Assembly: GCF_034120055.1 (NCBI RefSeq)
Contig: NZ_CP139368.1
Coordinates: 3,286,001-3,350,000 of the forward strand
Direction: 5' to 3'
Source: Microbacterium rhizosphaerae
GTDB lineage: Bacteria > Actinomycetota > Actinomycetes > Actinomycetales > Microbacteriaceae
Length of the DNA: 64,000 bases
The position numbers were made by a program, and so were the translations under genes. A model generated the notes under the pieces. The model was not told the origin of the DNA. It ran no database searches and worked only from the letters and a program-made list of their open reading frames with translations. Position 1 is the first letter of the stretch. Every line of letters begins with the position of its first letter. Positions 1-64,000 of this stretch are shown here, one piece after another.

Positions 1-283
1 TCCCCCACTCGACGGCCTCGTCGCGCGAGCGCGTCTGCAGCAGGCAGTAGCCGCCCACGACCTCCTTCGACTCCGTGAACGGACCGTCGAGCACGGTCGT
101 CTCGCCGTTCGAGAGCCGGATTCGGGCCGCCTCGTCGAAGGGACGGAGACCTGCCGTATCGAGGAGCACGCCGGCCTTCGTCATCTCCTCGATGAGCCGG
201 CCCATGTCCTCCTCCAGCTTCTCGTCCGGCCCCTGCGGGGGAAGGTTGTCCATGTCGGGCCGGATCAGCATCAGGTAGCGCAT
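1..283 (-). CDS. YCII-related (DGPF-domain) protein, 3' end cut by window edge
   Basis: The visible 94 residues start MRYLMLIRPD and contain the family signature DGPF at residues 66-69 followed by TESKEVVGGY, typical of small YCII/DGPF proteins often encoded beside ECF sigma factors or stress genes. No reaction is established for this family. The start ATG has a good GGAGG Shine-Dalgarno about 9 bases upstream. It lies 15 bp downstream of the RibD-like reductase on the same strand, so the two are probably co-transcribed. The C-terminus is outside the window. Confidence 0.85.
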   Translation of the reverse strand, partial: MRYLMLIRPDMDNLPPQGPDEKLEEDMGRLIEEMTKAGVLLDTAGLRPFDEAARIRLSNGETTVLDGPFTESKEVVGGYCLLQTRSRDEAVEWG

Positions 284-298
284 GTGTCCGATCCTCCC

Positions 299-868
299 CT
301 ACGCCACGCTGTAGCGCAGGTACACGGCGCCGCTGTCGAAGGAGCGCGATTCGACGAGGTCGAGCGCGAAGTCGGACCCGGCGGGGAACAGCGGGGTCCC
401 TCCCCCGATCACGACCGGATGCACCACGACCCGGAACTCGTCGATCAGCCCGAGGTCGAGGAACGAGTGCACGAGCTTCGGGCTCGCGTAGATCGCGATC
501 GTGCCGCCGGGCTGCTCCTTGAGCCGCCCGAACTGCTCCGCGAGGTCTCCGCGCACGAGCGTCGTGTTGTTCCAGTCGGCGGACTCGAGGGTGGTGGAGC
601 ACACGATCTTGTCGACGGCGTTGACCCATTCCGCGTGCGCACGCTCGGTCTGCGAGCTCTCCTCGTTCGGCTGAGTGCTCCAGTAGCCGTACATCCCGAG
701 GTAGGTCTCGCGACCGTACACGGGCAGGTCGAAGTCCTCCTGGATGTGCCGCGCGTACGCGGCGAGCTCCTCGCTGTAGGCGCGGTGGGTCCACTCGAAG
801 CCCGTCCCCTTGCCCGACGACACGTATCCGTCGAGCGTCATGTGCTCGAACGCGACGATCTTCCGCAT
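299..868 (-). CDS. Dihydrofolate reductase family protein (RibD C-terminal fold)
   Basis: A 189-residue cytosolic protein of the RibD_C/DHFR-like fold. Visible landmarks are the N-terminal MTLDGY (10-15), YGRETY (51-56), the LIDEF segment (141-145) and the glycine turn GGGTPLF (155-161), the usual order in this family. These proteins are NADPH-binding reductases by fold; the substrate of the stand-alone members is generally unknown and it should not be called a true dihydrofolate reductase. The length is normal. It is the first gene of a two-gene unit with the YCII protein. Confidence 0.88.
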   Translation of the reverse strand: MRKIVAFEHMTLDGYVSSGKGTGFEWTHRAYSEELAAYARHIQEDFDLPVYGRETYLGMYGYWSTQPNEESSQTERAHAEWVNAVDKIVCSTTLESADWNNTTLVRGDLAEQFGRLKEQPGGTIAIYASPKLVHSFLDLGLIDEFRVVVHPVVIGGGTPLFPAGSDFALDLVESRSFDSGAVYLRYSVA

Positions 869-962
869 GAGCGGTCCTTCTTCCGGTGTGCGGAGCCGCC
901 TCTCGGCCCCTTCACCTGTTCCGTCGAACGAGCATCGCGGATTCGGACACCGCCGGGAGCAA

Positions 963-2444
963 TCACCCGTGCTGGAACCAGGTGGTCTTCCAATCCGTGT
1001 AGTTGTCGAGGGCGTGACGGGACAGGTCGCGGCCGAAGCCGGACTGGCGGAAGCCTCCGAACGGCGTCGTCAGGCCGAGTGCGTCGACGGTGTTCACGGA
1101 CACCGTGCCGGCCACGAGCCACTCGGCTACGCGGTGCGCGCGGCGGAGGTCGTTCGTCCACAGCGATGCCGCGAGGCCGTAGTCCGTCGCATTCGCGAGG
1201 CGGATCGCATCCTCTTCCGTCTCGAACGGCAGCACGGCCACGAGCGGCCCGAAAACCTCGACGCGGTGGAGGTCGTGGTCGGCGCCGAGTCCCGTGACGA
1301 TCGCCGGCCGCAGATAGGCGTCCGAGCCCGTGATCGTGACGCGTTCACCGCCCCTCACGAGCTCGCCGTCGGCAGCGGCACGCGCGATCGCGGCGCCCAC
1401 GTCGTCGGCGTGGGCGCGGCTGATGAGGCTGCCGTTGCCGGGAAGGCCGGCGAGGGGATCGCCCGGCTCGTACTCGACGGATGCGGCGGCCAGCAGCCGC
1501 ACGAACTCGTCATGCGCCGCGCGCTCGACGAGGATGCGCGAGTTCGCCGAGCAGACCTGCCCCTGGTTGTAGAACGCGCCGAAGGCGGCCTTCGCGGCGG
1601 CGCTCTCCAGGTCGGCGTCGGCGAAGACGACGTTGGAGCTCTTGCCGCCGGCCTCCAGGGCGACGCGCTTCATGTTGGAGGTGCCGGCATCCACCATCAG
1701 CTGCTGGGCGACCGCCGTCGATCCGGTGAACGCGAGCGCGTCGATGCCGGGGTGCCGCGCGATGCGGGTGCCGACGGTCGAGCCGCGGCCCGGCACGACG
1801 TTCAGCACCCCGGCCGGGATGCCGGCCTCGAGCGCGAGGTCGCCGAGCCGCAGGGCGGTCAGCGACGTCTCCGTCGCCGGCTTGTGCACGACGCTGTTCC
1901 CGGCGGCGAGCGCCGGGGCGAGCTTCCAGGCCGCGATCTCGAGCGGATAGTTCCACGGCGTGATGACGCCGACGACCCCGAGCGGCACGCGCCGGACGAG
2001 CGCAGTGGAGCCGGGTGGGGTCGCCGGGATCTCGTCGTACCGCTTGTCGGCGAGCTCGCCGTACCAGCGGAAGGTCTCCGCCGCCCCGGGCACGTCCACC
2101 GTCAGCGTCTGGGAGATCGGCTTGCCCGAGTCGAGGGTCTCGAGCAGGGCGAGCTCGTCGAGGTTCGCCATGATCAGGTCGGCGAGGCGGATGAGGGCCT
2201 TGCCGCGCTCGGCCGCGCCGATCCGGCTCCAGTCGCCCCGGTCGTACGCACGACGGGCATGCTCGACGGCGAGGTCGACGTCGTGGGCGTCGCCCGCCGC
2301 GAGGTCGGCGAGGTGGGTGAGGGAGCCGGGGCTCGTCACCGCGAGGGTGGCGCCGGTGGATGCATCCACCCGCCGGCCGTCGATGACGGCACGGCCGTCG
2401 ATGACGAGCCCGCGGGCACGGGTCGTCCAGTCGGTGGCGGTCAT
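963..2444 (-). CDS. NAD(P)-dependent aldehyde dehydrogenase
   Basis: A 493-residue member of the aldehyde dehydrogenase superfamily, oxidising an aldehyde to the acid in the cytosol. The catalytic set is intact: Asn165 in PWNYP, the general base Glu264 in LEAGGK, the nucleophile Cys298 in NQGQVC, and the cofactor segment FTGSTAV (239-245). The family includes gamma-aminobutyraldehyde and betaine-aldehyde dehydrogenases; the substrate here is not readable from sequence. The ATG shares an ATGA overlap with the stop of the M20 hydrolase, so it is translationally coupled and is the last gene of the 5-gene operon. Although a longer open frame exists, this start matches the family N-terminus. A role in oxidising aldehydes released by the nearby amine oxidase is inferred. 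Confidence 0.93.
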   Translation of the reverse strand: MTATDWTTRARGLVIDGRAVIDGRRVDASTGATLAVTSPGSLTHLADLAAGDAHDVDLAVEHARRAYDRGDWSRIGAAERGKALIRLADLIMANLDELALLETLDSGKPISQTLTVDVPGAAETFRWYGELADKRYDEIPATPPGSTALVRRVPLGVVGVITPWNYPLEIAAWKLAPALAAGNSVVHKPATETSLTALRLGDLALEAGIPAGVLNVVPGRGSTVGTRIARHPGIDALAFTGSTAVAQQLMVDAGTSNMKRVALEAGGKSSNVVFADADLESAAAKAAFGAFYNQGQVCSANSRILVERAAHDEFVRLLAAASVEYEPGDPLAGLPGNGSLISRAHADDVGAAIARAAADGELVRGGERVTITGSDAYLRPAIVTGLGADHDLHRVEVFGPLVAVLPFETEEDAIRLANATDYGLAASLWTNDLRRAHRVAEWLVAGTVSVNTVDALGLTTPFGGFRQSGFGRDLSRHALDNYTDWKTTWFQHG

Positions 2445-3586
2445 TCTTCCTCCTCGGGAGCGGTGGCGACGTCGATCGCGGTCCACGCCATCAGCACGGC
2501 GGCGTCGAGCAAGGCCTGCTCGGCCGCGGGTCCGACGCACGCCGCGGCGAATTCCTTCTGGTGGTTCGAGTACGGCAGCGAGCCGACCCCGATGTAGGGG
2601 TGGATGGCGGGCACGCGCTGCGACACGTTCCCCATGTCGGTGGATGCGCGGTTCATGCGGCCCGCGACGGCGGGGTCGGCGAACACCCGTCCGCGCGCCA
2701 CGGCGTTCGCCTGGTACGCCGCGAGCGCGCCCTTGTCGGTGCGGAACTCGGCGTAGGGCTTGCTCTCCGGCTCGACCGTGAGCGTCGCGCCCGTCGCGAG
2801 CGCGCCGGCCTCGAAGCACCGCAGCACGCGCTCCTCGAGCCGGGCGAGCTCGTCGAGCGAGTTCGCCCGCCAGTACCACCGGCCTTCGGTGCGCTCGGGG
2901 ATCGCGTTCGGCGCGTGCCCGCCGATCGTCTGGATGCCGTGCACCCGCGTGTCTGCGGGCAGCTGCTGCCGCAGCATCCCGATCGCGACCTGGGCGATCA
3001 CGAAGGCGTCGTTCGCGTTGACCCCCTCGTCGGGGTAGGCGGCCGCGTGCGCGGACACGCCGTCGTAGGCGATGTGACTGTGCGCCACGGCGAACGGGCG
3101 CGCTTCCGCGACGTCGACCGGCGCCGGATGCACCATCATCGCGAGGTCGAGGTCCGCGAACGCGCCGGCCTCGAGAAGCTCGATCTTGCCGCCGCCGCCC
3201 TCCTCCGCCGGGGTGCCGTACACGCGGACCGTGATCCCGAGGTCATCGGCGAGGCGCGCGAGCGCGAGACCTGCGCCGACGGCGCTCGCCGCGATGAGAT
3301 TGTGCCCGCAGGCGTGGCCGAGTGCGGGCAGGGCGTCGTACTCGGCCATGATGCCGATGGTCACGGGGCCGCTGCCGGCCTCCGCGAGCAGGGCCGTCTC
3401 GAAGCCGAGATAGGCAGGCGTCACGCGGAAGCCGGCGTCGGCGAGGGCATCGCCGACCCACCCGGCTGCGCGGCGCTCCTGCCATGCCGTCTCGGGGTGA
3501 GCGTGGACCGTCTCGGAGAGAGCGATGAGCGGCCGGGATGCCGCCGAGACCGTCGCCTCCGCGGCGACCTTGAGCGTCTCACTCAT
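2441..3586 (-). CDS. M20-family metallo-amidohydrolase (AbgB-like)
   Basis: A 381-residue zinc-dependent amidase/peptidase. The metal-site motif HACGHN is at residues 91-96, the catalytic glutamate pair at 128-129 (PAEEG) and a further metal-ligand histidine at 153 (MVHP), as in M20D hydrolases such as p-aminobenzoyl-glutamate hydrolase or N-acyl amino acid amidohydrolases. The chosen ATG (MSETL) overlaps the DUF1028 stop by 8 bp and has GGAG about 9 bases upstream; a start 15 bases further upstream (MESPG) is open but has no Shine-Dalgarno. It is the fourth gene of the operon. The likely job is cleaving an amide or acyl bond of the pathway substrate; the substrate is unknown. Confidence 0.9.
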   Translation of the reverse strand: MSETLKVAAEATVSAASRPLIALSETVHAHPETAWQERRAAGWVGDALADAGFRVTPAYLGFETALLAEAGSGPVTIGIMAEYDALPALGHACGHNLIAASAVGAGLALARLADDLGITVRVYGTPAEEGGGGKIELLEAGAFADLDLAMMVHPAPVDVAEARPFAVAHSHIAYDGVSAHAAAYPDEGVNANDAFVIAQVAIGMLRQQLPADTRVHGIQTIGGHAPNAIPERTEGRWYWRANSLDELARLEERVLRCFEAGALATGATLTVEPESKPYAEFRTDKGALAAYQANAVARGRVFADPAVAGRMNRASTDMGNVSQRVPAIHPYIGVGSLPYSNHQKEFAAACVGPAAEQALLDAAVLMAWTAIDVATAPEEEE

Positions 3587-4250
3587 CCCCGGGGACTCCA
3601 TAGGACGGGGCGGCGGCCGGGGCGAGTGCGCGCGTCACATAGGCATCGCGCTGCGGCAGCCACCTGTCGAGGAGCCCGCCGAGCTCGGCGACCGGGTCGC
3701 CGTCGGTCCAGTCCACACGCAGGTCGGTGACGCGCCACCCGGCCTCGCGGACGACCGAGAGCCCGGCGGAGTGCACCGGCCCGGCCTCACCCCCGGCCGC
3801 CATCGCCGCCGTCATCGCGGACAGCAGTCGCACCTCGAGATCACCGGTCGCGACGGCGAACGCCTCCACCATCAGCTGCGGGATGTCGGCGGACGCGAGC
3901 ATGTTGCCGCCCGCCGCCGTGCCGTCGCCCACGGCATGCCCGAAGAGGCCCAGGGCGCGAGCGCCCGAGTACGCCCCCGTGCCGCCGCGCGCATCGATGA
4001 CGAGCAGCTGACGGAACTCGACGTCGGGCGCCGCATCCGTCTCCGCGCGCAGCGCATCGCCTGCCGGCATCCCCGCGCGCAGACGGTCCAGCACGGCCGG
4101 ACCGAGCCGCGGATCCGTCACGTTCTGCGAGTTCACGCCCCCGACGCCGTCGGCGAGGTGCACGCAGCGCGCCGCGACGGCGGGCGACGACGAGCAGATC
4201 GCGGAGCCGATGGCACCGGATGCGTCGCGCGCGACGATCGAGAACGTCAT
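3579..4250 (-). CDS. DUF1028 family protein (Ntn-hydrolase-like)
   Basis: A 223-residue protein beginning MTFSIVARD, the hallmark N-terminus of DUF1028, with the family's SSSPAVAARC and GVNSQN segments. The family is placed among N-terminal-nucleophile hydrolase folds, and Thr2 after Met removal is the candidate nucleophile; no reaction is firmly established. It overlaps the Rid protein by ATGA and the M20 gene by 8 bp, so the three are translated as a unit. DUF1028 genes are repeatedly seen near Rid and M20 genes, and the arrangement here suggests a dedicated hydrolytic step in the same pathway. Confidence 0.88.
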   Translation of the reverse strand: MTFSIVARDASGAIGSAICSSSPAVAARCVHLADGVGGVNSQNVTDPRLGPAVLDRLRAGMPAGDALRAETDAAPDVEFRQLLVIDARGGTGAYSGARALGLFGHAVGDGTAAGGNMLASADIPQLMVEAFAVATGDLEVRLLSAMTAAMAAGGEAGPVHSAGLSVVREAGWRVTDLRVDWTDGDPVAELGGLLDRWLPQRDAYVTRALAPAAAPSYGVPGDE

Positions 4251-4672
4251 TGCGCACCGCCCGAGACGACCGCGGTCGCGTCGATCTCGACAAGCCACTC
4301 GGGACGGGCCAGCGCACTCACCACGATCCCGGTCGACACCGGGTGGACGCCCTTCAGCCAGCGCCCCATGACCCGGTAGACGGGCTCGCGGTAGCGCGGA
4401 TCGATGAGGTAGACGACGACCTTCACGATGTCGGCGAGTGAGGATCCCGCCTCGCCGAGCAGCATCGCGATGTTGGCCATCGCCTTCTCCGCCTGGGCCT
4501 CGACGTCGCCGATGCCGATCGACTCGCGGGTCTCGAGATCCTGCCCGATCTGACCGCGCAGGTACACGACGCCGTTCGCGACGACGGCCTGGCAGAGGTC
4601 GTTGTCGAGGTTCTGCTCGGGGTAGGTCTCCTTCGTGTTGAAGGGGCGGATGCGGGTGTGCGTGGGCATCAT
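4247..4672 (-). CDS. Rid-family (RidA/YjgF-like) protein without the canonical arginine
   Basis: A 141-residue protein of the chorismate-mutase-like YjgF/YER057c/UK114 fold; VVYLRGQIGQDLE and the C-terminal WLVEIDATAVV are characteristic. Archetypal RidA enamine/imine deaminases carry an Arg in the PxRS motif near residue 105; the equivalent segment here is HPVST (110-114), so that Arg is absent and deaminase activity cannot be assumed. It belongs to one of the non-RidA Rid subgroups. It overlaps the flavoprotein stop and the DUF1028 start by 4 bp each, giving tight coupling. Start could be either of two adjacent ATG codons. Confidence 0.88.
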   Translation of the reverse strand: MMPTHTRIRPFNTKETYPEQNLDNDLCQAVVANGVVYLRGQIGQDLETRESIGIGDVEAQAEKAMANIAMLLGEAGSSLADIVKVVVYLIDPRYREPVYRVMGRWLKGVHPVSTGIVVSALARPEWLVEIDATAVVSGGAQ

Positions 4673-6015
4673 GCGGCTCCGGTGGTGGCGAGGGCTGGGC
4701 CCCCGCGCCGGGAGGCTCCACGCAGCGCGTCAGCGATGCGTGGAGTCGGCGCGGGGAGGGTGGGCTGGCGGGCCTCGTCGTAAGCGAGGTATCCGCGCTG
4801 GATGGCGATCTGGTCGGCGATGTACTTGGCGTCGTGCCAGACGCCCCAGAGGAAACTCGACCCGCGGCGCGACTGCCACGGGAGCCCGAGGAAGTAGACG
4901 CCCAGCTCCCGCGACACCCCGCGCTGGTGGCGAGGACGGCCGCGCTCGTCGAATGTGTCGACCTCGAGCCATGAGTAGTCGGCGCCGAAGCCGACGGCCC
5001 AGACGATGCTCGTGATGCCGGCCGCGGCGAGGTCGACCGACAGGACCGGGTCGGTGACGCAGTCGGGATCGCCACCGAGGACGTGCGCCTCCGGCTCCTC
5101 CGGGAGGTCGAGGCCGTTGCGCTCGACGAAGGCGTCGGCCTCGCGCAGCAGCGACAGGTAGTTCGCATCCCCCGCCGCGATGTTGGCCGCGAGGTCGGGG
5201 GCGAAGGCCATGACGCCGTCACGGTAGGCGCCGGCTCGCCCGAGCAACGTGATGCCCGACCCGGCCAGGCGGCGGAAGTCGACGGTGCGGCCGCCGTTCG
5301 CCCCGCTCACGGCGATCGTGACGTGCTCCGCGCCGGCGGCAGGAGCCGCCGCATCCCACTTCCCGAGCACGCCCAGCCACCAGCAGAAGTCGCGGTCGCG
5401 GTAGGACCGCGGTGGGCGGTCGTGCGGTCCGACGGCGAGGTGGACCTCTCGGCCCGACGCGCGGAGCTCGTCGGCGATCTGCACGCCCGACGAGCCGGCG
5501 CCGACGACCATCACGCCGCCGGGCGGCAGCTGTGCGGGGTTGCGGTACGAGCTGGAGTGCAGCTGGTGGATCCCGGCGTCCCCGGGCACGACGTCGGGGA
5601 TGATCGGCGTCTGGAACGCCCCGGTTGCCGCGACGACGAACCGCGCCTCGATCGGGCCGCCGCTCGTCGCGGCCCGGAACCCCGGGCGTCCCGCGTTGCG
5701 GCGCACGGAGGTGACCTCGACGCCGGTGCGGATCGGAGCGTCGAAGCTCCCCGCGTACGCGGCGAGGTAGTCGGCGACCTGCTCCTTGCCCGCGAAGGCG
5801 TCGGGGTCGAGGTCGAACTCCTTGCCGGGGAAGCGGTCGTGCCAGGCGGGCCCGTTGGCCACGAGCGAGTCCCAACGCCACGAGCGCCAGCGCTCCGCGA
5901 TGCGGTCGCGCTCCACCACGATGTGCGGCACTCCCCCGCGGGTCAAGTGCTCGCTCATCGCGATGCCGGCCTGGCCGCCACCGACGACGAGGACTTCCGT
6001 CTGCTCGCTCGACAT
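4669..6015 (-). CDS. FAD/NADPH-dependent flavoprotein monooxygenase (CzcO-like)
   Basis: A 448-residue two-dinucleotide-domain flavoprotein. The FAD site is VVGGGQAGIA near residues 10-19 and the NADPH site VGAGSSG around 171-177, separated by the VVAATGAF segment typical of flavin monooxygenases related to Baeyer-Villiger enzymes. The substrate is unknown. The ATG is preceded by GAGGAGGTAGGG, an excellent Shine-Dalgarno; open frame further upstream is not homologous. It is the first gene of the operon running through Rid, DUF1028, M20 and aldehyde dehydrogenase, and diverges from the LysR gene, whose operator dyad lies 79 bp upstream of its start. Confidence 0.9.
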   Translation of the reverse strand: MSSEQTEVLVVGGGQAGIAMSEHLTRGGVPHIVVERDRIAERWRSWRWDSLVANGPAWHDRFPGKEFDLDPDAFAGKEQVADYLAAYAGSFDAPIRTGVEVTSVRRNAGRPGFRAATSGGPIEARFVVAATGAFQTPIIPDVVPGDAGIHQLHSSSYRNPAQLPPGGVMVVGAGSSGVQIADELRASGREVHLAVGPHDRPPRSYRDRDFCWWLGVLGKWDAAAPAAGAEHVTIAVSGANGGRTVDFRRLAGSGITLLGRAGAYRDGVMAFAPDLAANIAAGDANYLSLLREADAFVERNGLDLPEEPEAHVLGGDPDCVTDPVLSVDLAAAGITSIVWAVGFGADYSWLEVDTFDERGRPRHQRGVSRELGVYFLGLPWQSRRGSSFLWGVWHDAKYIADQIAIQRGYLAYDEARQPTLPAPTPRIADALRGASRRGGPALATTGAA

Positions 6016-6093
6016 CCCTACCTCCTCGTAACCGTCTCCTCCATCGTCGCGAGCCGCCCTGCATCTGTACACTTCACAAACTCGACGTACCGC

Positions 6094-6108
6094 ATCAAGA
6101 GAATTGAT
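6094..6108. promoter_or_regulatory. LysR-type operator dyad, copy 1
   Basis: Perfect inverted repeat ATCAA-GAGAA-TTGAT, fitting the LysR T-N11-A rule (TCAA...TTGA). It touches the -10 box of the LysR gene and lies between it and the divergent flavoprotein operon, so it can serve autoregulation and activation of the operon. The same dyad, 13 of 15 bases identical, occurs upstream of the permease/amine oxidase operon at 10767-10781. Confidence 0.75.
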
Positions 6109-6113
6109 ACGAT
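6108..6113 (+). promoter_or_regulatory. -10 box of LysR gene, probable leaderless transcript
   Basis: TACGAT ends exactly 6 bases before the ATG at 6120 and no Shine-Dalgarno is present, which is the usual geometry of leaderless actinobacterial mRNAs. The LysR dyad overlaps its first base, consistent with autoregulation. Confidence 0.6.
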
Positions 6114-6119
6114 CGCGGT

Positions 6120-7043
6120 ATGGCACGCCTCGGCCGACCCGATCTGACGCTCGTGCAGCTGCGGTACTTCGTCGCGGCGGCGACCCGCCGATCCATGACC
6201 GAGGCCTCCCTCGATCTGCACGTCGCGCAGTCCGCTGTCTCGACGGCGATCGCCCAGCTCGAGCGCACCCTCGGCGTGCAGCTGTTCGTGCGGCAGCGCA
6301 GCAAAGGGCTCGCGATGACGGATGCCGGCGAGCAGCTGCTGCGCGACGCGCAATCGCTGCTGTCTCAGGTCGACGAGATGACGGATGCCGTCCGCGGCCA
6401 GCACCACGACGTGCGGGGGACGCTCCGCCTCGCATGCTTCGTCACACTGGCGCCGTTCGTGCTGCCGCGGCTGATCTCGCGCGTCGAGCAGGAGCATCCG
6501 GATCTGCGCGTCGAGATCATCGAGGCCGACGTCGACGGCACGGTGGAGCTGCTGCTCAGCGGCTCCGTCGAGGGCGCCATCGCCTACGACTTCGGCGAAG
6601 TGCACGACCTCGCCTTCGACCACCTCTACGCGGCGCCGCCGCACGTCATCCTGTCGTCGGAGCATCCGCTGGCCCGGCACACGCGCCTGCGTCTCGCGGA
6701 GCTCGCGGGGCAGGACCTCGTGCTGCTCGACCTCCCGCACTCCCGGGAGTACTTCCTCGGGATGCTGCGCGACGCCGGAGTCGATCCGCAGATCCGCTAC
6801 AGCTCGCGCAGCTACGAGACCGTGCGCTCGCTCGTCGCCCGGGGTCACGGCTACTCCGTGCTCAACCACATCCCGCAGTCTCCGCGCACCTACGACGGCG
6901 GGCAGCTCACGGCACTGCCGATCGCGGATGCCGTGCCGCCCCTGGACGTCTGCTTCGTCCGGGTGAAGGACGTCCGGCCGACGGCACGCGTGAGGGTCAT
7001 CGCATCCCTGGCCCGCGAGCTCTTCGGCACCCCCGCCTCCTGA
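6120..7043 (+). CDS. LysR-family transcriptional regulator
   Basis: A 307-residue regulator with the N-terminal winged helix-turn-helix (about residues 8-67; VAQSAVSTAIAQLERTLGVQLF and MTDAGEQLL are classical) and a periplasmic-binding-protein-like effector domain from about 95 to 300. It is divergent from the flavoprotein operon and convergent with the amine oxidase operon. Its presumed operator occurs at both operon promoters, so it likely senses an amine or a pathway intermediate and controls both; the effector is unknown. Confidence 0.93.
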   Translation: MARLGRPDLTLVQLRYFVAAATRRSMTEASLDLHVAQSAVSTAIAQLERTLGVQLFVRQRSKGLAMTDAGEQLLRDAQSLLSQVDEMTDAVRGQHHDVRGTLRLACFVTLAPFVLPRLISRVEQEHPDLRVEIIEADVDGTVELLLSGSVEGAIAYDFGEVHDLAFDHLYAAPPHVILSSEHPLARHTRLRLAELAGQDLVLLDLPHSREYFLGMLRDAGVDPQIRYSSRSYETVRSLVARGHGYSVLNHIPQSPRTYDGGQLTALPIADAVPPLDVCFVRVKDVRPTARVRVIASLARELFGTPAS

Positions 7044-7057
7044 CCCACCCTCCCCCT

Positions 7058-7139
7058 CGCGAACCCATACTCCTTTCCCGAACCCTCACCCGATGGACGT
7101 CCATTGGATGTGGGTTCGGGAAAGGAGTGTGGGTTCGCG
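7058..7139. repeat. 82-bp near-perfect inverted repeat between convergent genes
   Basis: Two 41-base arms share one centre at 7098/7099. The outer 28 bases of each arm match with a single C/T difference, and the innermost 12 bases (ATGGACGTCCAT) are a perfect palindrome. Each arm itself repeats GAACCC. There is no T-run on either side, so it is not a classical intrinsic terminator, although it could stop or stabilise the two converging transcripts. It looks like a REP/BIME-type extragenic palindromic element; other copies in the genome would be expected. Confidence 0.8.
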
Positions 7140-7160
7140 GAGTACCGAGGAAGGGCGCGC

Positions 7161-9119
7161 TCAGCAGTGGCAGGCGCCCTCGGCGCAGTGCGCCTTCGTC
7201 GCCGGCGACGGCGGCAGATCCAGCGCCGGGTTCTGGTCGAAGAACCCGGTGGGCTTGAGCGTGAAGCCCGTGTGGTCGACGGGCATGATCGGCCAGTCCT
7301 CCGTGCGCGGGAAGTGCGTGAGCCCGAAGCTGTGCCACAGCACGATGTCCTGCCCGTCGATGTCGCGGTCGGCCGCGGTGTACTCGGGCAGACCGGCGCT
7401 CCCGATGCTCTGGTTGACGAAGTCGCCGGCGGGGTACCGCTCGTCCTGCGCGAACCGCGTCACCCACAGGTGCTCGGTCGCGAAGGCCGCGCGGCGCGCG
7501 ATGGAGGAGTCCTCCGCCATCGCGAGCGTCGGCTGCCCCTCGGGGAACAGCGTGTAGGCGACGTGCTCGCCGACGATGTTTGTCTTGTCGGTGTTGACGA
7601 TCTCCCACACTCGGCCGACGCTCCCGTCGGCCTTGCGCCTGGCCTGGGACTCGGTGCCCAGAACCCGCCGTGAGCGTGTGAACGCGTTGCCGTGCGGATT
7701 GCCCTCCCCCATCGGCACGCGCTGGAGGTCGAGCTCGTGCACGGCGTTGCGCTCGCCGTCCACGGCCATGTCGAGGCGGGCGCAGAAGAGGTGCTGGTGG
7801 TACGGCGCCGCCAGCCCCGGCGCGATCTGCGACGCATACGGGTAGTCGCGCTCCGGGTGTCGCGCGGTGAAGACGATGCCGGTCGCCTTCGCCTCGAACT
7901 CGATCGTCCCGTCGAGGTAGAGGTACCAGTAGAACCCGTAGTCGTAGTTGCCGACCGTCGTGAAGAAGCTCACGACGAGGCGCCGCTGGCGGCGGGTCGA
8001 GCGGTGGTTCGCCCACTCGTCGGTGTGCTTCCACAGCAGCCCGACGTCCTCCTCATGGATGCAGATCGCCTGCGGGATCTCGCGCGGATTGCCGAAGTCG
8101 TCGGCCACCACGGGCGACAGGTAGGTGATCTCGCCCAGGCAGTCGCAGCCGAGCTCGAGGGAGTTGGCATCCCGCCCCACGAGGTACTCGCCGGTGTCGA
8201 AGTAGTTCTGCCAGGAGCGGTAGGGAGCCGGGTCGCCGTAGGGCACCACCATCTCGGCGATGGATGCGCGGTCCACGATCGAGCGCCGCGTGCCGCGGTC
8301 GTCGAACCCGATGCGACTGAGGACGAGACCCTCGCGCGCGTCGAACCCGACGTGCAGGTCCCACTTCCACCACCGCAGCACGTTGCCGTCGAGCGTGAAG
8401 CTGGGCCCCTCGGGCTGCGTGATGGCGATGGGCTTGAGGTCGGTGCGCAGCGGCCCGGTGAGCTCGGGATCCTCGAAGTTGCCGTTCGTGAGCGGGATGT
8501 CGGCGGGGCCGTCGTCGATGATCCGCACGACGCGGCGGTCGATCATGTCCACGAACGCGACGAGCTGGTCGACGGGGTGCCCCCACGCGTAGTCCGACGG
8601 ATCGCGCTGCACGAATGCGAGACCGCGCAGCAGCCGCCGCCCCTCCTCGCCCGCGTAGTCGAAGATGCCGGCCGACAGCGGGGCGACCCGCACATCGTCG
8701 GGTGTGAGCCCGCGGGTCGCGAGGGCTGCCCTCCATCCGTCGTCCGCCGCCAGGATCTCCTCGATCGCCGCGAACTCCTCCAGCAGCACGGGGGCCTGCC
8801 CGACGAGCGCCGGGTCGACATCCGTCGCCGCGACCGTCGCGCCGGCCGTGAGGTCGACCACCAGATCGGTCGTCGCACCCGTGGACGTGTCGAGCAGGAT
8901 GACGCGTGCCCGCCGGTGCGGCACGGCCGAGGGTTCGGCGGCCCACGCGCGCAGCTCGCGCTTCGCCGGGTCGTGCAGGCCGACGTACGCGAAGCGCACG
9001 CGATCGCCGATGCGGCCCTCGTCGACGAGGTGATCGCGCACCGCGGAGATCTCGTCGGCGGTCAGCGCATCCAACGGGTGGGTGCGGCGAACGGTCGGGA
9101 TGGTGAGCAGCTGGGTCAC
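7161..9119 (-). CDS. Copper-containing primary-amine oxidase (TPQ type)
   Basis: A 652-residue amine oxidase that deaminates a primary amine to aldehyde, ammonia and hydrogen peroxide. The topaquinone precursor is Tyr392 in NYDY (391-394), the catalytic base Asp308 in [10 protein letters not shown], and the copper ligands His441 and His443 (HQH) and His602; each lies about ten residues after its counterpart in Arthrobacter globiformis amine oxidase, so the enzyme should be complete. The GTG start fits the family N-terminus and has GGAG upstream. No signal peptide, so cytosolic. The C-terminus ends in a Cys/His-rich tail (HCAEGACHC). It follows the APC permease by 26 bp, which probably imports the amine. 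Confidence 0.95.
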
Positions 9120-9145
9120 GATGTCTTCTCCGGGTCCTTGGTCTG

Positions 9146-10657
9146 TCAGTCGCCGACGAGCGCGGCGAACTCCGCGTCGTCGAGCTCTTCGCTCTGCGCG
9201 CCGCGGCGACTGCGCTCCCAGGCATAGCCGACCACCGCGAGGATCGCGATCACGACGAGCGTGCCGATGGTGAACAGCTCGAACGTCGGCCGGCCGACGC
9301 CCCACACGTCCTGGAAGTCGTACGTCACGCCCAGCAGGCCTTCCAACGTTCCCGGGAACACCGCCACCCACGACCCGAGCAGCACCCACGCGTAGATGAC
9401 GACGGTGCAGACCCAGAGTCCGACGGTGCCGCCCGGCACGCGGAAGGGCCGCGGCACGTCGGGGTGCTTGCGGCGCAGGGCGATGATCGACGGGAAGATC
9501 ACGAGGTACGACAGCAGCAGGGTCGAGATGGCGACCGTCAGCACGACCGTGAACACCGCGGCGGTGGTGCCGTTCAGCAGGACGGTCGCGGCGATGCAGA
9601 ACACGGAGGCGACGACGCCGGACAGCAGGTTCATGCGCACCGGCGTGCCGAGGCGCGGCGAGAACGCGCCGAAGTAGCGGAAGAACGCGCCGTCGGCGCC
9701 GGCCGCGGCCTGCACCCGGTCGGAGGCGATCATCCACGCGCTCGCCTGCGTGAGCACGACGAAGACGAACAGGACGGCGGCGATCCACAGGAGCGTGTCC
9801 GCTGCGGGGCCGTAGACCGTGAAGACCTCCTTGAACGCGTCCAGCAGACCGCTCGCACCCTGCACCTTCTGGGCCGGGAGCACCGCGAGGATCGCGAAGA
9901 TCGGGACGAGGTAGCACAGGATCGAGATGAGGCCCGAGGATGCCACAGCCTTCGGGACGTCGCGCTGCGGGTCGCGCATCTCCTCCGCGGCGCCGTTCGG
10001 CGCCTCGAAGCCCACGACGGCGAAGAGGATGACGGGCGTGACCGCGAGGAAGCCGCCGAGGGTCGGCGAGAAGTCCCCCGCCGCGTAGCCGTGCACACCG
10101 TACCGGAGGGCGTAGATGCCGACTGTGACGACGAAGATCACCAGCAGAGCCACCTTGACGATGCCGCCCGCCGCCACGATGTGCTTGCCGTACTGCAGGC
10201 CGATGATCGCGGTGGCGATCGCGAGCCAGATGAAGACGAGCTTGAACGCGTAGTCGGCGAGACTGCCCGACGTCAGCGGCGAGATGTAGGCGTCCCACGT
10301 GGCCGCCGAGATGAAGACCAGCGAGCCGCCCATCCAGAGCGGGTTGGTGACCCAGTAGAACATCGTCGCGATGGCAGCCGCGAGCTTGCCGAAGGCGAGC
10401 CGCACCCACACGAACGGGCCGCCCTCGCCGTGGAACGAGCTGCCGAGCTCGGCGACCACGAGCGCGTACGGGAACAGGAAGGTCACGCCGATCACGGCCG
10501 TCCAGGTGAAGGCCTCGGCGCCCCCGCCCGCGGCGATCTGCGCGATCACATCGATCGAGATGATCGCGCTGATCGAGAGCAGGATGATGTCGAGCCGGCC
10601 CAGGGTCTTGCGGAACGTCTGGGTGCGGATATCGGATGTCTCGGGTTGGACGCTCAT
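9146..10657 (-). CDS. APC-superfamily amino acid/amine permease
   Basis: A 503-residue integral membrane protein with about 12 hydrophobic segments and the APC N-terminal signature ([20 protein letters not shown], then [16 protein letters not shown]). It lacks a signal peptide, as usual. The start ATG has AGGAG eight bases upstream; the longer open frame contains the operator region. It is first in a two-gene operon with the amine oxidase, which makes a primary amine the most likely substrate. A LysR dyad sits 110 bp upstream of the start. Confidence 0.92.
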
Positions 10658-10766
10658 CGAGGACTCCTCTGTCCATGGGCCTGCGGGTCGGGTCCGCGTG
10701 CCGCGAATGGATCGAGTCAAGCCCACGCGGTCACCCGCGCGCCAATATCGGTCGGCGGACCACTGG

Positions 10767-10781
10767 ATCAACGGAATTGAT
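10767..10781. promoter_or_regulatory. LysR-type operator dyad, copy 2
   Basis: Perfect inverted repeat ATCAA-CGGAA-TTGAT, 13 of 15 bases identical to the dyad at 6094-6108 including three of five spacer bases. On the minus strand TTGATC within it and TATTGG 18 bases downstream could form -35 and -10 elements of the permease operon, so the regulator would contact RNA polymerase here. Confidence 0.72.
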
Positions 10782-10891
10782 GCAGTCAGTCCCAGTTCAT
10801 CAGATCGAGGGATGCCGTGACCGTGCGCGCGTCATCGCCGGGGAAGCCAGGTGTGCGGCGCGGCGGCGCGACCGAACACCGTGCGCGCCGC

Positions 10892-11092
10892 TCAGCGCCA
10901 GTCGGCCACCGCAGCCGCCGCCTGCAGGTCGCGATAGGCGCGCTCCTCCTCGCGGCCGACCCGCCGGCCGCGGTGCTCGAGCCCGCGCGGCGACCATCGC
11001 CAGCTGAGCAACGGTGTGCGCGTCCGCTCGGGCGTCCCAGCGTTGACGTGCCGGCTGAACACCGCCGGCGAGTGGATCTCTTGTACCGTCAT
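10892..11092 (-). CDS. Small hypothetical protein (66 aa), unrecognised
   Basis: An ATG-started frame of 66 residues beginning MTVQEIHSP and ending in AVADWR. It is rich in Arg and Glu (REEERAYRDLQ), with a plausible amphipathic C-terminal helix. No family is recognised. The Shine-Dalgarno is weak (GGAAG). The start codon directly abuts a perfect palindrome at 11093-11114, which is the main reason to take it seriously. It could equally be a chance frame. Confidence 0.35.
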   Translation of the reverse strand: MTVQEIHSPAVFSRHVNAGTPERTRTPLLSWRWSPRGLEHRGRRVGREEERAYRDLQAAAAVADWR

Positions 11093-11114
11093 ACTTCCAC
11101 TCAACCGTGGAAGT
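11093..11114. promoter_or_regulatory. Palindrome ACTTCCAC-N6-GTGGAAGT
   Basis: Perfect 8-base arms with a 6-base spacer. It overlaps the translation initiation region of the small frame at 10892-11092, so it may be an operator for a dimeric repressor or a hairpin masking the start. No cognate regulator is identifiable in the window. Confidence 0.45.
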
Positions 11115-11159
11115 GGACCTGGTCATCGAGTCCAATTCATCCTGCGTGGCCTTGCCGTC

Positions 11160-11185
11160 CCCGCTCTGTGTGGAAGGAGAGCGGG
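11160..11185 (-). terminator. Hairpin downstream of SGNH hydrolase gene
   Basis: CCCGCTCT and AGAGCGGG pair as a perfect 8-bp stem with a 10-base loop, 28 bp after the SGNH stop in its direction of transcription. No convincing U-tract follows, so confidence is moderate. Confidence 0.4.
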
Positions 11186-11213
11186 CCAATTCCGCGGACC
11201 TGGCGAACGCCCC

Positions 11214-12026
11214 CTACGGGAGGACCCCCAGGATCGCGTCCCGGTAGGCGGCATAGCCGAGCACATTGGGGTGGAAGAACGTCACCGGGTCGGTCGGATC
11301 GCCTCCGATCCACGGCACATCTGCCCCGCCGATGGCGTGGGCCCCGAACGAGATCGGCACGAACACGGCAGGAACGCCCGTCGTGGCCTCGGCGAGCACG
11401 GCACCGGCGAGCTGCGCGTCGAGAGCGTCGGAGGCGGCGTTCACGACGGCCGCGAGCGGGTCGGCGGCAGCCGCGCCGGCGGCGAAGGGCTCGGGGTAGC
11501 CGGTGACGACGATCGTCGCTCGCGCAGACCTGGCATGGACAGCGCCGATGAGACCCGCCATCTTCGGCCCGACGGTCTGGATCGCGGCCGTCGCCGCGGC
11601 GATCGCCTGCTGACACGCGACCGATGTCTCGTCGGGGGCGCACGCGGCGTAGACGCCGCCGATGTTCAGGTCGTTCGCGCCGGCCGTGATCGTCACCAGC
11701 GTGGTGCCCTGATTCACGTAGCCGAGCTGCCGGGCCGACACCTGGTCGATGGTCGCCCCCGAGCAGGCGGGCAGCCGCAGCAGGTTGAACCGCGGCACAG
11801 CGCCGATCTGCGAGGCGTAGCCGAGGGTCGTCCGAAGGCAGGAATCGAGGGGCGCACCGGCGCCCTGGCCGGCTCCGTACGAGTCGCCGAGGGCGACGTA
11901 CTTCGCCACGGGAACAGGCTGGGCCGCGAATGCCGGCGCCGCTCCCATCGGGAGGGCGAGGAGCGCGGCAGCCACGGCTGCGATCGCGATGATCCTGCGC
12001 GGACGTGCGAGTCGGGTTTCACTCAT
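11214..12026 (-). CDS. Secreted SGNH/GDSL-type esterase
   Basis: A 270-residue exported hydrolase. A Sec signal peptide (RPRR, then a hydrophobic core, cleavage near AFA/AQ at about residue 34) precedes block I GDSY (47-50, nucleophile Ser49), with block III GAND and a C-terminal FHPN segment carrying the catalytic His. Six cysteines outside the signal peptide could form disulfides as in actinobacterial SGNH lipases. Likely an extracellular lipase or esterase; the natural substrate is unknown. It is monocistronic, with its stop followed by a weak hairpin. Confidence 0.9.
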   Translation of the reverse strand: MSETRLARPRRIIAIAAVAAALLALPMGAAPAFAAQPVPVAKYVALGDSYGAGQGAGAPLDSCLRTTLGYASQIGAVPRFNLLRLPACSGATIDQVSARQLGYVNQGTTLVTITAGANDLNIGGVYAACAPDETSVACQQAIAAATAAIQTVGPKMAGLIGAVHARSARATIVVTGYPEPFAAGAAAADPLAAVVNAASDALDAQLAGAVLAEATTGVPAVFVPISFGAHAIGGADVPWIGGDPTDPVTFFHPNVLGYAAYRDAILGVLP

Positions 12027-12098
12027 AGCCGGAGACTAGCCCCGGCAACGCCGGTCAGAACAGGGACCGAGGTCTTCACCTCGGAGATTCTCCCCCGA

Positions 12099-12905
12099 TC
12101 AACCGGCGAATCTGCGCTGCACCTCGGCGTAGCTGATCGCGCCGTCGAGGAATCCGAGCGTGCCCGGGCCGGCGAGCTCGCGGGCGGCCCGCTCGAGCGC
12201 CGTGATCGCCACCCGCGCGAGGCTGCCGCCGAGGCTCACACGCTTCACCCCGAGCGAGAACAGCGTCGGCGCATCGATGATGTTCGAGCTGAGCCCGGCC
12301 ACGATGTTGAGCGGGGCCGGGATCTCCGCGACCAGCCGCCGGATGCTGTCCTCGTCGTTCACGCCCGGAACGAAGATGCAGTCCGCCCCTGCGTCGAGGT
12401 ACCGGTGCGCGCGACCCACGGTCTCGCGGAACGGATCGCCGGATCCACCCATGAAGTAGGCATCCGTGCGCGCATTGAGGACGAACGTGCCGCGGGGCGC
12501 GGCATCCCGAGCCGCCGCCAGGCGCTCCGCCGCCTCGTCGACGTCGATCAGGACACCCTGGCGCGTGTCCTCGAGGTTGCCGCCGACGACCCCGGTCGCC
12601 ACGGCGAGCTCGACGGTGCGGCCGACCTCCGCGGCCGTGTCACCGTATCCCGCCTCGAGGTCGGCCGTCACGGGAACCCCGACTGCGGCGACGATCTCCG
12701 CCACCCGGTCGAGCATCCTCCTGAGGTCGATCGCCCCGCCGTCGGGAACACCGAGCGACCAGGCGACGCCGGCGCTCGTCGTGGCGATCGCCGCGAATCC
12801 GGCCTGCTCCAGGATGCGGGCGGAGCCGGCGTCCCACGCGTTGGGCAGCACGAAGCCTGGCCCGGAGTGGAGCTCGAGGAACTCGGCGGCATGCTCGTTC
12901 GGCAT
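12099..12905 (-). CDS. Isocitrate lyase/PEP mutase family protein
   Basis: A 268-residue TIM-barrel enzyme of the PEP mutase/ICL superfamily. Visible features are PNAWDAGSAR (21-30), the Mg-binding DLEAGYGD (82-89), and NLED (110-113) followed by NARTDAY. The isocitrate lyase KKCGH motif is absent, so this is not isocitrate lyase; the family also includes carboxyphosphonoenolpyruvate mutase, oxaloacetate decarboxylase-like and 2,3-dimethylmalate lyase-like enzymes. The reaction cannot be chosen from sequence. Flanked by unrelated genes on the same strand. Confidence 0.87.
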   Translation of the reverse strand: MPNEHAAEFLELHSGPGFVLPNAWDAGSARILEQAGFAAIATTSAGVAWSLGVPDGGAIDLRRMLDRVAEIVAAVGVPVTADLEAGYGDTAAEVGRTVELAVATGVVGGNLEDTRQGVLIDVDEAAERLAAARDAAPRGTFVLNARTDAYFMGGSGDPFRETVGRAHRYLDAGADCIFVPGVNDEDSIRRLVAEIPAPLNIVAGLSSNIIDAPTLFSLGVKRVSLGGSLARVAITALERAARELAGPGTLGFLDGAISYAEVQRRFAG

Positions 12906-13000
12906 GTTTCGACCTCACATCCTGTCGCACGTGCGGAGGGTCCCACGCGCCGCACCCAGTGTGCCCGGTCGCCGATGCCGGCGCCACGGCCCCGCGCGAT

Positions 13001-13756
13001 TCAGGCGGCCCGGATCAGGCGCACGCCGTGGTCGACGAGGTCGCGCAGCGTCGGATCGCCCGCATCCGTATCGGTCACGATCCCGGTGACCTCCTCGAAG
13101 GGCAGCACCGCGTAGCGCGAGGCCGTGCCGATCTTCTCCTCGCTCGCGAGGACGTAGGTCTCGCCCGCGCGTCCCGCGAGCGCTCTCTTCATCGCGGCCT
13201 CCTCGGGGTCTCCGGTCGTGAGCCCCGCGGTCGGGTGGACGCCGGTGACGCCGAGGAAGAACAGGTCGGCGCTGATGCCGTTCGCGATCTCGACGGCGGC
13301 CGCTCCGCAGGCCACCGCCGAGTGCTTGAACAGTCGGCCGCCGATGACGAAGACGTCCGCGGCGTGGTCGAGGAGCGACGCCGCCACCGTCGGGCTGTGC
13401 GTCACGATCGTGCACGGGAGGCTCCTGGGCAGCGCATCCACCATCGCGAGCGTGGTCGTGCCCCCGTCCAGGATGACCGTGCTGCCCGGACGGATGAGGG
13501 CGACGGCCGCCGCTGCGACACGGCGCTTGCTCTCGGGCGCGACAGCCGTGCGCGTCGCGTAGTCGGCGACCGCCGGCGAGGCGAGGAGCGCACCGCCGTA
13601 GACGCGGACCGCGACTCCCGCCGCGTCCAGCTCGCGCAGATCGCGACGGATGCTGTCCTCCGAGAGCCCGAGCTCGGCGGCGACGTCCTTGGCGACGATG
13701 CGTCCGTCGCGACGCAGTCGCTCGAGGAGCAGGTCCCTGCGCGCGGCTGCCAGCAT
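13001..13756 (-). CDS. DeoR-family transcriptional regulator
   Basis: A 251-residue repressor with an N-terminal winged helix (about 1-56; RRDLLLERLRRDGRIVAKDVAAELGLSED split over helices) and a DeoR C-terminal sugar-phosphate-sensing domain (GGTTT near 97-101, IGGR, FLGVTGVHPTAGLTT). The start ATG has AGGAG six bases upstream. It is divergent from the DUF4406 gene across 54 bp and so probably controls it and itself; the effector is presumably a phosphorylated sugar or nucleoside product. Confidence 0.92.
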   Translation of the reverse strand: MLAAARRDLLLERLRRDGRIVAKDVAAELGLSEDSIRRDLRELDAAGVAVRVYGGALLASPAVADYATRTAVAPESKRRVAAAAVALIRPGSTVILDGGTTTLAMVDALPRSLPCTIVTHSPTVAASLLDHAADVFVIGGRLFKHSAVACGAAAVEIANGISADLFFLGVTGVHPTAGLTTGDPEEAAMKRALAGRAGETYVLASEEKIGTASRYAVLPFEEVTGIVTDTDAGDPTLRDLVDHGVRLIRAA

Positions 13757-13797
13757 CCCGTTCTCCTGTTTCTCTACGTTGTTGCACGTTTCTGCCG

Positions 13798-13803
13798 TAT
13801 TGT
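13798..13803 (+). promoter_or_regulatory. -10 box of DUF4406 gene, probable leaderless start
   Basis: TATTGT ends 7 bases before the ATG at 13811, with no Shine-Dalgarno between them. The 54-bp gap to the divergent DeoR gene also contains two ACGTT repeats that may be repressor half-sites. Confidence 0.5.
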
Positions 13804-13810
13804 AGCGCGC

Positions 13811-14179
13811 ATGAGCACACCCCTGCTGATCCTGATCGCCGGCCCGTACGCCTCGGGAACCGACGGCGACCCCGCCCTGATGGCGCAGAACCTGAAGCGG
13901 CTCGAGGAGGCGGCCTGGCCGATCTTCGAGGCGGGCCACGTGCCGATGATCGGCGAGTGGGTCGCTCTTCCCGTGCTCAGCAGCGCGGGCGCGGACGGCC
14001 CGACCGACCCACTGGCGGCAGACGTCATGTACCCGACGGCCGAGCGGCTCCTGCACCACTGCGACGCGGTGCTGCGGCTGCCGGGCGCCTCGCGCGGTGC
14101 CGACCGGGACGTCGCGATCGCGCAGGAGCGCGGCATCCCGGTCTATCACTCGCTCTCCGAGATCCCCCGCGCCTCGTGA
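13811..14179 (+). CDS. DUF4406 protein (nucleoside deoxyribosyltransferase-like fold)
   Basis: A 122-residue protein beginning MSTPLLILIAGPYASG, the phosphate-binding-like start of DUF4406 and nucleoside 2-deoxyribosyltransferase-like proteins, with a C-terminal GADRDVAIAQERGIPVYHS that matches the fold's conserved end. Catalytic activity is unproven. Divergent from a DeoR regulator, a pairing that suggests nucleoside or sugar-nucleoside salvage. Confidence 0.82.
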   Translation: MSTPLLILIAGPYASGTDGDPALMAQNLKRLEEAAWPIFEAGHVPMIGEWVALPVLSSAGADGPTDPLAADVMYPTAERLLHHCDAVLRLPGASRGADRDVAIAQERGIPVYHSLSEIPRAS

Positions 14180-14182
14180 CCG

Positions 14183-15610
14183 TCAGGCCGTCATGAGGTG
14201 ACGCGATGACGCGGCGAGCAGCGCCTGCAGATTCGCGACCGCGCCCGGGATCGCCGCGCGATAGCGCCGCAGCAGATCGAGGCTCACGTCGTCGTCCGGG
14301 GCGATGTCGCGCGTCAGCCGCGAGAAGCGGTCGAGCCGCGAGGTCATGAGCCACTCCCCGACACGCCGATCCGACCGCCACGCGCGCTGGTTCGCGAGGT
14401 TCATGAGCGACATCGGGATCCAATCGGCCGGGGCGTCCGACATCGGGATGGGCCGGCAGAGCGCGTTCTTCTCCTCGTCGCCGTCGACCGTCGCCTCGAC
14501 GTGCGCGATGAGCGCGGCACTGAACACGGGCTGCAGCATCCGGACCATCTGCGGTGTGATCGTCCGCCCTGCGAAGATCGGCTTCGTCGGCCGGCGCGGT
14601 GCGCCGATCGCCGAGCAGTCGATGTGCAGGCGCCCGGGAGGGGAGTCGACCGACCCCTCGTCGAGCACGATCCGGCCGGGCTCGATGCGCTGCACCCGAC
14701 CCAGACGCACCACGTCGGTGATCGTCCGCAGCAGCTCGAGCTCCCCCACCGACACGATCGCGCCGTGGAACATGCGCGGGGTGACCGCGGGGTCGAGGCG
14801 CAGGAGCTGCCCGGCATCCTCCATCCGCGCGAACAGCTCGTCCACCGTCGCCGCGCTCGCCGCGATCTCGGCCTGCACCGTCTGCGCGGCGAGCGCATCG
14901 ACCGCGAGCTCGCCGACGGGCTGCATGCCGGCCCTGTTCTGGAACCACGCGTCGCGCGGCACGACCCACTGGATCTTCTCGGCGGGCACCCCCGACTCGA
15001 GGAGGAACAGGCAGGTGTCGACGCCGGTCTTGCCGCCACCGATCACGACGTAGCCCTCCGGGGCGGCGGCCACGCGCGCCAGGCCGTTCGGCGGGATGCA
15101 GCGCACCCCCGGCGCGACGGTGAACGTCGGCGTATGCATTGCCGGTATCGACGCGCACATGAAGGTCGCGTCCACCACCTTCCGGCGCACGCGCACCGCG
15201 ACGGATGCACCCCCGAGCAGCGACTCGACCCGATGCAGACCGTCCACCTGACCCGTGTGATCGTGCGCGGACAGGAAGCGCACCCGGCCCGACGCGACGA
15301 GGTCGGCCAGGAGCTGCTCGTAGCAGGCGACGATCTGCGCACTCGACGCCCGCTCCAGGAAGCCGCGGTTGAGCGGCGAGGCATCCCGGCGCAGCTCGTC
15401 GCCGAGCGGACGCGACTCGACGCCGTAGTTCGCCGACGGCTGATGCAGCCGCACGAAGGGATAGGCGTCGTTCCAGTGCCCGCCCGGACCGGATCGTCGA
15501 TCGACGATGACGATCGACGCATCCGTCTCCGTCGAGAGCACGTCGGCCACCGCCATCCCGACCGCTCCACCGCCGATGATCAGGTAGTCGGTCTCGAGCT
15601 GCTCGTCCAT
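14183..15610 (-). CDS. FAD/NAD(P)-binding oxidoreductase
   Basis: A 475-residue flavoprotein with an N-terminal FAD site (YLIIGGGAVGMAV, about 8-20), a GHWNDAYPFVRLHQPSANYGV segment near residues 42-65 typical of this uncharacterised group, and a second dinucleotide site (YVVIGGGKTGVDT) around the middle. The substrate is unknown. The ATG (MDEQLE) is preceded by GAGGA at good spacing; codons further upstream are open but unlikely. It is downstream of, and on the same strand as, the hydrolase-LuxR fusion, which may regulate it. Confidence 0.87.
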   Translation of the reverse strand: MDEQLETDYLIIGGGAVGMAVADVLSTETDASIVIVDRRSGPGGHWNDAYPFVRLHQPSANYGVESRPLGDELRRDASPLNRGFLERASSAQIVACYEQLLADLVASGRVRFLSAHDHTGQVDGLHRVESLLGGASVAVRVRRKVVDATFMCASIPAMHTPTFTVAPGVRCIPPNGLARVAAAPEGYVVIGGGKTGVDTCLFLLESGVPAEKIQWVVPRDAWFQNRAGMQPVGELAVDALAAQTVQAEIAASAATVDELFARMEDAGQLLRLDPAVTPRMFHGAIVSVGELELLRTITDVVRLGRVQRIEPGRIVLDEGSVDSPPGRLHIDCSAIGAPRRPTKPIFAGRTITPQMVRMLQPVFSAALIAHVEATVDGDEEKNALCRPIPMSDAPADWIPMSLMNLANQRAWRSDRRVGEWLMTSRLDRFSRLTRDIAPDDDVSLDLLRRYRAAIPGAVANLQALLAASSRHLMTA

Positions 15611-15697
15611 GTTCGTCCTCGATCCGCGCCCGCATCTCGGGCCCGTTCCATCGTGCGAGCCGAGGATCGGGGGCACAGCCGTGGAAACACGGCACTT

Positions 15698-16765
15698 TCA
15701 GCGGATCGAGGTGGCGTACCAGACGGCCAGCTGCGCGCGCGAGCGCAGTCCCAGCCGCTCGCGGATGCGGTCGACGTGCGACTCCGCGGTGCGCTCGGTG
15801 ATGAAGAGCCGTTCCGCGATCTGCCGGTTCGAGCAGCCGTCGGCGACGAGGGCGGCCACCTCGAGCTGACGGGAGGTGAGCAGCGGTGCGAAGCGCGCGG
15901 TCGATCGGCTGAGCCCGAGACCCTGGCGCATCGCATCCACCACCGCGTCGACATCGCCCACGTAGGCGATGTGTGCGCGCCCGGGGAGCACCGTGAGCTC
16001 GGCGCCCGCGATGCCCGCCGCCAGCCGGCGCCCCTCCTGGACGGGGACGGCGCGATCGCCCTCGCGATGGATGACGCGGGTCGGCGTCGTGACGCGACCG
16101 AGATCGCCGGACACGTCCATCGCATAGGCCGCTGCGAGCACCCGGTGGGCGGTCTCGGCGGATGCCGCGGAACGCTGGAGGGCCGCGAACGCGGCGCGGA
16201 ACTCCGCATCCGCTCCCGGCGCGAAGATGTCGGTCAGGATCTCGGATCCGAAGCCCCAGTGGGTGCCGACCAGCTCGAGCACGTGTTCGCGGGCCTCCGG
16301 GTCGCCGAGCCGGGCCCCGTCCACCCATCCCCCGTAGAGCACCAGGCGGCGGATGCGTTCGGGATGCCGGGCAGCCCAGCGGACCGCGAACACCGACGAC
16401 AGCGATGTGCCGACCACATCGACCTGGTCCGCACCGACGGCATCCGCGACGGCGTCGATCACCTCGAGCTCGAGGTCGGCCAGCTCCGCGCCCTCGGGTG
16501 CGGCACCCGACAGGCCGTTCCCGGGACGGTCGTAGCGCACCAGCGTGCGCCCGGGCGCGATCGCCTCGTAGAACCGGCGCTGCGGCCCGAGCGCCCAGTC
16601 GAGCTCGACGTGCGAGACCCAGCCGGGCAGGAGCAGCAGCACGGGACCGGATCCCGCGGTCGCGTAGGCGACCTCCGTCCCGCCGCTCAGGGCCACGCGG
16701 CCGATGCGCTGCTCCACGCCATTCATCATGCCGCGTGTCGCGGGGAATATCGCCGTCATCGGCAT
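15698..16765 (-). CDS. Alpha/beta-hydrolase fused to LuxR-type DNA-binding domain
   Basis: A 355-residue single frame with two domains. Residues about 25-280 are an alpha/beta hydrolase with a complete triad: nucleophile Ser121 in GTSLSS, Asp237 in HREGDRAVP and His265 in GRAHIAYV. Residues about 293-352 are a LuxR/NarL helix-turn-helix (LTSRQLEVAALVADG, then NRQIAERLFITERTAESH). The natural reading is a transcription factor whose sensor is a catalytically competent or ligand-binding hydrolase. Start is uncertain; ATG codons at 16765, 16759 and 16729 all lack a clear Shine-Dalgarno. The downstream flavin oxidoreductase is the closest candidate target. Confidence 0.88.
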   Translation of the reverse strand: MPMTAIFPATRGMMNGVEQRIGRVALSGGTEVAYATAGSGPVLLLLPGWVSHVELDWALGPQRRFYEAIAPGRTLVRYDRPGNGLSGAAPEGAELADLELEVIDAVADAVGADQVDVVGTSLSSVFAVRWAARHPERIRRLVLYGGWVDGARLGDPEAREHVLELVGTHWGFGSEILTDIFAPGADAEFRAAFAALQRSAASAETAHRVLAAAYAMDVSGDLGRVTTPTRVIHREGDRAVPVQEGRRLAAGIAGAELTVLPGRAHIAYVGDVDAVVDAMRQGLGLSRSTARFAPLLTSRQLEVAALVADGCSNRQIAERLFITERTAESHVDRIRERLGLRSRAQLAVWYATSIR

Positions 16766-16852
16766 CCGCGGCCCGCATCCCTTCTTATGCTCACGGAAAG
16801 AACCGTGAAGCTTTCAGCTCTCGAACACGGAAGACCATGCCGGAGTCGCGGC

Positions 16853-16858
16853 TACAGT
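16853..16858 (+). promoter_or_regulatory. -10 box of ppsR, probable leaderless transcript
   Basis: TACAGT ends 6 bases before the ATG at 16865 and no Shine-Dalgarno is visible. Confidence 0.6.
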
Positions 16859-16864
16859 CAAGAT

Positions 16865-17707
16865 ATGACGGGATCCACCGCCTCACCCCGAGCCGCCACC
16901 GCCGCGCGTGCGGCCTACTTCGTCTCGGACAGCACCGGCATCACGGCCGAGACGCTGGGCAACGCCCTCCTGTCCAACTTCCCGGGCTTCGCGTTCGTCA
17001 AGCACACGATCCCCTTCGTCGACACGCCCGAGGGCGCGGCGAACGTCGTGCGCCAGATCGCGGACGACGCGGCCGCCGGCCTCGACCCCATCGTGTTCCG
17101 GACCACGAAGACGCAGTCCGTCAGCTCGGTCCTCTCCACAGCGCCGGCGACGACCATCGATCTCCTCGGCGGCCACCTCACCGAGCTCGAGGAGGCCCTC
17201 GGGACCACCGCATCCGAGCAGCTCGGCCAGTTCCACATGCTCGGCGACCCCACCCAGTACTTCGCGCGGATGCGAGCCGTCGAGTACGCCATCGAGCACG
17301 ACGACGGGCAGAGCTCGCGAGCGCTGGACATCGCGGACGTCATCATCGTCGCGCCGAGTCGCTGCGGGAAGACGCCCACCACGATGTACCTCGCGCTGCA
17401 GTACGGGCTGCTGGTGGCGAACTACCCGCTCACCGACGACGACTTCCCGACCGACGGTCTTCCCCGTCTCGTCGCCCCCTACGCGTCGCGGTGCTTCGGC
17501 ATCACGACGACGCCCCTGCGGCTGAGCCAGGTGCGGCACGAGCGCCGTCCCGACTCGCGGTACGCCAGCCTCGCGCAGTGCACCATCGAGCTGCGCCGCG
17601 CGGAGGACCTCTACCGCCGCAATCGCGTCCCGTTCCTCAACTCCTCGACGAAGAGCGTCGAGGAGATGTCCGCGGTGATCCTGCAGACCCTCAGGCTCCG
17701 CCCCTGA
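16865..17707 (+). CDS. ppsR: Phosphoenolpyruvate synthase regulatory protein (kinase/pyrophosphorylase)
   Basis: A 280-residue DUF299/PPSR-family protein, a bifunctional enzyme that phosphorylates PEP synthase or pyruvate phosphate dikinase on a threonine near the catalytic histidine using ADP, and reverses it by pyrophosphorylase action. Signatures are [12 protein letters not shown] (21-32) and the P-loop SRCGKTPT (165-172), plus NYPL and the C-terminal NSSTKSVEE. Its target gene follows 43 bp downstream, and Thr418 two residues before the target's catalytic His is conserved, so the regulatory pair is complete. Upstream open frame is a shadow. Confidence 0.95.
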
Positions 17708-17750
17708 CCGGCCATCCGGCCCTGACGACCCCCTCACGAAGGAGTACGCC

Positions 17751-20135
17751 ATGAGCAACATCCTCTGGTTCGACGAGATCGGCATGGACGACCTGCCCCA
17801 GGTGGGCGGCAAGAACGCGTCGCTCGGCGAGATGGTCTCGAATCTCGCCGGTCTCGGCGTGCGCGTCCCTCGCGGGTTCGCGACGACCGCCGACGCGTAT
17901 CGCCGATTCCTCGAGCACGACGACCTCCGCGGACGCATCCGCGACGCGATCGCCGGCCTCGACATCGACGACGTGACGGCGCTCACGCACGTGGGCACCG
18001 AGATCCGCTCGTGGATCGCGGAGCACCCGATTCCCGCCGACCTCGAGCGCGACATCCGCTCCGCGTTCGACACGCTCGTCACGACGGATGCCGAGCCCGA
18101 CACCGTGACGTGGGCCGTGCGGTCGTCGGCGACGGCCGAGGATCTGCCCGACGCGTCTTTCGCCGGTCAGCAGGAGACCTTCCTCAACGTCGGCGGCATC
18201 GACAACGTGCTCGCCGCGATCCGCGCGGTCTACGCATCCCTCTACAACGACCGGGCCATCGCGTACCGCGTGCACCACGGCTTCGCCCACGACGACGTCG
18301 CACTGTCGGCCGGCGTGCAGCGCATGGTGCGCTCGGATGTCGGCGCCTCCGGCGTCATGTTCACCGTCGACACGGAGTCGGGGTTCGACCAGGCCGTGTT
18401 CGTGACGAGCTCGTACGGACTCGGCGAGGCCGTCGTGCAGGGCGCCGTGAACCCCGACGAGTTCTACGTCTCCAAGCCCGCGCTGCGCGCGGGACGCCCC
18501 GCGGTCCTCAAGCGCGCCGTCGGCGAGAAGGCCATCGCGATGCGTTACACCGACAGCCGCGAAGCGGGATCGAGCACGGCGTTCGTCGATGTGCCCGCCG
18601 CCGACCGCGTACGGTTCTCGATCACGGATGCCGAGCTGGAAGAGCTCGCCCGTCATGCCCTCGTCATCGAAGACCATTACGGCCGCGCGATGGACATCGA
18701 GTGGGGCAAGGACGGTGTCGACGGCATGCTGTACATCCTGCAGGCCCGGCCGGAGACGGTCGTCTCGCGGGGGTCGGCCAACGTCATCCGCCGCTTCCGC
18801 CTGCATGAGCAGGGCACGGTCCTCGCCGCCGGCCGCGCGATCGGTCAGCGCATCGGCGCCGGCCCGGTGCGCGTGCTGAGCGACATCGCGCAGATGAGCG
18901 ACTTCCAGACCGGAGACGTGCTCGTCGCCGACATGACCGACCCGGACTGGGAGCCGATCATGAAGCGCGCCGCGGCCATCGTCACGAACCGCGGCGGCCG
19001 CACGTGCCACGCCGCGATCATCGCCCGGGAGCTCGGCATCCCGGCCGTCGTCGGAGCCGGCGACGCGACCGGCACCCTCCGCGACGGGCAGGAGGTCACC
19101 GTCTCGTGCGCCGAAGGCGACACCGGGTTCGTCTACGACGGGATCCTCGACTTCGTCGAGGAGGAGACCCACCTCGACAAGATGCCCGAGCCGCCCGTCA
19201 AGATCATGATGAACGTCGGGACGCCCGAGCAGGCGTTCTCGTTCTCCCGCCTCCCGCATGCCGGCGTGGGACTGGCCCGCCTCGAGTTCATCATCAACCG
19301 GCAGATCGGCATCCATCCCCAGGCCCTGCTGGAGTTCGACGCGCTGCCGGACGCGCTGCACGACGAGATCGCCGAGCGCATCGCGGCCTACCCCTCGCCG
19401 AGGGAGTACTTCGTCGACCGCGTGATCGAGGGTGTCGCGATGATCGCCGCGGCCTTCGCGCCGGAGCCCGTCATCGTGCGGTTGAGCGACTTCAAGTCGA
19501 ACGAGTACGCCAACCTCATCGGCGGCGACCGGTACGAACCGCACGAGGAGAACCCGATGATCGGGTACCGCGGCGCATCGCGGTACATCTCCCCCGACTT
19601 CCGCGCCTGCTTCGAGATGGAATGCGAGGCGTTGAGGTTCGTGCGCGACGAGATGGGCTTCACCAATGTGCAGGTCATGGTGCCGTTCGTGCGAACGGTC
19701 GGCGAGGGACAGGCCGTCGTGGAGCTGCTGGCCGAGAACGGTCTGCGCCGCGGCGTGAACGACCTCCAGGTCATCATGATGTGCGAAGTGCCGACCAACG
19801 CGCTCCTCGCCGACGAGTACCTCGAGTTCTTCGACGGCTTCTCGATCGGCTCCAACGACATGACCCAGCTCACGCTCGGACTCGACCGCGACAGCGCGCT
19901 CGTGGCGAACACATTCGACGAGCGCGACCCCGCGGTGCTGAAGCTGCTGTCGATGGCGATCGAGGCGTGCCGCCGGAAGGGCAAGTACGTCGGCATCTGC
20001 GGCCAGGGCCCCTCGGATCACCCCGATCTCGCGCAGTGGCTGGTCGAGCAGGGGATCGCGTCGGTGTCGCTGAACCCCGACACCGTCGTGGACACGTGGC
20101 TGCGGCTCTCGCGCACCGAGGCGGCGGTGGCATAG
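17751..20135 (+). CDS. ppsA: Phosphoenolpyruvate synthase
   Basis: A 794-residue gluconeogenic enzyme converting pyruvate and ATP to PEP, AMP and phosphate in the cytosol. The N-terminal nucleotide-binding domain begins with [10 protein letters not shown] (19-28) and contains [18 protein letters not shown]; the swivelling domain carries catalytic His420 in [11 protein letters not shown]; the C-terminal PEP-binding barrel has the conserved [11 protein letters not shown] with its Cys. Length matches PpsA. It has AAGGAG before the ATG and is co-oriented with ppsR, its regulator. Confidence 0.96.
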
Positions 20136-20232
20136 GGCGAGGCAGGGGGAATGCTCAGCGCACCTGCAGTGAGGGAGACTTAGACTCGGCACGAAGGCGG
20201 CGCGCCTACGCCGCCTGCGGAGGTGTTTCCCG

Positions 20233-21309
20233 ATGACGTTCCGCCGAGGGTGGATTCCCGCGATCGTCGCGCCGGTCGCCGTTGTCGCCGCCGTGGTCGC
20301 GGTTCCCGCGATCGCCGACGCTGCATCGCCGCCGCCTGCCAAGACGGCGGCGCAGGTACTGACGCTCATCGCGGGCAGTCATGATGCCCATTACTCCGGC
20401 ACGGTGGTGCAGAGCTCCGATCTCGGACTTCCCCAGCTGCCCGCCTCGATGTCATCGAGAGCACCTTCGTCCAGCGGCTTCGACGCGGCAAGCCTCATCG
20501 AGCTGGTCACGGGGTCGCACACGGCTCAGGTCTACGTGGACGGCCGGTCGCAGCAGCGCGTCCAGCTGCTCGACACGCTCGGCGAGCGCGACCTCATCCA
20601 CAACGGCACCTCGGTCTGGACCTACGACGCCCGGGCGCACACGGCGACTCACGTGACCGCATCCGGCGACGCGACCGCACGCGAGACGCCGCAGCCGACC
20701 ACTCCGGCGACGGTCGCGGATCGCCTCATCGCGTCGATCACACCCACGACGAAGGTCTCGGTCTCGACCGGTTCGTTCCTCGGCCACGGCGTGTACACGC
20801 TGACCCTCGAGCCGAAGACCTCGGCCACTCTGGTGCGCTCCGCCGTGATCACGGTGGATGCCGCGACCGGCGTGCCGCTGAGCGCACAGCTCGACGCTCG
20901 CGGCCAGTCGACGCCGGCAGTGAGCGTCGCCTTCGACAAGGTGGACTTCTCGCGCCCCGGCGCGGACGTCTTCGCGTTCACGCCGCCCCAGGGCACCGCC
21001 GTCCGGGACATGACGGCGCCGTCGCACGAGACCAAGGGAACGCACACCGAGAAGCAGCCCGGCGGACAGAAGCCGACCGTGATCGGCTCCGGGTGGACAT
21101 CGATCGTCGAGGTCGCCGGCGGCACGGGGCTCACGTCCGGGATGTCGGGCCTCACCGGCAGCAATGCGCAGCTGCTGAACGAGCTCACCCGGCACGTGGA
21201 CGGCGGACGGATGCTGCAGACCTCCCTCTTCACGGTCTTCCTGCGCGACGACGGCACCGTGCTCGCGGGCGCCGTGCCCGCCGCGACGCTGCTCGCCGCG
21301 GCCAGGTGA
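20233..21309 (+). CDS. Exported LolA/RseB-like protein
   Basis: A 358-residue secreted protein: signal peptide about 1-31 (cleavage near ADA/AS), then a LolA/RseB-like half-barrel with [23 protein letters not shown] at the start and repeated VWTYD/[12 protein letters not shown] strands. Actinobacterial members are annotated as outer-membrane-lipoprotein-sorting-like or sigma-E-binding-like and their ligand is unknown. The stop overlaps the GTG of the ABC ATPase gene (GTGA), so the three downstream genes are coupled. GGAGGT precedes the ATG and a TAGACT box at about 20181 may be its -10. Confidence 0.85.
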
Positions 21310-22277
21310 GCGGACATCCGCCGGATTCCTCGGACGATGACGACGTCATCGTCACCCGCGGCCTGACGAAGAGGTTCGGCCGCTCCAGCAGCCGCGCCGC
21401 CGTGGACGGCCTCGATCTCACCGTGCCGCGCGGTGCCGTGTTCGGCTTCCTCGGCCCGAACGGCTCGGGCAAGACGACGACGATCAGGATGCTGCTCGGG
21501 CTCGCCTCCCCCACCGCGGGCGGCATCCGCCTCCTCGGCGGCGACATGCCCCGCGCGGGGGCGACCGTGCTGCCGCGCGTCGGCGCGCTCGTCGAAGGCC
21601 CGGCGTTCGCGCCGTTCCTCTCCGGCGCCGCGAACCTCGCACGATTCGACGCGGCCGACCCCCTGTCGTCGCGCGCGACACGCGCCGCCCGGGTCAGCCG
21701 AGCCCTCGATCGCGTCGGCCTCGGCGCCGCGGCGAACAAGGGGGCGGGCGCGTACTCGCTGGGCATGAAGCAGCGACTGGGACTCGCATCCGCCCTTCTC
21801 GGCCCCCGTGAGCTGCTCATCCTCGACGAACCGACCAACGGACTCGACCCGCAGGGCACGCGCGAGGTGCGGTCGCTCATCCGCTCGCTCGCCGACGAGG
21901 GGACGACGGTGTTCCTCTCGAGCCACCTGCTCAGCGAGGTCGAGCAGGTCTGCACGCACGTCGCGGTGATGCGATCCGGGCGGCTTGTCGCGTCGGGCAC
22001 CCTCGAGGCGCTGCGGGCGGAGAGTGCGCCGCGCATCCGCGTGCACACTCCCGATGCGGAGGCCGCGACATCCACTCTGCGGCGACTCGGGCTCTCTCCG
22101 GAGCGCTCGAGTGCAGAGGAGGTGGATGCCGTCCTCTCCGGGGGCCCGCCGGTCGAAGCTGTCACCGCTGCCCTCGTGCACGACGATGTGCGCGTGCGAG
22201 GGATCACGGTCACCGGCGCGAGCCTCGAGGAGCGCTTCGTGGAGCTCACCGGGGAGGGCTTCGATGTCGACGGCTGA
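21306..22277 (+). CDS. ABC exporter ATP-binding protein
   Basis: A 323-residue ATPase of the drug/antibiotic export (CcmA) group. Walker A GPNGSGKT is at 50-57, the signature loop YSLGMKQRL at 150-158, Walker B LLILDEP at 170-176, and the H-loop in FLSSHLLSEV. The GTG start overlaps the upstream stop codon, so longer in-frame extension upstream is not used. A C-terminal extension of about 90 residues is typical of the group. It pairs with the downstream membrane subunit; the exported substrate is unknown. Confidence 0.92.
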   Translation: MSGHPPDSSDDDDVIVTRGLTKRFGRSSSRAAVDGLDLTVPRGAVFGFLGPNGSGKTTTIRMLLGLASPTAGGIRLLGGDMPRAGATVLPRVGALVEGPAFAPFLSGAANLARFDAADPLSSRATRAARVSRALDRVGLGAAANKGAGAYSLGMKQRLGLASALLGPRELLILDEPTNGLDPQGTREVRSLIRSLADEGTTVFLSSHLLSEVEQVCTHVAVMRSGRLVASGTLEALRAESAPRIRVHTPDAEAATSTLRRLGLSPERSSAEEVDAVLSGGPPVEAVTAALVHDDVRVRGITVTGASLEERFVELTGEGFDVDG

Positions 22278-23109
22278 GATGCGCACGACCCACCGACGGC
22301 CGTTCGCGCTGCTCGGGTCGGAGCTTGCGACCATGTTCCGGCGGTGGCGGACGATCATCATGCTCGTCCTGCTCGCGCTCGTGCCCGTGCTGATCGCCGT
22401 CGCGGTCCGGCTCACCGGAGCGGGATCGCGCGGACGGGGTCCGGCTTTCCTCGGCGACATCACGAACAACGGCGTGTTCGTCATCTTCACGGCGCTGACG
22501 GTGTCGATCCCGCTCTTCCTGCCGCTCACGGTCTCGGTGGTCGCGGGCGACTCGGTCGCCGGCGAGGCGAGCTTCGGCACGCTCCGGTACCTGTTGATCG
22601 CCCCGGTCGGACGGGTGCGACTGCTCGGTGTCAAGTTCCTGGCGAGCTGCGCCTTCACCGTCGCGGCGGTGCTCGCGATCGTGATCGGCGGCATCGCATC
22701 CGGAGCGGCGCTCTTCCCGATCGGTCCGGTGACGCTGCTGTCGGGCGACACCGTGAGCCTCGCCGAGGCGTTCGGCAGGGTGCTCCTGCTCGCCGCCTAT
22801 GCGGCCGTCTCGTTGCTGGGCCTGTGCGCGATCGGCGTCTTCATCTCGACCCTCACGTCGCTGCCGGTCGGCGCGATGGCCGCGACCGTGCTGGTGGCGG
22901 GCGTCTCACAGGTCGTCGACCAGCTGCCGCAGTTCGACGCCATCCATCCCTTTCTGCCGACCCACCTGTGGTTCTCGTTCGCCGATCTGCTGCGCAGCCC
23001 GATCCTGTTCGACTCGTTCTGGCAGAACGCGGCGCTGCAGCTCGCCTACGTCGTGATCTTCGGCGCCTTCGCGATCGGCCGCTTCACCACGAAGGACATC
23101 CTGACCTGA
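22264..23109 (+). CDS. ABC exporter permease subunit
   Basis: A 281-residue ABC-2-type membrane protein with about six hydrophobic segments (the first at about 30-50), and the conserved GDSVAGEASFGTLRYLL segment after the second. The ATG overlaps the ATPase gene by 14 bp. Together with the ATPase and the LolA/RseB-like protein it makes a three-gene export or stress-defence unit, closed by a strong hairpin. Confidence 0.9.
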   Translation: MSTAEMRTTHRRPFALLGSELATMFRRWRTIIMLVLLALVPVLIAVAVRLTGAGSRGRGPAFLGDITNNGVFVIFTALTVSIPLFLPLTVSVVAGDSVAGEASFGTLRYLLIAPVGRVRLLGVKFLASCAFTVAAVLAIVIGGIASGAALFPIGPVTLLSGDTVSLAEAFGRVLLLAAYAAVSLLGLCAIGVFISTLTSLPVGAMAATVLVAGVSQVVDQLPQFDAIHPFLPTHLWFSFADLLRSPILFDSFWQNAALQLAYVVIFGAFAIGRFTTKDILT

Positions 23110-23132
23110 CGATGAGCGCACGTCCACGATGA

Positions 23133-23159
23133 GGAGGGCCGGGTGCTACCCGGCCCTCC
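23133..23159. terminator. Bidirectional hairpin terminator
   Basis: GGAGGGCCGGGT and ACCCGGCCCTCC form a perfect 12-bp stem with a GCT loop. It sits between the convergent ABC permease and MFS genes, 24 bp after one stop and 26 bp from the other. There is no long T-run. Confidence 0.7.
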
Positions 23160-23184
23160 CACCGTCCTGATGGTGCAGCTCCGA

Positions 23185-24537
23185 TCAGGAGAGCGCATCC
23201 TGGCGCCGCTGCTCGAGCGCGCGCTCCATGCGCTGGACATCGCGAGGGTAGGTCCAGTAGAGGATCGTGAGGAAGGCGGCGTTGACGAGCATCAGCCCGA
23301 CCAGCACGAACAGGAACACCTGCGTCAAGCCGATCGTGGCCGCGAACTGACCGGCGACGATCGCGAAGAGCGCCCAGCCGATCGTCTCGAAGACGGTGAG
23401 CCAGACGGCGAACGCCTGTCCGCGCAGCTCGGGCAGCACCACCGTGGACACGATCGGGCGATTCACCGGCGGGTTGAGCCCCACGAAGAATCCCATGACG
23501 CCCCACAGCACCGCATAGACGGCGTTGTCGGCGTAGACGATCTGCGTCGCGAAGAAGGCGGCGATCGCGAACGCCACCTGGGCGAGCTGCAGCACCAGCA
23601 CGCGAGCGCGCGGGCCCATGATCCGGTCGAGGACGGGCAGGATGTAGCCGATCGACAGCGTCGAGATCAGGTAGCCGATGCTGTACGGCAGCGCGATGAG
23701 GACAGCCGCGGCGTTGGTGATCCCCCGCTCGGTGACGAGGAACTGCACGCCGAAGATGATGACGAGCAGGTGCCCCGACAGCAGGCGCGAGACCATCATG
23801 ACGGTGTAACTCGGGATGCGGAACAGGCCCATGACCGAGGCCCACGTCACCTTCTGGTTCTCCCGCCTGCTCTCATCGAGGTCGGCGAGCTGCTTTTCGG
23901 ACGAGCCGATGCCGGGCTCGCGGTAGAGCGCCAGCACGAGGATAGCGACGACGACGCAGACGGCCGCGATCGCCCACATGGCCCAGCGCCATCCGTTGCT
24001 GATGCCGAGGAAGAGCGCGATGACGGGTGTGACCACGACAGCGACCGCCTGCAGCGAGGCGAAGAAGTAGCCCATCGCTCGCGGGCGGCGCTCGACGGGG
24101 AAGGAGTCCGAGATCACGGCCATCGAGATCGGGCTCGCCCCGATCGCGGCGGCCGCCATGAGGGTGGTGAAGACGATGAGCTGCAGGTAGCTCTGCGAGA
24201 AGCCGGCGCCGATGCCGAACAGTCCCGCGGTGAAGCTCGTGAGCGCGAGGGTCCGGCGGCGGCCGATCTTCGACGACAGCCAGACCCAGAGCGGTCCCGC
24301 CGGCACGGCGATGAGCTTGCCGGCGGCCGAGATGGTTCCGAGTGCCGCGGTGGTCAGCCCGAGCGACGCCGAGATCGAGGGGAAGACATTGGTGACGAGC
24401 CCCGCCTCGGTGTTGTCGACGAGCGACACGCCCGCGAGGATCGAGAGGTTGCGCCAACGATGCGGGACGTGCGCGGCCTGCGCCGCTCCCTCTGGCCGGG
24501 TGCTCGCCGCCGGGTCGGCTGGTGCGGTGGTGGTCAT
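23185..24537 (-). CDS. MFS transporter of the sulfatase operon
   Basis: A 450-residue major-facilitator protein with about 12 membrane segments and the loop 2-3 motif represented by GPLWVWLSSKIGRRRTLAL. It belongs to the metabolite/proton symporter or sugar-phosphate carrier side of MFS rather than to drug exporters. It is the last gene of the PadR-sulfatase-MFS operon, 39 bp after the sulfatase. Because the sulfatase has no signal peptide, this carrier probably imports the sulfate ester or exports the desulfated product. Confidence 0.9.
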   Translation of the reverse strand: MTTTAPADPAASTRPEGAAQAAHVPHRWRNLSILAGVSLVDNTEAGLVTNVFPSISASLGLTTAALGTISAAGKLIAVPAGPLWVWLSSKIGRRRTLALTSFTAGLFGIGAGFSQSYLQLIVFTTLMAAAAIGASPISMAVISDSFPVERRPRAMGYFFASLQAVAVVVTPVIALFLGISNGWRWAMWAIAAVCVVVAILVLALYREPGIGSSEKQLADLDESRRENQKVTWASVMGLFRIPSYTVMMVSRLLSGHLLVIIFGVQFLVTERGITNAAAVLIALPYSIGYLISTLSIGYILPVLDRIMGPRARVLVLQLAQVAFAIAAFFATQIVYADNAVYAVLWGVMGFFVGLNPPVNRPIVSTVVLPELRGQAFAVWLTVFETIGWALFAIVAGQFAATIGLTQVFLFVLVGLMLVNAAFLTILYWTYPRDVQRMERALEQRRQDALS

Positions 24538-24576
24538 GATGCCTGTCTCCTTCGTCAGGTCGTGCGGGGGATGCCG

Positions 24577-26367
24577 TCAGTGCGTCGACGCGGTGACGGG
24601 GGTCGCGGAGCGAGCGAGCGCCTGGTCGAGCCGCCGCAGCATGCCGGCGGGGATGACTCCCAACCGCGCGAGGTCGAGAAGCGACATGCCGGCCGCCATC
24701 GAGAGCTGCTCCGACTGGACGAGTCCGGGCGCGCTCTCGGCGAGGATGTCGCGAGGGCCGGCGAGCTGCAGCAGCTCAGGGATGGGGCAGCTCAGCAGGT
24801 CGATCGCGTTCAGCTCCGAGGTCGGCGGCAGCGGCTCGGCGGACGCGATGGCGCGTTCGCGCTGCTCCCGCACCAGCAGGTGCTCCTCGCCGAGCTCACC
24901 GTCGCGAGGGATGCCGAGCCGCTCGAACTGGCTGTCCGGAGCGTCGTTGCGGAGCATCTCCGCCCGCAGAAGTCGCAGCATCCGCAGTTCGACCTCGTCG
25001 TCGACGATCGGCGTGTTCTGCTCCGGGTCGTCGACCAGATCGAACAGCAGGGTGCCGTACTGCCACGGGTTCATCCACATCCCGGAGGCGGGCACCCGCA
25101 TCGTACGCAGGCCCTTCGTGAAGGCGAACGGCGCAGCCGGCTGCCAGTCGGCGAGCTCCGCGACGCCGAAGCGCGACTTCATGTGCGTCGGCATGAGCGT
25201 GAAGTCCTCCAGCGGCGCGTTGGCCTGCTCCGTGGATGCCCGCATATAGACGTACCGGCCGTCGGTGACGTTGACGTGCGCACCGTGGATGCCGAACAGC
25301 GCCGCCTCGCGCACCTCCTCGTCGACCAGCAGCACGTCGGCGAGGTCGTGACCCTGCATGTCCGGGGTCGGTTCGACGCCGAACCAGCGGAGCACGGTCG
25401 GAGCGATGTCGATGGTCTGCGCGAGCGCCCCGCGGCGGTCGTCGCGACCCCGCGTGCGCGGATCCCACAGGAACATCGGCAGGTGCACGAGCTCGTTGAA
25501 CCAGGGCTGCACCGACTTCGCCCACCAGCCGTGCTCCCCCAGGAGGAACCCGTGGTCGGTGTTGACGATCAGCAGGGTGTCGTTCCAGAGGTCGTGCTCG
25601 TCCATCGCGTCGAGCACGCGTCCGAGGGAGGCGTCGCACATGCTCACGAGCGCCGCATACTCGCGCCGCGCGTGCTCCACCTGCGCGTCCGGCTCCGAGA
25701 CCTTCTGATAGCCCGGCCAGTCGAACTCCGGGCCGTCGTACTCGTGCGGATAGAGGTCCTTGTACTTCGCGTGCGTGAAGAAGGGCTCGTGCGGATCGAA
25801 GAGTTCGAGCTGCAGCATCCATCGGTCCGCCGCGGCGTTCGTCCGGATGAACTCGAGCCCGGCGTCGACCGTTCGGGTCTGCGAGTGCTGGTCCTCGGTC
25901 GCCATATAGCTGCGGTTGACCGCATCCTGACGGACGAGGCGCTTCTTGAAGCCGGCGAAACCCGGCTGGGCGACCTCGTTCGAGACGACGCCCTTCCACG
26001 GATCGCCCTCCTGGCCGCGGAAGAACTCCCACGTCGTATAGCGCGTGTGGTAGGTCGCGCCGCCGTCCTCCCAGTAATGCGGATGGTCGGAGACGAGATG
26101 CGTGTGGATGCCCTGCCTGCCGAGGATCTCGGGCATCGAGTCGTCGAACGGCTCGAGCGGGCCCCAGCTGCGGTGCAGGAAGTTGTATCGCCCCGTGTGC
26201 AGCTCGCGGCGCGCAGGCATGCACGGCATGGATCCCGCGTAGAAGTTGTCGAACGTCGTGGCCCTCGACGCGAGGCGTGCGAAGTTCGGCGCGTCGACGA
26301 AGGTCTCCGCGTAGGGCGAGAGCATGTGGCGGTTCAGGCTGTCGAACATCAGGATGATGGCCCTCAT
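24577..26367 (-). CDS. Type I (formylglycine-dependent) sulfatase
   Basis: A 596-residue sulfatase of the alkaline-phosphatase superfamily, hydrolysing a sulfate ester. The metal-binding FDS is at residues 8-10, and the activation motif CMPAR lies at 49-53: Cys49 must be oxidised to formylglycine. Further motifs are the second-half HTGRYNF and NTDHGFLLGEHG, with D/H metal ligands. There is no signal peptide, so it acts in the cytosol. It overlaps the PadR gene by ATGA. The maturation enzyme (FGE) is encoded divergently 730 bp away, giving a self-contained module. The C-terminal 100 residues beyond the usual sulfatase core are unassigned. Confidence 0.94.
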   Translation of the reverse strand: MRAIILMFDSLNRHMLSPYAETFVDAPNFARLASRATTFDNFYAGSMPCMPARRELHTGRYNFLHRSWGPLEPFDDSMPEILGRQGIHTHLVSDHPHYWEDGGATYHTRYTTWEFFRGQEGDPWKGVVSNEVAQPGFAGFKKRLVRQDAVNRSYMATEDQHSQTRTVDAGLEFIRTNAAADRWMLQLELFDPHEPFFTHAKYKDLYPHEYDGPEFDWPGYQKVSEPDAQVEHARREYAALVSMCDASLGRVLDAMDEHDLWNDTLLIVNTDHGFLLGEHGWWAKSVQPWFNELVHLPMFLWDPRTRGRDDRRGALAQTIDIAPTVLRWFGVEPTPDMQGHDLADVLLVDEEVREAALFGIHGAHVNVTDGRYVYMRASTEQANAPLEDFTLMPTHMKSRFGVAELADWQPAAPFAFTKGLRTMRVPASGMWMNPWQYGTLLFDLVDDPEQNTPIVDDEVELRMLRLLRAEMLRNDAPDSQFERLGIPRDGELGEEHLLVREQRERAIASAEPLPPTSELNAIDLLSCPIPELLQLAGPRDILAESAPGLVQSEQLSMAAGMSLLDLARLGVIPAGMLRRLDQALARSATPVTASTH

Positions 26368-26978
26368 GCGCGCACCCGCCCCAGCGCGTGCTCGCGGACG
26401 TCGGGCGAGACCTCTGTCGCCGGCTCACCGTTCAGGAGTCGCTCGCGCAGTGCGACGAGCGCCTCGACGTGACGATCGATCGCGGCCGCACCCTGGCGGT
26501 GCAGCCACTCGCCCATCTCGACGGCGAACTCCAGGTCGTCGCCCTTCCGGCCGATGGACACCGCGTAGCGGTCGCGCTCTCGGAACCGGGCGATCTCGGA
26601 GATGCGCGTGGAGATCTCGATCTCGAGGATCTCGAGGACCCGCTCGCGGCCGATGAGACCGGCGTGCGCGAGACGGGCGTAGAGATCCGGGTCCTGGAAC
26701 CGCGACGGCGGGTTGTAGGGGCCGGTGAGCCAGTCCAGCAGTTCCGCCTCACCCTCCTCGGTGACACGGAAGCGCTTCAGGTCGCTCGCACCGGCCTTCG
26801 ACTCCACCTCGTGCTCGACCCATCCGCGCTTCTCCATCGCGGCGAGCGTCCGATAGACCTGGCTCATCGTCGTGTTCGAGCGCATGAACCGGCCGGCGGT
26901 GTCGAGGAAGCGCGTGAGCTCGTAGCCGGTCGACGGCTCGCTCCGCAACGCTCCCAGGAGGATGATCTCCAGCTTCAT
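26364..26978 (-). CDS. PadR-family transcriptional regulator
   Basis: A 204-residue repressor. The N-terminal winged helix begins MKLEIILLGAL and continues with the PadR signature SGY-like STGYELTRF, TTMSQVYRTLAAMEKRGWVE and the LKRFRVTEEGEAEL wing; the C-terminal half is the helical Vir_act_alpha_C dimerisation domain. It is the first gene of the operon, coupled to the sulfatase by ATGA overlap. A long dyad centred near 27022 lies upstream of it and of the divergent FGE gene, so it probably represses both directions until the sulfated substrate or product appears. Confidence 0.92.
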   Translation of the reverse strand: MKLEIILLGALRSEPSTGYELTRFLDTAGRFMRSNTTMSQVYRTLAAMEKRGWVEHEVESKAGASDLKRFRVTEEGEAELLDWLTGPYNPPSRFQDPDLYARLAHAGLIGRERVLEILEIEISTRISEIARFRERDRYAVSIGRKGDDLEFAVEMGEWLHRQGAAAIDRHVEALVALRERLLNGEPATEVSPDVREHALGRVRA

Positions 26979-27003
26979 GTCTTTCGCCCCTTCGCAAAAC
27001 CAC

Positions 27004-27040
27004 TCCACTTGTGGAATACAGTGACTATTGCACAAGTGGA
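27004..27040. promoter_or_regulatory. PadR operator candidate (10-bp-arm dyad)
   Basis: TCCACTTGTG (27004-27013) and CACAAGTGGA (27031-27040) are perfect inverted arms 17 bases apart, and the left arm is itself part of the palindrome CCACTTGTGG. It lies between the divergent PadR operon and FGE gene and covers where both promoters must be. PadR proteins bind such ATGT/ACAT- or CACTTGTG-like long dyads, so it is the expected operator. Confidence 0.7.
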
Positions 27041-27103
27041 ATGGTAGAGTCAAGCATCGCCTCGACGGAGCTCGTCGGGGTGCCGACGACACAGGAGCCG
27101 TCC

Positions 27104-28099
27104 ATGACCGCAGCCGATGAGTCCTCCTCGACGTGCGGGCCTTCCTGCACCTGCGCGCCGACGTCCGGCCGCATCCCGCTCCCCGCACGCCAGGACGCCG
27201 TCCCGGGCGCGCTGCCGGGAGACCATGTCATCGAGCAGGCGCACGTGCCTGCCGGGGTCTTCGCCATGGGCGACGCGACGGGCGATCGCAATCGAGGCGA
27301 CGGCGAGATCCCCGTCCACGACGTCCGGCTTCCCGCGTTCGACATCGACGCGACGACCGTCACGAACGCGGACTTCGCGCGTTTCGTCGCGGCCACGCAC
27401 TACGAGACGGATGCCGAGCGCTTCGGCTTCTCCGCGGTGTTCCACCTCGCCCTCGCCGCGCCTCCCGCGGACGTGATGGGCCCGGCTGCAGGGACTCCGT
27501 GGTGGCTCGGCGTGCGCGGCGCGGATTGGCGGCACCCGGGTGGCCGGGACTCGGACGTCACGGATCGGGCGGACCATCCCGTCGTGCACGTCAGCTGGAA
27601 CGATGCGATGGCCTACTGCGCGTGGGCCGGCCGGCGGTTGCCGACGGAGGCCGAGTGGGAGCGCGCGGCCCGCGGCGGTCTGGACGGGGCGAAGTACCCG
27701 TGGGGTGACGACGAGGTGGATGCCGGCGGCTGGCGCGCGAACATCTGGCAGGGGCGCTTCCCGACGACGAACAGCGTGGAGGACGGCTGGCTCACCACGG
27801 CTCCGGTGCGATCCTTCGCCCCCAATGCGTATGGCCTGTGGCAGATGGTCGGCAACGTGTGGGAGTGGTGCGCGGACTGGTTCAGCCCGCGATACTACGC
27901 CGAGTCCGTGCCCGAGAACCCGAGCGGCCCGGCGGACGGAGAGACCCGCGTGCTCCGCGGCGGCTCGTACCTGTGCCACATCTCGTACTGCAACCGGTAC
28001 CGCAACGCCGCCCGATCTTCGAACACGCCCGACTCCTCGATGGGCAACGCCGGCTTCCGGACGGTCTCACTCGGGCCGCGGCGCGACGCCTCGGGCTAG
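27104..28099 (+). CDS. Formylglycine-generating enzyme (sulfatase-maturing)
   Basis: A 331-residue copper-dependent oxidase that converts the cysteine of CxPxR sulfatases to formylglycine. The FGE-sulfatase domain spans about 45-325 with PAGVFAMGD, TDAERFG, HVSWNDAMAYCAWAGRRLPTEAEWE and NVWEWCADWF. The active-site pair Cys291 and Cys296 in YLCHISYC matches human Cys336/Cys341. An unusual N-terminal cysteine cluster (Cys11, Cys15, Cys17) precedes the domain. The start was chosen for its AGGAG at 7-base spacing; in-frame codons further upstream fall in the operator. Divergent from the sulfatase operon it serves. No signal peptide. Confidence 0.95.
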   Translation: MTAADESSSTCGPSCTCAPTSGRIPLPARQDAVPGALPGDHVIEQAHVPAGVFAMGDATGDRNRGDGEIPVHDVRLPAFDIDATTVTNADFARFVAATHYETDAERFGFSAVFHLALAAPPADVMGPAAGTPWWLGVRGADWRHPGGRDSDVTDRADHPVVHVSWNDAMAYCAWAGRRLPTEAEWERAARGGLDGAKYPWGDDEVDAGGWRANIWQGRFPTTNSVEDGWLTTAPVRSFAPNAYGLWQMVGNVWEWCADWFSPRYYAESVPENPSGPADGETRVLRGGSYLCHISYCNRYRNAARSSNTPDSSMGNAGFRTVSLGPRRDASG

Positions 28100-28118
28100 G
28101 GTGTCGCTCGGGAGGGGC

Positions 28119-29273
28119 ATGGACGCGGATGTGGTCGTCGTCGGAGCCGGGCCCGCGGGGCTCGCCGTCGCCGCCTGCCTCGGGCGGGCGGGTGTCGCGG
28201 CCATGGTCGTCGACCGGGGGCGAGCGGTGGGCGAGTCGTGGAGCACGCGGTACGACCGGCTGCACCTGCACACGCCCCGCATCCAGTCGGCGCTTCCCGG
28301 CCTGCGGATGCCCCGGCGGTTCGGTCGCTGGGTGTCCAAGGACGACATGGCGCACTACCTGCGCGTGTACGCCCGCGAGCACCGCATCACGCCCGTGTTC
28401 GGCACCGAAGTCGGGCGACTCGAGCGCGCGGGCGACGGCTGGACCGCCGAGACGGGCGCCGGCGAGATCGCTGCCCGGCAGGTCGTGCTCGCCACGGGTT
28501 ACGCGCACTCCCGGGCGCGGACGGGCTGGCCCGGTCAAGACGGCTTCCCGGGACGGGTCGTGCACGTCACGGAGTACCGCAACGCCGACGAGTTCGCGGG
28601 CGCACGAGTGCTCGTCGTCGGCGCCGGCAACTCAGGTGCGGAGATCGCCGCCGACCTTGCCGAGCACGGCGCGGCGTCCGTGCATCTCGCGATCCGGACG
28701 CCCCCGAACGTCATCCCCCGTCAATTCGGGCCGGTGCCCGCGACCCTGCTCGCGATCCCGATGGACTACCTCCCCGCACGCCTCGTCGATCCGGTGAACC
28801 GGCTGCTGCAGCGCATCGCGCTCGGCGATCTCACGCGATACGGGATGCCGGCGCCCCACGCCGGCGTGGTCGCGCAGGTCCGTGCGACCGGGGTGACGCC
28901 GACGATCGACGTCGGCCTCGTCGCCGCCCTGCGGGCCGGGACGGTGACGCCGGTGGCGGCGCTGGAGCGCTTCGACGGTGCGGAAGCGCTCCTTGGCGAC
29001 GGGATGCGTCTCATACCCGACGCGGTCATCGTCGCGAGCGGCTACACCCCGGGGCTGGATCCCCTCGTCGGCCACCTCGGCGTGCTCGATGCGCGCGGCG
29101 TTCCGCGCGCCGCCGGCGGACGTACCGTGCCCGGCGCCCCCGGCCTGCGCTTCGTCGGGCTGTTCAACCCGCTGAAGGGTCAGCTCCTGCAGATCGGGAT
29201 GGATGCGCGGTCCGCCGCGCGGGCGATCGCGCGGGAGCTCGCTGCGCCCGTCACGTGCCCTCCGGGTCGATGA
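28119..29273 (+). CDS. Flavin-containing monooxygenase-like protein
   Basis: A 384-residue flavoprotein with FAD site GAGPAG (9-14), WSTRYDRLHLHTPR typical of plant YUCCA-like and bacterial FMO-type enzymes, and an NADPH site VVGAGNSGAEIA near 165-180. These enzymes hydroxylate nitrogen or sulfur atoms or decarboxylate indole-pyruvate type substrates; the substrate here is unknown. It begins 19 bp after the FGE stop with GGAGGGG before the ATG, so it may be co-transcribed with FGE. Its 3' end overlaps the convergent PLD-like gene by 23 bp. Confidence 0.9.
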   Translation: MDADVVVVGAGPAGLAVAACLGRAGVAAMVVDRGRAVGESWSTRYDRLHLHTPRIQSALPGLRMPRRFGRWVSKDDMAHYLRVYAREHRITPVFGTEVGRLERAGDGWTAETGAGEIAARQVVLATGYAHSRARTGWPGQDGFPGRVVHVTEYRNADEFAGARVLVVGAGNSGAEIAADLAEHGAASVHLAIRTPPNVIPRQFGPVPATLLAIPMDYLPARLVDPVNRLLQRIALGDLTRYGMPAPHAGVVAQVRATGVTPTIDVGLVAALRAGTVTPVAALERFDGAEALLGDGMRLIPDAVIVASGYTPGLDPLVGHLGVLDARGVPRAAGGRTVPGAPGLRFVGLFNPLKGQLLQIGMDARSAARAIARELAAPVTCPPGR

Positions 29274-31050
29274 CGATGTTCCACAGCAGCTCCTCGACCG
29301 TGGAGCCGAACGGGTCGACGTACGTGTCGATCCCGTCCCAGCCGAGAGCCTTGAAGATGTCCGGTTCGCGCTCGCCGGGGACCTCGGTGGCCATGAACGC
29401 ATCGATGCCGATCCGGTTGTTCTCGATGGTCAGTCCGAACTCGTCGGGGCGCTCCCAGTAGCGCGCCGCCGACACGAAGTCATCCACGTCGTCCGGGCTC
29501 AGCGGCCGGTCGACCATCGCGGTGTTCAGGCGTCGCAGCCAGATGCGTCGCCGGAGGTCGGCGATCATGGTCTGCTCCGTGTCGTACACCGCGAAATCGA
29601 GTTCGCTGTCGTGGCTGTATCCGCGGCGGTTGCAGTTCGCCGAGCCCACGATGAGCAGCTCGTCGTCGAAGATCCAGGTCTTGGAATGGACGTAGAACGG
29701 CCAGGCGAGCTCGGCGTCCGACGTGATGCCGAGGACCTCGGCGGACTTGTACTGGCAGATCACGACCTTGTCGCCGCCTGCCGCAGCGAGATGCTCGACG
29801 AACGACCGACGATGCGGGCCGGCCTGCCATTCGAACTCCTCCTCGATCTGGTCGTCCCTGTTGCAGAAGACGATGAGCTTTCGGAAGGCGGGCTCCTGCA
29901 CCTTCTCGATCAGCAGGTCGAGCATCGAGGGGAGCTCACCCATCGCCGCATCGTCGATGAGGTACTGGTCTTCGAGGTAGATGTGGTGCTTCGTGCGCCT
30001 CAGCGCGGCGGCGATCTGGTGGTAGATGCCGGTCCGCCCCTCGGGGTCGAGCGTCCAGGTGCCGCTCGCGTAGACGGGCGACTGTTCGGCGGCCATTGCG
30101 ATGAGCGGCGGTGCCGCCGGGTCCTTGGCGGTGAAGAACGCGTTGCCGACGACGTCGGCGACCGTGAGCGAGGGCACCTGCACCGTCGGCACACCGGGCA
30201 GGTCGATGGTGGCTCGCGGCGTGGCGATCCGCAGTCGGTGCGCCTCGTTGACGACCTGCTGGGCCGGCCCGAGCGGATGGAAGGGGTTCTTCCGTGTCGG
30301 CCGTCCCACGGTGACCGACGCCTGGGTCAGCACGCGCGCGTCGACCGGCGCCACCGCGACCTGGTCGGGAGCCGGCAGCCACGATCGCTCGCGAGGCATC
30401 CCGTCCAGCACCTCCGTGTGCTCCACCCAACGCGAGTGGAAGACGCGGTAGAGCTCCCGCGCGGCCTCTCCGCGCACCTTGCAGCCGACCTCGCACCAGC
30501 GGTCCGCGATCCGCTTCTGCTGCACATCCATCGATCCGATATAGGCGAACAGCTCCTGCTCGTTCTGCACCACGACCAGCTTCTGGTGGTGGGTCCCGTT
30601 CATGAACAGGTACCGGAAGTCGTCGATCGCCAGCGTGTTCTCGAACCGGTTGAGCTCGCCCACCGTGGTCAAGTTCGCCTCGATGTACTTGTCGGCAGGC
30701 TTGGGCGCGGGATGCAGGTTCAACAGCGCACGGAGCATCACGCCTCTGCTCGTCGCATCGGCGAGCACATCGCGCCACCACATGTCGCCCTCCCGCCACT
30801 GGCGGCGCTCGGCCGCCTTGACGGCAGGCTGCGGCTCCTGCGAGGGCATCACGGTGCTCAGGCTCGACTCGAACCCGATCCAGCACACGAAGCGATCACC
30901 GCTCTGCTCGCCGGCGCGGACGACCTCCGCGCGCAGGTCGGCGTAGTACTCGTCGGCATCCACGAAGAACGACACCTCCGAGCGCTCCAGGACAGGCGAC
31001 ATCCCCGTCGCCACGTCGCCGCCGAACCACGTCATCCCGTCATCGCTCAC
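29251..31050 (-). CDS. Phospholipase D-like protein with one altered HKD motif
   Basis: A 599-residue two-HKD protein. The second motif is canonical (His455, Lys457, Asp462, then GSAN). The first reads HHQKLVVVQNE: His155 and Lys157 are present but the acidic residue is Gln162, followed by GSMD. Two histidines suffice for the covalent mechanism in PLD enzymes, so activity is possible. There is no signal peptide; substrate (phospholipid or nucleic acid) is open. The GTG start has GGAGG upstream; the frame continues open but non-homologous. A strong hairpin separates it from the preceding secreted phosphatase gene. Confidence 0.88.
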   Translation of the reverse strand: MSDDGMTWFGGDVATGMSPVLERSEVSFFVDADEYYADLRAEVVRAGEQSGDRFVCWIGFESSLSTVMPSQEPQPAVKAAERRQWREGDMWWRDVLADATSRGVMLRALLNLHPAPKPADKYIEANLTTVGELNRFENTLAIDDFRYLFMNGTHHQKLVVVQNEQELFAYIGSMDVQQKRIADRWCEVGCKVRGEAARELYRVFHSRWVEHTEVLDGMPRERSWLPAPDQVAVAPVDARVLTQASVTVGRPTRKNPFHPLGPAQQVVNEAHRLRIATPRATIDLPGVPTVQVPSLTVADVVGNAFFTAKDPAAPPLIAMAAEQSPVYASGTWTLDPEGRTGIYHQIAAALRRTKHHIYLEDQYLIDDAAMGELPSMLDLLIEKVQEPAFRKLIVFCNRDDQIEEEFEWQAGPHRRSFVEHLAAAGGDKVVICQYKSAEVLGITSDAELAWPFYVHSKTWIFDDELLIVGSANCNRRGYSHDSELDFAVYDTEQTMIADLRRRIWLRRLNTAMVDRPLSPDDVDDFVSAARYWERPDEFGLTIENNRIGIDAFMATEVPGEREPDIFKALGWDGIDTYVDPFGSTVEELLWNIVIDPEGT

Positions 31051-31074
31051 CGCTCTATCCTCCACTCCTCGGCA

Positions 31075-31114
31075 CGCGGATGCGGGGGCGACCCCGCTCG
31101 CCCCCGCATCCGCG
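31075..31114 (-). terminator. Strong hairpin, 17-bp perfect stem
   Basis: CGCGGATGCGGGGGCGA (31075-31091) pairs perfectly with 31098-31114 around a CCCCGC loop. It lies 10 bp after the stop of the secreted phosphatase-like gene, in its direction of transcription, and should end that transcript before the PLD-like gene. No T-run follows. Confidence 0.7.
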
Positions 31115-31124
31115 TCCCGGACTC

Positions 31125-33449
31125 TCAGCGCGTCAGATTCGCCGCCTGCCGGAGCAGCGCGGTGGCCTGTGCCGCCAGCGAGGTCAGCGAGCCGTGCGAT
31201 GGCTCGATGCCCGCGGCCGCCGCCGCGATCACGGTCTTCATCTGTCCGGCGACCTTGTCGCGATGATCGGCGAGGTCGGCGAGCGCGGCTTCCGTGGTGG
31301 CGAACGTGCTGTCGTCGCTCACGGATCCGCTCGCGAGGGCACGGGACTCGGCGATCAGCGTGTCGGTCGCGAAGGCACCGACGCTGGAGTTGATCTGCTG
31401 GTACAGCGCCTTGAGGTCGCCGACATCCGCGATCGCACTCGGCGTGTCGGCGAGGGCTGCGGCGATGGCGCTGCCGTCGCCCGTGTAGTCGTCGCTCAGC
31501 GCGGCGAGGTGCAGCAGGGTCGGACGCAGATCCACCTCCTCGACCCATGTTCCGCGAGTGCTCGCCTGCGGGACGGTGTGGGTCGAGTTCGGATCGTTCG
31601 CCTCGTTGCTCTGCGCGGGAAGCGGCCCGTCGACTCCCCCGACCGTGACGCCCTTGCCGGCGAACGCCGCCCACGTCACGTCGATGTTCGGCGAGTAGTA
31701 GCCGTGGTTCCAGGCGAAGCTGCTGTTCACGTTGACGTTGGCACCGGTGGTCGAGAAGTAGTAGTCCGGCACGGGGAACATCGTGAACGTCGGCATCCGC
31801 TTCGGATCGTTCGTCTGCATATGCAGGATGCGCTGCTCCACGGCGCCGGCCTCGTACTTCACGATGTGCTCGCCGGTCGCCCCGCTGAAGGGGTTGTCGG
31901 CGGTCATGGCGGCCGTGTCCCGCTCGAGCTGACGCGTCGTCGGGTCGTCCGCGGCCGGCTGGCCGTGCACGTAGACAGACGCGCCCTGGGGCTCCAGGTC
32001 GAACTTCGCGCTCGCGCTGGCCGTCGTCGACAGCAGACCGGTGAGGCCGGCCTGCAGCTCTCCCACCTGTCCCTGCGCATAGTGGCAGGCCACGGTGACG
32101 CCGTCGCAACCGGCGGGGGTCGGAGTCTGCGCGCGTCCCGTGTTGGCACCGGAGAACTGATCGTTCTCCTCCGCGCTGATCTCGAACACCGTGTTCTGCG
32201 GCGTGATCCCGTCGGCCTGCAGCCGCTCGAAGAACTGCTGGAACGCGAGGTCGTACGCTGCGGCGTTCGACACGTAGCAGGCATCACCGGGACCGACCGC
32301 CCTGCCCGACGCCGTCGCGGACGCCGTGGTGCAGGCTGTCGGGTTCCACGCCTTCTTCTCGTGGATGTCCGAGATGTAGCCGTAGGTCACCGGGATGCCG
32401 GCCTCCTGCATGTCGGCGATGTAGGCGAGGCTCTGCGAAGCCGACGGGCTGAACCCCGGAAAACCGGGATGGTTGCTCAGGAACGCCCCGTTGATCTGCG
32501 CGCCCGACTCGTCCACGAGGTTTCCCGCGGCGTTGGTGACCGCGTAGCCGTTGTGCGAGACATCCGGACTCCCCGCGCCGAGCACCGGAGCGACGTACTT
32601 CGCGCCGAACAGCGCCTTGTACCCCTGGTACCCGCCCGGCTCGCTGGGCAGCGCATCCGGGACCGCGTGCGCGCTGTTGTCGCAGACCGGGTCGTTCTGC
32701 GCGCAATGCACGCCGACGCCGATGAAGTCCGCGACCTCCGGATCCTTGAACGGATCGGGATCGGCCGCCAGCTGCGCGGCCTCGGCCGAGTTCGGGCCGA
32801 AGACGGTCGCGATGTCCTGGGTCGTGTTCTCCAGCACCATGTTCGCGGTCGAGAAGTCACCCACCGAGCATCCGGCGCGGGTGAACGGCACCCACGGCGC
32901 GGGCGCGCTCTGCCCGTGACCGGTGGCCGGGACGGTTGCCGAGTACGTCATGGTCGGCGTCGTGTCGTGGCCGGCGGCGGGGTGTGCGGCGGTGTCGACG
33001 ACGGGACTCGTCCAGTAGGCGAACGAGGTCGCCGGGTCGGTCGTTCCGTCGGGGTTGTAGGTCTTGTAGGTGTTCGTCAGCGGCTGGCCGTGCCGGTCGC
33101 CGTAGAGACCCGAGTAGATCGACAGGGAGTCGTCCGCGGTATGGGCGATCAGCGGCGTGTGCACGTTCGAGAAGATCGTGCCGTACTGCGTCAGGAAGTC
33201 CATCAGGTGCGGCATCTGCTCGAGGTCCGATGGCACGTTCGGATTGTCGCGCGCGAAGTGGACGTTGTCGAAGACGAGGCTGATGATGTGCTTCACGCCG
33301 TTGCCGAGCTGGCAGCCCGCCGTCGAATCGGCGGTGACCGTCGAGGATGCGGGCACGGGGCTCGCCACTGCCGGGGACATCGTCACGACGCCTCCGGCCA
33401 CCAGAGCGGCGGTCGCTGCCGCGACCACCAGGGTGTGCTTCTGGCGCAT
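31125..33449 (-). CDS. Secreted alkaline-phosphatase-superfamily protein
   Basis: A 774-residue exported protein. The signal peptide covers about 1-29 (cleavage near AVA/SP). The mature part opens with HIISLVFDNVHF and TPLIAHTADDSLSIYSGLYGDRHGQP, the metal-ligand Asp and Thr/Ser nucleophile region of the alkaline phosphatase/phosphoesterase superfamily, and later SAEENDQF and NHGYYSPNID supply further metal ligands. The C-terminal 100 residues are a helical Ala-rich tail. Probably an extracellular phosphatase or phosphodiesterase; substrate unknown. Eight cysteines suggest disulfides. Confidence 0.83.
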   Translation of the reverse strand: MRQKHTLVVAAATAALVAGGVVTMSPAVASPVPASSTVTADSTAGCQLGNGVKHIISLVFDNVHFARDNPNVPSDLEQMPHLMDFLTQYGTIFSNVHTPLIAHTADDSLSIYSGLYGDRHGQPLTNTYKTYNPDGTTDPATSFAYWTSPVVDTAAHPAAGHDTTPTMTYSATVPATGHGQSAPAPWVPFTRAGCSVGDFSTANMVLENTTQDIATVFGPNSAEAAQLAADPDPFKDPEVADFIGVGVHCAQNDPVCDNSAHAVPDALPSEPGGYQGYKALFGAKYVAPVLGAGSPDVSHNGYAVTNAAGNLVDESGAQINGAFLSNHPGFPGFSPSASQSLAYIADMQEAGIPVTYGYISDIHEKKAWNPTACTTASATASGRAVGPGDACYVSNAAAYDLAFQQFFERLQADGITPQNTVFEISAEENDQFSGANTGRAQTPTPAGCDGVTVACHYAQGQVGELQAGLTGLLSTTASASAKFDLEPQGASVYVHGQPAADDPTTRQLERDTAAMTADNPFSGATGEHIVKYEAGAVEQRILHMQTNDPKRMPTFTMFPVPDYYFSTTGANVNVNSSFAWNHGYYSPNIDVTWAAFAGKGVTVGGVDGPLPAQSNEANDPNSTHTVPQASTRGTWVEEVDLRPTLLHLAALSDDYTGDGSAIAAALADTPSAIADVGDLKALYQQINSSVGAFATDTLIAESRALASGSVSDDSTFATTEAALADLADHRDKVAGQMKTVIAAAAAGIEPSHGSLTSLAAQATALLRQAANLTR

Positions 33450-33574
33450 TCCTACCTCCAGTCAGGATGGAACGACCGAGCCCGGCCGGGCATCGGCCGG
33501 TTCGGACGCTAGTCCTGCACGGAGGCGGAAACAACCCTCCCGCTCGCCGCGCGGGTGACGCGGCGACTCGCGTT

Positions 33575-34468
33575 TCAGCCTTCGGGCCGAGGCCCCTTAC
33601 CTCCAGCCGACGCGAGGAAGGCGGCGATGGCCACCGCGGCGACCTCGGCGATGACGTCGACCGCGCCCTTCACATCCACCGCCTCGCCCGCACCGATGCT
33701 CAGACCGCCGTCGTCGGTGTGGCCGGCCTCGATCGGCAGCCCCACGAGCACGGCGTAGAGGTAGATCCCGATGAGGGCGATGTTCACGACGATCACGGCG
33801 TGCATCACCAACGGCTGCAGCCGTTCGGATGCGCCGACGGAGAGCCCGGCGAGAGCCGACTGAGCGAGTCCCGCCGCAAGGAAGCCGAGTCCGAGCACCG
33901 TCGAGACCCCGAGGTGCTCGGGCGTCAGGATGAGGTGGATGACGGCCGCCGCAAGCAGCAGGACGGTCAGGGTGAGCCGGAGAGCGGCACGCCTCCCGAT
34001 CCGGCCTGCAGCGGAGGGCGCGACGAGCGCCGCGGCGACGAGCACGGCACCGGACGCCGCGAAGACATAGGCTCCCGGCCCGGGCGTGGGAGCGGTCAGC
34101 ACACCCGCCGGTCCCGGAGCGGCGACGAAGGCGGTGATCCGCCCGGCGCTGTAGAGACTGTCGGCGACGACGGCGAACGCACCCGCGATCGCGATGGGAC
34201 GGAGGATGCGGGCGCCCCCGGCACGCCCCTGCACGAAGAGCACGGCGAGCACCGCGAGGACGACGAAGCCGAGGAGGCCTCCGTCGAGCGAGAAGCCGCG
34301 GACTGCGCTGAGGCCGTTGAAGACCGTGAGCCAGGGGAGGAAGCCGCCCGCGAGCATGAGCACGAGGGCGGTCGCGCCGAGCGCGAGCGCAGCGGTGCGA
34401 CGCGCGGTCGCAGGATGCGGCATCCCCGAATCGAGCGATGCCGCCGCCGCGACGATGTGAGAAGACAT
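33575..34468 (-). CDS. Multi-pass membrane protein, unrecognised
   Basis: A 297-residue protein with about eight hydrophobic segments (first at about 27-50), small loops and an Ala/Gly/Leu-rich composition. No catalytic motif is visible. It lies between two genes for exported proteins on the same strand and close to the ECF sigma factor, so it may belong to an envelope function. An AAAGG Shine-Dalgarno precedes the ATG. Confidence 0.75.
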   Translation of the reverse strand: MSSHIVAAAASLDSGMPHPATARRTAALALGATALVLMLAGGFLPWLTVFNGLSAVRGFSLDGGLLGFVVLAVLAVLFVQGRAGGARILRPIAIAGAFAVVADSLYSAGRITAFVAAPGPAGVLTAPTPGPGAYVFAASGAVLVAAALVAPSAAGRIGRRAALRLTLTVLLLAAAVIHLILTPEHLGVSTVLGLGFLAAGLAQSALAGLSVGASERLQPLVMHAVIVVNIALIGIYLYAVLVGLPIEAGHTDDGGLSIGAGEAVDVKGAVDVIAEVAAVAIAAFLASAGGKGPRPEG

Positions 34469-34592
34469 GATCGGCCTTTCTTGGAGCGTCGATTCAACAG
34501 CGCGGCCGGGGCATCCGGCGGAGGCGACCCGCCCTGAGCGGCATCTGATGCGCCGCCGCCGGATGCGACCGGTTCACACGGAGCAGGGGGGC

Positions 34593-35246
34593 TCAGTGGC
34601 TCGATCCGACGACGTTGAAGAAGAGGTACAGGTTGGTCGGGATCGGGCCGAGGACCCCGCTCGACGGATCCGCGATGAGGCTGTTCATCACCGCTTCGGA
34701 CTTGCCTGCGGCGAGCTTCGCCCACGCCGCCTCATTGGTCACCGCGACGACCTTCACGGCCCACCATCCGCCGGCCGGGCCGTCGAGGATGTGGCTGTGG
34801 GCAGGCAGCGCGATGTCGCTGACCGCGTCCGGCGCTGCGCCCAGCGCACCGGCGATCCGCGACAGGTCGATGGTCATCGGGTGGTTCGGGCACGATGCGA
34901 CCGCGCACATCGGGGCAGGATCCGGGTTGCCGAACAGCGGCACGAGCACGTACAGCACGGAACGGTCCGCGTTCGCGACGGGACCGTGGTTCGAGTCGGT
35001 TCCGACCTCGCATCCACTCGGCGCGTTCGAGGCGACGCTGGTATCGCAGAAGAAGTTCTGCGAGTACTGCACCGTGACGGTCTGACCGTTCGTCCACGCG
35101 GGCGTCTGCGCCGACGAGACCGGGTGAACGGTCGAGCCGCTGGCGAAGGCGGCGGTGCCGAGCGAGAGCGATGCGACGAGCGCACCGGTGAAGAGCGCCG
35201 CCACGACCCCCAGTCGGCGTTTCCCGCCGAGTCTTGAGATATCCAC
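34593..35246 (-). CDS. Secreted protein, unrecognised (217 aa)
   Basis: The GTG start gives a clean signal peptide (KRR, then VVAALFTGALVASLSLG, cleavage near AFA/SG); an ATG 48 bases upstream would add a non-signal-like tail and has no Shine-Dalgarno. The mature part is about 185 residues with four cysteines (C-x...GC, MCAVASC) that could form two disulfides, and a C-terminal NLYLFFNVVGSSH. No domain is recognised. It is divergent from the ECF sigma factor, a common position for a sigma-controlled gene. Confidence 0.8.
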   Translation of the reverse strand: MDISRLGGKRRLGVVAALFTGALVASLSLGTAAFASGSTVHPVSSAQTPAWTNGQTVTVQYSQNFFCDTSVASNAPSGCEVGTDSNHGPVANADRSVLYVLVPLFGNPDPAPMCAVASCPNHPMTIDLSRIAGALGAAPDAVSDIALPAHSHILDGPAGGWWAVKVVAVTNEAAWAKLAAGKSEAVMNSLIADPSSGVLGPIPTNLYLFFNVVGSSH

Positions 35247-35250
35247 GAGC

Positions 35251-35267
35251 AATCCCCTTTCGGGATT
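35251..35267. promoter_or_regulatory. Inverted repeat over the ribosome-binding site of 34593-35246
   Basis: AATCCC and GGGATT flank CTTTC. On the minus strand this forms a small hairpin that contains the AAGGGG Shine-Dalgarno of the secreted-protein gene 5 bases before its GTG, so it could mask initiation. Confidence 0.4.
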
Positions 35268-35446
35268 CGCGGCCTCCGATGAGGTGACGATCATCGACTC
35301 TGCGACGAGCGACCGCGGACTCTGCGCTGAATCGACACCGGTTATTCGGAACGCTCGTCGGATCGGATGGCGAATCGATCGATCCCGTGCCCGGGTTGTG
35401 ACGCGTGGTGCGGCATGCTGGGAGGGTGGTGATCGATGGAGCGGAC

Positions 35447-36016
35447 GTGCCCGATGAGGGCGGGGATGCCGTCGACGTCATCGGCCTTCTGATCCAGCGC
35501 ACGGCGAACAAGGATCGGGATGCGTTCGCCGAGCTGTACGACATGCTGGCGCCGCGCGTGTTCGGTCTGATCCTGCGGGTGCTCGTCGATCGAGCGCAGA
35601 GCGAGGAGATCCTCCAGGAGGTGTTCCTCGAGGTGTGGCAATCCGCCGAACGTTTCGCTCCGAACAGAGGACGTGGACGTACGTGGCTGCTGACCATCGC
35701 GCACCGCCGGGCGATCGACCGCGTCCGGTCGGCGCAGGCCGGCACCGACCGCGATATCCGGGCGGGGTTCCGGGAACTGGCGACCCCGACCGAGGACATC
35801 GCGGACCAGGTCGAACTGAAGATCGAGTCGGAACGAGTGGCGGGAGCCCTGCACAGATTGCCCGAAGCCCAGCGTGAGACGCTCGTGCTGGCGTACTTCG
35901 GGGGGTATTCGCAGTCCGAGATCGCGGCGCTCACGGGGGCACCGCTGGGGACCGTGAAGACCCGCATGAGGGACGGTTTGACGAAGTTGCGAGTGGAGAT
36001 GGGGGTGGCGCAGTGA
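35447..36016 (+). CDS. ECF RNA polymerase sigma factor (SigK/SigL-like)
   Basis: A 189-residue extracytoplasmic-function sigma factor. Region 2 runs from DAFAELYDMLAPRVFGLILRVL to EEILQEVFLEVWQ, and region 4 from ALHRLPEAQRETLVLAYFGGYSQSEIAALT to GTVKTRMRDGLTKLR. The GTG at 35447 has GGAG at five-base spacing; other in-frame GTG codons at 35405, 35426 and 35429 are possible. The stop overlaps the anti-sigma GTG by GTGA, so the pair is made together. It is expected to be held inactive at the membrane until an envelope signal arrives. Confidence 0.94.
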   Translation: MPDEGGDAVDVIGLLIQRTANKDRDAFAELYDMLAPRVFGLILRVLVDRAQSEEILQEVFLEVWQSAERFAPNRGRGRTWLLTIAHRRAIDRVRSAQAGTDRDIRAGFRELATPTEDIADQVELKIESERVAGALHRLPEAQRETLVLAYFGGYSQSEIAALTGAPLGTVKTRMRDGLTKLRVEMGVAQ

Positions 36017-36765
36017 CCGAGGACGAGTTCGCCCTCCTTGCGGCCGGAGCCGCCCTGGGTGCGCTGAGCGACGAAGATCAGCGCGCCTTCCGTCGTGCCC
36101 TGGCCGACCATCCCGAGTGGGGTGCGATCGCGGATGCGGATGCCGAGACGGCCGCAGCGCTCGCGGACCTGCCACGTGAGGTCGCTCCCCCGCCGGCGCT
36201 GCGCTCTCAGCTCCTCGCCCGCATCGACGAGGCTCCGGCGGACCCGGCACACGAGGTCGTCGAGCCGGCGTCCACGGATCCCGATCCGGCCCGACCGGCG
36301 AAGCGCGGGTGGGGGCGACGAGGGTGGCTCGCGCTGGCGGCTTCTGTGGTTCTGGTCGTCGCCATCGGCACGGCCACCGTCATCGCGGTGGAGCAGGCCG
36401 CTCAGCCGGCCGCCGTCGTCGCACTCGACCGCATCCAGTCCGCTCCCGATGCACAACAGGCCTCCGCCCCCGTCGAGGGCGGCGGCCAGGCCACCCTGCA
36501 CTGGTCGGAGTCTCTCGGCCGGGCCGTGCTCGTCACGGGCGAGATGCCCCAGGTGCCCGGAGACCACACGTTCGAGCTCTGGTACGTGCGGGACAAGACC
36601 GCGATCCCGGCCGGCACGTTCGATGCGACCGGCGCTTCGACGTCCGCGGTGCTGAAGCCCGGGATGCAGCCGGGCGATGTGATCGCGGTGACCGTCGAGG
36701 AATCGGGCGGATCGCCGACCGGACAGCCGACGAGCGACCCGATCCTCACGATCCCGACGGCCTGA
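36013..36765 (+). CDS. RskA-type anti-sigma factor
   Basis: A 250-residue membrane regulator. Residues 1-75 form the cytosolic anti-sigma domain (EDEFALLAAGAALGALSDED is typical of RskA), one transmembrane segment lies at about 104-126 after KRGWGRRG, and the rest is the extracytoplasmic RskA_C domain (TLHWSESLGRAVLVTGEMP, TFELWYVRDKTAIPAGTF). GTG start overlaps the sigma stop. No zinc HxxxCxxC motif, as usual in this class. Confidence 0.93.
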   Translation: MTEDEFALLAAGAALGALSDEDQRAFRRALADHPEWGAIADADAETAAALADLPREVAPPPALRSQLLARIDEAPADPAHEVVEPASTDPDPARPAKRGWGRRGWLALAASVVLVVAIGTATVIAVEQAAQPAAVVALDRIQSAPDAQQASAPVEGGGQATLHWSESLGRAVLVTGEMPQVPGDHTFELWYVRDKTAIPAGTFDATGASTSAVLKPGMQPGDVIAVTVEESGGSPTGQPTSDPILTIPTA

Positions 36766-36805
36766 CCGGAGCGCGCCGGCCGCGGTTCATGCCGCCGCAG
36801 CCCGG

Positions 36806-37303
36806 TCAGTGCCCGGCGTGCGGGTCGAACGAGGAGAGGTCATCGTGACCGTGCTCCCCGGAGCCGGTCGTCGTGGACAGCGCCGGCGTGACGAGCCCCG
36901 CAACGAGCACGGCGCCGGCGACGATCCCGATCGCCGGCACGAGGCGCCGTGACGTCGACACCGCGGTGCGTGCTCTCGCGCTCCACGTCAGCATGGATGC
37001 CGGCACCACCAGGACGACGACCGCCGCGACGGCGACCGGTGATCCCCCGCCACCGATCGCCACCGCAGCCAGCACCAGCCCCGTCACGGCGCCCGCGACG
37101 ACAGCGCGGGCAGCGACCGGGCGGCCCCTGCGGAGACTGAGAACCCCCCAGCTCAGCTCCGCAGTGCCTTGCAGGAGCAGCATCGCGGCGACGACCACGC
37201 CGGGCACCAGCGCGGCGCGCACGACCTGCGCCGCGAGCGCGAGATGCAGCAGGCCGGCGCCCCAGGCGAAAAGCGCCGGCCAGCTGCGAGCAATGCTGCT
37301 CAT
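36806..37303 (-). CDS. Small membrane protein with His-rich tail
   Basis: A 165-residue protein with about five hydrophobic segments, a basic loop (RRGRP, RAR), and a C-terminal tail SGEHGHDDLSSFDPHAGH with several His and Asp residues that could bind a metal ion. No family is recognised. It lies 20 bp after the DUF4383 gene and is probably the last gene of that unit; convergent with the anti-sigma gene. Confidence 0.75.
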   Translation of the reverse strand: MSSIARSWPALFAWGAGLLHLALAAQVVRAALVPGVVVAAMLLLQGTAELSWGVLSLRRGRPVAARAVVAGAVTGLVLAAVAIGGGGSPVAVAAVVVLVVPASMLTWSARARTAVSTSRRLVPAIGIVAGAVLVAGLVTPALSTTTGSGEHGHDDLSSFDPHAGH

Positions 37304-37323
37304 CGAGTGCGTGCCTCCCGGGC

Positions 37324-37737
37324 TCAGCCCATCGCGACGCGGGCGCGGCTCTCGCGCTCCGCTCCGAGGCCGACGGCCAGCAGGAGGATCGCGCTTGCGA
37401 GGTGCAGGAAGTGGTCGAACGAGTTCAGCGCCAGCACGTTGGCGGCGGTGCCGACCAGGAAGAAGCCGGCGATGCCGAGCAGCAGGTACGCCGCTCCGAC
37501 CACGGTGTTCGTGATCTTCGCCGCCTTCACCGACAGGAGCCCGAAAACGAACAGGGCTGCGCCGATGAGCAGGTGGGCGACGTTGTGCAGGGGGTTCACC
37601 ATGAAGATCCCGAGCAGCATCCCTCCCTTCGTGGCGAAGAACGTGACTCCTCCGGTGACGGCGAAACCCAGCAGGCCGACGATGAGGTAGACGGCGCCGA
37701 AGATGACGGCGACCAAACGGTTCGGGGACGTGCGCAT
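37324..37737 (-). CDS. DUF4383 membrane protein
   Basis: A 137-residue four-helix membrane protein with the DUF4383 signatures NPLHNVAHLLIGA and FDHFLHLASAILLLAVG. The function of the family is unknown. Followed by another small membrane-protein gene on the same strand. Confidence 0.87.
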   Translation of the reverse strand: MRTSPNRLVAVIFGAVYLIVGLLGFAVTGGVTFFATKGGMLLGIFMVNPLHNVAHLLIGAALFVFGLLSVKAAKITNTVVGAAYLLLGIAGFFLVGTAANVLALNSFDHFLHLASAILLLAVGLGAERESRARVAMG

Positions 37738-37839
37738 GGCTCTCTCCTTGTTCCGCGGCGGGTGCCGCTCACAGAGGATTCGGAGCCCTCCCGAGATCGG
37801 ATGTCCTCATGCCGTTCGCACCGCCTCGGGCGCGGCGCG

Positions 37840-38643
37840 TCACATCTTGGCGTAGCGTGCGCGGGCGAAGCAGAAGACCCCGTAGATGATGAGCCCAGCG
37901 CCCACCACCCAGAGGATGACCGCACCGAAGGGCAGCGCGGCGAGGGTGCGCAGGGCCGAGTCCAGTCCACCGGCCTTCTGCGGGTCGTGCGTGAAGGCGG
38001 CGACGATGAACAGGATGCCGGCGACGCCGATGGCGATCCCCTTCGCGATGTAGCCGACGGCACCGAAGGTGACGATGCCGGGCCGGGCGACGCCGCTCGG
38101 AAGATTCAGATGCTTCTTGAACGCCCGGGTCGCGCCGCGCACGATGAACGCGACGCCGATCCCGGCGATGAGGAGGCCGATCAGGACCAGCAGGAACACT
38201 CCGCCCGGCGTGGCGAGCAGTTGCGCGCTGAACACCTGCGACGACTGCGACGAACTGGACTGGCCGCCGAGCGCATACACCAGCGCGGTCCAGCCGATCG
38301 CCAGGTACGCGACGGCCGTGCCGACGTACTTCAGCCGGTAGCCCCATTTCTTCTTGGCATCGGGGTTGCGCTCGAGAAAGGCCTGCACGATCTGCCAGAT
38401 CGCCAACGCGAGCAGGCCGAGCGCGATGATCCACAGCAGCAGCACGCCGAGCGGCGTCTGCCGGATCTGCGCCATCGCACCGCCCTGGTCGGCAGCAGCG
38501 CCGCCACTACCCATGACGATCGAGATCGCCACTGCGCCGATCACGATGTGCACGATGCCGAGCACGACGTAGCCGATGCGGGCGAGCGTGCGGAACACCT
38601 TCGAATTCTCTGCCGCTCGGGCGGCGGCCTTGGGAGCACTCAC
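37840..38643 (-). CDS. DUF1206 membrane protein
   Basis: A 267-residue membrane protein with six hydrophobic segments in three repeated pairs, each starting with a conserved ARIGYVVLGIVHIVIG-like or KYVGTAVAYLAIGW or VGYIAKGIAIGVAG helix, the repeat pattern of DUF1206. Function unknown. It is 63 bp from the PAP2 gene and may be in the same transcript. Confidence 0.9.
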   Translation of the reverse strand: MSAPKAAARAAENSKVFRTLARIGYVVLGIVHIVIGAVAISIVMGSGGAAADQGGAMAQIRQTPLGVLLLWIIALGLLALAIWQIVQAFLERNPDAKKKWGYRLKYVGTAVAYLAIGWTALVYALGGQSSSSQSSQVFSAQLLATPGGVFLLVLIGLLIAGIGVAFIVRGATRAFKKHLNLPSGVARPGIVTFGAVGYIAKGIAIGVAGILFIVAAFTHDPQKAGGLDSALRTLAALPFGAVILWVVGAGLIIYGVFCFARARYAKM

Positions 38644-38706
38644 AGCCGGAGCGTATCCACTTCTCGAAGCGGCAGATAGGGGATTGCCATCGACGATGCG
38701 TTCTGC

Positions 38707-39372
38707 TTACGCCTTCGTCGGCGCGGGATCTCTCGAACGCATGGCCCGGCGATCGCGGATCGCCTCCATAGCGCACCACACCAGCGTCGCGACAGCGATG
38801 CCCTCCAGCAGTCCTGCGATCACATCGCTGAGCCAGTGCGCGTGGAGATAGGTCCGCGCCCACATCATCCACAGAACCCACAGGACGCCGCCGACCCACA
38901 CGTACCACTTGCGCAGCAGCAGCGCCAGGGTGACCACCACCGTCGTCGCGACGGCCGTATGGCCGGACGGGAACGACGTCGCCGTGCTCTCAGCCAGCGA
39001 ATCGGACGGGCGCGCTCTGGCGACGATGTAGGACATCGGCGCTCCGATCGCAACCACCAGGGCGATCGCGATGGCGATGTTCGCGGCATCCCATCGTCGC
39101 TTGCGCCAGATGAAGACGACGACCAGAACGATGGCGATCACGATCATGCCGATGGTGCCGCCGACGATGGACGGCACCCACGCGATCACCACTCCCGGCT
39201 TGGTGAGGTTCGCGATCATGAGCCCGTGCCACCAGAGGTCGGGAGCAAGAGGCTGGCGGCCATCCACGTAGATCACCCAAGACAGGATGACGAACGCGAT
39301 CGCCGCCAGAATCCCGACGACCAGAGCCACTGTGCGCCGGGGGTCGTACACCGGCCTCTCGAGCTCGCTCAT
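38707..39372 (-). CDS. PAP2-family phosphatase
   Basis: A 221-residue membrane phosphatase for lipid phosphates, with about six membrane segments and the three-part PAP2 motif: ARARPSDS, FPSGHTAV and ARTYLHAHWLSDVIAG, so the catalytic His and Asp set is present. Its ATG overlaps the stop of the lipid-kinase gene by ATGA. A kinase and an opposing phosphatase for the same class of lipid are therefore made as a pair. Confidence 0.93.
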   Translation of the reverse strand: MSELERPVYDPRRTVALVVGILAAIAFVILSWVIYVDGRQPLAPDLWWHGLMIANLTKPGVVIAWVPSIVGGTIGMIVIAIVLVVVFIWRKRRWDAANIAIAIALVVAIGAPMSYIVARARPSDSLAESTATSFPSGHTAVATTVVVTLALLLRKWYVWVGGVLWVLWMMWARTYLHAHWLSDVIAGLLEGIAVATLVWCAMEAIRDRRAMRSRDPAPTKA

Positions 39373-40310
39373 CGCACCCGGATCGCGGACGGCTGGATGG
39401 TCACGGTGAATTCGCGGATCTCGCCGGCCTCTTCGCCGTCGATCTCGAACGGCAACGCCTCGGGAAGGGCGACGGCCACCCGGGACGCCCGGCCGTGTTT
39501 GAGCGTGTCGGTGTCCGCGACCTCGTCGTGGTTCCGGATGAGGCGCTTCAGTCCGTTGTCCCACACCATCGACTTCATCGTGGCCAGCCACTGCGCCAGG
39601 CCTTCGGCGCTGAGGACGAGAAGATCCAGCTCGCCGTCCGAGGGGTCCGCGTCGGGCACCAGCGTCAGCCCGCCCTGTAGGGTGCCGCAATTGGCGATGA
39701 GGAACGTATGTCCCTCCGCGGTCTGCGCGGGTCGATCGTCCGTCGTGACCGTGAACCGCACGACATCGCTCGCGGACACCGCGCGTCCGAGCGATTCGAC
39801 GTAGGCGAGCCACCCGGCTTTGTCCTTCAGATCCTCGTCGGTCTCGGCGATCATCTGCGCGTCGAGCCCGAAGCCGACCATGACGACGAACGCGTGCCGT
39901 TCGGTGCGGCCCCCCGATTCCCTCTCGACCCATCCGACGTCCACCGGGCGGGCTTCGCCGTCGATCGCTCGCTCGAACGCCGCGGGGACGTCGTCGATCG
40001 GCACGTCGAGGTTGCGGGCGAAGAGGTTCCCGGTGCCGAGCGGGACGATGGCCAGGTCGACCTCGGCGGACACCTCCGCGAGATGCTCAGCCACCGCGCG
40101 GACGGTGCCGTCGCCGCCCGCGACGATCAGCAGGTCCGTGCCGGCCCCCAGCGCGGCCTGTGCGGGGCCCTGGCCGGGATCCTGCTCGGTGGTCTCGAAC
40201 CAGCGGACATCCGCGGTTGACTCGTCTCCGAGCGCGTCGGCGAGCGCCGCCTCGAGCGGGTCCTTGTCTGTCTTGGAAGGGTTCCAGACGATCGCGATGC
40301 GCTTGCCCAT
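39369..40310 (-). CDS. Diacylglycerol kinase-like lipid kinase
   Basis: A 313-residue cytosolic or peripheral kinase of the DAGK_cat/DgkB-YegS family. The nucleotide-binding GGDGTV lies at 65-70 and PLGTGNLFARNL at about 96-107; the C-terminal beta-rich half carries LIANCGTLQGGLTLVPDADPSDGELD and FEIDGEE. It phosphorylates diacylglycerol or another lipid. Coupled to the PAP2 gene by a 4-bp overlap. Confidence 0.93.
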   Translation of the reverse strand: MGKRIAIVWNPSKTDKDPLEAALADALGDESTADVRWFETTEQDPGQGPAQAALGAGTDLLIVAGGDGTVRAVAEHLAEVSAEVDLAIVPLGTGNLFARNLDVPIDDVPAAFERAIDGEARPVDVGWVERESGGRTERHAFVVMVGFGLDAQMIAETDEDLKDKAGWLAYVESLGRAVSASDVVRFTVTTDDRPAQTAEGHTFLIANCGTLQGGLTLVPDADPSDGELDLLVLSAEGLAQWLATMKSMVWDNGLKRLIRNHDEVADTDTLKHGRASRVAVALPEALPFEIDGEEAGEIREFTVTIQPSAIRVR

Positions 40311-40330
40311 CGGGCCTCTTCTCGTTGTGC

Positions 40331-40365
40331 CCGGTCGAGCCCCGCGGGTGGCGGTGCTCGACCGG
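40331..40365 (-). terminator. Hairpin after PPK2 gene
   Basis: CCGGTCGAGC and GCTCGACCGG form a 10-bp perfect stem with a 15-base GC-rich loop, 14 bp after the PPK2 stop on the minus strand. No clear U-run. Confidence 0.5.
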
Positions 40366-40379
40366 ATCCAGGGTCGGTG

Positions 40380-41213
40380 CTACTTCTTGCCCGCCAGGTC
40401 GGCGGCGATGTCGGGAACGTAGTTGAACTGCTCGATCGGCGGTCGTTCGTAGTCGTCCGCGTCGGGCCGGTCGGGAATGGAGAGGTCTTCCCGTTCCATC
40501 CGGTGATACGGGATGCTGCTGAGCAGGTGGCTGATGGTGTTCAGACGGGCGCTGCGCTTGTCGTCGCTCTCGACGGTCCACCAGGGAGACTCCCGGGTGT
40601 CGGTCGCGGCGAACATGGCATCCTTCGCGCGTGAATACTCCTCCCAGCGCAGGATCGACTCGATGTCCGTGGGCGAGAGCTTCCAGCGACGCATCGGATC
40701 CTCCAGGCGGGAGAGGAAGCGCGCCTGCTGCTCGTCATCCGAGACCGAGAACCAGTACTTGATCAGGATGATCCCGTTCTCGATGAGCAGGTGCTCGACG
40801 ACCGGGGCCTGCCGGAGGAATTCGTGGTACTGCTCGTCGGAGCAGTACCCCATGACGTGCTCGACTCCGGCCCTGTTGTACCAGGACCGGTCCATCAGGA
40901 CGATCTCCCCCTTCGTGGGAAGCCGTTCGATGTAGCGCTGGAAGTACCACTGACCGCGCTCCTTCTTCGACGGCTTCGTGAGCGCGACCACACGGGCGTG
41001 CCGCGGGTTCAGATACTGCATCGTGCGTTTGATCGTTCCGCCCTTGCCTGCCGCATCCCTCCCCTCGAAGATCACCAGCACGCGTGCACCTTCCGCGACC
41101 ACCCACTGCTGCATCTCCACCAGCTCGATCTGGAGACGCTCCAGCTCCGCCTCGTAGAGCCGCTTCGGGATGCGCTTCACGGTGGACTTCGCCGCCTTCT
41201 TCTTCTTCGACAT
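40380..41213 (-). CDS. ppk2: Polyphosphate kinase 2
   Basis: A 277-residue PPK2 enzyme that transfers phosphate between polyphosphate and nucleoside mono- or diphosphates. Walker A GRDAAGKGG is at 51-59, Walker B-like LMDRSWYNRAG about 111-121, and the family end KLSPTDIESILRWEEYSRAKDAMF and HLLSSIPYH are present. The Lys-rich N-terminus (MSKKKKAAKS) is normal. The ATG follows a possible GTG one codon upstream. Genes downstream on the same strand are the lipid kinase and PAP2 phosphatase. Confidence 0.94.
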   Translation of the reverse strand: MSKKKKAAKSTVKRIPKRLYEAELERLQIELVEMQQWVVAEGARVLVIFEGRDAAGKGGTIKRTMQYLNPRHARVVALTKPSKKERGQWYFQRYIERLPTKGEIVLMDRSWYNRAGVEHVMGYCSDEQYHEFLRQAPVVEHLLIENGIILIKYWFSVSDDEQQARFLSRLEDPMRRWKLSPTDIESILRWEEYSRAKDAMFAATDTRESPWWTVESDDKRSARLNTISHLLSSIPYHRMEREDLSIPDRPDADDYERPPIEQFNYVPDIAADLAGKK

Positions 41214-41508
41214 CACGCCGCCTCGGATCGTGTCGACCGCGCACAGGGGCGTCGGGATGTCTGTGCGCCCGGAAGGGGCGTGCGCTGGCTCATGATCCTC
41301 GTCGATCCGCGGCGCACACAGTCGCCGCTGCCCCCACACTACGTGGCGGCGACGGAAATGCCGCCGCGTCGAGTCGCACCGATCATGCGGATCGCCGCAG
41401 ACCGGTCGTCGCGGCATCGCGCACGTCCTGATGCACGGCGCGGCCGAGGATCGGCCTGTCAGGACCGCCGATGCCTCGATCGCGGGCCACCCCGCCTACG
41501 TTGCAGCT
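41214..41508. other. 295-bp non-coding stretch upstream of PPK2
   Basis: No credible gene on either strand. It should hold the PPK2 promoter on the minus strand; a TAGTGT element at about 41334-41339 read on that strand is the best -10 candidate. Nothing else is seen. Confidence 0.4.
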
Positions 41509-41841
41509 TCAGTGCTTCTTGACCACCGTGAGGAGTACGACCGAGTCTTCGACCGCGTCGATCGAGTGCCGACCGTCAGGGATGGTCATGAGGTCTCCGG
41601 GCGAGCCGTTCCACGACACGTCTCCGAACTTGAGGAGCACGCGGCCGTCGAGCACCTGTAGGGTTGCCTCTCCGGGGTTCTCGTGTTCGGCCATGCTCTC
41701 GCCGGCACGAAGTGCCATCACCGTCTGCCGAAGCTGGTGCTCATGGCCGCCGAAGACGGTCTTCGAGCTTCTGCCGCTCGAGGCTGTCCGCGCCTGGCCG
41801 AGCTCGTGCCGCGCGAGGGCGATGAGTGAGGTCTTCTGCAT
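41509..41841 (-). CDS. Cupin-domain protein
   Basis: A 110-residue single cupin barrel (LRQTVMALRAGESMAEHENPGEATLQVLDGRV is motif 1, GDLMTIPDGRHSIDAVEDSVVLLTVVK is motif 2). The metal ligands are reduced compared with enzymes: one His in motif 1 and one in motif 2. These small cupins are usually sensors or isomerase-like; no function is assignable. Shine-Dalgarno is weak. tRNA genes lie just upstream. Confidence 0.85.
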   Translation of the reverse strand: MQKTSLIALARHELGQARTASSGRSSKTVFGGHEHQLRQTVMALRAGESMAEHENPGEATLQVLDGRVLLKFGDVSWNGSPGDLMTIPDGRHSIDAVEDSVVLLTVVKKH

Positions 41842-41926
41842 GTGATCGTTCCGATCTCGGGATGGCCCAGAGAATACTCGCCCCGCCGTTGCGGTAACAG
41901 GCTCCTCGCCCGGCACGAAAGCAGAA

Positions 41927-41957
41927 AGCCCCGGAGAATCGGCGAGATTCCGGGGCT
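41927..41957 (-). terminator. Terminator of the tRNA-Thr/tRNA-Met unit
   Basis: AGCCCCGGAATC pairs with its complement with a two-base bulge and a short loop, followed on the minus strand by TTTCTGCTTT. It starts six bases after the tRNA-Met 3' end and is the best T-rich intrinsic terminator in the window. Confidence 0.75.
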
Positions 41958-41962
41958 GTCTG

Positions 41963-42036
41963 TAGCAGGAGCGGGGCTTGAACCCGCGACCTCACGATTA
42001 TGAGTCGTGCGCTCTCACCAACTGAGCTACCCTGCC
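41963..42036 (-). tRNA. tRNA-Met (CAT anticodon)
   Basis: Cloverleaf readable on the minus strand: acceptor GGCAGGG, D-arm AGCTCAGTTGGTGAGAGC, anticodon arm CGACTCATAATCG with anticodon at 42000-42002, variable GAGGT, T-arm GCGGGTTCAAGCCCCGC, and acceptor TCCTGCT with two G-T wobbles. CCA is not encoded. Sequence type matches the elongator tRNA-Met of actinobacteria rather than initiator. Confidence 0.95.
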
Positions 42037-42070
42037 GCGAGGCATCCGATCCGGAGATGTGGATGCCGCG

Positions 42071-42142
42071 AGCCCCGAGTCAGGATTGAACTGACGACCC
42101 CTTCCTTACCATGGAAGTGCTCTGCCACTGAGCTATCGGGGC
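42071..42142 (-). tRNA. tRNA-Thr (GGT anticodon)
   Basis: Acceptor GCCCCGA/TCGGGGC, D-arm AGCTCAGTGGCAGAGC, anticodon stem CTTCC/GGAAG with loop ATGGTAA (anticodon GGT, 42108-42110) and T-arm with GTTCAATC. CCA is not encoded. It precedes tRNA-Met by 34 bp and the two are probably one transcript. Confidence 0.95.
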
Positions 42143-42212
42143 GTGCTGCCCGCGCGCGGGCAACGAGAACAAGAATAACAGAGCCCGGCGCGTGGTCCGA
42201 ACCCGGCTGGAC

Positions 42213-44006
42213 TCACTTGACGTGCGCGCGCAGCCACGGGATCGGGTCGATCGGCGTCGTGCCGTTCAGCAGGATCTCGAGGTGCGTGTGGGCGCCGTAC
42301 GACCTGCCGGTGTTGCCGGTGCGGCCGATGTACTCGCCGACGTGCACGTGGTCGCCGACCTGCACCTGACGCGAGCCGTACTGCATGTGGCCGTAGCGGC
42401 TCGAGACGAGCTTGCCGTCGATGATGTGGTCGATGATGATCATCACGCCATAGCCGCCGCCGTTGTCGGTGGAGACCCGGACGACGCCGTCGGCGATCGC
42501 CTGCACGTGCGCGCCGGCGCCGGGCGTGAAATCGACGCCCTCGTGGAACTCTCCCGGTCGCGGGCCGAAGCCCCAGCTGATCGTGCAGCCGACCGCGAAG
42601 GGCCACTGGATCGGCGAGTTCGGGTCGTTCGTGAAGTAGGCGTTCGAGACGTTCTTGATGCCCGAGTCCGCACCGGCCTGGGCCGCCGTGACGGCCGAGT
42701 AGTCGATCGAGCGGTCGAGTGCGGTCGGCTGGGCCTGCGTCGGCGCCATGTACGCCTGGATGTCCTGGCTGTCGGTGCCCGACACGTTGATGGCGACGTC
42801 TCCGGCGGGCCCGAACGCGCTCGTGTTGGCGGTTCCGGCGGACGCGGCGACCGCCTCGGCGGGCGTGGTCATGCCGACGGCGAGCAGACCGACGATGCCC
42901 ATGACTCCGATCGAGAAGGATGCTGTGGCGGCCCGGCGGGCGCCCCCCGTGTGCTTCTTCTTACGACGTGGCGCCTTGTGGGCCGGCTTCTGCTCTGACT
43001 CGGCGGCCACAGATTCGGCGGCCGGACTCTCGGCCGGCCGCTGGACCGGGGTCTCACCCGTGAAGGAGAACAGTCGCGCCGCCGCCTCGAACTCGTCGAC
43101 GTGCGCCTCATCGACGCGAGGGTCGGTGCCAGGCTCCTCGACAGTCTCATCGAGGACGGGCTCGGCGACGACGGTGGCCTCGGCCGTGATGGAGGGCTCG
43201 TGCTCGTCCGCTTCCGGCGCGGCGGTGACGGATGCCTCGTGTGCGACGACGGCGGGCTCGGCCGTCGCGGTCGGCGGATGCGGGTCTGCGACCGGCTCGG
43301 CGGTGGCAACGGCTTCCGCCACGATCGGCGCGGGCGTCGCGACGGGCTCGCCGGCGACCGGACGCGTGCGGTTGCGCCTCGGTGCGTCGACGACGGGGAC
43401 GGCGGTGATCGAGCCGGTGAGCGCGGCCCCGAGCGTCGGGAGCGCAGGACCCGTCGTCGTGTCGACCTGGCGCAGTTCCATCGCCGGCTCGGCCCGCACG
43501 ACCGTGCGCGCAGGCGCGTCGACAGCGGGCGTGACGGTTGCGACCTCGAGTGCCGTGGTGCGGGCACGTCGGGTGGCGGAGCGGGAAGAAGCACCGGGAG
43601 CCGGGCTGTCGGCAGAGGCCTCAGACGAAGAAACGCCGGTCCTCGCGGTGCTACGAGTCCGGCGGCTGGCCTGCGGGGTCGTCTCCGCCCGCGTCGTGTG
43701 CTCGATGAGCGCCGCATCCTGAATCGGAGCGGTCGTCCGAATCGCGGCGTCGGCCGGCGCCTCCTCGATCGAGGAGGCCGTCGTCGACATCGCGTCGGGA
43801 GCGACAGGGAGGACGATCGTGTCGGCGACAGGCTCTGCGGCGCGACCCCAGACCACTGCGGGCCGGGGGGACACGGCATCCGTCGACCGGCGACGCGACT
43901 CCGCACGGGACCCCGAGAGATCCGCGGGAGCCGACTCGGGCACAGCGGAGGGACGACGCGAGCGCCGCGTCAGGGCGGGCTCGGTCACGGGCGCGTCAGA
44001 AGACAA
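42213..44006 (-). CDS. M23 (LytM) peptidase with long N-terminal tail
   Basis: A 597-residue membrane-anchored cell-wall protein. Residues 1-348 are a low-complexity Ala/Val/Pro/Thr/Glu-rich tail with repeated EPV-type units and no predicted fold; a basic patch (RRKKKHTGGARR, 347-358) precedes one transmembrane or signal segment at about 360-382; the exported part ends in an intact LytM domain with zinc ligands His488, Asp492 and His575 and catalytic His573 (GAHTHLEI), His540 nearby. It should cleave peptidoglycan cross-links or act as an amidase activator. The start is a TTG; a GTG six codons later is an alternative. The tail would be cytosolic. Confidence 0.87.
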   Translation of the reverse strand: MSSDAPVTEPALTRRSRRPSAVPESAPADLSGSRAESRRRSTDAVSPRPAVVWGRAAEPVADTIVLPVAPDAMSTTASSIEEAPADAAIRTTAPIQDAALIEHTTRAETTPQASRRTRSTARTGVSSSEASADSPAPGASSRSATRRARTTALEVATVTPAVDAPARTVVRAEPAMELRQVDTTTGPALPTLGAALTGSITAVPVVDAPRRNRTRPVAGEPVATPAPIVAEAVATAEPVADPHPPTATAEPAVVAHEASVTAAPEADEHEPSITAEATVVAEPVLDETVEEPGTDPRVDEAHVDEFEAAARLFSFTGETPVQRPAESPAAESVAAESEQKPAHKAPRRKKKHTGGARRAATASFSIGVMGIVGLLAVGMTTPAEAVAASAGTANTSAFGPAGDVAINVSGTDSQDIQAYMAPTQAQPTALDRSIDYSAVTAAQAGADSGIKNVSNAYFTNDPNSPIQWPFAVGCTISWGFGPRPGEFHEGVDFTPGAGAHVQAIADGVVRVSTDNGGGYGVMIIIDHIIDGKLVSSRYGHMQYGSRQVQVGDHVHVGEYIGRTGNTGRSYGAHTHLEILLNGTTPIDPIPWLRAHVK

Positions 44007-44159
44007 TCGTCAAGCGGGCTCTCAGATCGTGTCGCGGGGGGCAACGGTCGGACGAATGAGGAGGTCAGCACTTCCGCCGTTCGGGCGGCGAAAGTAACGA
44101 ATGGGTAAACCATACCCCGAGTCGCCTGTGAATGCCATGGGCGGCATGCGACACGCCGG

Positions 44160-44966
44160 TCAGTCGCGGGCGTCGTCTCCGAGGTGCTCGACGAGTGCGT
44201 CGAACAGCGCGCCGCCCGCGGCGATGGTCATCCGCTTGCCCGGACGACCTCCCGGCGAGCCGCCGACGCGGCCGCCTGCCTCCTCGACGATGAGGGCTCC
44301 CGCCGCGTGGTCCCACGCGTTCAGGCCACGCTCGAAGTACCCGTCGAGGCGTCCCGCGGCGACGAAAGCGAGGTCCAGCGACGCGGCGCCGATGCGACGG
44401 ATGTCGCGGGCGAGGGGCATCACGCGCCCGAGTCGCTCCAGCGCGGGCGCGTGCGTCGCCGGGTCGTAGCCGAAACCGGTCGCCAGGAGCGCCCCGGCCG
44501 GCGACGGCTCCGAGTTGACCGCGAGGCGCTCGCCGCCGAGCCAAGCGCCCGCATCCTTCGTCGCGTGGAAGAGCTCGCCGGATGCGGGGTTGAAGACGAC
44601 GGCCGCGAGCGCGGTCCACGACGCGGTCTGCGGCTCGCCGGAGACCGCGGCGATGCTCACGGCATAGGACGGGATGCCGTACGCGTAGTTGACGGTGCCG
44701 TCGATCGGATCGACGACCCACGTGATGCCGGAGGTGCCGCCTGCCGCGTCGGACTCCTCTCCGAGGAAGCCGTCGTCGGGTCGCTCGGCGGCGACTCGCG
44801 CCCGGATGAGGTCCTCGACCTCGCGGTCGGCCTCGGTGACGATGTCCGCGAGCGCGGACTTCGTCGCGGCGATGCGCACGCCCTCGGTGCGGCGGCGATG
44901 AGCGAGCTGCCCCGCTTCACAGGCGATGTCGACGGCGAGATCGTGCAGGGCGGATGCAGCGGTCAT
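44160..44966 (-). CDS. Inositol monophosphatase family protein
   Basis: A 268-residue Mg-dependent phosphatase of the IMPase/CysQ superfamily. Metal ligands Glu70-Glu71 (FLGEES) and Asp86, Asp89 (VDPIDGTVNY) are intact, as is the C-terminal WDHAAGALIVEEAGG. The substrate may be inositol phosphate, histidinol phosphate or a nucleotide phosphate; sequence alone does not choose. Divergent from the desaturase-like gene across only 43 bp. Confidence 0.92.
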   Translation of the reverse strand: MTAASALHDLAVDIACEAGQLAHRRRTEGVRIAATKSALADIVTEADREVEDLIRARVAAERPDDGFLGEESDAAGGTSGITWVVDPIDGTVNYAYGIPSYAVSIAAVSGEPQTASWTALAAVVFNPASGELFHATKDAGAWLGGERLAVNSEPSPAGALLATGFGYDPATHAPALERLGRVMPLARDIRRIGAASLDLAFVAAGRLDGYFERGLNAWDHAAGALIVEEAGGRVGGSPGGRPGKRMTIAAGGALFDALVEHLGDDARD

Positions 44967-44972
44967 ACCTCA

Positions 44973-44978
44973 AAACTA
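44973..44978 (-). promoter_or_regulatory. -10 box of the inositol phosphatase gene
   Basis: On the minus strand TAGTTT ends 6 bases before the ATG; the intervening TGAGGT could be a Shine-Dalgarno if the start were further upstream, but the 43-bp divergent gap favours a leaderless transcript. Confidence 0.5.
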
Positions 44979-44997
44979 GACCCGCCGCGCGTGCGGT

Positions 44998-45003
44998 TAG
45001 CGT
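44998..45003 (+). promoter_or_regulatory. -10 box of the desaturase-like gene
   Basis: TAGCGT ends 6 bases before the ATG at 45010; the GGAGGG between them touches the start codon and is too close to work as a Shine-Dalgarno. Confidence 0.5.
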
Positions 45004-45009
45004 GGAGGG

Positions 45010-46587
45010 ATGCAGCGCAGCACCACCGGTCCCCTCACTCACGACGTCGTCATCGTCGGCGGAGGGCACAACGCCCTCGTCGCCGCCGCCTACGTGGGGC
45101 GCGCGGGTCGGACCGTCGCCGTCGTCGAGCGTCTCGATCACGTCGGCGGTGCTGCGGTGTCGGAGCGGCCGTGGGCGGGCGTCGATGCGAACCTGTCGCG
45201 CTACTCGTACCTCGTGAGCCTGCTGCCGCAGCAGATCATCCGCGACCTCGGCCTCGACATCGCCCTGCGGCGCCGCCGCTACTCGTCCTACACGCCCGTT
45301 CCCGGCGATCCGTCGCGTGGCATCCTCGTGGATCGGGAGGATGCCGGGGCGACCGCCGCATCCTTCCTCCGCGCCACCGGTTCGGCGGACGAGTCGCGCC
45401 GCTTCGACGACTTCTACGCGCGCCTGGCTCCCCTGGCCCGCGCCGTCTTCCCCACGATGGTCGAGCCGCTGCGTCGGGCGGCCGACATCCGTCCGCTCTT
45501 CGGCGAGACATGGGACGACCTCGTCGAACGCCCCCTCGGGGGCATGCTGCGCGATGCGTTCGAGACCGACATCACCCGCGGCATCGCGCTGACGGACGGG
45601 CTCATCGGGACGTTCGCGACGGCGGATGACGCGTCGCTCCGGCAGAATCGCTGCTTCTTCTACCACGTCATCGGCGGCGGGACGGGCGACTGGGACATCC
45701 CGATCGGCGGGATGGGCCACGTAAGCGCCGAGCTCGAGCGCGCGGCTCGTGCAGCCGGGGCGGACATCCGGACCGGCGTCGCCGTCGCGGCCGTCGCCCC
45801 CGACGGCGAGGTGACGCTCGCGGACGGGCAGGCGCTGCGCGGACGACTCGTGCTCAGCGGCGTCGGACCCGCGGTGCTCGCGGATCTGCTGCGCGCCGGC
45901 GGAGCGGATGCCCCGGAGCGCCGCGCCGAGGGCGCGCAGGTGAAGGTCAACATGCTGCTGAGCCGCCTGCCGCGTCTGCACGACGAGACCGTGTCGCCCC
46001 GGGCGGCCTTCGCCGGCACCTTCCACGTGAACGAGACGATGACCCAGCTCGACGACGCCTACCGGGTGGCCACCGGCGGTGGGATCCCGCATCCCCTCCC
46101 CGCCGAGATCTACTGCCACACCCTGAGCGATCCGACGATCCTCTCGCCCGAGCTGCAGGCGTCCGGTGCACAGACGCTCACGCTGTTCGGTCTGCAGGTG
46201 CCGCACCGGCTCGTCGAGGGTCGCGACAACGACGCGATGCGAGCGGAGCTGCTGGATGCCGCCCAGGCCTCGCTGGATTCCGTCCTGGCCGAGCCGATCG
46301 CGGATTGCGTCTACCTCGCCCCCGACGGCACACCGTGCATCGAGGCGCGCACGACCGCCGATCTCGAGGAGAGCCTCGCGCTGTCGGGCGGCGACATCTT
46401 CCACGGCGCCCTATCGTGGCCGTGGGCGGAGGATGCCGACGACCTGTCGACGCCCGCCCGCCGCTGGGGTGTGGCGACCGAGCACGACGCGATCCTCCTG
46501 TGCGGGTCCGGCGCGCGACGCGGCGGAGCCGTTAGCGGCATCGGCGGGCACAACGCGGCGATGGCCGCGCTCGAGCTGCTCGCCTAG
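45010..46587 (+). CDS. Phytoene-desaturase-like FAD oxidoreductase (PYROXD2-like)
   Basis: A 525-residue FAD protein of the CrtI/PYROXD2 superfamily. The FAD site is VVIVGGGHNALVAAAYVGRAG (split at 13-33) and the C-terminal ALLCGSGARRGGAVSGIGGHNAA contributes the isoalloxazine loop. Length is normal. There are no carotenoid genes beside it, and its family position (NALVAAAYL type) is closer to the non-carotenoid branch, so a carotenoid role is doubtful. Forms a divergent pair with the inositol phosphatase gene. Confidence 0.88.
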   Translation: MQRSTTGPLTHDVVIVGGGHNALVAAAYVGRAGRTVAVVERLDHVGGAAVSERPWAGVDANLSRYSYLVSLLPQQIIRDLGLDIALRRRRYSSYTPVPGDPSRGILVDREDAGATAASFLRATGSADESRRFDDFYARLAPLARAVFPTMVEPLRRAADIRPLFGETWDDLVERPLGGMLRDAFETDITRGIALTDGLIGTFATADDASLRQNRCFFYHVIGGGTGDWDIPIGGMGHVSAELERAARAAGADIRTGVAVAAVAPDGEVTLADGQALRGRLVLSGVGPAVLADLLRAGGADAPERRAEGAQVKVNMLLSRLPRLHDETVSPRAAFAGTFHVNETMTQLDDAYRVATGGGIPHPLPAEIYCHTLSDPTILSPELQASGAQTLTLFGLQVPHRLVEGRDNDAMRAELLDAAQASLDSVLAEPIADCVYLAPDGTPCIEARTTADLEESLALSGGDIFHGALSWPWAEDADDLSTPARRWGVATEHDAILLCGSGARRGGAVSGIGGHNAAMAALELLA

Positions 46588-46644
46588 GCCGTCCTCGAAC
46601 GTCGAAGGGCGGCTCCTGCATCGGGGCGACCCTTCTGGTGCGGC

Positions 46645-47478
46645 TCAGGATGCCGGCGGTATCGGAGGTGCCGGCGGTGTGGGCGGTTGCGTCGGATAAC
46701 CGACCGGATGCGGTGCGGGAAGCGGCGGAACGGGCTGCGCGTACGTCGGGCGGCCGGTGTAGTACGCCTGCCAGTCGGGCTGGCCGTCGGGCATCACGGG
46801 AAGCGGAGTGCGGCCGTCGGCGTACGTCGGCCACGGCAGCGGCTTCGGTGCACGCGGCGGCCGCGGGATGAACAGCATGTTGACGAGGGGAACGAGAGCC
46901 GTGCCGAGCGCGGCGAGGATCGTGACCGCGACGACGAACCGCCAGTAGAGGTCGTGGAAGTCGACCCACTCGTGGAGCATGAGCGGCAGCACGAGCATGA
47001 TCGCGAGGACGGCGACGAGCGCGATCGTGACGTAGGCGACGATCGTGGTGAAGGTCGTGGGGCGCCGCTCGTGCGCCCGCCAGTAGAGTCGCACGTGCAG
47101 CACGGCGAGCTGCAGGATCAGCACGATCAGCAGGAACGACACGACGCGGCCGACGAGGCTCAGGTCGGAGCCGGGCATCCAGATCATGAAGGCGCCGATG
47201 AGGAGCGTGACGATCCAGACCGCCATGCTCGTGAGGGCGAACCACACCGGGCGGCGGGCGGCGAGGCGCACGTCCATGATCGCGACGGCTGCGAACGCGA
47301 TGAGCAGCAGGATCGTCAGGAACGCCCGGCCGACCAGTCCGTTCTGCGAACCGAACAGCACCCACACGACGCACACGAGCGCCGCCGCGATGAGCGCCCC
47401 GATGACGACCCAGATTGCGGTCGTCAGGAGCGATGATCGGGATGCCGCGGCATCCGCCGGTGAGACGGGCTCGGTCAT
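46645..47478 (-). CDS. Multi-pass membrane protein with Pro-rich C-terminus
   Basis: A 277-residue protein with about six hydrophobic helices (first at about 20-43) followed by an 80-residue cytosolic, Pro/Tyr-rich tail (GYPTQPPTPPAPPIPPAS at the end). No domain recognised. Monocistronic, convergent with the desaturase-like gene. Confidence 0.8.
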   Translation of the reverse strand: MTEPVSPADAAASRSSLLTTAIWVVIGALIAAALVCVVWVLFGSQNGLVGRAFLTILLLIAFAAVAIMDVRLAARRPVWFALTSMAVWIVTLLIGAFMIWMPGSDLSLVGRVVSFLLIVLILQLAVLHVRLYWRAHERRPTTFTTIVAYVTIALVAVLAIMLVLPLMLHEWVDFHDLYWRFVVAVTILAALGTALVPLVNMLFIPRPPRAPKPLPWPTYADGRTPLPVMPDGQPDWQAYYTGRPTYAQPVPPLPAPHPVGYPTQPPTPPAPPIPPAS

Positions 47479-47586
47479 GTCAGCCTCCGTTCGCAGGCCC
47501 CAACGGCCGTGCTGTCATCCTGACACGTCGAGGCGCGGGGTGTGCAGGCTCGCTGCGGCCTGTGGATGAGCCGCGCCTCGCCGGAA

Positions 47587-48258
47587 TCAGACCCGGGATG
47601 CCGAGACCCAGCCGGTCTCGTGCAGGCGAGCGAAGGCGTCGAGCAGCAGGTCGAGGGCGAACTCGAACTCATAGCGCTCATCGCAGGCCCCTGCGGGGTT
47701 GCGCAGGGCCGTGTCGGCGGCGATGGCCGCGACACGGGGGAACCGCATCGCGAGGGCCGCTGCGGCCTCCGGGTCCCCCGCTCCCGCCGGAGGGCCGGAG
47801 AACGCCTCCGTCGTATACCCCCAGATGCGGAGGCCGAGCGCGTGCATCGCGTAGTGGGTGAGATCCACGCTGAAGCCGTGATCGATGAAATCGCCGGCCA
47901 CCGCATCCATGTGGGCGAGCGCGGTCAGCGTGGGACGCGTCGCCTCGCCGATCGCCGTCGGCATCCACGGATGCCGCGCCTGCGCGTCACGGGCGCCGAG
48001 CACGCGGCCGCGCACCCGCGCGCGCCATCCCTCCTCGATCGGGACCGGGTAGGACTGCACGACGGCGTCGATCATGCCGCCGACCAGGTCCTCGCGATCG
48101 GCGACGTGCTTGTAGAGCGCCATCGGGACAACGCCGAGGCGGGCCGCGAGCGCGCGCATGCTGACGGCACCCAGGCCGCCCTCATCGGCCAGGGCGATCG
48201 CCTCGGCCACGACCGTTCCGCGATCCAGCGGGGTGGCCCGTCCGCGCTGAGGCGTCAT
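47587..48258 (-). CDS. TetR-family transcriptional repressor
   Basis: A 223-residue repressor. The DNA-binding domain spans about 12-60 (RGTVVAEAIALADEGGLGAVSMRALAARLGVVPMALYKHV), and the C-terminal ligand domain is of the TetR_C/TetR-class. AGAGGAAG precedes the ATG. Two perfect 17-bp palindromes lie in the 88-bp gap to the divergent DUF4386 gene, which should be the regulated target as well as the repressor itself. Confidence 0.92.
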   Translation of the reverse strand: MTPQRGRATPLDRGTVVAEAIALADEGGLGAVSMRALAARLGVVPMALYKHVADREDLVGGMIDAVVQSYPVPIEEGWRARVRGRVLGARDAQARHPWMPTAIGEATRPTLTALAHMDAVAGDFIDHGFSVDLTHYAMHALGLRIWGYTTEAFSGPPAGAGDPEAAAALAMRFPRVAAIAADTALRNPAGACDERYEFEFALDLLLDAFARLHETGWVSASRV

Positions 48259-48279
48259 GCCGGCGCTTCCTCTTGCATC

Positions 48280-48296
48280 GGTGTACATCGTACACC
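48280..48296. promoter_or_regulatory. TetR operator O1
   Basis: GGTGTAC-ATC-GTACACC, perfect 7-base arms with a 3-base spacer, 22 bp upstream of the TetR ATG. Confidence 0.75.
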
Positions 48297-48313
48297 TATG
48301 CTGAGCTGCGACC

Positions 48314-48330
48314 GGTGTACGGCGTACACC
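48314..48330. promoter_or_regulatory. TetR operator O2
   Basis: GGTGTAC-GGC-GTACACC, the same arms as O1 with a different spacer, 34 bp centre to centre from O1 and 16 bp upstream of the DUF4386 ATG, just before its GGAGG. Confidence 0.75.
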
Positions 48331-48346
48331 TTCTGGAGGGACAGCC

Positions 48347-49003
48347 ATGAACCACGACCGCTCGCTCGCCCGCACGGCGGGCATCCTGTATCTCGTCACA
48401 TTCGCCACGTCGATTCCCGCGCTGGCGCTGGAGACGCCGCTGCTGGAGCACGGCGTCCATCCGGAGTTCGCGATCTGGGGGGCGCTGCTGGAGATCATGC
48501 TCGCGTTCGCCTGTGTCGGCACGGCGGTCGCACTGCTGCCGATCACGCGGCGGTACAGCGAGCCGCTCGCCGTGGGCTTCGTCGTCTCGCGCACCCTGGA
48601 GGCGAGCCTCATCCTGGTGGGCGTGCTGTGCGTCATGACTCTGACGTCCCTGCGCACCGCGGGGGTAGACGCGATGAGCACGCTGCACGGCTGGACCTTC
48701 CTGCTCGGCCCGGGCGTGATGCCGGCGGTCAACGCTTTGCTCCTGGGCACGGTGGTGCTGCGTGCGCGGCTCGTACCCGCAGTCATCCCGATCGTCGGTC
48801 TCATCGGCGCGCCGATCCTGCTCGCGTCGTCGCTCGGCACGCTGTTCGGGGCCTGGACCCAGACGTCCGCCGTCGCAGGCCTCGCCGCTCTCCCCGTCGC
48901 ACTGTGGGAGCTGAGTCTCGGCCTGTGGCTGACCTTCACGGGAGTGCGCACGAACGGGATGCCGGCACCCGCGGCCGTCCCACTCCCGCAGCGCGTGTCA
49001 TGA
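48347..49003 (+). CDS. DUF4386 membrane protein
   Basis: A 218-residue DUF4386 protein with about six membrane helices (LARTAGILYLVTFATSIPAL at the start, PLAVGFVVSRTLEASLILVGVL in the middle). The family is often found next to TetR or MarR regulators but has no known function. GGAGG lies seven bases before the ATG. The gene ends at a strong terminator. Confidence 0.88.
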   Translation: MNHDRSLARTAGILYLVTFATSIPALALETPLLEHGVHPEFAIWGALLEIMLAFACVGTAVALLPITRRYSEPLAVGFVVSRTLEASLILVGVLCVMTLTSLRTAGVDAMSTLHGWTFLLGPGVMPAVNALLLGTVVLRARLVPAVIPIVGLIGAPILLASSLGTLFGAWTQTSAVAGLAALPVALWELSLGLWLTFTGVRTNGMPAPAAVPLPQRVS

Positions 49004-49004
49004 A

Positions 49005-49041
49005 ACGCAAGAAGCCCCCGGCATGCGGGGGCTTCTTGCGT
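49005..49041. terminator. Bidirectional terminator
   Basis: ACGCAAGAAGCCCCCG and CGGGGGCTTCTTGCGT pair perfectly over 16 bp around a GCATG loop. It follows the DUF4386 stop directly and also lies 3 bases beyond the CCA end of tRNA-Tyr on the other strand, so it serves both. Confidence 0.85.
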
Positions 49042-49043
49042 CG

Positions 49044-49128
49044 TGGTGGCGAGTGAGGGATTCGAACCCCCGAAGGCTACGCCGGCTGATTTACAGTCAG
49101 ATCCCTTTGGCCACTTGGGTAACTCGCC
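49044..49128 (-). tRNA. tRNA-Tyr (GTA anticodon)
   Basis: A long-variable-arm (class II) tRNA: acceptor GGCGAGT/ACTCGCC, D-arm with CCCAAGTGGCCAAAGGG, anticodon stem-loop CTGACTGTAAATCAG (anticodon at 49092-49094), variable arm CCGGCGTAGCCTTCGG, T-loop GTTCGAATC. Unlike the two other tRNAs here, CCA (49044-49046 in complement) is encoded. Confidence 0.96.
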
Positions 49129-49220
49129 GAGGCGCACCCGCCCAGCTTGTGCAGTCGACCGGAGGCGCGATTGACAATCTTACCCGCGAACGCGCCGACC
49201 TCGAAATCGAGCCACCGGCC

Positions 49221-50120
49221 TCAGGATCCTGTGTGGTCCTTGACCTCGAGCGCGGCGGGCACGCGAAGCAGCCCGCCCTCGAAGCGGCAGGTGGCGGCTG
49301 CGGTGTCCATCGCGAGCTGCAGTGCCACGCCCCAGTCCTCGACCCCGCCGATGAGCGCCCGCGCGAGCACCGCGAGCACGGCATCCCCCGCGCCCATCGT
49401 GTCGACGATGCGCCCCGGAAGCTGCGAGATGCCCCGGTCGATCACCGCGCCGTCCACCGCGACGGATGCACCCGCCGCACCCTTGGTCGCGACGACGACT
49501 GCCGCCCCGAGACCCGCGATGGCATCGCGCACCTCCTCCAGCGGACGGCCGTAGAGCAGCTCGGCATCCTCCTCGCCGACCTTCACCAGGCTCGCGCGGG
49601 CCGCCGCGTGCTCGAAGCCCCGCACGAACCCGGCACGATCGCGCAGCAGGCCGGGTCGCGGATTCGGGTCGACCGCGAGCCGTCCGGCAACGGCATCCAG
49701 CAGAGTCGCCGTCTGCTCCGCATCGTCGAACGGAAACGAGCTGACGACGACGAGCGGTGCCTCCGCGAGCGCGCTCCGCTGCTCGTCGCCGAAATGGATG
49801 CGTCGCCCCTGCGCCGCCCCGTTGAAGACGTAGACGGGCTCGCCGCCGCCGGAGCGCGTGCTGACCGCGCGCGCCGAGCCGAAGGGCGAGGGCGACGCGA
49901 GCAGCTCCACGCCGAAGTCGGCGAGGTAGGCGCGGATGTGTGCGCCGGCCTCGTCGTCGCCGACCATGGCGATCATGGTCGTCGCCACGCCGAGCAGCTG
50001 CAGCCCGACGGCGACGTTGAGGCCCGCTCCCCCGACGAGCTCGCGCACGCCGGTGTCGTCGCGGAGCTCGTCGATGAGGGCGTCGCCGACGACGACGACC
50101 CGTCCGGTCCCGTCGCTCAT
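49221..50120 (-). CDS. PfkB-family carbohydrate kinase
   Basis: A 299-residue ribokinase-fold kinase. The N-terminal GGAGLNVAVGLQLLG (30-44) and the C-terminal catalytic motif DTMGAGDAVLAVL are both intact. The family phosphorylates sugars such as fructose, ribose or adenosine; the sugar is not readable. Its ATG overlaps the FBP stop by ATGA, and it is the last gene of the maltodextrin operon, suggesting it handles a sugar released there. Confidence 0.93.
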   Translation of the reverse strand: MSDGTGRVVVVGDALIDELRDDTGVRELVGGAGLNVAVGLQLLGVATTMIAMVGDDEAGAHIRAYLADFGVELLASPSPFGSARAVSTRSGGGEPVYVFNGAAQGRRIHFGDEQRSALAEAPLVVVSSFPFDDAEQTATLLDAVAGRLAVDPNPRPGLLRDRAGFVRGFEHAAARASLVKVGEEDAELLYGRPLEEVRDAIAGLGAAVVVATKGAAGASVAVDGAVIDRGISQLPGRIVDTMGAGDAVLAVLARALIGGVEDWGVALQLAMDTAAATCRFEGGLLRVPAALEVKDHTGS

Positions 50121-50608
50121 GCCGACGCTTCCGCCACGGACTCGACGAAGGCCTCGGCGCGGTGCCGGGTCCCGTCGATCCGGCGGTCGACGCTGGCCCG
50201 CACCTCGTTGGGCGCGAGCGGAGCCGCGAGCCGCACGTTCTCATGGCATGAGAGGTCCGCGCACATGTACGTGCCGACGCTGTCGCCGCGGTCGCCCGCA
50301 TCCCCCGCCAATCGCGCCGTGAAGAGCGACACCTGATCCGCAGGCTGCATCGTGTGGCAGAGATTGCACATCGCGGCGCGCGCGTGCGACGAGCCGTTCG
50401 CGGCGCGCAGGACCACGCCCGTCGGCTGCCCGCCCTGGTCGATGACGAGGTATCCGCGGCCCTTCGTCCGCGGATCCCGCCACGCGAGGAAATCCAGGTG
50501 GTCCCAGTCGGTCAGCACGAAGTCGTGCGGGAGCGCCAGCAGGCGCAGATCGTCGGGAGCCGCGTTCACGAATGCAGCGCGGAGCTGCTCTTCCGATATC
50601 GGACGCAT
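50117..50608 (-). CDS. FBP-domain zinc protein (EF-G-binding-like)
   Basis: A 163-residue protein with the FBP C-terminal treble-clef zinc finger: Cys81, Cys84 (CNLC) and Cys116, Cys121 (CADLSC). FusB/FBP proteins bind elongation factor G and help ribosome release. Actinobacterial FBP-domain proteins are widespread and their exact role is unclear. It begins 5 bp after the nucleotidyltransferase-like stop and overlaps the PfkB start. Confidence 0.85.
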   Translation of the reverse strand: MRPISEEQLRAAFVNAAPDDLRLLALPHDFVLTDWDHLDFLAWRDPRTKGRGYLVIDQGGQPTGVVLRAANGSSHARAAMCNLCHTMQPADQVSLFTARLAGDAGDRGDSVGTYMCADLSCHENVRLAAPLAPNEVRASVDRRIDGTRHRAEAFVESVAEASA

Positions 50609-50613
50609 GACCT

Positions 50614-51444
50614 TCAGTTTAGGAACGCGCCGCCGTTTCTGGGCCACCCCAGCCGGTCGGCGACGGCGTCCGCCGCACGTGAGGGGAACTCCTCCCAATC
50701 CGGCTCGAGCAGCGCGCGGGTGAGGGCGAACAGGCGGCGCGCCGCATCCTCTACCGGCTGATCGAGCGCATCCGCGATGAGCGCCGCCTCTCGCGGGAAG
50801 TCCTGCTCGAACCGGCGCACGGGGTCGATGGTGTCGCGTGCCGTGGTCGACCCGTGCGGGAAGCGTCCGCGGATCGCGCGGACGAGCAGCTGGGTCGCCC
50901 ACTGCCGCACGAAGCCCTGGCCGTTGAGCACCTCGCCGCGCCGCACGCGGCCGACGCCGATGAGCAGCTTCACGAGCACCAGTCGCGCGTCGTTGGCCGG
51001 GTCGAAGGAGTCGGATGCGGCCGCCCGCGCCCGCGACTCGGACAGCAGCAGCGCCGTCGTGCTGCGCTGGTCGTCCACCACCACTGTCGCGTCGCCCGCG
51101 ACGGCGCCGGCGAGCTCGCCCGCCTCTGAGAACGCGAACTCGAACACGTGCCCGTCGTCGTACACCGCGACGAAGCCGATCTCGCCCTCGCGCGCGGTCA
51201 GGACGATCCGGTCCTGGTCGGGCAGCCACGACAGGTCCGGGCGCACCTCGGGGCCTCGGCCGTCCGCGATGAGGGCGAAGAAGTCGTGGTCCGACCATTC
51301 GTCACGGCGGGCCGCCGCCTCGTCCGAGGCCGAGCCGAGCAGCACCAGTCCGATCAGGTCGTCGCGGTCGCGGACGCCCGCGGCCAGTCCGGCGGACAGC
51401 GCCTCGAACCGCGTTGCATCCAGATCCTTCGGCACCGAGCTCAC
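50614..51444 (-). CDS. Nucleotidyltransferase-fold protein
   Basis: A 276-residue protein with a nucleotidyltransferase motif LVLLGSASDE (34-42) followed by the acidic pair Asp52-x-Asp54 (WSDHDFF), and a C-terminal helical substrate domain, as in aminoglycoside or lincosamide adenylyltransferase-like families. No resistance or specific role can be assigned. The GTG start overlaps the GH13 stop by GTGA, which fixes the start and couples it to the maltodextrin operon. Confidence 0.8.
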   Translation of the reverse strand: MSSVPKDLDATRFEALSAGLAAGVRDRDDLIGLVLLGSASDEAAARRDEWSDHDFFALIADGRGPEVRPDLSWLPDQDRIVLTAREGEIGFVAVYDDGHVFEFAFSEAGELAGAVAGDATVVVDDQRSTTALLLSESRARAAASDSFDPANDARLVLVKLLIGVGRVRRGEVLNGQGFVRQWATQLLVRAIRGRFPHGSTTARDTIDPVRRFEQDFPREAALIADALDQPVEDAARRLFALTRALLEPDWEEFPSRAADAVADRLGWPRNGGAFLN

Positions 51445-53324
51445 CGGATGACCGCCTTCGCCGTCGCGGTCTTCGAGACCACGGGAACCGCGACACCGGC
51501 CAGGCGCCACATCGCGAACACCGGTCCGTCGGCCGCGATGTCGACCGAGCCGTCGTCGGCGACGGCGAGAGTCGCCTCGCCGAAGAGGGCCTCGGCATCC
51601 GTCGCATCCACCGCCGGCGCCGCGAGCCCCAGATCGACGTCACCCCGCGACGCGAGCACGAGGACCGACTCGGCCTCGGACTCGCGCACGAAGACGATCG
51701 TGTCGTCGTCGACGTGCAGCCAGCGGAATCCGCCCTCGCGCAGAGCGACGCTCGCGCGGCGCAGGCCGATCAGCTGCCGGTACAGGTCGATCCGCGATGC
51801 CACCTCGGGCTCATCGATGCGGTTCCACGGGATCGGGGTGCGGCTCATCTCGCCGTCCACGCCGGTCAGGCCGAACTCATCGCCGGCGAACACGACGGGG
51901 ATGCCGGGAAGCGTCATCGACAGGCCGACCGCCAGCGGGATCGTGCCCTCGGCCGCGATGGTGGCGAATCGCGCGGTGTCGTGCGTGTCGAGAGGGAGCA
52001 TGCATCCCGCCCGCACCCGCCACGGGATCTGCCCGGTGAAGCGCTCCAGCTGCTCCGCGAACTCGCGCGCGGTGTACCGCGGCCGTCCGGCGGGGATGCC
52101 GAAGAACCAGTCGTCCTTCGCCGTGGGAGCATCACCCAGCCACGCCCACAGGCCCCGGGTGAAAGAGGGGTACGTCATCCCGCCGTGCCACGCGTCGCCC
52201 TGCAGGTCGCTCGCCGCGTCGTTCGTGGACTCGCCGAGCAGCAGCGTGTCGGGATTCGTCTCGACCATCGTCTGGCGGAGGATGCGCCGCACGTCGGTGT
52301 TGAGGTCGATCGCACCCAGCCGGCCGGTCATGTTGGCGACGTCGATACGCCAGCCGTCGATGCCGTAGGGAGGCTTGAGCCATTTCGCGACCACCGAGTC
52401 GGGGCCTTCGATGAAGCGTCGCCGCAGCTCGTGCGAGCTCCAGTCGAACTTCGGCAGACTCGGCACGCCGAGCCACGACTCGTAGCGGGTGTGCTCGGCA
52501 TCCAGGAAGTAGTAGAAGTCGCCCTCCGGCGCGCCCGGGTGCTCGTACGCGGCGCGGAACCACTCGTGCGCGGAGCCGGAGTGGTTCGACGTCAGGTCGC
52601 CCATGATGCGGATGCCGCGGGCGTGCAGCGCCTCGATGAGCCGGACGTAGGCCTCATCGCCCCCCAGGAGCGGGTCGATGAGCTCGAAGCTCGACGCGTC
52701 GTAGCGGTGGTTGGACTCCGCAGGGAAGATCGGCGTGTGGTAGACGACCGACACCCCGAGGCTCTCGATGTGGTCGAGGCGCTCGACGATCCCGTCGAGG
52801 TCGCCGCCGTACAGCTGACCGCTGCGGCCGGGGGCGTCCGGGTCGACCGGGGTGTCCCACGACACGGGGATGGCCCAGTCCGGCACCGGCCGGTCGTCCG
52901 CCGCCTCGGACCGCGCGAAGCGGTCGGGGAAGATCTGATACAGCACGGCGTCGTTCATCCAGGAGGGCGGCTCGTTGCCGGCGACGAGTGCGAAGTCGAA
53001 GCCGTCGAGCGGCTCGAGGGTCGTCGGGCCGCCCTGGCCGATCGCGACGTGCGTGCCGTCTTCGAGCACGAGGTGCCAGCGGTAGCCGTGGCGCGGGTTG
53101 GCGACGGTGATCGTCGCCTCCCACCAGTCCCAGCCGCCGGCGGAGCCGATCAGCTCGGCCTCCCACCAGGCCGGCTCGTGGTCGGGGTTCGAGCGCACGG
53201 ACACGCGGGCCACGGGGCCGTAGCCGTCGGGCACGCGCAGGCGCACCTGCACCTGATCGCCGAGCGAGGGATGCTGCGTCGAGACGTGCAGCGGGGAGCT
53301 GTCGTGATGCGGGGTGAGAGGCAT
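51441..53324 (-). CDS. GH13 neopullulanase/cyclomaltodextrinase-like enzyme
   Basis: A 627-residue cytosolic glycoside hydrolase. Residues about 10-115 resemble the N-terminal CBM34-type beta domain of neopullulanases; the barrel starts at WMNDAVLYQIFPDRF. Catalytic residues are the nucleophile Asp328 (GWRIDVAN), the acid Glu365 (LLGEST) and Asp449 in the THDTARF segment. It should cleave imported maltodextrins to glucose or maltose. The ATG at 53324 (MPLTPHHD) fits the fold start; the frame is open upstream. Follows the secreted amylase gene by 106 bp. Confidence 0.92.
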   Translation of the reverse strand: MPLTPHHDSSPLHVSTQHPSLGDQVQVRLRVPDGYGPVARVSVRSNPDHEPAWWEAELIGSAGGWDWWEATITVANPRHGYRWHLVLEDGTHVAIGQGGPTTLEPLDGFDFALVAGNEPPSWMNDAVLYQIFPDRFARSEAADDRPVPDWAIPVSWDTPVDPDAPGRSGQLYGGDLDGIVERLDHIESLGVSVVYHTPIFPAESNHRYDASSFELIDPLLGGDEAYVRLIEALHARGIRIMGDLTSNHSGSAHEWFRAAYEHPGAPEGDFYYFLDAEHTRYESWLGVPSLPKFDWSSHELRRRFIEGPDSVVAKWLKPPYGIDGWRIDVANMTGRLGAIDLNTDVRRILRQTMVETNPDTLLLGESTNDAASDLQGDAWHGGMTYPSFTRGLWAWLGDAPTAKDDWFFGIPAGRPRYTAREFAEQLERFTGQIPWRVRAGCMLPLDTHDTARFATIAAEGTIPLAVGLSMTLPGIPVVFAGDEFGLTGVDGEMSRTPIPWNRIDEPEVASRIDLYRQLIGLRRASVALREGGFRWLHVDDDTIVFVRESEAESVLVLASRGDVDLGLAAPAVDATDAEALFGEATLAVADDGSVDIAADGPVFAMWRLAGVAVPVVSKTATAKAVIR

Positions 53325-53430
53325 GGGAGAGGATCCCTTCTGTCGAGAAGCGAATGCTGTCGCGTGGTTGCACGGCAAGACGCCATGACAGAGCCCCTGT
53401 GTTGTTGTTCAGTTGTGCGGTGCGGCGGCC

Positions 53431-54891
53431 TCAGCCGGTCGCACCGAGATGGATCGCGGCGGTCTGCCCCGCATCCAGGTCGAACGTAGCGGCGCCGTCC
53501 GACACCCGGACCGTGGCGCCGCCGGCGCACCCGTCCATACTCGGCCCGTCGGCGATGACGTCGCAATAGGTTCCGGCGGGGAGGGTCGTCGGCACGGCGA
53601 GAGTCGCGGGCGAGGAACCCGGGTTCGCTGCGATGACGGCGCGTCCGGTGCGCTCGAAGCCGTAGGCGGCGCCCTTCGAGACGCCCGGCCGGCGCTCGGC
53701 GGCGCCCGCGGCATCCCGCCATTCGATCATCCCGGCGATGGACTTCCAGGCCTCCGCGCAGACTCCCTCGCCGTCGGCGTACGACGCCTTCGGCCCGGTC
53801 GCTCCGGCGCACTCCCACCCGGTCACGTGGCCCGACGCATCCTGCGGGGGACCCGCATCCGGATCCGAGAACGCGTAGCCCGAGTAGACGACGGGCGTGC
53901 CGTAGTCGTCGGCCAGCATGAGCGCGTCGGCCATGAGATCGAGAGGGCCGTCGCGGTAGGTGACGGCGGCATCGCCGCGCTCGGTGTCGTGGTTGTCGAC
54001 GAAGACGACGGCGGATGCGGACGGCACGTGGTCCGCGCGTGCAGGGTCCATCAGCACGCCTGCCGTCAGCTGGGGGCCGAGCTCCCGCGCATAGGCGAAC
54101 TCGAAGACCTGCCCGATCCGGGTGTACTCCTCCGGCTGGATCGGCTCCTCTGCGCCGCGGATGACCTCGCTGATGACCGGAGTGCCCTTCGGCAGCATCG
54201 CGACGATGGCGGCGACGTCCTCGGCCGCCATGTGCTTGGCCGCGTCGATGCGGAATCCCGCGACGCCCAGGCCGAGGAGGTGCGTCAGATAGCCGGCGAT
54301 CGTCGTCCGGACGTGGGCGGAGGCGGTGTCGAGGTCGGCGAGGCCCACGAGCTCGCACGTCTGCACTTGTGCACGCGAGGTGTAGTCCTGGATCGACCCG
54401 TCCGGCGTGAGCGTGCAGTGGTGGAAGTCCTTCGGGCCGTACAGACCCGGGTATGCGTACTTCGTGAAGGCCGTGCCCGCGAATCCGGTGCCGGCGCCCT
54501 GGGCCGTCATGTGATTGATCACCGCGTCGGCGATGACCTTCACCCCGGCGGCCCGGCATGCCTTCACCATGTCGGCGAACTGCTGCTCGGTGCCGAGTTT
54601 CGAGTCGACGGTGTAGCTGACCGGCTGGTAGGAGGTCCACCACTGGGTGCCGGTGATGTGCTCCTGCGGCGGCGAGGTGAGCACCCATGAGAATCCGGCG
54701 GGACCCAGGGTCGATCCGCACTCGGTGCCGATCGACGTCCACGGTCGCTGGAACATCTCGACGCCGACGCCGGTGATGCCCGCAGGGATGGATGCCGACT
54801 CCTTCGGCTGTGCGGCCGCACTCGCGCAGGCGCTCAGGCCCAGCGCGAGCGCGACTGCGACGGCCGCGACGACGACGGATCGCCGAAGCAT
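53431..54891 (-). CDS. Lipoprotein alpha-amylase (GH13)
   Basis: A 486-residue extracellular amylase anchored as a lipoprotein: signal peptide with lipobox LSAC and acylated Cys22. The barrel shows VIADAVINH, nucleophile Asp216 (GFRIDAAKH), acid Glu242 (PVISEVI) and His301-Asp302 in VDNHD. It degrades starch or glycogen outside the membrane to feed the binding-protein-dependent importer. It starts 3 bp after the MalG-type permease stop. Confidence 0.93.
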   Translation of the reverse strand: MLRRSVVVAAVAVALALGLSACASAAAQPKESASIPAGITGVGVEMFQRPWTSIGTECGSTLGPAGFSWVLTSPPQEHITGTQWWTSYQPVSYTVDSKLGTEQQFADMVKACRAAGVKVIADAVINHMTAQGAGTGFAGTAFTKYAYPGLYGPKDFHHCTLTPDGSIQDYTSRAQVQTCELVGLADLDTASAHVRTTIAGYLTHLLGLGVAGFRIDAAKHMAAEDVAAIVAMLPKGTPVISEVIRGAEEPIQPEEYTRIGQVFEFAYARELGPQLTAGVLMDPARADHVPSASAVVFVDNHDTERGDAAVTYRDGPLDLMADALMLADDYGTPVVYSGYAFSDPDAGPPQDASGHVTGWECAGATGPKASYADGEGVCAEAWKSIAGMIEWRDAAGAAERRPGVSKGAAYGFERTGRAVIAANPGSSPATLAVPTTLPAGTYCDVIADGPSMDGCAGGATVRVSDGAATFDLDAGQTAAIHLGATG

Positions 54892-54894
54892 CCC

Positions 54895-55896
54895 TTACTT
54901 GCCGCTGCCGGCGGTGAGACCGCCGACGATGAAGCGCTGCAGCGAGAGGAACAGGACAACAGGGACGATGGCGGCGAGCACCGCGCCCGCCGCGAACACG
55001 CCCCACTCCTTCGCGTCGGTCGACACGTACTGGTACAGGCCGACTGCGAGCGTCTGCTTGTCCGGGTCGATCAGCACGGTCGACGCGATCAGGAAGTCGC
55101 CTGTGATGCCGATGAAGGCGAGGAGTCCGATGACCGCGAGGATGGGTGCGACAAGGCGCAGGATGATCGTGAAGAAGATGCGCGCGTGCCCGGCCCCGTC
55201 GATCTTCGCAGCCTCGTCGATCTCGGACGGGACCGTGTTGAAGAACCCGTACATGAGGAAGGTGTTCGCGCCGAGTGCGCCGCCGAGGTAGATCATGATC
55301 AGCCCGAGCTGAGAGTTCAGGCCGAGCGCCGGGAAGATGTCGCCGATCGACGACAGCAGCAGGAAGATGGCGACCACCGCGAGCAGCTGCGGGAACATCT
55401 GCACCAGCAGCAGCGTGAGCAGGCCTCCGCGTCGACCCCGGAAGCGCATGCGGGAGAACGAGTACGCCGCGAGGGCGCACAGGAACACGCTGCCGAGGGC
55501 CGCGGAGAGACCGATGACGAGGGTGTTCACATACCAGGCCGCGTAGGGCCGGATCGGATTGCTGAACAGGTCGATGTAGTTCTGGAAGCTGACCTCCGAG
55601 AACAGACCGTTCGTGCTGAGCAGCGTTCCGCCCGGCGCCACCGACGCCGATAGGACATAGACCAGGGGGAACGCCGAGAACAGGAGCATGACGACGCCCA
55701 CGATGTGGCGCCAGCCGGTCTCGCGGAAATAGCGACGGAACGGACGCCGGGGCGCGGCCGCGCCGTTGCCACGGGAGTCGGCAGCGGGGCTTGTCGCCTC
55801 CATCCCGTCGAGCGTGACGGAGCGGGCATCGACCTCGCCCCGGGCGAGCTCGTCCAGGTCGCCGGTGGTCTTGGTCGCAGGAGTGTTGTCGCTCAT
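54895..55896 (-). CDS. malG: Maltodextrin ABC permease, MalG type
   Basis: A 333-residue inner-membrane subunit with a 60-residue cytosolic N-terminal extension, about six membrane helices, and the EAA loop EIDEAAKIDGAGHARIFFTIILRL (split around residue 235) that contacts the ATPase. MalG family rather than other sugar permeases because its partner carries a MalF-type insertion. One base separates it from the MalF gene. Confidence 0.92.
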   Translation of the reverse strand: MSDNTPATKTTGDLDELARGEVDARSVTLDGMEATSPAADSRGNGAAAPRRPFRRYFRETGWRHIVGVVMLLFSAFPLVYVLSASVAPGGTLLSTNGLFSEVSFQNYIDLFSNPIRPYAAWYVNTLVIGLSAALGSVFLCALAAYSFSRMRFRGRRGGLLTLLLVQMFPQLLAVVAIFLLLSSIGDIFPALGLNSQLGLIMIYLGGALGANTFLMYGFFNTVPSEIDEAAKIDGAGHARIFFTIILRLVAPILAVIGLLAFIGITGDFLIASTVLIDPDKQTLAVGLYQYVSTDAKEWGVFAAGAVLAAIVPVVLFLSLQRFIVGGLTAGSGK

Positions 55897-55897
55897 G

Positions 55898-57526
55898 TCA
55901 GTTCAGCTCCTCGAGCACCTTGGTCTGACGGAATCCCAGCCAGGAGATGCCTGCGACCAGGAGGAAGATGATGATCGAGAACGCGCTGGCCAGGCCGTAG
56001 TCGCGGTTCGCGCCGACGAAGGCGACCTTGTACACCATGGAGATCAGGAGGTCCGTCGCTCCCGCATTGATGCTGGCGTCCGCGAACTGCGGGCCGCCGT
56101 TGGTCATCATGTAGATCAGGTTGAAGTTGTTGAAGTTGAACGCGAACGACGAGATCAGCAGAGGAGCCACGGCCACCAGCAGCAGCGGGAACTTCAAGTG
56201 GCGGAAGATCTGCCACACGCTCGCCCCGTCCATGCGACCGGCCTCGACGACATCCTCGGGGAGCGACTGCAGCGCGCCGGTGCACACCAGGAACATGTAG
56301 GGGAATCCGAGCCAGAGGTTCGTGAACAGGATCGCGAACTTCGCCAGCCACGGGTCGGTGAGCCATGGGATGGATGCACCGCCCAGCAGCACCTGGTTGA
56401 TGAAGCCGAAGTCTGTGTTGAACAGCCCCGCCCACACGAGCGCGGAGAGGAAGGCCGGGAATGCGTAGGGCAGGATCATGACGACCCGGTAGTACTTCTT
56501 GCTCTTCATGCGCGGATCGTTGAAGACGATCGCGAGGAAGAGACCCAGGATGAACGTCGTCCCCACGGAGAGGATGGCGAACGCGAACGTCCAGACGAGA
56601 ACGGCGAAGAACGGACCGCGGATGGACTGGTCGCTGAAGGCCCGGACGAAGTTCTCGAAGCCGACCCAGACGGACCATCCGACCTCGAGCTTCTGGCCGT
56701 CCTTCGCCTGGAAGGATCCGTGCCCGTTGTCGTAGTAGACGGTGCCGGTCTTGGTGTCCGTCATCGTGTCGGCCTTCGGATCCCACTTCAGCGTGGAGAG
56801 GAAGACGTACGCGTTCGAGCCGTCGGTGGTCTTGAGGTACCCGTCGTTCGGATCCTTCGTGAGCGGAACCGAGAGGTTGCCGATCGCATCCTGATTCTGG
56901 GCGATCTCGCCGAACGACAGCGTGCGGTAGCCCGGCGCGCCCGTGGCGGTGTCCCCGGACATCTCCGGGTGCGCCACCTTCTCGAGGGGCCGGTTCTCGC
57001 CGCCGACGTAGACCTGGTTCGTCTTGGGGTCGGTGGCCAGGAGGAAGAAGTCGCCGGCACGCTCCAGGACCGAGACGGGGTAGATCGGGGAGTTCTCGAC
57101 GCGCGTCTGCGACTGCAGCAGCAGCGCGTTGACCGCGTCCTCCTTCGTCGAGTTGTGGCCGGTGCCGTAGTTGGTGAAGGCGATGTAGGCCGAGAAGAGG
57201 ACGACGAAGATCTGGAAGATGAAGAGGAAGATGAGGCCCGGCGTCAGGTACTTGGCCGGCAGCATTCCCGGCCGCAGGTAGATGACGTTGACCACGACGG
57301 CGACGACGCCGATGATGAGCGGCACGAGCCACTGGCCCTGCCCGACGAGCACGAGGATGGCGTAGACGGCGAGGGCGTCGATGATGCCGAGCATCACGAT
57401 CTTCGCGACCCAGACCTTCCAGCCGAGGGAGGCCGCTTCGGCGTACGCGGCCGCCCGCTTCTGGCGACGCTGCGCGGCACGCTCGGCCGGTGAGGTCGGC
57501 GGCTTGTCGAGGATGGGTGCGGTCAT
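55898..57526 (-). CDS. malF: Maltodextrin ABC permease, MalF type
   Basis: A 542-residue permease with three N-terminal helices, a large extracytoplasmic insertion of about 180 residues (about 130-305, the equivalent of the MalF P2 loop), and five further helices with the EAA loop EDVVEAGRMDGASVWQIFRHL. The first helix begins near residue 40. Transport of maltose or maltodextrins is inferred from operon content. A hairpin in the 85-bp gap lies upstream. Confidence 0.93.
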   Translation of the reverse strand: MTAPILDKPPTSPAERAAQRRQKRAAAYAEAASLGWKVWVAKIVMLGIIDALAVYAILVLVGQGQWLVPLIIGVVAVVVNVIYLRPGMLPAKYLTPGLIFLFIFQIFVVLFSAYIAFTNYGTGHNSTKEDAVNALLLQSQTRVENSPIYPVSVLERAGDFFLLATDPKTNQVYVGGENRPLEKVAHPEMSGDTATGAPGYRTLSFGEIAQNQDAIGNLSVPLTKDPNDGYLKTTDGSNAYVFLSTLKWDPKADTMTDTKTGTVYYDNGHGSFQAKDGQKLEVGWSVWVGFENFVRAFSDQSIRGPFFAVLVWTFAFAILSVGTTFILGLFLAIVFNDPRMKSKKYYRVVMILPYAFPAFLSALVWAGLFNTDFGFINQVLLGGASIPWLTDPWLAKFAILFTNLWLGFPYMFLVCTGALQSLPEDVVEAGRMDGASVWQIFRHLKFPLLLVAVAPLLISSFAFNFNNFNLIYMMTNGGPQFADASINAGATDLLISMVYKVAFVGANRDYGLASAFSIIIFLLVAGISWLGFRQTKVLEELN

Positions 57527-57569
57527 CGGCGTCGCTCCTGTGCGATCGATTGCGATCTGGTTCGGATGG

Positions 57570-57604
57570 AACGGCGGGCGGTGCCGATGGCACCGCCCGC
57601 CGTT
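57570..57604 (-). terminator. Intercistronic hairpin between malE and malF
   Basis: AACGGCGGGCGGTGCC and GGCACCGCCCGCCGTT form a perfect 16-bp stem around GAT. It lies just after the binding-protein gene. Such hairpins in sugar-transport operons protect the upstream mRNA and attenuate downstream genes, giving an excess of binding protein. Confidence 0.75.
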
Positions 57605-57611
57605 GCGAAGG

Positions 57612-58844
57612 TCAGCCCGCGGCGACCTTGCCCTGGATGTTCGTGGTCATGGTCTGCCACGTGGAGACGGCCTCGCCGCCCTTCATGATCGCGACCTCGG
57701 ACTTGCCCCAGTCATCCCACACGGCACCCATCTGCGGGATGCTCGGCATCGGGACGGCGTCGGCGCCGACCTTGGCGAAACCGGCGATGATCGGGTCGGA
57801 CTGCGCTGCGGTGAACGCGCTCGTCAGTGCCGGGGGACGGCCACCGGCCTTGTAGAGCTCGGTCTGGACCTTCTCGGTGCCGATGTAGTTCACGAGGAAC
57901 TCGTTGGCGAGCAGCTTGTTCTTCGACTTCGAGCTCACGAAGAACGCCTGCACACCCGCGAACGGACGAGCCGCCTGGCCGCCGGCCGACGGGATCGGGT
58001 CGATGGCGATCTTGATGCCCTTGGCCTGCGCATCCGGCACGTTCCACGGACCGGTGATGAAGTAGGGCGACTCGCCCGCGTTGAACGCCGCCTTGGCGAG
58101 GTCACCGGTCAGGCCCGGCTTGAAGATGCCCGCGGCGCCCTGCTGGCCGAGCCACTTGGCGAAGTTCTTGCCCGCGTCGTCGCCGATCGTCAGCTTCGAG
58201 GCGTCATACGAGCCGTCGGAGTTCTGCGCGAAGACGGCGCTGCCGAACGAGGTCTGGAACGGGTACGTGTGGTACGGGTCGCCGTTGGCGGCGTCGAGGC
58301 CGATGAGGAACGGGTACTTGGCGCCGGAGGCCTTGCCCGCCGAGATCATCTCGTCGTAGGTCGAGGGTGTCGGGTTCGGGGCGAGCGCGGTGTTGCGCAT
58401 GATGGCGATGTTCTCGATCGCGTACGGCAGACCGTACTGCTTGCCGTCGTAAGTGACGGCCTGGATCGCGATCTTCTCGAAGTCACCCGACTTCGAGCCG
58501 AGCTCGACCGGTGCGACGACGCCGTTCTTGACGAATCCGCCGATCCAGTCGTGGCCGCCGATGGTGATGTCCGGGCCCTTGCCGGTCGGGACCTGAGCCG
58601 TGAAGTCCTGCTGGATCTTCCCGTAGTCCTTGATGACCAGGTTGACCTTGACGCCCTTCTCCTTCTGGAACTCGGCTGCGACGTCCTTCATCGCGGCCGC
58701 GCGGTTGGCGTCGACCCACACCGTGAGCGAGCCGCTCGAGGTGGGCTTGTTGGCGGCGGTTCCGCCCGAGCACGCGGTGAGCGCGACGGCGCTGGCCGCG
58801 ACGAGCGCGAGGAGACCGAGCGCCCCCTTCTTGTTCACCTTCAT
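57612..58844 (-). CDS. malE: Maltodextrin-binding lipoprotein, MalE type
   Basis: A 410-residue extracytoplasmic solute-binding lipoprotein: lipobox LTAC with Cys25, then SGSLTVWVDANRAAAMKDVAAEFQKEKGVKVNL, the typical MalE opening, and PYFITGPWNVPDAQAKGIKIAIDPIP with the conserved substrate-binding aromatic. It delivers maltodextrins to the two permeases. First gene of the operon; LacI-type operators lie upstream. The operon has no ATPase gene, which in actinobacteria is usually a shared MsiK-type protein encoded elsewhere. Confidence 0.94.
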   Translation of the reverse strand: MKVNKKGALGLLALVAASAVALTACSGGTAANKPTSSGSLTVWVDANRAAAMKDVAAEFQKEKGVKVNLVIKDYGKIQQDFTAQVPTGKGPDITIGGHDWIGGFVKNGVVAPVELGSKSGDFEKIAIQAVTYDGKQYGLPYAIENIAIMRNTALAPNPTPSTYDEMISAGKASGAKYPFLIGLDAANGDPYHTYPFQTSFGSAVFAQNSDGSYDASKLTIGDDAGKNFAKWLGQQGAAGIFKPGLTGDLAKAAFNAGESPYFITGPWNVPDAQAKGIKIAIDPIPSAGGQAARPFAGVQAFFVSSKSKNKLLANEFLVNYIGTEKVQTELYKAGGRPPALTSAFTAAQSDPIIAGFAKVGADAVPMPSIPQMGAVWDDWGKSEVAIMKGGEAVSTWQTMTTNIQGKVAAG

Positions 58845-58918
58845 CGGTGTTTGCCTCTCTGATCGGGAGATCGGGGCGGAAGGCACGAACGGCGGCTTCA
58901 TCGACCCCGGAGCTTGAT

Positions 58919-58932
58919 TGCAAGCGCTTACA
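58919..58932. promoter_or_regulatory. LacI-type operator O1
   Basis: TGCAAGCGCTTACA around the palindrome AAGCGCTT, 75 bp upstream of the malE start; matches MalR/LacI-family operators of actinobacteria. Confidence 0.7.
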
Positions 58933-58995
58933 TTCTGCAGGACGCCGCCGTTCGGCGCAAGGGCGAGTTCGGGGACGATGCAGAATCGTGATGGA

Positions 58996-59009
58996 TGCAT
59001 GCGCTTGCA
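58996..59009. promoter_or_regulatory. LacI-type operator O2 (imperfect)
   Basis: TGCATGCGCTTGCA, an imperfect copy of the same dyad, 77 bp from O1. Confidence 0.6.
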
Positions 59010-59047
59010 CGATGACCGAGTCGCCGGACGCGACAAGATGGCATCGC

Positions 59048-59059
59048 GCAAGCGCTTGC
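59048..59059. promoter_or_regulatory. LacI-type operator O3
   Basis: GCAAGCGCTTGC, a perfect 12-bp palindrome. It lies 42-53 bp upstream of the presumed yajQ transcription start and 204 bp from malE, so it may help loop the malE promoter or act on yajQ. Confidence 0.65.
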
Positions 59060-59088
59060 AGATCATGGATGCCGCGTTCCCCCGCCGT

Positions 59089-59094
59089 TAGGCT
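59089..59094 (+). promoter_or_regulatory. -10 box of yajQ, probable leaderless start
   Basis: TAGGCT ends 6 bases before the ATG at 59101; no Shine-Dalgarno. Confidence 0.6.
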
Positions 59095-59100
59095 GGGACG

Positions 59101-59589
59101 ATGGCGGATTCCAGCTTCGACATCGTTTCCAAGGTCGACCACCAGGAGGCCGACAACGCGCTCAACCAGGCCCGCAAGGAGGTCGAGCAGCGCTACGACT
59201 TCAAGGGCACAGGCGCCTCGATCGAGTGGAGCGGCGAGGCCGTGCTCATCAAGGCGAACAGCGAGGAGCGCGCGAAGGCCGTCCTCGACGTCTTCCAGTC
59301 GAAGCTCATCAAGCGGGGCATCTCGCTGAAGAGCCTCGAGTCGGGTGAGCCGCAGGCCAGCGGCAAGGAATACCGCATCACCTCGACGATCAAGGACGGT
59401 ATCTCGTCTGAGAACGCGAAGAAGATCAGCAAGATCATCCGCGACGAAGGCCCGAAGTCCGTGAAGTCGCAGATCCAGGGCGACGAACTGCGCGTGCAGT
59501 CCAAGAGCCGCGACGACCTCCAGGAGGTCCAGCGCCTGCTGAAGGCCGCCGACCTCGACGTCGACCTGCAGTTCGTCAACTACCGCTAG
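59101..59589 (+). CDS. yajQ: YajQ-family protein
   Basis: A 162-residue nucleotide-binding protein of the YajQ family (ferredoxin-like double domain), starting [20 protein letters not shown] and ending [10 protein letters not shown]. Family members bind cyclic di-GMP or RNA; the role in actinobacteria is not settled. The gene is intact, and its stop codon overlaps by 4 bases the stop of the convergent integrase, marking the left boundary of an integrated element. Confidence 0.94.
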
Positions 59590-60713
59590 CGGGAGCCTCT
59601 GACCTGGGGTTTTTCTGTTTCAATCCGCACGGAGTCCGCAGAATTGCGGATTTGGGTCATGAAGGAGGCCGTCGCGGACCTGGTCCGGTCCTCAGCTGAC
59701 GGCCAGAGGTGGCTGTAGACGTTCAGCGTGATCGACGGCGTCGAGTGGCCGAGCGCACGCTGCACCGTGACGACGTCGCATCCCTGAGCGATCAGGTTCG
59801 AGGCGAACGTGTGGCGCAGCGTGTGCAGCGTGACCCCATCTGATAGTCCGGTCGCAGCTCTGATCCGACGCCATTCCTCTGCCGCATTGTTGCGGTTCCA
59901 GAGCCGCCCGAGCGGAGTCACGAAGAGCTGCTCATCCTGATCGGTGACCTGCTGCCGCTTGACGTGCGCGGCAAGCGACGCCATGAGCTCGTCAGGAACG
60001 TACACCGTTCGCTCAGACTCGTATTTGGGCGGGACAATCCTCGCGGTCTTGATGGTTGCGCCCTGAACCTGCCGTGCGACCGTGAGCGAGCGGCCGAGGA
60101 AGTTGACGTCGCGCAGCTGCAGACCCGCGGCCTCTCCCAGCCGGAGACCCGCGAATACGCACACCTCCACAAATCCCCGGAAGTCGCCTGCGGCGTCGAG
60201 CATTGCAAGAACTTCGTCGGCGGTCATGATGCGCATCGCCGCCTCGGCTTTGCGACCACGCGGAGCCTTCACGCCCAGAGCCGGGCTCGCGACGATCAGC
60301 TTGTCCGCGACCGCAGCCCGAAAAGACATCTGGATGTAGTTCAGACGAGTCTTGATGGTGGATGGCGCGAGGCCGCGCTTCGATTCGCCGGCGACCCACG
60401 CTTGGATGTGCGAAGACTTGATCCCGGCGATCGCGCTCTCTCGCCACGGCACGCTCTTCACCGCCACGGTCGCAGCCTCGTACGTGCCCGCCGCCCACGA
60501 CTGTCGTTCCATCCAGCGCGCAGTCCACTCATCCCATGTGATGCGCCCGGCCTTCGGGTCGACGTACTGGCCGGTGACGACCGCTGCCGCGATTTCGTCG
60601 AGCCATCGCTGTGCATCCCGCTTCAGTGTGAAGTGCCGAGCGTGCTCCTTGCCGGCATCATCGCGATACCGGGCCCGCCAGGTGCCGTCACTGCGTTGCT
60701 TGATCGACGCCAT
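59586..60713 (-). CDS. Tyrosine-recombinase integrase
   Basis: A 375-residue phage/ICE integrase: an AP2-like/arm-binding N-terminus ([21 protein letters not shown]), a SAM-like core-binding domain (about 60-150), and the catalytic set Arg191 (AGLRLGE), Lys230 region, His297 and Arg300 (HTLRHTF), His323 (LGHS) and Tyr333 (NVYSHL). All catalytic residues are present, so it should be active. Its stop abuts yajQ, so the attachment site is expected at the yajQ 3' end. Overlapped by the XRE gene by 26 bp. Confidence 0.95.
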
Positions 60714-61290
60714 CCTCGGCCTCCTCTTGCGTATCGCCTCGCTGACGCAGTTCTTCGATCTGCGCGCGGACTCGGGCGATGAAGGCCCGCTGGAAGTCAT
60801 GGCCTTCGTGCGGGAACGGTCCATAGAGAAGTTCCTCGACCTCGAACTCTCCTCGGAGGTGCGCCTCGGCCCGGGCAAGACCTTGGAGCGCGTAGTCGAC
60901 CGCGTTGTGCGCAAACAGCTCCGGCGTGAAGTCCTCATCGTCGTCTTCGCCCGCGACCATGTCATACGCCATTGCGAGTCGTCGCTGTCGCTCGAACGAG
61001 GCATACGCCAGATCTGCGATCTGCGTGAGTGCGTCGTCCAATTCCCGCGCACGCATCACGCGGCTGAGGGATTGCTCGGTCAGTGTAAGCGCCTGCGCGT
61101 GGATGCCGAAGACCGACCCCAGCGCCTCGGATTCCGTCAACCGGAGCGGACGTTCACCCTTCTCGATCGACCAGACGGTGGCTTGGGACCACTTGAACCC
61201 GAGCTTGCGCATGCGCTCGGCGAGCTCCTTCTGGCTCATCGTGCCACGTAGCACGGTGAGGTTGCGGCCGATCAGCTCATCATCGATCAT
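60688..61290 (-). CDS. XRE-family regulator of the integrated element
   Basis: A 200-residue protein with an N-terminal HTH_3 domain (residues about 9-65; MSQKELAERMRKLGF then WSQATVWSIEKGERPL) and a helical acidic C-terminal region of unknown role. It precedes and overlaps the integrase, and is divergent from the excisionase-like gene across 87 bp, the classic layout of an ICE or prophage switch. Confidence 0.88.
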   Translation of the reverse strand: MIDDELIGRNLTVLRGTMSQKELAERMRKLGFKWSQATVWSIEKGERPLRLTESEALGSVFGIHAQALTLTEQSLSRVMRARELDDALTQIADLAYASFERQRRLAMAYDMVAGEDDDEDFTPELFAHNAVDYALQGLARAEAHLRGEFEVEELLYGPFPHEGHDFQRAFIARVRAQIEELRQRGDTQEEAEDGVDQATQ

Positions 61291-61377
61291 GCCTTGAGGC
61301 TACTCCAGAAACCTATTGATCTCGACTAGATAACGTGGTTCACTAAGTTTAGCCGTCACCGGCAACTAGGAATTGAG

Positions 61378-61566
61378 GTGAGTCGGATGGATCGAATTCT
61401 CTTCCTTGACGAGGTGGCGGCGCGTTTGCGCCGCACTCCCGCCCAGCTGAGATGGATGCTGCACACCGGCGCAGCACCGAAGTCGGCGAAGATCGCCGGC
61501 CGCCGGTGTTGGCGCGAGTCGGACGTGGAGAAGTTCATCGCCGAGGCCTTCGCCGACAATCCGTGA
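61378..61566 (+). CDS. Excisionase-like helix-turn-helix protein
   Basis: A 62-residue (GTG) or 59-residue (ATG at 61387) protein with a MerR/excisionase-type winged helix: ILFLDEVAARLRRTPAQLRWMLHTGAAPKSAKIAGRRCWRESDVEKFI shows the two-helix core and wing (continuous only as separate stretches here). Both starts have a Shine-Dalgarno (AGGA or GAGG). It would bind the att region to direct excision, or act as a small regulator. Convergent with the relaxase gene, 37 bp between stops. Confidence 0.82.
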   Translation: MSRMDRILFLDEVAARLRRTPAQLRWMLHTGAAPKSAKIAGRRCWRESDVEKFIAEAFADNP

Positions 61567-61603
61567 CGCGGCCCGTGGCGGCACAGCCACACCGCCCCGA
61601 CGA

Positions 61604-64000
61604 CTACAGTCCGATCGACGGGCCGCTGCGAGTGGGCGTGACAGAGATCACCGGACCACTAAACGGGTCGACGTGCGGAGGAGCAGGTCGCACCACCTGC
61701 GCCGCACGACGCAGCTCCGCACGTGCCGCTTCGATCGAGTCGGCGATGGTCACTTCAGGCGCTCCCCGCATCATGGTCTCAGCGAGGATCTCGCGTGCCG
61801 CAGCATCCGTGCCGGCAACCACGATCACCTCATTACTGAGCCGGCCGCGGGTCATGCCTACGTAGAGACCCGCCGCGTCGACGCCAGGACCCACGATCGA
61901 GGCATCCGTGGTCTCCCCTTGACTGCCGTGAACCGTCGACGCATAAGCGAGGTTCAGGTGCTCCGCGGCGTACTTCACAGTGACCCTGCGGATGTCGCCG
62001 CTGTCGGTGATGCTGGCGAGCTCGACGTGTGTGGGCGTGATGTGAGCAACCGTCCAGAGTGCACGATTGTCAACGCCCGCCTCACGATCGTTCCGACGAG
62101 TTTGGACGAGGTCGCCCTCGAGGATCCGTTGCTCGTCGCGGCCTAGTGCAATCCGCCTCGTCGAGAGCTGACCCATCTCCACGCGCTGCTGCTGGATGCG
62201 CTCGTTGAGCGCGTTCGCCTCGTCGTTCGTGGCCGTGACCAGTGCCACGCGTTTGCGCAGCCCGGCCCAGTGGAACCACGCGTCGGCCATCATGCCCCGT
62301 GCGGTCTCATCGCTCCCTACGCGAAGCAGATGGCCGCGCTCGCCGAGGGCGCGGGCGACGTCCTTCGCAGCGTCCGCTGTTGCGGGGTCCCGCAGGCGAA
62401 GCGAGAGCGCGGCGTACTCCGGGTCGCGGAATCGGTGCACAGCCGTCAGCTCGACGACTGCGGTGCTGCGACGTGATACCGAAGCCATGGCACCAGAGTG
62501 GCCGACCGGCGCCGCCTGAAGCGGATCCCCGATCATCGCAATGCCGGCGCCCGTGGCCGCGGCGACCCGGGCGAGAGCGTTGGCGGTGCGCAGGTCGACC
62601 ATGCCGGCCTCGTCCACGACGATGCGGTCGCCGCGTCTCAGTGGATAGTGGAGCGGGGCGAGGTAGGTTCGACCGGTCTCCGGGTCGACATCGCCACGAT
62701 GCAGCTGGACCCACTGCTCCTGACCGGCGCTGTCTCGGAACCATCGCCAGCCGTGGTCGGCGAGCAGGGCATGCAGGCTCGACGCGGATGCGCCGATCTC
62801 GAGCGCCGCGACGCTTGCCGCCTTCCTGGTCGGTGCAACGACGATCATCTGTCGACCTTGATGCTGCAACGCGCGGTGAGCGATACGCAGAACCGTGGTC
62901 TTGCCGGCACCCGCGGGACCCGTGATCGTGACGAGTCGATCCGTGCCGGCGATGGCGGCAGCGGCATCGAGCTGATCCCCATCCATCCCGGCACCGGTGC
63001 TGATAGATACTGCCGCGAAGAGCGCCACACTGTCGCGCGTCAGCGGTACGCCCGGCTGGCTCAGGGCATCAAGCTGTGCGCCGAGATCGACCTTGAGGGT
63101 CGCCGTGGGCAACGCCATGTATCCCTTGATGTGCGATGGTCGCGTGGCATCGTCGAGCAGGTCGATCGTGTGCTCGCGGGCGCGAGCGGTGATGTCGTCG
63201 ATGAGCTCCTGCAGCATTGCGCGCTCTTGTACGATCTCGGACGCCGCAACGGCGCGCATTGCACCGGCACGCACGTCGTACTCGCTGAAGCGCCCGCCGT
63301 TCGAAGCTGAGCGGGCATCCGCATCCGCGACTGCCCTTGCGGCGAGGAGTTCACGATCGACCGCGCCGATGGAGACAGCCGTGAGCTCGATGGGCGTGCG
63401 CGGCACGACGAGAGAAGGATCGAGCGCCGCGATCTCGCGGCGAACCGCAAGCTCCCACTCGTCCTCGTCGAGGCGCCTGGGCTTGTTCGGCCGCTGAAGC
63501 GCCCACGCCCGGCGGTCGACCTGCTGGAGGATGTCGTGGCTCGGCTGCTGCCCCGGATGGTCGGCCAGCCACTCCCCCAGGAGGCGCGCTCGATTGGTCT
63601 CGATCTGGTTTGACCGCCGCGACAGCGGCCCCACTGCATGAGCAAGTTGGGCGATCTCGCCGGCCGCGTCGAGTGAGTAGCCATGCTTGGCGAGCGCCGA
63701 GATCCACTGCGGGTCCGTGCGCGCAGCGAGTTCCCCCTCCGCGTTGACCAGGGTGTGCAACTTCATCGCCACACGCGAGTCGACGGTCGACCACTTGCCA
63801 TCGCGGCCGAGGACCTTCGCATTCAGCCACAGGTGACGATGGATGTGGGGATCGAGCGCGCGCGATCGCCGATGCTTGAGCTCAACGACCTCGATACGCG
63901 CAAGCTCCTCGCGGACGACGCCGCCGTGCCCGCGTCGCGCGTTGAGCTCGCGCTGCCACGTGAGGATGATGCGGTCGCGCAGGCGGTCCTGCAGGTCCTC
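61604..64000 (-). CDS. MobF-type relaxase-helicase (TraA/TrwC-like), N-terminus off the window
   Basis: The frame is open to the window edge; translation across the edge region gives the relaxase three-histidine metal site HIHRH (coded at 63833-63847), so the protein starts upstream of the GTG seen at 63772. The C-terminal half is a RecD-like helicase: Walker A GPAGAGKTTV, Walker B VVDEAGMVD, the GDPLQ motif and VHGSQGETTD near the end with VGMTRGR. It would nick oriT and unwind the DNA for conjugative transfer. The catalytic tyrosine is in the missing part. Confidence 0.92.
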   Translation of the reverse strand, partial: EDLQDRLRDRIILTWQRELNARRGHGGVVREELARIEVVELKHRRSRALDPHIHRHLWLNAKVLGRDGKWSTVDSRVAMKLHTLVNAEGELAARTDPQWISALAKHGYSLDAAGEIAQLAHAVGPLSRRSNQIETNRARLLGEWLADHPGQQPSHDILQQVDRRAWALQRPNKPRRLDEDEWELAVRREIAALDPSLVVPRTPIELTAVSIGAVDRELLAARAVADADARSASNGGRFSEYDVRAGAMRAVAASEIVQERAMLQELIDDITARAREHTIDLLDDATRPSHIKGYMALPTATLKVDLGAQLDALSQPGVPLTRDSVALFAAVSISTGAGMDGDQLDAAAAIAGTDRLVTITGPAGAGKTTVLRIAHRALQHQGRQMIVVAPTRKAASVAALEIGASASSLHALLADHGWRWFRDSAGQEQWVQLHRGDVDPETGRTYLAPLHYPLRRGDRIVVDEAGMVDLRTANALARVAAATGAGIAMIGDPLQAAPVGHSGAMASVSRRSTAVVELTAVHRFRDPEYAALSLRLRDPATADAAKDVARALGERGHLLRVGSDETARGMMADAWFHWAGLRKRVALVTATNDEANALNERIQQQRVEMGQLSTRRIALGRDEQRILEGDLVQTRRNDREAGVDNRALWTVAHITPTHVELASITDSGDIRRVTVKYAAEHLNLAYASTVHGSQGETTDASIVGPGVDAAGLYVGMTRGRLSNEVIVVAGTDAAAREILAETMMRGAPEVTIADSIEAARAELRRAAQVVRPAPPHVDPFSGPVISVTPTRSGPSIGL

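Follow-up and report, generated by a model that had tools for sequence, protein, structure and literature searches.

Two short palindromes, one on either side of a LysR-type regulator gene, are very likely the primary binding sites of the protein encoded between them, tetramers of which would repress lysR and, with an inducer, activate two operons for histamine breakdown. Both have the form ATCAA-N5-TTGAT and were found in a window (the whole stretch of DNA analysed) of 64,000 nucleotides. Operator 1 (ATCAAGAGAATTGAT, 6094..6108, no strand assigned), with T6095-N11-A6107, is common to the divergent lysR and hinF-like promoters; operator 2 (ATCAACGGAATTGAT, 10767..10781, also unstranded) lies 5' of the permease-amine oxidase operon. 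As conserved sites, they are most likely the landing sites of a LysR-type protein. A first-pass annotation had located the pair at these positions and predicted a single LysR regulon over both operons and lysR itself, a prediction that the core conservation and geometry described below support and extend. The switch type is textbook, and the case here is a further example of a well-known bacterial switch.

Judged by homology, the genes at the locus very probably serve to take up and break down histamine. On the minus strand beyond operator 1 lie genes for a hinF-like flavoprotein monooxygenase (4669..6015; domain matches and cluster order as hinFLHG), a hinL-like RidA family enamine deaminase (4247..4672; PF01042), a hinH-like DUF1028 protein (3585..4250; PF06267, single copy in the genome), a hinG-like M20 amidohydrolase (2441..3601; TIGR01891, PF01546) and a hinD-like aldehyde dehydrogenase (963..2447; PF00171, with PuuC/StyD models below cut-offs). 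Between lysR and operator 2, on the same strand, are a copper amine oxidase of the AGAO/histamine-oxidase type (7161..9122; PF01179, PF21994; best PDB matches 1av4/1rjo), proposed as a candidate substitute for HinC, and an APC-superfamily amino acid/amine permease (9146..10657; PF13520), proposed as a putative histamine importer. The hin assignments were made by gene order and enzyme class rather than by direct alignment to the Pseudomonas proteins. In the available excerpts of two papers (PMC8231116, PMC6467879), the hinF-L-H-G order is the one found here for the monooxygenase, RidA, DUF1028 and M20 genes. The excerpted text of PMC6467879 describes hin clusters in P. putida U, resembling this locus in that order and in an aldehyde dehydrogenase and a permease, with homologues in Brevibacterium, where a histamine oxidase homologue accompanies a HinK homologue (32-36%). 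Compared with the hin clusters reported in those excerpts, enzymes, importer and regulator here share one locus with a common operator; the Brevibacterium excerpts mention none. Among the matches listed by a search of one literature collection on histamine degradation, none dealt with a hin operator from actinobacteria, and a text search of the literature for DUF1028 gave no paper.

The regulator (lysR, HinK-like, 307 aa, 6120..7043, plus strand) carries both LysR-type domains, PF00126 at 67.8 bits (cut-off 26.6) and PF03466 at 134 bits (cut-off 28). Its best full-length PDB relatives are 3fzv and 6m5f, the latter titled HinK; identity to 6m5f is ∼33% with an E value of 5.8e-47, against 9.5e-27 for the next kind of protein in the PDB, and by this sequence comparison no other LysR protein with a solved structure is as close to it as HinK. 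A predicted structure (pLDDT 87.9, 43 sequences; a poor first model from 6 sequences, pLDDT 53.6, was set aside) has HinK among its top three structure matches. Because the full-length rmsd to 6m5f is large (14.1 over 279, compared with 1.7 over 210 for 3fzv), it is the ligand-binding domain that carries this structural argument. The gene stands with hinF-L-H-G and hinD-like genes, as would be expected of a HinK orthologue. According to the available part of PMC8231116, HinK acts on the promoters of hinD and hinF, regulates its own gene as well, and responds to imidazole-4-acetic acid. The protein at this locus has its nearest full-length solved relative by sequence in HinK of Pseudomonas aeruginosa / P. 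putida, and is most likely a HinK-type activator repressing its own gene. Unlike Pseudomonas HinK, which is encoded beside hinDAC, it is encoded between two operons, and its predicted target set has a copper amine oxidase in place of the aminotransferase HinC.

It is improbable, if less so than the other alternatives considered here, that the operators are real and the inducer is some other aryl-alkylamine, such as phenylethylamine or tyramine, with a pathway that is merely hin-like. The best PDB matches of the amine oxidase are phenylethylamine oxidase structures, and phenylacetaldehyde dehydrogenase models likewise give scores, below their cut-offs, for the aldehyde dehydrogenase. What adjoins operator 1, however, is the hinF-L-H-G block, which in Pseudomonas carries imidazole-4-acetate breakdown (available part of PMC8231116), and the nearest full-length solved relative of the regulator points the same way, favouring histamine.

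The conserved core of the palindromes is ATC-N9-GAT, and their perfect 5-base arms, which the first-pass annotation had stressed and which are present at both sites, are partly accidental: exact arms are kept in only three (G224, G295, G432) of 10 other close genomes. A spacing control with ATC-Nk-GAT (k 3 to 20) used upstream windows of 150 and 230 bases, lengths picked after the sites had been seen. The N9 spacing occurred upstream of lysR in 11/11 close orthologous loci (any other spacing in at most 4/11, kinship ignored), which bears out the earlier suggestion of a T-N11-A site, and upstream of permease or oxidase genes in 12/12 windows from 10 genomes (other spacings at most 3/12). For hinF-like genes of other genera the figures are 16/19 and at most 3/19, the misses being L097, L111 and L114; L097 scored as a miss since its site falls beyond the 230 bases taken, and is present in a separate reading of the locus. 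Omitted from these 19 were L094 (the own locus), L103 (a repeat of G069), L109 (a near copy of L108), L115-L118 (paralogues, 42-46% identity) and L119 (a second copy beside L104).

A survey within the bacterial family covered 46 loci of LysR relatives; 8 further matches, which had no locus, lie outside it. A hinF-like gene was in reach on the short flank in 32, and ATC-N9-GAT lay upstream of it in 30 of these, L007 and L048 lacking it (next best spacing 7; kinship ignored, and near duplicates L016/L019 and L017/L018 counted within the 32). Four of the 14 relatives with no hinF-like gene in reach still carry this loose motif, which occurs at 0.33 per kb in the loci examined; for two of the four (L005, L006), the genome does have hin genes, several kb off. 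The expectation that the dyads would persist in orthologous loci thus held for the core (11/11, 12/12, 30/32), whereas exact arms are not always kept. Genome G069 retains hinFLHG-D and the operator, and neither a permease nor an oxidase gene was found within the 20 kb read. In G384 a pattern search listed a dyad on a separate contig before the genes there were read; it precedes the permease gene. A hinF-like match occurred in 720 plasmid records, and six of these loci were examined. On an Arthrobacter plasmid the cluster recurs, together with an amine oxidase, a gene for aspartate ammonia-lyase (HinI function) and ATC-N9-GAT beside lysR; the hinF regions of four (Paracoccus, Neorhizobium, Caballeronia, Mycolicibacterium) have no ATC-N9-GAT. 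Three proteobacterial plasmid loci differ from the loci here in having no such site upstream of the hinF-like gene.

At target promoters the dyad is part of a larger composite, dyad-N19-TATTGGC. A search permitting gaps of 14-24 found 13 composite sites in 10/11 orthologue genomes, with a gap of exactly 19 in all. Across 366 genus genomes the composite occurs in 10/10 with a LysR identity of at least 76%, the same ten that had served to derive the pattern, and in 2/356 others. One of the latter, G466, provides an independent test: there too, permease and oxidase genes follow the composite site. The site in G402 (gap 15) was taken as chance, no hin gene adjoining it. In G371 a composite site stands at an unlinked NCS1-type permease gene ∼260 kb away. 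The first-pass annotation did not contain the histamine pathway, the likeness to HinK, the 19-bp distance to TATTGGC, the further dyad that some promoters carry 32 bp upstream or this unlinked permease.

T-N11-A dyads are common to many LysR proteins, and in G178 a dyad stands at the hinF-like promoter though the nearest LysR relative is ∼8 kb off; the dyads might then serve a different, unlinked regulator, for instance another LysR-type protein of the genome. This is very unlikely, given the restriction of the composite almost to genomes with this LysR protein, the origin of the pattern in those ten notwithstanding, and the dyad that lysR itself has in all 11 close loci. Both speak for the protein encoded between the operators.

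Since a sigma-70 consensus scan of 5950-11000 found no promoter, the -35 and -10 elements are assigned solely from conservation and position. The putative lysR -10, TACGAT (6108..6113, plus strand; TACnnT in 11/11 close loci), would give a leaderless start at ∼6120. Operator 1 had been thought to overlap this -10; contact is indeed seen, as one shared base and direct adjacency. The hinF-like promoter (6043..6072, minus strand) is predicted to comprise a -35 GTGTAC (6072-6067), an 18-bp spacer and a -10 GACGAT (6048-6043), with a start at ∼6036 and the centre of operator 1 at about -65. This layout (21 bp, hexamer, 18 bp, hexamer) is preserved in 11/11 close loci; in Pseudoclavibacter (L052) the dyad is kept and the hinF-side elements are absent. 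A conserved block, ATCTGTACA (6063..6071, plus strand), lies 31 bp from operator 1 and recurs as ATCTGTA(C/T)A at exactly that distance in 10/11 close loci; it is possibly an activation binding site. The predicted permease promoter (10715..10745, minus strand) has a -35 TTGGCG (10745-10740), a 19-bp spacer and a -10 TTGACT (10720-10715). Its start would be at ∼10708 and the centre of operator 2 at about -66, which agrees with the promoter position first proposed for this dyad. A weaker second ATC-N9-GAT (ATCCCTCGATCTGAT on the minus strand; 10799..10813, no strand assigned) precedes operator 2 by exactly 32 bp.

The standard LysR divergent promoter, as described in the available part of PMC4834489, has a T-N11-A site near -65 that overlaps the promoter of the regulator. 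The promoters here resemble it in dyad type, in position at about -65/-66 and in contact with the lysR promoter, and differ in having another intact dyad, which 5/14 composite promoters carry at the same 32-bp spacing on the upstream side. The adjacency of operator 1 to the lysR -10 would also suit a protein that mainly represses its own gene, with the second dyad a mild tuner of the permease operon or a remnant. This reading is very unlikely: operator 2 stands at a fixed 19 bp from TATTGGC, followed by a TTGACT-like element (this last read by eye), in 14/14 composite promoters, and an oxidase gene split from the permease (G433, G371) carries a dyad of its own.

The exact palindrome is rare. 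A whole-genome pattern search found ATCAA-N5-TTGAT exactly twice in 4.06 Mb, at operators 1 and 2, confining it to this locus; in the window there were 2 matches, compared with a mean of 0.00 in 100 shuffles, and the annotation's view that the pair is unlikely by chance was well founded. In the genus it is present in 70/366 genomes at 83 sites, of which at least 5 sit at this locus, in 4 genomes, among the matches listed. The loosened ATCA-N7-TGAT has 9 copies in this genome (reversed control 0): the two operators, four within or bordering rRNA genes (two operons) and three others, one inside a 613-residue frame. It was rejected as a source of further regulon members here, yielding only the rRNA positions and three unconvincing sites. 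Short as the motif is, with an average of ∼0.21 exact copies in each genus genome away from this locus among the matches listed (∼1.5e-5 expected per 250-bp promoter), its rarity in this genome and conservation in relatives make chance coincidence extremely improbable, and it was rejected on the counts for the genome and the genus together with the spacing control.

In the proposed mechanism, a tetramer at 6094-6108 would contact the lysR -10 and repress lysR; the same operator, centred near -65, would also serve the divergent operon of hinF-L-H-G-D-like genes. At 10767-10781 another tetramer would act likewise on the operon for the permease and the copper amine oxidase. As with HinK of Pseudomonas, the inducer would likeliest be imidazole-4-acetate or another, related compound of the pathway, and with it the bound tetramers may alter their conformation and bring RNA polymerase to the two target promoters. 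Histamine would then be imported by the permease, the oxidase and aldehyde dehydrogenase would convert it to imidazole-4-acetate, and the HinF/L/H/G-type enzymes would take this product towards aspartate.

A broader proposal, held with less confidence but still favoured, is a Microbacteriaceae-wide histamine regulon governed by a single HinK-like protein through a rigid promoter code of ATC-N9-GAT, 19 bp and TATTGGC. It would gain members by acquiring the code, as the NCS1 permease of G371 and the split oxidase suggest, and some of its promoters would have a pair of dyads in helical phase, spaced by 32 bp. If so, two dimers or tetramers of the regulator could occupy the same face of the DNA. 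With the operator code, the permease-oxidase operon was located in one more genome, an incomplete one, and on a separate contig. The regulator and promoter pair could be tried as a sensor of histamine or imidazole-acetate in an actinobacterial background, and a likely function, histamine breakdown, is given to a cluster with a DUF1028 protein.

Positions 963-10,781 of the window, in a 4.06-Mb single-contig genome (window at 3,286,001-3,350,000), hold two leftward operons and one lysR gene, which lies between them and is divergent from the first. The first operon encodes a flavoprotein monooxygenase, RidA, a DUF1028 protein, an M20 amidohydrolase and an aldehyde dehydrogenase; the second encodes an APC permease and a copper amine oxidase. 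A 189-aa ORF (299-868), ∼94 bp past the aldehyde dehydrogenase gene and kept at 79% identity in G224, reads as dihydrofolate reductase/RibD-like and is perhaps a further member of that operon. The lysR and amine oxidase genes converge on a very long, almost perfect hairpin (7058-7138; predicted -77.7 kcal/mol, z -11.5). One arm has a single genome match beyond the hairpin itself, with 3 mismatches, so this is not a dispersed repeat; it is perhaps a two-way terminator, though it has no T tract.

The gene content resembles a known catabolic system. The Pseudomonas histamine-catabolism operon hinFLHG comprises a flavin monooxygenase, an enamine deaminase, HinH and HinG, HinD is an aldehyde dehydrogenase, and the LysR regulator HinK answers to imidazole-4-acetic acid (PMC8231116, PMC6467879). 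The first operon has the hinFLHG order, a correspondence of order and enzyme class rather than of direct protein alignment. The nearest PDB entries to the LysR protein are 3fzv and 6m5f, the latter naming HinK in its title. The copper amine oxidase is, by homology, a candidate histamine oxidase. Published work describes growth tests on histamine for Brevibacterium strains with hin and histamine oxidase homologues (PMC6467879), and a Glutamicibacter histamine oxidase induced by histamine (PMC7532241).

The first-pass annotation had proposed that one LysR protein controls both operons through matching ATCAA-N5-TTGAT dyads, operator 1 (6094-6108) at lysR and operator 2 (10767-10781) ahead of the permease gene. 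Both lie exactly there, and a whole-genome search finds these two copies only. Across 366 genus genomes the exact dyad is present in 70, at 83 sites by our own count of the table. Five of these belong to the orthologous locus: this genome supplies two, and G224, G295 and G432 supply one apiece. Away from that locus it occurs ∼0.21 times per genome, which gives ∼1.5 × 10⁻⁵ expected per 250-bp promoter. The loosened form ATCA-N7-TGAT has nine sites in this genome: the two operators, four that fall inside rRNA genes or on their margins, and three others, one inside a 613-residue frame.

The LysR protein was searched in 199 family and 366 genus genomes, close relatives being those of at least 76% identity (G224, G295, G266, G226, G371, G433, G432, G447, G384 and G069, mostly Microbacterium where named; G224, G295, G371, G433 and G384 have matching records in the other collection and are counted once). 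Gene order is conserved in the close loci, with the permease absent from G266 and both permease and oxidase absent from G069. A core ATC-N9-GAT ends 10 to 12 bp ahead of the lysR start in 11/11 close loci, our own included, and likewise precedes lysR in Pseudoclavibacter (L052). Ten genomes supplied 12 permease or oxidase genes for the test, and every one has the core upstream; in G433 and G371 the oxidase stands apart from the permease and carries its own dyad. In G266 the oxidase has three upstream dyads (L058:12225, 12296 and 12388). The dyad is thus kept in orthologous loci that retain the genes, although kinship by descent makes these counts overstate independence. The same half-sites at other spacings appear in at most 4/11 lysR and 3/12 permease/oxidase windows; this control, with the drift of spacer and flanks, argues that the half-sites are under selection.

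Beyond the genus, where regulator identity is mostly 40-54%, 16 of the 19 230-base windows taken upstream of the hinF-like (flavoprotein monooxygenase) gene still contain the dyad. Among the 46 LysR loci read from both searches, 32 have a hinF-like gene within a short flank, and in 30 of these the 260 bases ahead of that gene contain a dyad (next best spacing, 7/32); L007 and L048 have none in that interval. Where no hinF-like gene is in reach, the motif occurs in 4 of 14 loci (150 bases ahead of lysR).

The permease and oxidase promoters follow a stricter code, in which the dyad is followed by exactly 19 bp and then TATTGGC; by eye, a TTGACT-like hexamer lies 18-19 bp past TTGGC(G/C). If these hexamers are the -35 and -10 elements, as we infer, the dyad centre lies at -66 in the window. 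The gap is 19 in 13/13 composite matches with 14-24 allowed, from 10 of the 11 orthologue genomes, G069 alone giving none. Genus-wide there are 15 sites in 12/366 genomes, including all 10 close-LysR genomes from which the pattern was derived. Thirteen lie ahead of permease/oxidase genes, one precedes an NCS1 permease and one is unexplained. G466, an 83%-complete genome with no LysR match in the genus search, has its site ahead of permease and oxidase genes; the G402 match has a gap of 15 and no adjoining hin gene. A looser pattern with ATC-N9-GAT matches 44/199 family genomes; a few matches are hin loci with gap 19 (e.g. G024, G096, G100, G158), and most others have different gaps. A second ATC-N9-GAT starts exactly 32 bp, or about three helical turns, upstream of the first in 5 of 14 composite promoters: those of this genome (10799-10813), G224, the G433 and G371 oxidases, and the G371 NCS1 permease.

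On the hinF side of operator 1, 21 bp separate the dyad from a first hexamer (GTGTAC, CTGTAC, CTATAC or, in G069, GTATGC) and a further 18 bp lead to a second (GACGAT-like or TAGCCT) in 11/11 close loci; in the window this puts the operator centre at -65 of the putative promoter. TACnnT directly follows the dyad in all 11, 5-7 bp from the lysR ATG; it would be the lysR -10 element, and at that distance the mRNA is probably leaderless. Pseudoclavibacter L052 retains the dyad and TACCAT, and the hinF-side hexamers are not kept there. The arrangement at operator 1 agrees with the standard LysR layout, in which the T-N11-A site sits near -65 and overlaps the promoter of the divergently transcribed regulator (PMC4834489). 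A further block, ATCTGTA(C/T)A (6063-6071), keeps a distance of exactly 31 bp to the dyad in 10/11 close loci and is possibly the activation binding site. In G266, G433 and G371 the block broadens to the palindromes ATCTGTACAGAT or ATCTGTATAGAT. A consensus promoter scan does not flag the putative -35/-10 elements; weak elements of this kind fit activator-dependent promoters.

One composite site in G371 lies far from the locus, at ∼260 kb, and precedes the gene for an NCS1-type permease of 468 aa (L174:3866-5272, G371:C5). Its promoter retains gap 19, TATTGGC, TTGACT and the second dyad, and the permease is therefore probably a true, distant regulon member, which may serve as a second importer.

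Six plasmid loci set the reach outside the family. The Arthrobacter plasmid has the same cluster, with an aspartate ammonia-lyase (HinI step) within the operon, and the interval that separates its lysR from its flavoprotein gene contains ATC-N9-GAT; the motif is also present in the Streptomyces locus. It is not found upstream of the hinF-like gene in the Paracoccus, Neorhizobium, Caballeronia or Mycolicibacterium loci, the last having one shortly ahead of lysR. Judged from sequence, the operator is well supported in Microbacteriaceae and perhaps extends to some other Actinomycetota. Conserved sites, geometry and gene content support the one-regulator, two-operon reading and extend it, in favour of a histamine regulon of the HinK type whose operator code has predictive value. 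The kind of system is already known, and this locus adds one more case.
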